Of a DNA stretch of 14,477 bases, positions 1 through 14,477 are shown piece by piece. The position numbers and the translations under genes were made by a program. The stretch's first letter is position 1. Each line of letters opens with the position of its first letter. Under the pieces are notes generated by a model. It saw only the letters and a program-made list of their open reading frames with translations, was not told where the DNA came from and ran no database searches. The stretch is from contig JAITLD010000011.1 of NCBI GenBank assembly GCA_031278055.1, positions 1-14,477 of the forward strand. Direction: 5' to 3'. Source of the stretch: Rickettsiales bacterium (GTDB lineage: Bacteria > Pseudomonadota > Alphaproteobacteria > Rs-D84).

Positions 1-1112
1 TCAAAATTTATTCGCGACATTTCGTAAATCCGGCGAAACGCCGCGCGCTTTTCCTCATTTGCCCCGTCCAATCCATAGACAACCCGCTCCATACGATCAA
101 AATTTTCGTAATTTTTCAAGACGTCTATGTCAAACGCCATGTTGAACGGCGCGTCCGGCTTATACGATGCAAAGAACCATCTCACCATTTCCGGCGTGTA
201 AATTTCCAAAACGCTGTCCACCGAAAATCCGTTGCCAATCGAGGAAGACATTTTCTTTTTTTCGCCCTTCGGCAAAACAAACGCGTATTTCGCATAGACG
301 GGCGCCGAGGCGCCAAATATTTCCCTGACAATAACTTTCGCGGTGTCGAACGACCCGCCGGCCGACGAATGATCTGTTCCGCCCGGCTCGAAATCCACGT
401 CCTCGTATTTCCATCGCATGGGCCAATCAATTCGCCACGGCAGTTTCAGACGCCTTGATTCGCGCAGATTAATTGTTTCCTTGTGCCCGCACAAACTGCA
501 TTCGTAATCGATAGTTTTTTTATCCGCGTTATAATTCGAAAATTTTATGCCGCGGTCGCGGTTGCATTTTCCGCAATAAGTTTCTATTGGAAACCAATCG
601 GAATCGATTTCATTGGTTTTGAATTCTTGCAGAATCTCGCGGATTTTTCCGGCCGAATCCGCAACTTTGACTATCAAATCGTTATAGGCGCCGCCGCGAT
701 ACATTTTGCTTTGATATATAAATTTGATATTTGCGATTCCCAAAACTGGCGCGATTTTTTCAAGAGTCACTTCGTTATGCCGCGCATAGGAATCCTCGGT
801 CCCGTAGACATCCGGAATATCGACAATCGGCTGATACAGCAGCGATTTCAGCATTTCCTGCTCTGGCATGTCGGAGGGAACCTTGCGGAAAGTATCGTAA
901 TCGTCCCATGAATAAATGAAGCGCGTTTTTTTTCCCATTCGCGTCAGCGCGCGCGACACCAATTCCGTCGTTATAATTTCGCGAAATTTGCCAATGTGAA
1001 TCGTGCCGGACGGCGTGATTCCGCTGGCAAGAGTATAGATTTCTTTATCGCCTTTCTCGGAAATGATTTTTCGCGCGATCAAATCCGCCCAATGCAATGC
1101 TTCATTTTCCAT
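1..1112 (-). CDS. lysS: Lysyl-tRNA synthetase, class I (N-terminal part, runs off the window)
   Basis: Charges tRNA-Lys with lysine in the cytoplasm. The visible 370 codons hold the class I LysRS signatures: PSGTIHIGKFRE (residues 34-45, the HIGH motif as HIGK), a Cys pair cluster C180/C183 and C205/C208 typical of a zinc knuckle, and KKKMSSS (285-291, the KMSKS loop). The family is usually a little over 500 residues, so the C-terminal anticodon-binding part lies beyond base 1. Start is the ATG at 1110-1112, preceded by a modest GGGG-type ribosome site and a strong promoter. Class I LysRS is typical of archaea but is also the normal enzyme of many alphaproteobacteria, so it is a lineage marker here and not a sign of transfer. 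No frame damage is seen. The gene is missed by a caller that needs a stop codon inside the window. Confidence 0.95.
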   Translation of the reverse strand, partial: MENEALHWADLIARKIISEKGDKEIYTLASGITPSGTIHIGKFREIITTELVSRALTRMGKKTRFIYSWDDYDTFRKVPSDMPEQEMLKSLLYQPIVDIPDVYGTEDSYARHNEVTLEKIAPVLGIANIKFIYQSKMYRGGAYNDLIVKVADSAGKIREILQEFKTNEIDSDWFPIETYCGKCNRDRGIKFSNYNADKKTIDYECSLCGHKETINLRESRRLKLPWRIDWPMRWKYEDVDFEPGGTDHSSAGGSFDTAKVIVREIFGASAPVYAKYAFVLPKGEKKKMSSSIGNGFSVDSVLEIYTPEMVRWFFASYKPDAPFNMAFDIDVLKNYENFDRMERVVYGLDGANEEKRAAFRRIYEMSRINF

Positions 1113-1129
1113 AATTTACCCCGCGCCGC

Positions 1130-1159
1130 ATTATAAAACTATTTCATTCAACTTGTCAA
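1130..1159 (-). promoter_or_regulatory. Sigma-70-type promoter of the LysRS gene
   Basis: On the minus strand, TTGACA (1154-1159) and TATAAT (1130-1135) are separated by 18 bp; both boxes match consensus exactly. The predicted transcript starts near 1123, giving a leader of about 11 nt before the ATG at 1112. Confidence 0.75.
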
Positions 1160-1182
1160 CAAACGCGCAATAGACGGGCGCA

Positions 1183-1211
1183 TTGACTTTGGGGTATGCG
1201 GCACTTATAAT
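1183..1211 (+). promoter_or_regulatory. Sigma-70-type promoter of the APH-fold kinase
   Basis: TTGACT (1183-1188), a 17-bp spacer, then TATAAT (1206-1211). The predicted start is near 1218, about 18 nt ahead of the ATG at 1236, and the leader carries a purine-rich GAGAGAG ribosome site. It lies back to back with the LysRS promoter, with 23 bp between the two -35 boxes. Confidence 0.75.
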
Positions 1212-1235
1212 TTCCCTTAATACTCGAGAGAGATT

Positions 1236-2066
1236 ATGAGCAAAGATTTTTTCACAATGAACGACGATTTTTCCGGAATAATAGCCGCCGCGATTCCCGA
1301 TTCGGATTTTTCCGGCGCGCGACAGATTTCCAGCGGATGGACGAACATTGTCTTCAACGTTCCGGCGCGCGATGCGGAATATATCTTTCGATTTCCGCGT
1401 AATCTTTTCTGGACCCAAACGATAGAAAAGGATGTCGCGTTCGCCAATTTTATCGCGCCGTATGTTTCGATAAAAACTCCGCGCGCAAAATTGATGCGCG
1501 ACAAGTTTGGCCGGCCGTTCTCGGCGCATGAAAAACTGCCTGGAAATTGCCTGACCGAAGTCATGGCCGCATTTTCGAGGGAACAAACGGAAAACGCCAT
1601 CAACGGCATTGCTGAATATTTGGCCGAATTGGCGGCCGTTCCAATCCATTCCTTGCCGGAAATCTGCAAGCAAAAAGAAAGCGACTTTCTGGCGGATTTG
1701 GCGAAAGTATACGAAAAATATCACGGTTTTGACAATGCCTTGCTAGACAGGCCGCAGGATGTCGTCGCGCACGGAGACCTGAATCCCGGAAACATTTTGA
1801 CAAATGCCGACGGGACCATAGCAGGAATCATCGATTACGCGTTCGCGGGACTGTCGCATGCGATTTTTGATTTGTCAAACATTATCAGCCGGTGTCCGGA
1901 CGATTGGAAAAAACCGCTTGCCGACGCGTATAAAAAATCAACCGAAAAAAACATCGACGAAAAATTGCTGGATGAATTTATCAATTGCCGGCGCCAGGTC
2001 GAAGTCGGTTATATCAAATATATGAAGGCGGAAATGCCGGAAATCATCCTGCCCGATGGTTTTTGA
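1236..2066 (+). CDS. APH/choline-kinase-fold phosphotransferase
   Basis: A 276-residue protein of the aminoglycoside phosphotransferase-like kinase family (APH, Pfam PF01636), which moves phosphate from ATP to a small hydroxyl or amino substrate. The catalytic Brenner loop HGDLNPGNIL is at 179-188 (catalytic D181, Mg ligand N186), followed by the metal-binding DYAFAG at 200-205 (D200). An N-lobe strand YIFRFPR is at 49-55, with R52 near where related kinases have the ATP-binding Lys; PG at 102-103 fits the lobe hinge region. Substrate cannot be read from sequence: known relatives act on antibiotics, choline, homoserine or fructosamine. Start is the ATG after GAGAGAG, with its own promoter. 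The last 23 bp overlap the end of the convergent zeta-like kinase gene. Nothing nearby gives a pathway, so resistance should not be assumed. Confidence 0.85.
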   Translation: MSKDFFTMNDDFSGIIAAAIPDSDFSGARQISSGWTNIVFNVPARDAEYIFRFPRNLFWTQTIEKDVAFANFIAPYVSIKTPRAKLMRDKFGRPFSAHEKLPGNCLTEVMAAFSREQTENAINGIAEYLAELAAVPIHSLPEICKQKESDFLADLAKVYEKYHGFDNALLDRPQDVVAHGDLNPGNILTNADGTIAGIIDYAFAGLSHAIFDLSNIISRCPDDWKKPLADAYKKSTEKNIDEKLLDEFINCRRQVEVGYIKYMKAEMPEIILPDGF

Positions 2067-2862
2067 ACCATTTGACTTTGGCGTCGAGAAGCTCGATTTC
2101 GGACATGTTTGCCACATCAATCCGCCCGCGGTATCTTTCAATCGTTCGCCGAACTTCTTCGTCGCCGATTTTTCCGACAAAAACTGGATCGGCGTCAAAC
2201 GCGCTCCATACGACCGCAGACGCACCGGTTATAACACCGGCGGCCGCATCCATTCCGGGAAGCAAAACGTCGTAAAAAAAATCCGCGGATTTTTTCAGAA
2301 CGACGCGTCCCTGCTCTATCCCATTGGCGGCCGCGCGTCGTTGAATAAAATTATCCGAAACCGATTTTGGAACTGCTAGAATATGGTATTCGACCGAATA
2401 TCCGGCATTCGCGAGCAGCGAGGAAACATATTTTTCAAATTCGGGCGACAACAATGTCATCTCGAACAACAGGGCGAATCCCGACGCGATCAATTTCTCC
2501 AATGCGAGCAATAATGTCAATAGCGCGAACGCGTTTGTGTTTTCGCGCAATTTTTCATCGCCGAACATTCGGCGGATTTCACCCAAACGCGGATGATATT
2601 TTACAAAATTCCTGACCGCGACATGAACCAGCTCTACCCCGATTGCCCCAAAGAACGCCGCAGCGGCCGGAAATAATTGCGTCGATTTTCCCGACCCGCT
2701 CTGTCCGCAAAGACGCACGCATATCTTGCCTTTGCCGCCCGTGATTTCACAAACCGCTTTATCTGCGGCGGCCAGGCATTCCGCGTCGGAGAAACCCAGG
2801 GACAAATCGTCCGGATTCCAAAATCTTGTGAATTCAATCGCTCTTCGGCGAAGTTTTTCCAT
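2044..2862 (-). CDS. Zeta-toxin-like P-loop kinase
   Basis: A 272-residue P-loop kinase resembling the zeta toxin family (PF06414), which phosphorylates UDP-sugar precursors of the cell wall or other small substrates. Walker A is GQSGSGKST at 53-61. YHPRLGEIRRM (89-99) resembles the HP-containing segment of zeta proteins. LLFEMTL (131-137, E134) matches the place of the family's substrate-loop E-T, and NAGYSVEYHILAVPKSVSDNFIQRR (152-176) is the GY...lavp...R block with R175/R176 as candidate catalytic arginines. The ATG comes 3 nt after the TGA of the CcrM frame with no good ribosome site of its own, so translation is probably coupled to the end of CcrM. No epsilon/PezA-type antitoxin is adjacent, so it may be a chromosomal housekeeping or orphan member and not a toxin. 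The family call is good; the toxic activity is unproven. Confidence 0.75.
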   Translation of the reverse strand: MEKLRRRAIEFTRFWNPDDLSLGFSDAECLAAADKAVCEITGGKGKICVRLCGQSGSGKSTQLFPAAAAFFGAIGVELVHVAVRNFVKYHPRLGEIRRMFGDEKLRENTNAFALLTLLLALEKLIASGFALLFEMTLLSPEFEKYVSSLLANAGYSVEYHILAVPKSVSDNFIQRRAAANGIEQGRVVLKKSADFFYDVLLPGMDAAAGVITGASAVVWSAFDADPVFVGKIGDEEVRRTIERYRGRIDVANMSEIELLDAKVKWFKNHRAG

Positions 2863-2865
2863 ATA

Positions 2866-3150
2866 TCATGCAGCCATCTGCTTTTTAATGTCGCGATAGA
2901 CTGCGCGCAAATCGTCGATTCCAACCAGCTTTCCGTCTTTCCTTTCAACAGACCAGTAATCCCAGCCGTTGAACGACACCGCATTCTGAATTCTCGCCGC
3001 CATAACATGAATCGAAGCGCGTCCAAGCAACGTGTGCCGCAACTGCCCGTCGCGCGTTATCATCACGCGATCGCCGCGGCGCCCGACCAATGTCTGCCCG
3101 ACAGAAAGCAATCCGTTCGCAATCAATTCGGCGAACGCGACTTTTTCCTC
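2866..3150 (-). pseudogene. ccrM: C-terminal (DNA-contacting) domain of CcrM, cut off by an in-frame TAA
   Basis: Directly after the TAA at 3151-3153, and in the same frame as the catalytic part, 94 codons stay open to a TGA at 2866-2868. They encode the domain found at the C-terminus of CcrM: EEKVAFAELIANGLL at the start, then SIH near the middle and FNGWDYWSVE, matching the SIH...NGW...W pattern I recall from CcrM proteins. Catalytic part, stop codon and this domain add up to about 364 codons, close to the 358 residues of Caulobacter CcrM. The only standard restart codon early in it is a TTG at 3124-3126, 24 nt beyond the stop, with no ribosome site directly ahead of it, although an AAGAGG sequence overlaps the stop. 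The domain shows no further damage. It may be made by readthrough, by weak restart, or not at all; a base-call error is also possible. Confidence 0.8.
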
Positions 3151-3960
3151 TTACCTTTTCGGCCTTGCGACCTCTATCTGCGATAAATCAACCGACCCGA
3201 CGGACGCAATGCGTTCGCGCGCCGCTGCGACATACTTTTCATCCCGCTCGATTCCGATAAAATTACGCGACAATTCGCGCGCCGCCGCCCCCGTCGTTCC
3301 AGATCCGAAAAATGGATCCAAAATCGTGTCGCCCGCCCGCGTGCTGGACAGAATTACGCGACGCAGCAATTCAAGCGGCTTTTGCGTGCTGTGCAGGGAT
3401 TTTCCGTTTTCGTCTTTCAATCGTTCGGCCCCCAAACAAATGTCGATGTGCCAGTCCGACCGCATTTGCTTGCCATTATTGTATTTTTTCATCGTTTCAT
3501 AATTGAACGCGTATTTTCCGGTTTTACGCGGCGTCGCCCAAATCAACGTCTCATGCGCGTTGGCAAACCGAGTCCCGCGAAAATTCGGCATTGGATTTGT
3601 CTTTACCCACACAATATCATTCAAAACCCAAAACCCAAGCTCTTGCATAATCCGGCCTATGCGGAAAATATTGTGATACGTTCCGATCGCCCACATAGAA
3701 CCGTCCGGTTTCAAAATGCGCTTGCATTCGACAAGCCATTTTTCGGTGAATTCATCATAGGCCTCCGGCGTTTCGAACCCGTCCCATGAATCGCGCACGG
3801 CGCGGGTCGCGGTCTGGTCCTCGGGCCTGTAAAGAACCTTTTTTCCCAGTTGCAGGTTATACGGCGGATCGGCAAAAACAGCGTCAACCGAACCGTCTGG
3901 AATCCGCGGCAGGACATCTATGCAGTCGCCCGCAAAAACTTTGTTAATAAATTCTCTCAC
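3151..3960 (-). CDS. ccrM: CcrM-type adenine-N6 DNA methyltransferase (GANTC), catalytic domain
   Basis: Beta-class N6-adenine methyltransferase. CcrM methylates GANTC and acts as a cell-cycle regulator in alphaproteobacteria. The catalytic DPPYNLQL is at 31-38 and comes before the AdoMet-binding DPFFGSGTTG at 215-224, the beta-class order. NPMPNFRGTRFANAHETLIW (122-141) and HSTQKPLELLRR (190-201) are typical of the CcrM/HinfI group. Start is the GTG at 3958-3960: a TAA lies two codons upstream in frame, and the next possible starts would cut into the conserved GDCIDVL segment. The product ends at a TAA after residue 269, where CcrM should continue into its C-terminal domain; that domain is intact downstream in the same frame. 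In Caulobacter the C-terminal domain is needed for DNA binding, so the 269-residue product alone is doubtful as an active GANTC methylase. Confidence 0.9.
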   Translation of the reverse strand: MREFINKVFAGDCIDVLPRIPDGSVDAVFADPPYNLQLGKKVLYRPEDQTATRAVRDSWDGFETPEAYDEFTEKWLVECKRILKPDGSMWAIGTYHNIFRIGRIMQELGFWVLNDIVWVKTNPMPNFRGTRFANAHETLIWATPRKTGKYAFNYETMKKYNNGKQMRSDWHIDICLGAERLKDENGKSLHSTQKPLELLRRVILSSTRAGDTILDPFFGSGTTGAAARELSRNFIGIERDEKYVAAARERIASVGSVDLSQIEVARPKR

Positions 3961-4063
3961 AAATTATATTTTATCATAAAACGGGCCGACATCTTAGCGC
4001 GACCGATAGAATTTTGTAAAATAAATTTCTTGATTTTTTTATTTTTCTTAATTTCCGCGGGGC

Positions 4064-4092
4064 TTGACGCGAATGGGATAATACAATAAAAT
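4064..4092 (+). promoter_or_regulatory. Sigma-70-type promoter of the ureohydrolase-like gene
   Basis: TTGACG (4064-4069), 17-bp spacer, TAAAAT (4087-4092). Predicted start near 4099, leaving a leader of about 24 nt that contains the ribosome site AAGGGAG just upstream of the ATG at 4123. Confidence 0.65.
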
Positions 4093-4122
4093 CACTTTTT
4101 ATAATCGCTAAAAGGGAGAAAA

Positions 4123-4875
4123 ATGGAAAAGTTAGGCATAATGTCATTTTCAAAAATGGGAATGGGACTTAATAAAGAAAGTCATGGATACCATGTAATA
4201 GAGGATTTGGCCGAGGAAATCTCCGGCCGTCCGGTTTATAAAATTTGGAGCAACTGGCCGAAAGATATGGACGGATACAAAGAACAAAACCTGCACGTAA
4301 AGAGATACGTTCAGATATTGCTGGCAAGATGCGAACGCCTGCTCGTGTTCTCCGAAGACCATTCCCTGGTCGCGGGAATATTTTCATCGTTCGGTATACA
4401 GCCTTTCAATATGACTTACATAGATTCGCACCCAGACTTCAACACCTGGACCAGCTCGATAACAAAATTGCCGCACGGAATGTCATTGGCGACATTGTGC
4501 GGAATGGAGGGGCCATATTTCAAAGACCTGGCCGGTAAAATCGAAAATCTGCAAATTATAGGCGGCTACGAGGCGGAGCCACAGGAAATCGAGCACTTGA
4601 AGCGCCTGTCTTATAGTTGCATGAAACCTGTCGAATTCCAATATCACGGCGATTGGAAAAACAATGGATTATCGCTTGACCTAGACGCGATAAAAGATTT
4701 CAAGGCCTGCAACTATCATGTAGGCGTGATGACTTATGATGAAATCCGGCCTGTTGTCAAGAAATTGCGCGGCAGTAAAATCATAGAAATTTCTGAATTC
4801 AATCCCGACAATGGATACGACGATTACGAAAAAAACATTATCGGCGAACTATTGCGGACAATTATCAGCGCATGA
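4123..4875 (+). CDS. Divergent arginase/agmatinase-superfamily protein
   Basis: A 250-residue protein with the ureohydrolase metal-site pattern, so probably a binuclear-metal (Mn) hydrolase of a guanidino or amidino compound. The usual ligands are all present in order: H80 in SEDHS (family GGDHS), D101, H103 and D105 in YIDSHPDF (family DAHxD), and D186 and D188 in SLDLDAI (family SxDxDxxDP). HGM at 118-120 and EISEFNP (222-228) match the later family blocks. It departs from standard arginases and agmatinases by its shorter length, by SED in place of GGD, and by losing the P after the last Asp pair, so the substrate cannot be named. Start is supported by AAGGGAG four bases ahead of the ATG. 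It is a single-gene unit, divergent from ccrM and convergent with the OmpA-like gene. Confidence 0.75.
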   Translation: MEKLGIMSFSKMGMGLNKESHGYHVIEDLAEEISGRPVYKIWSNWPKDMDGYKEQNLHVKRYVQILLARCERLLVFSEDHSLVAGIFSSFGIQPFNMTYIDSHPDFNTWTSSITKLPHGMSLATLCGMEGPYFKDLAGKIENLQIIGGYEAEPQEIEHLKRLSYSCMKPVEFQYHGDWKNNGLSLDLDAIKDFKACNYHVGVMTYDEIRPVVKKLRGSKIIEISEFNPDNGYDDYEKNIIGELLRTIISA

Positions 4876-4880
4876 CCCGC

Positions 4881-4905
4881 GCGGCCATGCGACAGGCCGC
4901 ATTTT
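4881..4905 (+). terminator. Possible weak Rho-independent terminator after the ureohydrolase-like gene
   Basis: GCGGCC (4881-4886) and GGCCGC (4895-4900) can pair as a 6-bp GC stem with an 8-nt loop, followed by ATTTT. The T-run is short, so this is tentative. It sits 5 bp after the TGA at 4873-4875. The rest of the 118-bp convergent gap holds a perfect AT-rich hairpin, GATTTTCAAAATC (4967-4979), but nothing else recognised. Confidence 0.35.
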
Positions 4906-4993
4906 GCCAAACGCACATAAATTTTTCCGCAACCGGATTCTGAAAACAATCGCGGCGCCGGCCGATGATTTTCAAAATCCGCATAACCAATAA

Positions 4994-6067
4994 TTACGGA
5001 TTTGTCAGGCGTAATTCGATACGGCGGTTTTTTTGCAAATCCTTTGCGGTTTTTCCTTCGACCAGCGGACGGGTTTCGCCAAATCCCGCGGGTATCAGAC
5101 GAAGTCCGGCAACGCCATGTTTTTCCAATTGCCTCACGACTTCTTTCGCCCGCAACAATGACAGCTCCAAATTATTCTTATACAATTTCGCGCCTTTTCT
5201 TACCGGCAGTTTGTCAGTGTGCCCGTCGACGCGAATCACCCATTGAACGTTTTGCGGGATTTTCGCCTCCATATTTTTTATTATGCCAGCTATGATTTTA
5301 ATCTGATTATTTCCTTCATGCGACAGGGTAAATCCGCCGACCGGAAACAGTATATCGCTCGAAATCACAAAGCGATCGCTGGACACGTCGACGCCATTCA
5401 TTCCGGAAAGCGCATCGCGGACCGCGCCGAAAAATTGCGACTGATACTTGCTCAGCTGGTTCAATTCTGAAACCCTGTCGGCAAGCGCCTTGTTCAACCG
5501 CTCGGCCAATGCGGCATATTCGACCTCGCGCGCTTCGCGCGTCCGCTCGGCCGCCGATAGCGCGCTGTTCATGCGCTCGATTTCCGCTTGCAATCCGGCC
5601 GCGCGCGCCTGCAACTCGCGACTGTCCATTTCAAGTTTTTCTTTTACGTTCAGTTCGTTTTGCATTTTCCTAACCACATTTTCCATATTCTCGCGCTCGG
5701 TCTCTAAATCGTAAAGTTTCTTTTCATACGCGGCGACCATCTCCATCTGCTCTTGCGTCAGTTTATTTTTTTCAGACGTCAATTCCGTGCGCTGACTATC
5801 GATGGCCAGCAATTCGTCGCGTGCGGCAATCAGCAAATCCTTGGCCTGCTGCTCGCTTTCCTGCAACCGCATGATTTGCTCGGTCTGCGTGGCGTTTATT
5901 TTGCGCAATTCCGCCACCTTGGCCACATCCCCGCCTTTCCTAAAAACATTCGTCGTGGTCCACAGAAACACGAACACTATCAAAAGGAAAATCAAAATTA
6001 TGACCAAGTTCGAAAACAAATCCACAAACGAAGGCCAGGAATTATTTTTTTCTCTCACTCTCAGCAT
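4994..6067 (-). CDS. MotB/TolR-like inner-membrane protein with coiled coil and OmpA peptidoglycan-binding domain
   Basis: A 357-residue stator-type partner protein. A short cytoplasmic N-terminus leads into one membrane helix (about 19-37); D16 at its start (WPSFVDLFSN) is where MotB-like proteins carry the proton-relaying Asp. A long charged coiled coil spans about 48-205. The OmpA-like domain follows (about 230-355) with DGHTDKLP (281-288), NLELSLLRAKEVV (299-311), GFGETRP (328-334) and NRRIELRL (347-354), the residues that grip peptidoglycan. The ATG has a strong AGGAG ribosome site. It follows the MotA/TolQ-like gene by a short gap and surely forms a complex with it. No flagellar, Tol or TonB genes are nearby. 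Alphaproteobacteria often carry such a pair, annotated as ExbB-like plus peptidoglycan-binding protein; the job is unknown and is probably proton-driven work on the cell wall. Confidence 0.88.
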   Translation of the reverse strand: MLRVREKNNSWPSFVDLFSNLVIILIFLLIVFVFLWTTTNVFRKGGDVAKVAELRKINATQTEQIMRLQESEQQAKDLLIAARDELLAIDSQRTELTSEKNKLTQEQMEMVAAYEKKLYDLETERENMENVVRKMQNELNVKEKLEMDSRELQARAAGLQAEIERMNSALSAAERTREAREVEYAALAERLNKALADRVSELNQLSKYQSQFFGAVRDALSGMNGVDVSSDRFVISSDILFPVGGFTLSHEGNNQIKIIAGIIKNMEAKIPQNVQWVIRVDGHTDKLPVRKGAKLYKNNLELSLLRAKEVVRQLEKHGVAGLRLIPAGFGETRPLVEGKTAKDLQKNRRIELRLTNP

Positions 6068-6108
6068 TTTTCTCTCCTATTTTTTTATTTTCCTTTTATT
6101 TGGAAAAT

Positions 6109-6867
6109 TTACAGTTGTTTTTTTGCAATCGTGTTTTCAAGTTTCTCGACCGCGTTTGCGAGTTCCGCAACATCGGGCGATACGCGCGTGCGTCCGGCCA
6201 GACCCTCTTCGAGTTCCCGAAACAATGCGTTCTGCGCCAGCTGCGCCTGCAATCCCAAAAATCCGACAAGCAATGATCCGCCCAAACCGAAAAATGATGT
6301 CGAAAAAGCCGTCCCGATTCCTTTCAACGGATTCGCAAGCCCGATACGCATGGCCTCGGCCGCGCCCTCGTCTTCAAACGAAAGATTGTTTAACAATTCC
6401 GCAAAACCGCCCGTCGTATGCAACAACCCCCAGAATGTCCCGAGAAGTCCCAAAAAAATCAGAATGTTCGTCAGATATCGGATGGATTCGCGCTGGTCCT
6501 CGAACCTGCTGACGATTATATCGAGAAAATTGTTGAGCGTCTGGGCGGAAATAAACGAATTGCCGGACAGCCGCGCGCGATTAAGCATGATGGCGATTGG
6601 GCGTAATACAACAGGCGGATAATCATCCTGCGACCGCAATTTGTTTCCAAAATATCGCCGCATCCACTTATATTCGGGAAGCAACGCAAAAATCTGGATA
6701 AATGTCAAAAGGGTTCCGAAAATAGTAATACCGATAATCGCGCCGTTCATATAGATATTCGTGACGGCATATCGCATGAAATCATCGCGAATATAAACCG
6801 CCCCTATAACGACAAACGCGGTGAACAGCGCCATCCTGTCAAGATTTTTGTGAAACTGGCCGGCCAC
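6109..6867 (-). CDS. MotA/TolQ/ExbB-family proton channel subunit
   Basis: Membrane subunit of a proton-driven stator complex. Numbering from the first upstream in-frame TTG, hydrophobic segments lie at about 22-36, 48-72, 142-162 and 195-218. The MotA/TolQ core is visible as ILIFLGLLGTFWGLLHTTGG (145-164) and NPLKGIGTAFSTSFFGLGGSLL (189-210), the two pore-lining helices of the family. Start choice: the open frame reaches a TTG at 6897, but that codon touches the -10 box of the likely promoter. GTG at 6865-6867 has the ribosome site AAGGGA six bases ahead and is preferred (252 residues); ATG at 6871-6873 is the alternative. It is first in a two-gene operon with the OmpA-like protein. Most similar in type to the alphaproteobacterial ExbB-like proteins; which process it powers is not shown. 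Confidence 0.88.
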   Translation of the reverse strand: MAGQFHKNLDRMALFTAFVVIGAVYIRDDFMRYAVTNIYMNGAIIGITIFGTLLTFIQIFALLPEYKWMRRYFGNKLRSQDDYPPVVLRPIAIMLNRARLSGNSFISAQTLNNFLDIIVSRFEDQRESIRYLTNILIFLGLLGTFWGLLHTTGGFAELLNNLSFEDEGAAEAMRIGLANPLKGIGTAFSTSFFGLGGSLLVGFLGLQAQLAQNALFRELEEGLAGRTRVSPDVAELANAVEKLENTIAKKQL

Positions 6868-6887
6868 AATCATTCCCTTTACCGCCA

Positions 6888-6917
6888 AGTTTAGCAAGTT
6901 TCAATCAAACGCGTCAA
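6888..6917 (-). promoter_or_regulatory. Candidate promoter of the stator-like operon
   Basis: Minus strand TTGACG (6912-6917), 18-bp spacer, TAAACT (6888-6893). The -35 is good, the -10 is 4 of 6. The predicted start near 6881 leaves a short leader that contains the AAGGGA ribosome site for GTG 6867, which supports that start over the upstream TTG. Confidence 0.5.
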
Positions 6918-6927
6918 GAGAGAATTT

Positions 6928-7023
6928 AGAATTAAGAGTTCAGAGTTAAGAGTGCAGAGTTAGGAGTTAAAAAAATTATCAATTATTAATCAATTAAGTA
7001 TTGCAATTCTTAACTCTTAATTC
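6928..7023. repeat. AT-rich short-repeat cluster with terminal inverted repeat
   Basis: Three imperfect copies of a roughly 13-bp unit (AGAATTAAGAGTT, CAGAGTTAAGAGT, GCAGAGTTAGGAGTT) run from 6928 to 6968. The unit returns inverted at the far end: GAATTAAGAGTT (6929-6940) is the exact complement of AACTCTTAATTC (7012-7023), which covers the last codons and stop of map. Between them is an AT-rich stretch with TAATCAATTAAG-like motifs. The transcript could fold as a long hairpin at the 3' end of map. Function unknown; it looks like a small interspersed element or a mutation-prone spacer. Confidence 0.6.
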
Positions 7024-7781
7024 ATTTGTCTTTCCGTAAATATCACGGCGCCGTCCTCACTGATTCCTATCGTATGTTCCCATTGCGCGGATAATTTTCC
7101 ATCCTTTGTCCTAACTGTCCAGCCGTCCGTATCCATAACACCCTGCTCTGTTCCCTGATTCAGCATGGGCTCTATCGTAAAAACCAATCCCGGGACCATT
7201 ACGATTTTATCCTGACTTTTGTCATAGTAATGATAAATCATCGGATCGTCGTGCATGACCTTTCCAATTCCATGCCCCACATAATCGCGCACGACTGAAA
7301 AACCATTCGCTTTCGAAATTTTCTCGATAGTCTTTCCGATTTCAGACAACGGCACCCCGGGCGCGCATATTGCAATCGCCGAATTCAGACAATCAAGACA
7401 TGTTTGCGTCAATTTTCGCGCGCCGTTCGACACGTTTCCTATCATGAACATGCGGGACGCGTCGCCATGGAATCCTTTCAGTTCCGCAGTCAGGTCGATA
7501 TTCACTATGTCGCCGTCTTTCAAAACTTCATCGTCCCGCGGAATCCCGTGAACTATGACATCGTTGACCGACGTGCAAATGTGGCGCGGAAATCCCTGAT
7601 ATCCGAAATCCGACGAACGCGCGCCGTTCGCCGCCAAAAAGTCCGCGACCATCTTGTCAATTTTTCCAGTTGTGATTCCTTGGGCGACATGCGGGGTTAT
7701 GAAATCAAAACAGCGGGCGACCAAATCGCCGACCGCGCGCAATCTCTTAAAATCTTTCGGGGCATAAACGCTGGGTAGCAT
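7017..7781 (-). CDS. map: Methionine aminopeptidase, type I
   Basis: Removes the initiator methionine from new proteins in the cytoplasm. At 254 residues it is normal bacterial type I length. All five metal ligands are present: D96 (NIDLT), D107 (HGDASRMF), H170 (YVGHGIG), E204 (FTIEPMLNQG) and E235 (QWEHTI); H79 in IVHGIP is the conserved substrate-site histidine. Its ATG shares one base with the TAA of the upstream membrane-protein gene (TAATG), so the two are translationally coupled. The stop codon lies inside the inverted-repeat arm described at 7012-7023. No sign of damage. Confidence 0.96.
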   Translation of the reverse strand: MLPSVYAPKDFKRLRAVGDLVARCFDFITPHVAQGITTGKIDKMVADFLAANGARSSDFGYQGFPRHICTSVNDVIVHGIPRDDEVLKDGDIVNIDLTAELKGFHGDASRMFMIGNVSNGARKLTQTCLDCLNSAIAICAPGVPLSEIGKTIEKISKANGFSVVRDYVGHGIGKVMHDDPMIYHYYDKSQDKIVMVPGLVFTIEPMLNQGTEQGVMDTDGWTVRTKDGKLSAQWEHTIGISEDGAVIFTERQMN

Positions 7782-8779
7782 TATTTATCCTTCTTGTGCT
7801 TCAAATGCGGCAAATGTAGTTTCGGCAGGGAAAACATCCGCCATTTCTTCATTTTATTCCGCAAATAATGCTCGTATATAAAAAACGTCATCCCGACACC
7901 GAACAACGGTAGCAGAAAAAATATGATTCTGAACGCAAGCAGACAGCCGAATAATACCGCCTTGTCCGCGCTGTCCGGCATTCCCAATAAAAAGACGCTT
8001 TCGAACACGCCGATTCCGCCGGGGACTTGGGCGAAAATTCCCGCAGCCTGCGCTATCACGAAAATGGCCACGAATTCCACAACCGAAATATCTATCGCGT
8101 GCATTGTCAGAAAATATAGCACCAATCCCGCAAGAACGCTGTCCGTCGTTCCGAGAAGACATTGCTCGACCGCCATGCGCGGCGATGGAACGCGGAACAC
8201 TATGTCGCCTATTCTGAAAGTCTTTCCCTGAAAAAACAAGCTCGCGAAAAAATACACGCCGAGTAGCGCGCAACATACGCCGAATAAAAACCGCATTACG
8301 GGAATAGACGCGCCGCCGCTACCGGACAGCATGAAATATCCTATTAATGTCGCAGTCGCCGCGCCCAAAAAATAAGTGAATCCTGAAAACGTCAGCATTT
8401 TGACGATTTCCCCCGCCCGAACGCGCCATCTGGTATACAGCCGATACCGAATGGCCCCGCCGCTGATTGCCGCGTTTCCGGCATTATTGGAAACGGCAAA
8501 CCCCAGCGAGCCGGCCAACATCCATTTCCACCAAGCCAAACGTTTTCCGATATAGCACAAGGCCAGAAAATCATAGCATGACAACACCAAATATTCCGCC
8601 AAACACGCGGTCATGGACCAGATTATGCTGGGCAGCGGAATTTGCGTTACGGAATGCAATACATCTTCGATCGAATATTTATGCAGCTGCCAATAAAGCA
8701 TCCAAACGGCCAGCGCAAAAAATACCACGCCTATGCGCGAAAACATCTTTTTGAAAATTCGCCTTGTCCGTGCCGACAT
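7781..8779 (-). CDS. MprF-flippase-like / UPF0104 (YbhN) family membrane protein
   Basis: A 332-residue polytopic inner-membrane protein of the lysylphosphatidylglycerol synthase transmembrane family (PF03706), the part of MprF that flips aminoacylated lipids. Family landmarks: GFAVSNNAGNAAISGGAIRYRLY (93-115), QVPGGIGVFESVFLL (about 252-266) and a run of about eight hydrophobic segments. The basic tail (HLPHLKHKKDK) is presumably cytoplasmic. The soluble synthase domain of MprF is absent, as in stand-alone UPF0104 members, so it may transport a lipid or act in envelope homeostasis; the substrate is unknown. The ATG has an AAAAGG ribosome site unusually close, one base away; ATG at codon 12 is an alternative. 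First gene of a coupled pair with map and divergent from the amidase gene 42 bp away. Confidence 0.85.
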   Translation of the reverse strand: MSARTRRIFKKMFSRIGVVFFALAVWMLYWQLHKYSIEDVLHSVTQIPLPSIIWSMTACLAEYLVLSCYDFLALCYIGKRLAWWKWMLAGSLGFAVSNNAGNAAISGGAIRYRLYTRWRVRAGEIVKMLTFSGFTYFLGAATATLIGYFMLSGSGGASIPVMRFLFGVCCALLGVYFFASLFFQGKTFRIGDIVFRVPSPRMAVEQCLLGTTDSVLAGLVLYFLTMHAIDISVVEFVAIFVIAQAAGIFAQVPGGIGVFESVFLLGMPDSADKAVLFGCLLAFRIIFFLLPLFGVGMTFFIYEHYLRNKMKKWRMFSLPKLHLPHLKHKKDK

Positions 8780-8784
8780 GCCTT

Positions 8785-8813
8785 TTGACCAGAAGCGATA
8801 TTTATGGTATAAT
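8785..8813 (+). promoter_or_regulatory. Strong promoter giving a probably leaderless amidase mRNA
   Basis: TTGACC (8785-8790), 17-bp spacer, TATAAT (8808-8813). Transcription should begin at about 8819-8821, one to three bases before the ATG at 8822, and there is no Shine-Dalgarno-like sequence in between. Confidence 0.75.
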
Positions 8814-8821
8814 TTTTACGA

Positions 8822-9967
8822 ATGAAAAGCAACAAAAAGTTTTCACGCCGCGAGTTTTTAACCATCGCCGGAGGTGGGGTCGTCGCGCTGACTTTCTTTC
8901 CAAAGACGGCATTTTCCGCGGAAAATGAAATCATAGCGATAAGAACCGGAATCCAACCCGGCAATAAAACGCGTTTGGTTTTGGAAACGACCAAACGTCC
9001 GGATTATTCCCTGTCGTATCCGGATAAAAAATTGGCGATTTCACTTAAAGCAAAATGTTCGGCGAAGCCAAACTTGGCCGACGGAACATTGATAAACGGA
9101 ATCGATATCCAAAACAACAAGATTGTCGCAAATCTGAAAAAAACGATTGCGCCGATTCCAAAAAGCCAAATCATGATTCTGAACCCGACGGGCGGCGCGA
9201 AATACCGACTGGTCCTCGACTTCGCGGCCGGAAGCGCCGCGACAAAATCAAAGGCCGCCGCCGAATCCGCGGTCGCTAAAAAAACGACGCCGACCAAACC
9301 TGTTATTGTCATCGACCCCGGGCATGGCGGCAAAGATCCGGGCTGTCTGGGCGCGACAGGTACGCGCGAAAAAGATATAGTTTTGTCTGTTTCAAAGAAA
9401 TTGTATAACAAACTTGACGCCGCGAAATATGATGTTTATCTGACGCGGCGAAACGATACTTTTCTGAACCTGGACACACGAAGCGGCATTGCGGAAAAGA
9501 AAAAAGCCGACCTGTTCGTATCGATTCATGCAAATTCCAATCCAAAGAAAGCCGTCAAAGGATTTTCAGTCTACACGCTGTCTAAAACCGCCTCAGACGC
9601 CGAAGCGCAAAAACTGGCCGAGGCGGAAAATTCCGCAGACAAAATCGGGGTCGACGGATTCGAAGAGTTCGAGCCGGAGTTAAGGAACGCCTTGTCGTCG
9701 CTACAACGGCAGATTATGAACAAATATTCCGTAGAATTCGCGCAAAAGATTTTGAATGCCACCCGCGATTCCGGAATCGGCCGCGTGGACGAAGCGTGGC
9801 GATTCGCGCCGTTCGCTGTTTTGAAAAGCACTATTCCGAGCTGTCTTGTCGAAGTGGGACACCTTTCGAACAAGGATGAGGAAAAGTTATTGAAAAACGG
9901 CGACTATCAGAATAAACTGGTCAATGCGTTGGTTGCGGCAATCAAGAATTATAATTTCAATACCTAA
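8822..9967 (+). CDS. amiC: Tat-exported N-acetylmuramoyl-L-alanine amidase (AmiC-like, AMIN + Amidase_3)
   Basis: Cuts the amide bond between MurNAc and the peptide stem of peptidoglycan, usually in daughter-cell separation. The N-terminus is a twin-arginine signal (SRREFL at 8-13, hydrophobic core to 26, likely cut after AFSA near residue 33). An AMIN domain (about 36-136) should target the septal envelope; an Ala/Lys-rich linker follows to about 158. The Amidase_3 domain carries the zinc ligands H168 (DPGHGGKDPG), E183 (TREKD) and H236 (SIHAN), and the catalytic E344 (LVEVGHLSN). A helix region (about 280-300) interrupts the catalytic domain where AmiA/B/C have their autoinhibitory helix, so an EnvC- or NlpD-like activator is likely. 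E. coli AmiA and AmiC are also Tat substrates. The gene is single, with its own promoter and no leader; it ends 12 bp from the convergent clpB. Confidence 0.93.
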   Translation: MKSNKKFSRREFLTIAGGGVVALTFFPKTAFSAENEIIAIRTGIQPGNKTRLVLETTKRPDYSLSYPDKKLAISLKAKCSAKPNLADGTLINGIDIQNNKIVANLKKTIAPIPKSQIMILNPTGGAKYRLVLDFAAGSAATKSKAAAESAVAKKTTPTKPVIVIDPGHGGKDPGCLGATGTREKDIVLSVSKKLYNKLDAAKYDVYLTRRNDTFLNLDTRSGIAEKKKADLFVSIHANSNPKKAVKGFSVYTLSKTASDAEAQKLAEAENSADKIGVDGFEEFEPELRNALSSLQRQIMNKYSVEFAQKILNATRDSGIGRVDEAWRFAPFAVLKSTIPSCLVEVGHLSNKDEEKLLKNGDYQNKLVNALVAAIKNYNFNT

Positions 9968-9979
9968 ACGATTGGGAAT

Positions 9980-12043
9980 TTACTCCACAACCAGCTCTTT
10001 ATTTTTCACATCCACTTTGATGGTTCCTCCGTCGGAAAGCCGACCAGAAAGAAGTTTGTCCGCAATCGGGTCTTCCACATTATTCGTTATGAATCGCCGC
10101 AATGGCCGCGCCCCGTAATTCATGTCGAATCCGTTGCAAGCCAGCCATTCGATTGCTTTATCAGATACATAAAGAGTTATCCGCCGCATGGCCAGGCGTC
10201 GCTCCAAATCCGCCAGCTGGATTTTCACAATCTGCGGCATTTCCTTGATCGTCAATGCATTGAAGAACACGAATTCATCAACGCGATTTACAAATTCCGG
10301 CATAAAATGTTTTTTCACGGCTTCCTCATCCCTGAGGTTGCCGGTCATGATGATTATGGTGTTGGCAAAATTCACAATGTGGCCCTGTCCGTCCGTCAGC
10401 CGTCCATCGTCTAAAATTTGCAAAAATAATTTCAAAACATCCGCATGCGCCTTTTCTATTTCATCGAACAAAATAACCTGATACGGACGACGCCTGATTG
10501 ATTCGGTCAGGATTCCGCCCCTGTCGTACCCGACGTATCCGGGGGGCGATCCGATCAGGCGCGCGACGCTGTGCGGCTCCATATATTCGCTCATATCAAT
10601 TCTCGTCATCGCGGTCTCGTCATTGAACAACTGCTCCGCCAATGCTTTCGCCAATTCGGTTTTTCCAACGCCCGTCGGGCCCAGGAACATGAACGAACCT
10701 ATCGGCCGACGCGGACTGGCAAGTCCGGCACGGCTGCGTCGAATAGCGCGCGCGACGGCCGACAGCGCCCCGTCCTGTCCGATAACCCGCTTGCGCAATT
10801 CATCTTCAAGATTCAGCAGGCGCGTCTGTTCGTCATTCGTCAACTTGTCCGCCGGGACGCCCGCCCACTTCGATACAACGGCCTCTATCTGCGCCGGCAT
10901 GACCGTTTTATAATCCGCAGCCGCGTTATCTTTTTCCAATTCGGCTATTTTCTTTTCCAATTCCGGAACCCTGCCGTATTGCAGGGACGACGCTTTTTCA
11001 AAATCCCCGTTCCGCATTGCGATTGCTATGTCATTCTTCACATTTTCAAGCTCCGTCATTGCGGATGATAACGCGTGCATTTGCTTTTGTCCGGCTTGCC
11101 ATTCGGCGGACAATTTCTTTTCTTCCGTCTCGACGTCGGAGATTTCTTTTTCCAAATCGGCCAGACGTTTTTTCGAATCCGCGTCTTTCTCTTTCTTCAA
11201 AGCGGACTGCTCGATTTTAAGCTGCATCAGGCGCCGCGTCGCCTCGTCCAATTTTTCAGGCCGCGACGATATTTCTATACGCAGGCGCGCCGCCGCCTCG
11301 TCCATCAAATCGATTGCCTTGTCCGGCAGAAATCTGTCAGTTACATACCGGTCGGACAGGCGCGCGGCCGCAACTATCGCGGAATCCGAAATGCGGACCC
11401 CGTGATGTTGCTCGTATTTTTCCTTTAATCCGCGCAAGATAGAAATCGTATCGTCGACCGACGGCGCGTCGACGAACACGGGCTGGAACCTGCGCGCAAG
11501 CGCGGGATCCTTTTCTATGTATTCGCGGTATTCGTCCAATGTCGTCGCGCCCATGCAATGCAATTCGCCGCGCGCCAACATCGGCTTCAAAAGATTGCCC
11601 GCGTCCATCGCTCCGTCGGCTTTTCCGGCGCCGACCATCGTGTGCAACTCGTCGATAAACAGTATGATTTCGCCGTTTGATTCCTTGACTCCTTTCAAAA
11701 CGGACTTCATCCTTTCCTCGAATTCGCCGCGGTATTTCGCGCCCGCCAACAAGGCGCCCAAATCCAGCGACAATAATTTTTTGCGCGTCAGGGATTCCGG
11801 CACGTCGCCCGAAATTATTCGGCCGGCCAATCCTTCGACAATCGCGGTCTTGCCGACGCCCGCGTTTCCGATTAGAACTGGATTATTTTTTGTGCGACGC
11901 GACAGAACCTGAATTGTGCGACGAATTTCATCATCGCGTCCAATAACGGGATCAAGTTTTCCGCCCGCCGCCAGTTCCGTAAAATCCGTCGTGTATTTTT
12001 TCAGTGCCTCGGATGGCTTTAATTCCTGTTCTTCCGGATTCAT
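9980..12043 (-). CDS. clpB: ClpB disaggregase lacking the N-terminal domain
   Basis: Hexameric Hsp104/ClpB-type AAA+ protein that extracts polypeptides from aggregates with DnaK. NBD1: Walker A GNAGVGKT (59-66), Walker B LFIDE (128-132), pore loop AKYRGEF (102-108). A ClpB-type coiled M domain spans about 265-375, which separates it from ClpA and ClpC. NBD2: Walker A GPTGVGKT (455-462), Walker B LFDE (525-528), pore loop GYVGYDRGG (502-510), NR finger region PEFVNRVDE (582-590), sensor 2 GARPLRR. At 687 residues it is about 170 shorter than usual: the whole N domain (about 150) is absent, and about 19 residues are missing between MTGNL and MPEF compared with E. coli ClpB. The start is firm, with AGAGG five bases before the ATG and a promoter just upstream. 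No ClpN-like sequence was seen upstream in any frame. Confidence 0.93.
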
Positions 12044-12432
12044 TTTCGCCTCTTTTTCGAATTATATAGTTCGTGAATAAAATATTTCAATAGGGGATAA
12101 TTTGGGTCAAGACCAGGACTGCATCTGCGATACTCCGCCGCCTTCGCGTTGGAAAAGAAAATCCGCAAAACATGGGTGAAAATCGGATTGCCAGAATCAA
12201 CTGCGCCCAGTGCACTTGGACTCATAGGTAATGAAGAAACCGGATATGAATGCCTGCGTGCAAGTTGGTGGCGCGCATTGCAATGCGATAAACTGACGGA
12301 CGGATCGGATTACCTGACCACTGCCCAAGAAATAGAAGGAACCAAAATCAAAGGTCTGTCCTTCGGGAGTTAAAATGCTGAATCCATACCTGCCAGACAT
12401 GGGCGAGAATAAAGTGATTTTAATTTGACGGC
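12044..12432. other. 389-bp stretch without a recognised gene
   Basis: Between the clpB start and the radical SAM gene. Short open frames exist on both strands (plus 12149-12373, 74 codons; minus 12040-12225, 61 codons, its stop overlapping the clpB ATG as ATGA; minus 12197-12400, 67 codons) but none has a recognisable domain or convincing ribosome site, and they overlap one another. It holds the clpB promoter and a 10-bp palindrome, GGTCAAGACC (12105-12114). Base composition shifts here toward the AT-rich cassette that follows. It may be the decayed edge of an insertion. Confidence 0.5.
12061..12090 (-). promoter_or_regulatory. Candidate sigma-70-type promoter of clpB
   Basis: Minus strand TTGAAA (12085-12090), 18-bp spacer, TATAAT (12061-12066). 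Predicted start near 12054 leaves a leader of about 11 nt that just covers the AGAGG ribosome site. A heat-shock (RpoH) promoter would be expected for clpB, but no CTTGAA/CCCCAT pair with correct spacing was found. Confidence 0.55.
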
Positions 12433-13206
12433 TTATTCAGTAATAGTGCCATTTTTGATGTGGTAATCTTTCTCGTTCTTTTTACAGAACTGGATTACCT
12501 TTTTCGCCATTTCATTATAAAATTCTTTATGTGGCTTGAAAGCAGACACTTCGGAGTTGTAATTCGTTCGCCCAAAGATAATTTTGTCTGTGAAAGACAA
12601 TGCTTCCAGAACTTTGTTTAAATCCTGCTCTACAAGGTTAGGCGTCGGGTACGGTTCTACACTAACCCATGTCTTGAAACCTTTATCATGCAGGCATTTC
12701 AGTGCGGCAATTCGGTCTTTATATGGCGCAGAGCCAGGTTCAATCCGTTTACGATAGGATTCGTCCAGCGATACCAGGGTAATACCATACTCATTATCTT
12801 TTGACAATTTTGCCAATTCTTTCGGTAATGTCCCCTTGGTCAAAACAGAACATTTGATACCGGCAGCATTCAATTTTTTCAATGCCGCAATGCTCATATC
12901 GCCAATTTCATCATAGCCATACATAAACGGGTCGGTGGTAAAGCATAGATGCACAGATTTTATGTGTTTTTTCAAACGTGGAATTTCCGCGTCCAGCAAT
13001 TCCAAAGTATTTGACACCAGGACTGGTTTAATCCAATCTTCGTAATCTTTGACTTTACCAAATCTACGTGCCATAAGATAAGCATAGCAAGGATACCGAC
13101 AGCCGTGGGAACAACCAACAGCATGGTTCATCGTATAGTCACCATACTCCACGCCTGTCCTGTAGAGCATTGACTTCCGTTCAATATAACCTTTTACTTT
13201 CGGCAC
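12433..13206 (-). CDS. Radical SAM protein, SPL-like, TcmP partner
   Basis: A 257-residue protein related to the spore photoproduct lyase-like branch of radical SAM enzymes. The FeS-binding loop GCSHGCRYPCYAY (31-43) has C32, C36 and C40, a CX3CX3C spacing; canonical radical SAM and SPL proteins have CX3CX2C (GCSHGCxYCYA). Other family landmarks: CFTTDPF (88-94), TKG (123-125), LVSLDE (144-149), EPGSAPYKDRIAALKCLHDKGF (156-177) and VSVEPYPTP (181-189). Start is GTG directly after the TAA of the tcmP-like gene (zero spacing), with AGGA seven bases ahead inside the end of that gene; the two are co-translated. Genes of this kind recur beside TcmP-family genes, but their reaction is not known to me. 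Codon use is AT-richer than in the rest of the window, suggesting transfer. Confidence 0.85.
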   Translation of the reverse strand: MPKVKGYIERKSMLYRTGVEYGDYTMNHAVGCSHGCRYPCYAYLMARRFGKVKDYEDWIKPVLVSNTLELLDAEIPRLKKHIKSVHLCFTTDPFMYGYDEIGDMSIAALKKLNAAGIKCSVLTKGTLPKELAKLSKDNEYGITLVSLDESYRKRIEPGSAPYKDRIAALKCLHDKGFKTWVSVEPYPTPNLVEQDLNKVLEALSFTDKIIFGRTNYNSEVSAFKPHKEFYNEMAKKVIQFCKKNEKDYHIKNGTITE

Positions 13207-14274
13207 TTATTTTCCTATCCAAGTTATTTCTATTTTTGGTTGCTGATTTATATAATCATCATAATCCACTGGAAATGCTTTTCTTTTCCGTTCATATCCA
13301 ATAAGAGATTTTACAGATATCTTCCCTTCGTCTTCCAGGGATTTAAGAATCTTACGAATCCCTTTTGATAATAATCCGCATACGATTCCGCCCTGATACA
13401 CCTGCCTGTTGTTTAATACCTTGTTCTTTTCCAATCCATTTACAAATCGTACTTGTTCTGGTTCTGAGATAATGTTATAAAATAAATTTGGTTGTTTCAT
13501 TTTATCCATAATTTCAAGAAACTTTTCTGCACCTAGAATGTTCTTAGAAATATAGAAAAGCGCATAATGCGAATTACTTTTTTCATTATCTAGAATTTTA
13601 TAATAAACAAATTGAGTGTTAGCCCTTTCTTTCAGAGCATCGACAATAACTTTTATAAATTCTTGATAGTTTTTTACATTTTTTGCATTGTTTTCAGATA
13701 TGTCTATATCTTTCAGAAACTCAGCAATTGGCTTCAATTGTTCCGAAGTTTCTTCTTTTTTCAAGAATCGGTAAATATGGTAAACAGGGATGAAAATCAA
13801 AATGTCGGAATTTGTTTTTCCAAACAGGTATGAATCATAGGTATTTTTACTGATTTGAGTATAACCAAATGGGTCAATAAAATATAATGCGTGCGATAAA
13901 TTGTTTAGCGTGTTGGAAATATCTGAAATAAATTTATCGGCAGAATCACCAGAGAAATCGATATAGGACTGCGCTGGAACATTTTCTTTTAGTTTTGCAA
14001 GTCGAGCTGCGTCAATTTCATTCAGAGCAAGGTGCGGGCTTTTCTGATTTGTGGTAAATGTAGGCAACATTTCAGTAAAAACATTATTGGCGATAACAGC
14101 ACTGCCGGATTCCCCATTATCGGACTTGCCCATACCGGCGAACGGGTCAATAACATAAATATTTCTGTAATAAACATTTGGCAGAGTCATGATGGCAAGA
14201 TATGCCTTGAGATATTCTTTGTATATTTCAAGTTTTACTTTGCTATGTTCCGTAATGAGATTTTTGGTATCCAC
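13207..14274 (-). CDS. tcmP: TcmP-like (three-Cys-motif partner) methyltransferase-fold protein
   Basis: A 355-residue protein matching the pattern of three-Cys-motif partner proteins (TIGR04474). From GTG 14274: EHSKVKLEIYKEYLKAYL (9-26), YVIDPFAGMGKSD (40-52) resembling methyltransferase motif I, LNEID (84-88), and YFIDPFGY (131-138) in the place of a catalytic DPPY-like motif. A possible winged-helix segment lies near 296-325 (GIVCGLLSKGIRKILKSLEDEG). Start choice: the frame extends to a TTG at 14313, but GTG 14272-14274 has GAAGAGA six bases ahead and lies downstream of the likely promoter, so it is preferred. It is followed without a gap by the radical SAM gene. Reaction and substrate are unknown; the pair is treated as a functional unit because the two families recur together. 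AT-rich codon use suggests acquisition. Confidence 0.82.
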   Translation of the reverse strand: MDTKNLITEHSKVKLEIYKEYLKAYLAIMTLPNVYYRNIYVIDPFAGMGKSDNGESGSAVIANNVFTEMLPTFTTNQKSPHLALNEIDAARLAKLKENVPAQSYIDFSGDSADKFISDISNTLNNLSHALYFIDPFGYTQISKNTYDSYLFGKTNSDILIFIPVYHIYRFLKKEETSEQLKPIAEFLKDIDISENNAKNVKNYQEFIKVIVDALKERANTQFVYYKILDNEKSNSHYALFYISKNILGAEKFLEIMDKMKQPNLFYNIISEPEQVRFVNGLEKNKVLNNRQVYQGGIVCGLLSKGIRKILKSLEDEGKISVKSLIGYERKRKAFPVDYDDYINQQPKIEITWIGK

Positions 14275-14296
14275 TTTTATTCTCTTCGGTTGTTGT

Positions 14297-14326
14297 ATTG
14301 TAGTCCAAAACAAACAAACTTCGCAA
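14297..14326 (-). promoter_or_regulatory. Candidate promoter of the tcmP/radical SAM cassette
   Basis: Minus strand TTGCGA (14321-14326), 18-bp spacer, TACAAT (14297-14302). Predicted start near 14290 leaves a leader of about 16 nt with GAAGAGA ahead of GTG 14274. It lies in the gap after the upstream gene's stop, so the cassette may be transcribed on its own. Confidence 0.45.
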
Positions 14327-14336
14327 GGTCTAAATC

Positions 14337-14477
14337 TTAGTTTATCTTTGACACGAATTTCCCCATAAACTCGGAATTATCATCGTCAATACGAATTGGT
14401 TGATTATCTGGGTCGCTGACATTATCAGATAACAGCAAGCCGTGAGATTCATCATCATCTGTATTCATCCATTTTAT
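14337..14477 (-). CDS. C-terminal end of an unidentified gene (partial)
   Basis: The minus-strand frame is open from the window edge to a TAA at 14337-14339: 46 residues, acidic, including KWMNTDDDESHGLLLSDN and ending KFVSKIN. It could continue beyond the window or be a tiny gene beginning at the ATG at 14466-14468. It has the same AT-rich composition as the cassette downstream and the same orientation, so it may belong to the same acquired segment. I do not recognise the family. Confidence 0.4.
   Translation of the reverse strand: MKWMNTDDDESHGLLLSDNVSDPDNQPIRIDDDNSEFMGKFVSKIN

What the first reader, a model, noticed from the sequence alone, without database searches (positions are those of the whole stretch)
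2866..3960. CcrM split by a single in-frame TAA with the C-terminal domain kept intact
The catalytic domain (269 codons) ends at TAA 3151-3153. The same frame then stays open for 94 codons that encode the CcrM C-terminal domain (SIH, NGW and W landmarks present), so total length matches normal CcrM. In a dying gene one would expect more damage, yet the rest looks conserved and the next gene starts 3 nt after the domain's stop, which suggests ribosomes still reach it. Possible explanations: stop-codon readthrough giving a small pool of active methylase, restart at TTG 3126 giving a two-piece enzyme, a very recent null mutation, or a base-call error. A split or readthrough-controlled cell-cycle methylase would be new to me.
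Basis: partly seen in the sequence, partly recalled or inferred. Interest (0 to 1): 0.75.

Follow-up and report, generated by a model that had tools for sequence, protein, structure and literature searches.

The report
Cell-cycle methylase gene, recently stopped
A DNA-methylating enzyme gene (ccrM) of an uncultured gut-type alphaproteobacterium carries one stop codon between its two domains; the relatives examined do not share it, so it is most likely a very recent loss of the gene (or an assembly error), not a new kind of split or readthrough enzyme.

Summary
On the minus strand a 269-codon CcrM catalytic domain ends at TAA 3151-3153, and the same frame stays open for 94 codons that encode the RAMA-type C-terminal domain, with its DNA-contact residues kept. 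The stop is private to this genome. 109 of 109 aligned relative loci are one-piece, and of 134 family genomes with a RAMA match (142 searched) only this one shows a stop in the matched frame. No second assembly of the species was found.

The C-part shows no decay (1 of 44 conserved columns changed; ordinary branch-length ratio). If unused, the stop is younger than about 0.05 neutral substitutions per site. Nothing points to readthrough: the stop is not conserved, the RNA fold is ordinary, no TAA-reading tRNA appears in the sampled contigs, and TAA is the usual stop. CcrM looks dispensable in this family.

Best reading: a very recent nonsense allele that abolishes or cripples CcrM. Main rival: assembly or strain-consensus error. 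A leaky or two-piece enzyme is not excluded but unlikely.

The parts
3151..3960 (-). ccrM catalytic (methyltransferase) part, 269 codons from GTG 3960, with its stop
   Evidence: PF01555 218.6 bits; PDB 6pbd E 4e-99
3151..3153 (-). [quoted passage not shown]
   Evidence: absent from 109 of 109 relative loci
2866..3150 (-). ccrM C-terminal (RAMA) part, 94 codons, with its TGA 2866-2868
   Evidence: PF18755 38.3 bits; PDB 6pbd E 3e-8
2866..3126 (-). 86-aa ORF that a restart at TTG 3126 would make; lacks the first 8 residues of the C-part
   Evidence: ORF list; same protein in the database as P0121 from the window's own contig
2044..2862 (-). downstream Zeta_toxin-family (PF06414) gene, 272 aa, ATG 3 nt after the ccrM frame ends; context only
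   Evidence: 65.7 bits; no match outside the window's own loci among the loci held
4123..4875 (+). divergent neighbour, weak Arginase-family match; supports orthology of the locus; context only
   Evidence: PF00491 24.9 bits; 69.8% identical gene beside ccrM in congener G002

Best explanation
The locus is an orthologous ccrM gene that acquired a nonsense mutation very recently in this lineage, in the linker between the catalytic and the C-terminal (RAMA) domain. Shown: the stop is in the sequence, no relative examined has it, and the C-part shows no decay. Inferred: ribosomes release a 269-aa catalytic domain. By the published CcrM dimer structure the C-terminal domain of one subunit holds the non-target strand while the other subunit methylates, so the truncated product should be inactive or nearly so on double-stranded GANTC. 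The cell tolerates the loss because CcrM is not strictly needed in this genome-reduced lineage. The C-part looks intact only because little time has passed.
For: Stop private to this genome: 109 of 109 relative loci one-piece; only row with a stop in the matched frame among the RAMA matches of 134 genomes. C-part undecayed, which bounds the age of an unused C-part at about 0.05 neutral substitutions per site. The rest of the assembly looks sound: of about 140 genes compared, ccrM is the only one whose internal stop is not explained by an uninterrupted ORF in another frame. CcrM appears lost or broken elsewhere in the family: no CcrM-grade match in 7 of 142 genomes, among them G033 (98% complete) and G126 (93%), and a TGA plus frameshift in G158. 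Published: deleting the C-terminal domain abolishes activity (PMC6787082); ccrM dispensable in slow growth (PMC3973325) and for viability in Caulobacter (PMC3885167).
Against: No reads and no second assembly, so the stop itself is unconfirmed. Constraint on the C-part is also what a still-used domain would show. GANTC statistics do not separate CcrM-bearing from CcrM-lacking genomes. GcrA, the partner regulator, is intact here, though it is also kept in genomes without CcrM.
Confidence: 0.57

Rival explanations
1. The stop is not in the living population, or only in a minority of it: a consensus or assembly error, or an uncommon strain allele picked by the MAG assembler.
For: One contig of one 83%-complete, 92-contig genome; no second assembly of the species found; the rest of the frame is intact, as expected if nothing is really broken.
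Against: It is a base difference, not an indel, and the sampled genes show no frameshift that survived inspection and no other accepted internal stop, so the assembly is not error-rich. The N-free contig runs 14,477 bases.
Confidence: 0.28
2. [quoted passage not shown]
For: C-part undecayed, DNA-contact residues kept; trans use of the domain in the dimer (PMC6787082 passages); an in-frame TTG at 3126.
Against: Stop in no relative examined; ordinary RNA fold after it (z 0.06 and -1.31); no TAA-reading tRNA among 11 found in 40 of 92 contigs; TAA is the commonest stop (121 of 239); the restart would drop the first 8 residues of the domain. UAA being an efficient terminator read by both release factors is recalled.
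Confidence: 0.1
3. The 269-aa catalytic domain alone has become a sufficient GANTC methylase and the C-part is discarded.
For: M.HhaII recognises GANTC and lacks the domain (PMC10359602 passage); residues matching CcrM K118, R129, H134 and R179 are kept (named).
Against: Deletion of the domain from CcrM abolishes activity (PMC6787082); the domain is kept in 109 of 109 aligned relatives; no sign that the catalytic part has changed unusually (7 of 164 conserved columns, against 6-17 of 167-168 in three congeners).
Confidence: 0.05

Closest known systems
CcrM, orphan GANTC N6-adenine methyltransferase of Alphaproteobacteria (Caulobacter, PDB 6pbd)
   Same: Both domains, order, length and key residues
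   Different: Here a stop codon separates the domains; activity unknown
Family pseudogene: broken ccrM of genome G158
   Same: A ccrM gene disrupted in a MAG of the same family, C-part still readable
   Different: G158 has two lesions (TGA and frameshift) inside the catalytic part; the window has one stop in the linker
M.HhaII, GANTC methylase without the C-terminal domain
   Same: Domain content would resemble the truncated 269-aa product
   Different: Naturally domain-free enzyme, known here only from one passage (PMC10359602); not aligned

Membership tests
CcrM family | catalytic N6_N4_Mtase domain close to CcrM | tested here: met
   PF01555 218.6 bits; 6pbd E 4e-99; 71-81% identity to most family orthologues
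CcrM family | C-terminal RAMA domain in the same polypeptide | tested here: not met
   Domain is encoded in frame but behind a TAA
CcrM family | methylates GANTC | not testable with these tools
   no methylation data; GANTC statistics inconclusive
nonsense-disrupted gene (pseudogene) | lesion absent from orthologues | tested here: met
   109 of 109 loci; 133 of 133 other family genomes with a RAMA match show no stop in the matched stretch, though G158 is broken upstream of it
nonsense-disrupted gene (pseudogene) | relaxed constraint after the lesion | tested here: not met
   1 of 44 conserved columns departs, against 2-3 of 46 in three intact congeners; only a very young lesion fits
programmed stop-codon readthrough | stop conserved across relatives | tested here: not met
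programmed stop-codon readthrough | stimulating RNA structure after the stop | tested here: not met
   z 0.06 (120 nt) and -1.31 (70 nt)
programmed stop-codon readthrough | suppressor tRNA | tested here: inconclusive
   none among 11 tRNAs in 40 of 92 contigs, none in the window; 52 contigs not scanned for tRNAs apart from the window's own
two-piece (split) enzyme | independent start with ribosome site for the second piece, conserved in relatives | tested here: not met
   relatives are one-piece; TTG 3126 lies about 20 nt from the purine run

The most novel reading that the evidence does not exclude
Stop-limited CcrM: termination in the linker makes mostly catalytic subunits, and rare readthrough (or a restarted C-terminal piece) supplies the domain that acts in trans in the dimer, so that the amount of active methylase is set at translation.
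Probability: 0.06. Interest if true: 0.7.

Novelty: new member of a known kind. Interest (0 to 1): 0.2.

Why it matters
If the stop is real, it catches the loss of a master cell-cycle methylase almost as it happens, in a genome-reduced lineage in which some relatives have no detectable CcrM and yet keep its partner GcrA. That would let one ask what changes first at GANTC-dependent promoters when CcrM goes. If the stop is an artefact, nothing changes. A leaky or split CcrM would be new, but the evidence does not point there.

Tried and rejected
Genome-wide reassignment of TAA: rejected, since TAA ends 121 of 239 long ORFs in the 40-contig sample (a mechanical longest-ORF set, so rough).

GANTC depletion as a clock for CcrM loss: observed/expected is 0.91 here; 0.87, 0.92 and 1.13 in three CcrM-bearing genomes (G004, G035, G013); 0.98, 1.00 and 0.87 in three without (G033, G126, G019). 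No separation; inconclusive (first smaller run).

Second assembly of the species: none found. Best non-self protein 84% identical (120 listed of 8000 scored; the window's own cluster has 2 member sequences on 1 contig, and what the second is was not shown); nearest congener DNA 74% identical. The tool warns that records of this genome or one very near may be left out.

Other split ccrM genes: the C-part search gave 22 proteins, one of them the window's own 86-aa ORF. I read 11 sequences (the window's own and 10 of the 21 others). Several look like fragments of genes seen intact elsewhere; P0140 has an unrelated start on a 13,046-base contig and was not resolved.

G146 looked split, but the junction is a run of N; dropped.

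Broken-gene scan: internal stops flagged were mainly off-frame or antisense matches. The codon-position filter did not remove all of them; the remaining four G000 cases besides ccrM were set aside because an uninterrupted ORF in another frame covers 100% of each. Frameshift flags in G000: one is a pair of tandem matches in full, one lies over a thioredoxin-like gene on the other strand, one is a weak match; set aside by eye.

RAMA-less 261-aa relative in G126 (44% identical): sits between DpnM-like and DpnII-like ORFs, set aside as a restriction-modification gene, from reading and recall.

Literature: searches showed no title or abstract start about a split or readthrough CcrM; papers opened are named in the full report, as passages or one section. 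Structure prediction and fold search were not run, since they could not decide between the explanations.

Full report
WHAT IS THERE. On the minus strand GTG 3960 opens a frame of 269 codons ending at TAA 3151-3153; the same frame continues for 94 codons to TGA 2866-2868. The first part is a PF01555 methyltransferase (218.6 bits), the second a PF18755 RAMA domain (38.3 bits; cut-off 35.2). Both match Caulobacter CcrM, PDB 6pbd, at E 4e-99 and 3e-8. The stop falls in what the structure paper calls the linker (residues 261-270), just before the C-terminal domain (271-358) (PMC6787082, passages; the offset of 8 between chain and paper numbering is my inference from Pro271). Residues S315, H317, N330, W332 and R350, named there as invariant residues of integrity or phosphate binding (section 10), are kept in the window's C-part. 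So are K118, R129, H134 and R179 in the catalytic part (named).

HOST. The window is a contig of a 673,913-base, 92-contig, 83% complete genome with a single PF01555 match. The related records in genome contigs are MAGs titled mostly uncultured Alphaproteobacteria or proteobacterium, some Candidatus Enterousia, two Rickettsiales bacterium. A paper puts Enterousia in the reduced-genome order Rs-D84 (PMC12306168, passages). That the window belongs there is my inference from these neighbours.

IS THE STOP SHARED? Not in anything examined. I took 109 relative loci: 29 of the best matches and the 80 best of 218 (89 distinct genes; chosen as best matches, so leaning towards intact ones). All 109 are full length, and the 89 distinct ones are 364-366 aa. 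The column of the stop holds D 38, A 27, E 22, N 1, T 1. A less selected view: a RAMA search of 142 family genomes found a match in 134 (the window's own included), and the window's is the only row with a stop in the matched frame. Of four congeners, G001, G002 and G004 have an uninterrupted gene and G003 (82% complete) has no match. Of 120 proteins listed out of 8,000 scored, only the window's own is 269 aa long; the next is 84% identical and 364 aa. There is thus no second assembly of this species to confirm or refute the stop.

IS THE C-PART DECAYING? No sign of it. At columns at least 97% conserved among the 89 relatives the window departs at 1 of 44 in the C-part and 7 of 164 in the catalytic part; three congeners depart at 2-3 of 46 and 6-17 of 167-168. 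C-part dN against these congeners is 0.14-0.23, with dS 1.5-2.8, near saturation. On a fixed tree of 97 sequences the window's terminal branch is 0.179 in the catalytic part and 0.155 in the C-part. The ratio, 0.86, is above the median of 0.69 but is reached or passed by 27 of 73 other tips. In a simulation an unconstrained C-part shows at most 1 departure with probability 0.08 at 0.04 and 0.04 at 0.05 neutral substitutions per site. So either the stop is young on that scale, or the C-part is still used; sequence alone cannot choose.

READTHROUGH OR RESTART. No positive sign. TAA is the commonest stop in the sampled contigs, 121 of 239 long ORFs. Eleven tRNAs were found in 40 of 92 contigs and none reads TAA; the window has none. 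RNA folding after the stop is ordinary, z 0.06 for 120 nt and -1.31 for 70 nt. That UAA is an efficient terminator recognised by both release factors is recalled. A restart at TTG 3126 would drop the first 8 residues of the C-part. [quoted passage not shown] the same paper says deletion of the domain abolishes activity.

CAN THESE BACTERIA LOSE CCRM? Probably. Eight of 142 family genomes have no RAMA match: G003, G017, G019, G031, G033, G126, G133, G175. Searching these with the catalytic part gave nothing in G003, G017 and G031; only distant methylases (26-44% identity) in G019, G033, G126 and G175; and in G133 a 112-residue partial match at 62% near a contig end. G033 is 98% complete in 6 contigs and G126 93% in 4; G017, G031, G003 and G175 are 54-82% complete, so absence there means little. 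The ccrM of G158 has an in-frame TGA and a frameshift close together. Published: ccrM is dispensable in slow growth (PMC3973325, passages) and for viability in Caulobacter (PMC3885167, passages).

IS THE ASSEMBLY BAD? It does not look so. ORFs from 800 kb of G035 aligned to the 40 sampled contigs plus the window gave 140 genes (42,430 aa) after a codon-position filter, with 8 internal stops in 5 of them. For the four besides ccrM an uninterrupted ORF in another frame covers 100% of the stretch, so I read them as off-frame matches; for ccrM the best other-frame ORF covers 55%. ORFs from 20 contigs of G004 gave 21 genes and no internal stop in G000. Frameshift flags were set aside on inspection. 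In the other direction one G004 gene (L175) shows a lone in-frame TAA, though a reverse-strand ORF covers 99% of it.

NEIGHBOURS. The downstream gene, 2044-2862, is a Zeta_toxin-family protein (PF06414, 65.7 bits); outside the window's own loci none held has it. In the eight relative loci printed there, other sequence follows ccrM, in some a terminator-like repeat (by eye). The argument that ribosomes must reach it is therefore weak. The divergent gene 4123-4875 is kept beside ccrM in G002 (69.8% identity), which supports orthology. GcrA is present and uninterrupted in G000.

VERDICT. Most likely a very recent nonsense allele of ccrM (0.57); next an assembly or consensus error (0.28); then a leaky or two-piece functional gene (0.10); then a self-sufficient catalytic domain (0.05). 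These odds are judgement. Shown: sequence, privacy of the stop among relatives examined, lack of decay. Inferred: truncated product, loss of methylation, tolerance of the loss. The searches listed no title or abstract start reporting a split or readthrough CcrM.

Noticed in passing
[quoted passage not shown] G033 is 98% and G126 93% complete.
   Followed up: partly
L223 (G158:C8:9800-11900): ccrM of another family member is broken by an in-frame TGA and a frameshift close together, with the C-part still readable.
   Followed up: partly
2044-2862 and 1236-2066: A Zeta_toxin-family gene and an APH-family phosphotransferase gene lie convergent and overlap by 23 bases; neither was found in other loci held.
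   Followed up: partly
P0014 (349 aa, 2250-base contig): A CcrM relative whose C-part seems to lack an internal stretch before the SIH motif; RAMA is not in its precomputed domains.
   Followed up: no
P0140 (128 aa, 13,046-base contig): A RAMA-bearing short protein with an unrelated-looking start, possibly a disrupted ccrM elsewhere.
   Followed up: no
L175 (G004:C4) 7791-8819: A gene 47% identical to a 409-aa ORF of G000 shows a lone in-frame TAA; a reverse-strand ORF covers 99% of it, so the case is open.
   Followed up: partly
9980-12043: ClpB-like gene of 687 aa with both AAA modules, apparently without the usual N-terminal domain (the usual length is recalled).
   Followed up: no
1130-1159 (-) and 1183-1211 (+): Divergent sigma-70-like sites matching 12 of 12 and 11 of 12 consensus bases between the ORFs starting at 1112 (-) and 1236 (+).
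   Followed up: no
L214 (G126): A DpnII-like restriction-modification cluster carrying a RAMA-less methylase 44% identical to the CcrM catalytic part (naming partly recalled).
   Followed up: partly
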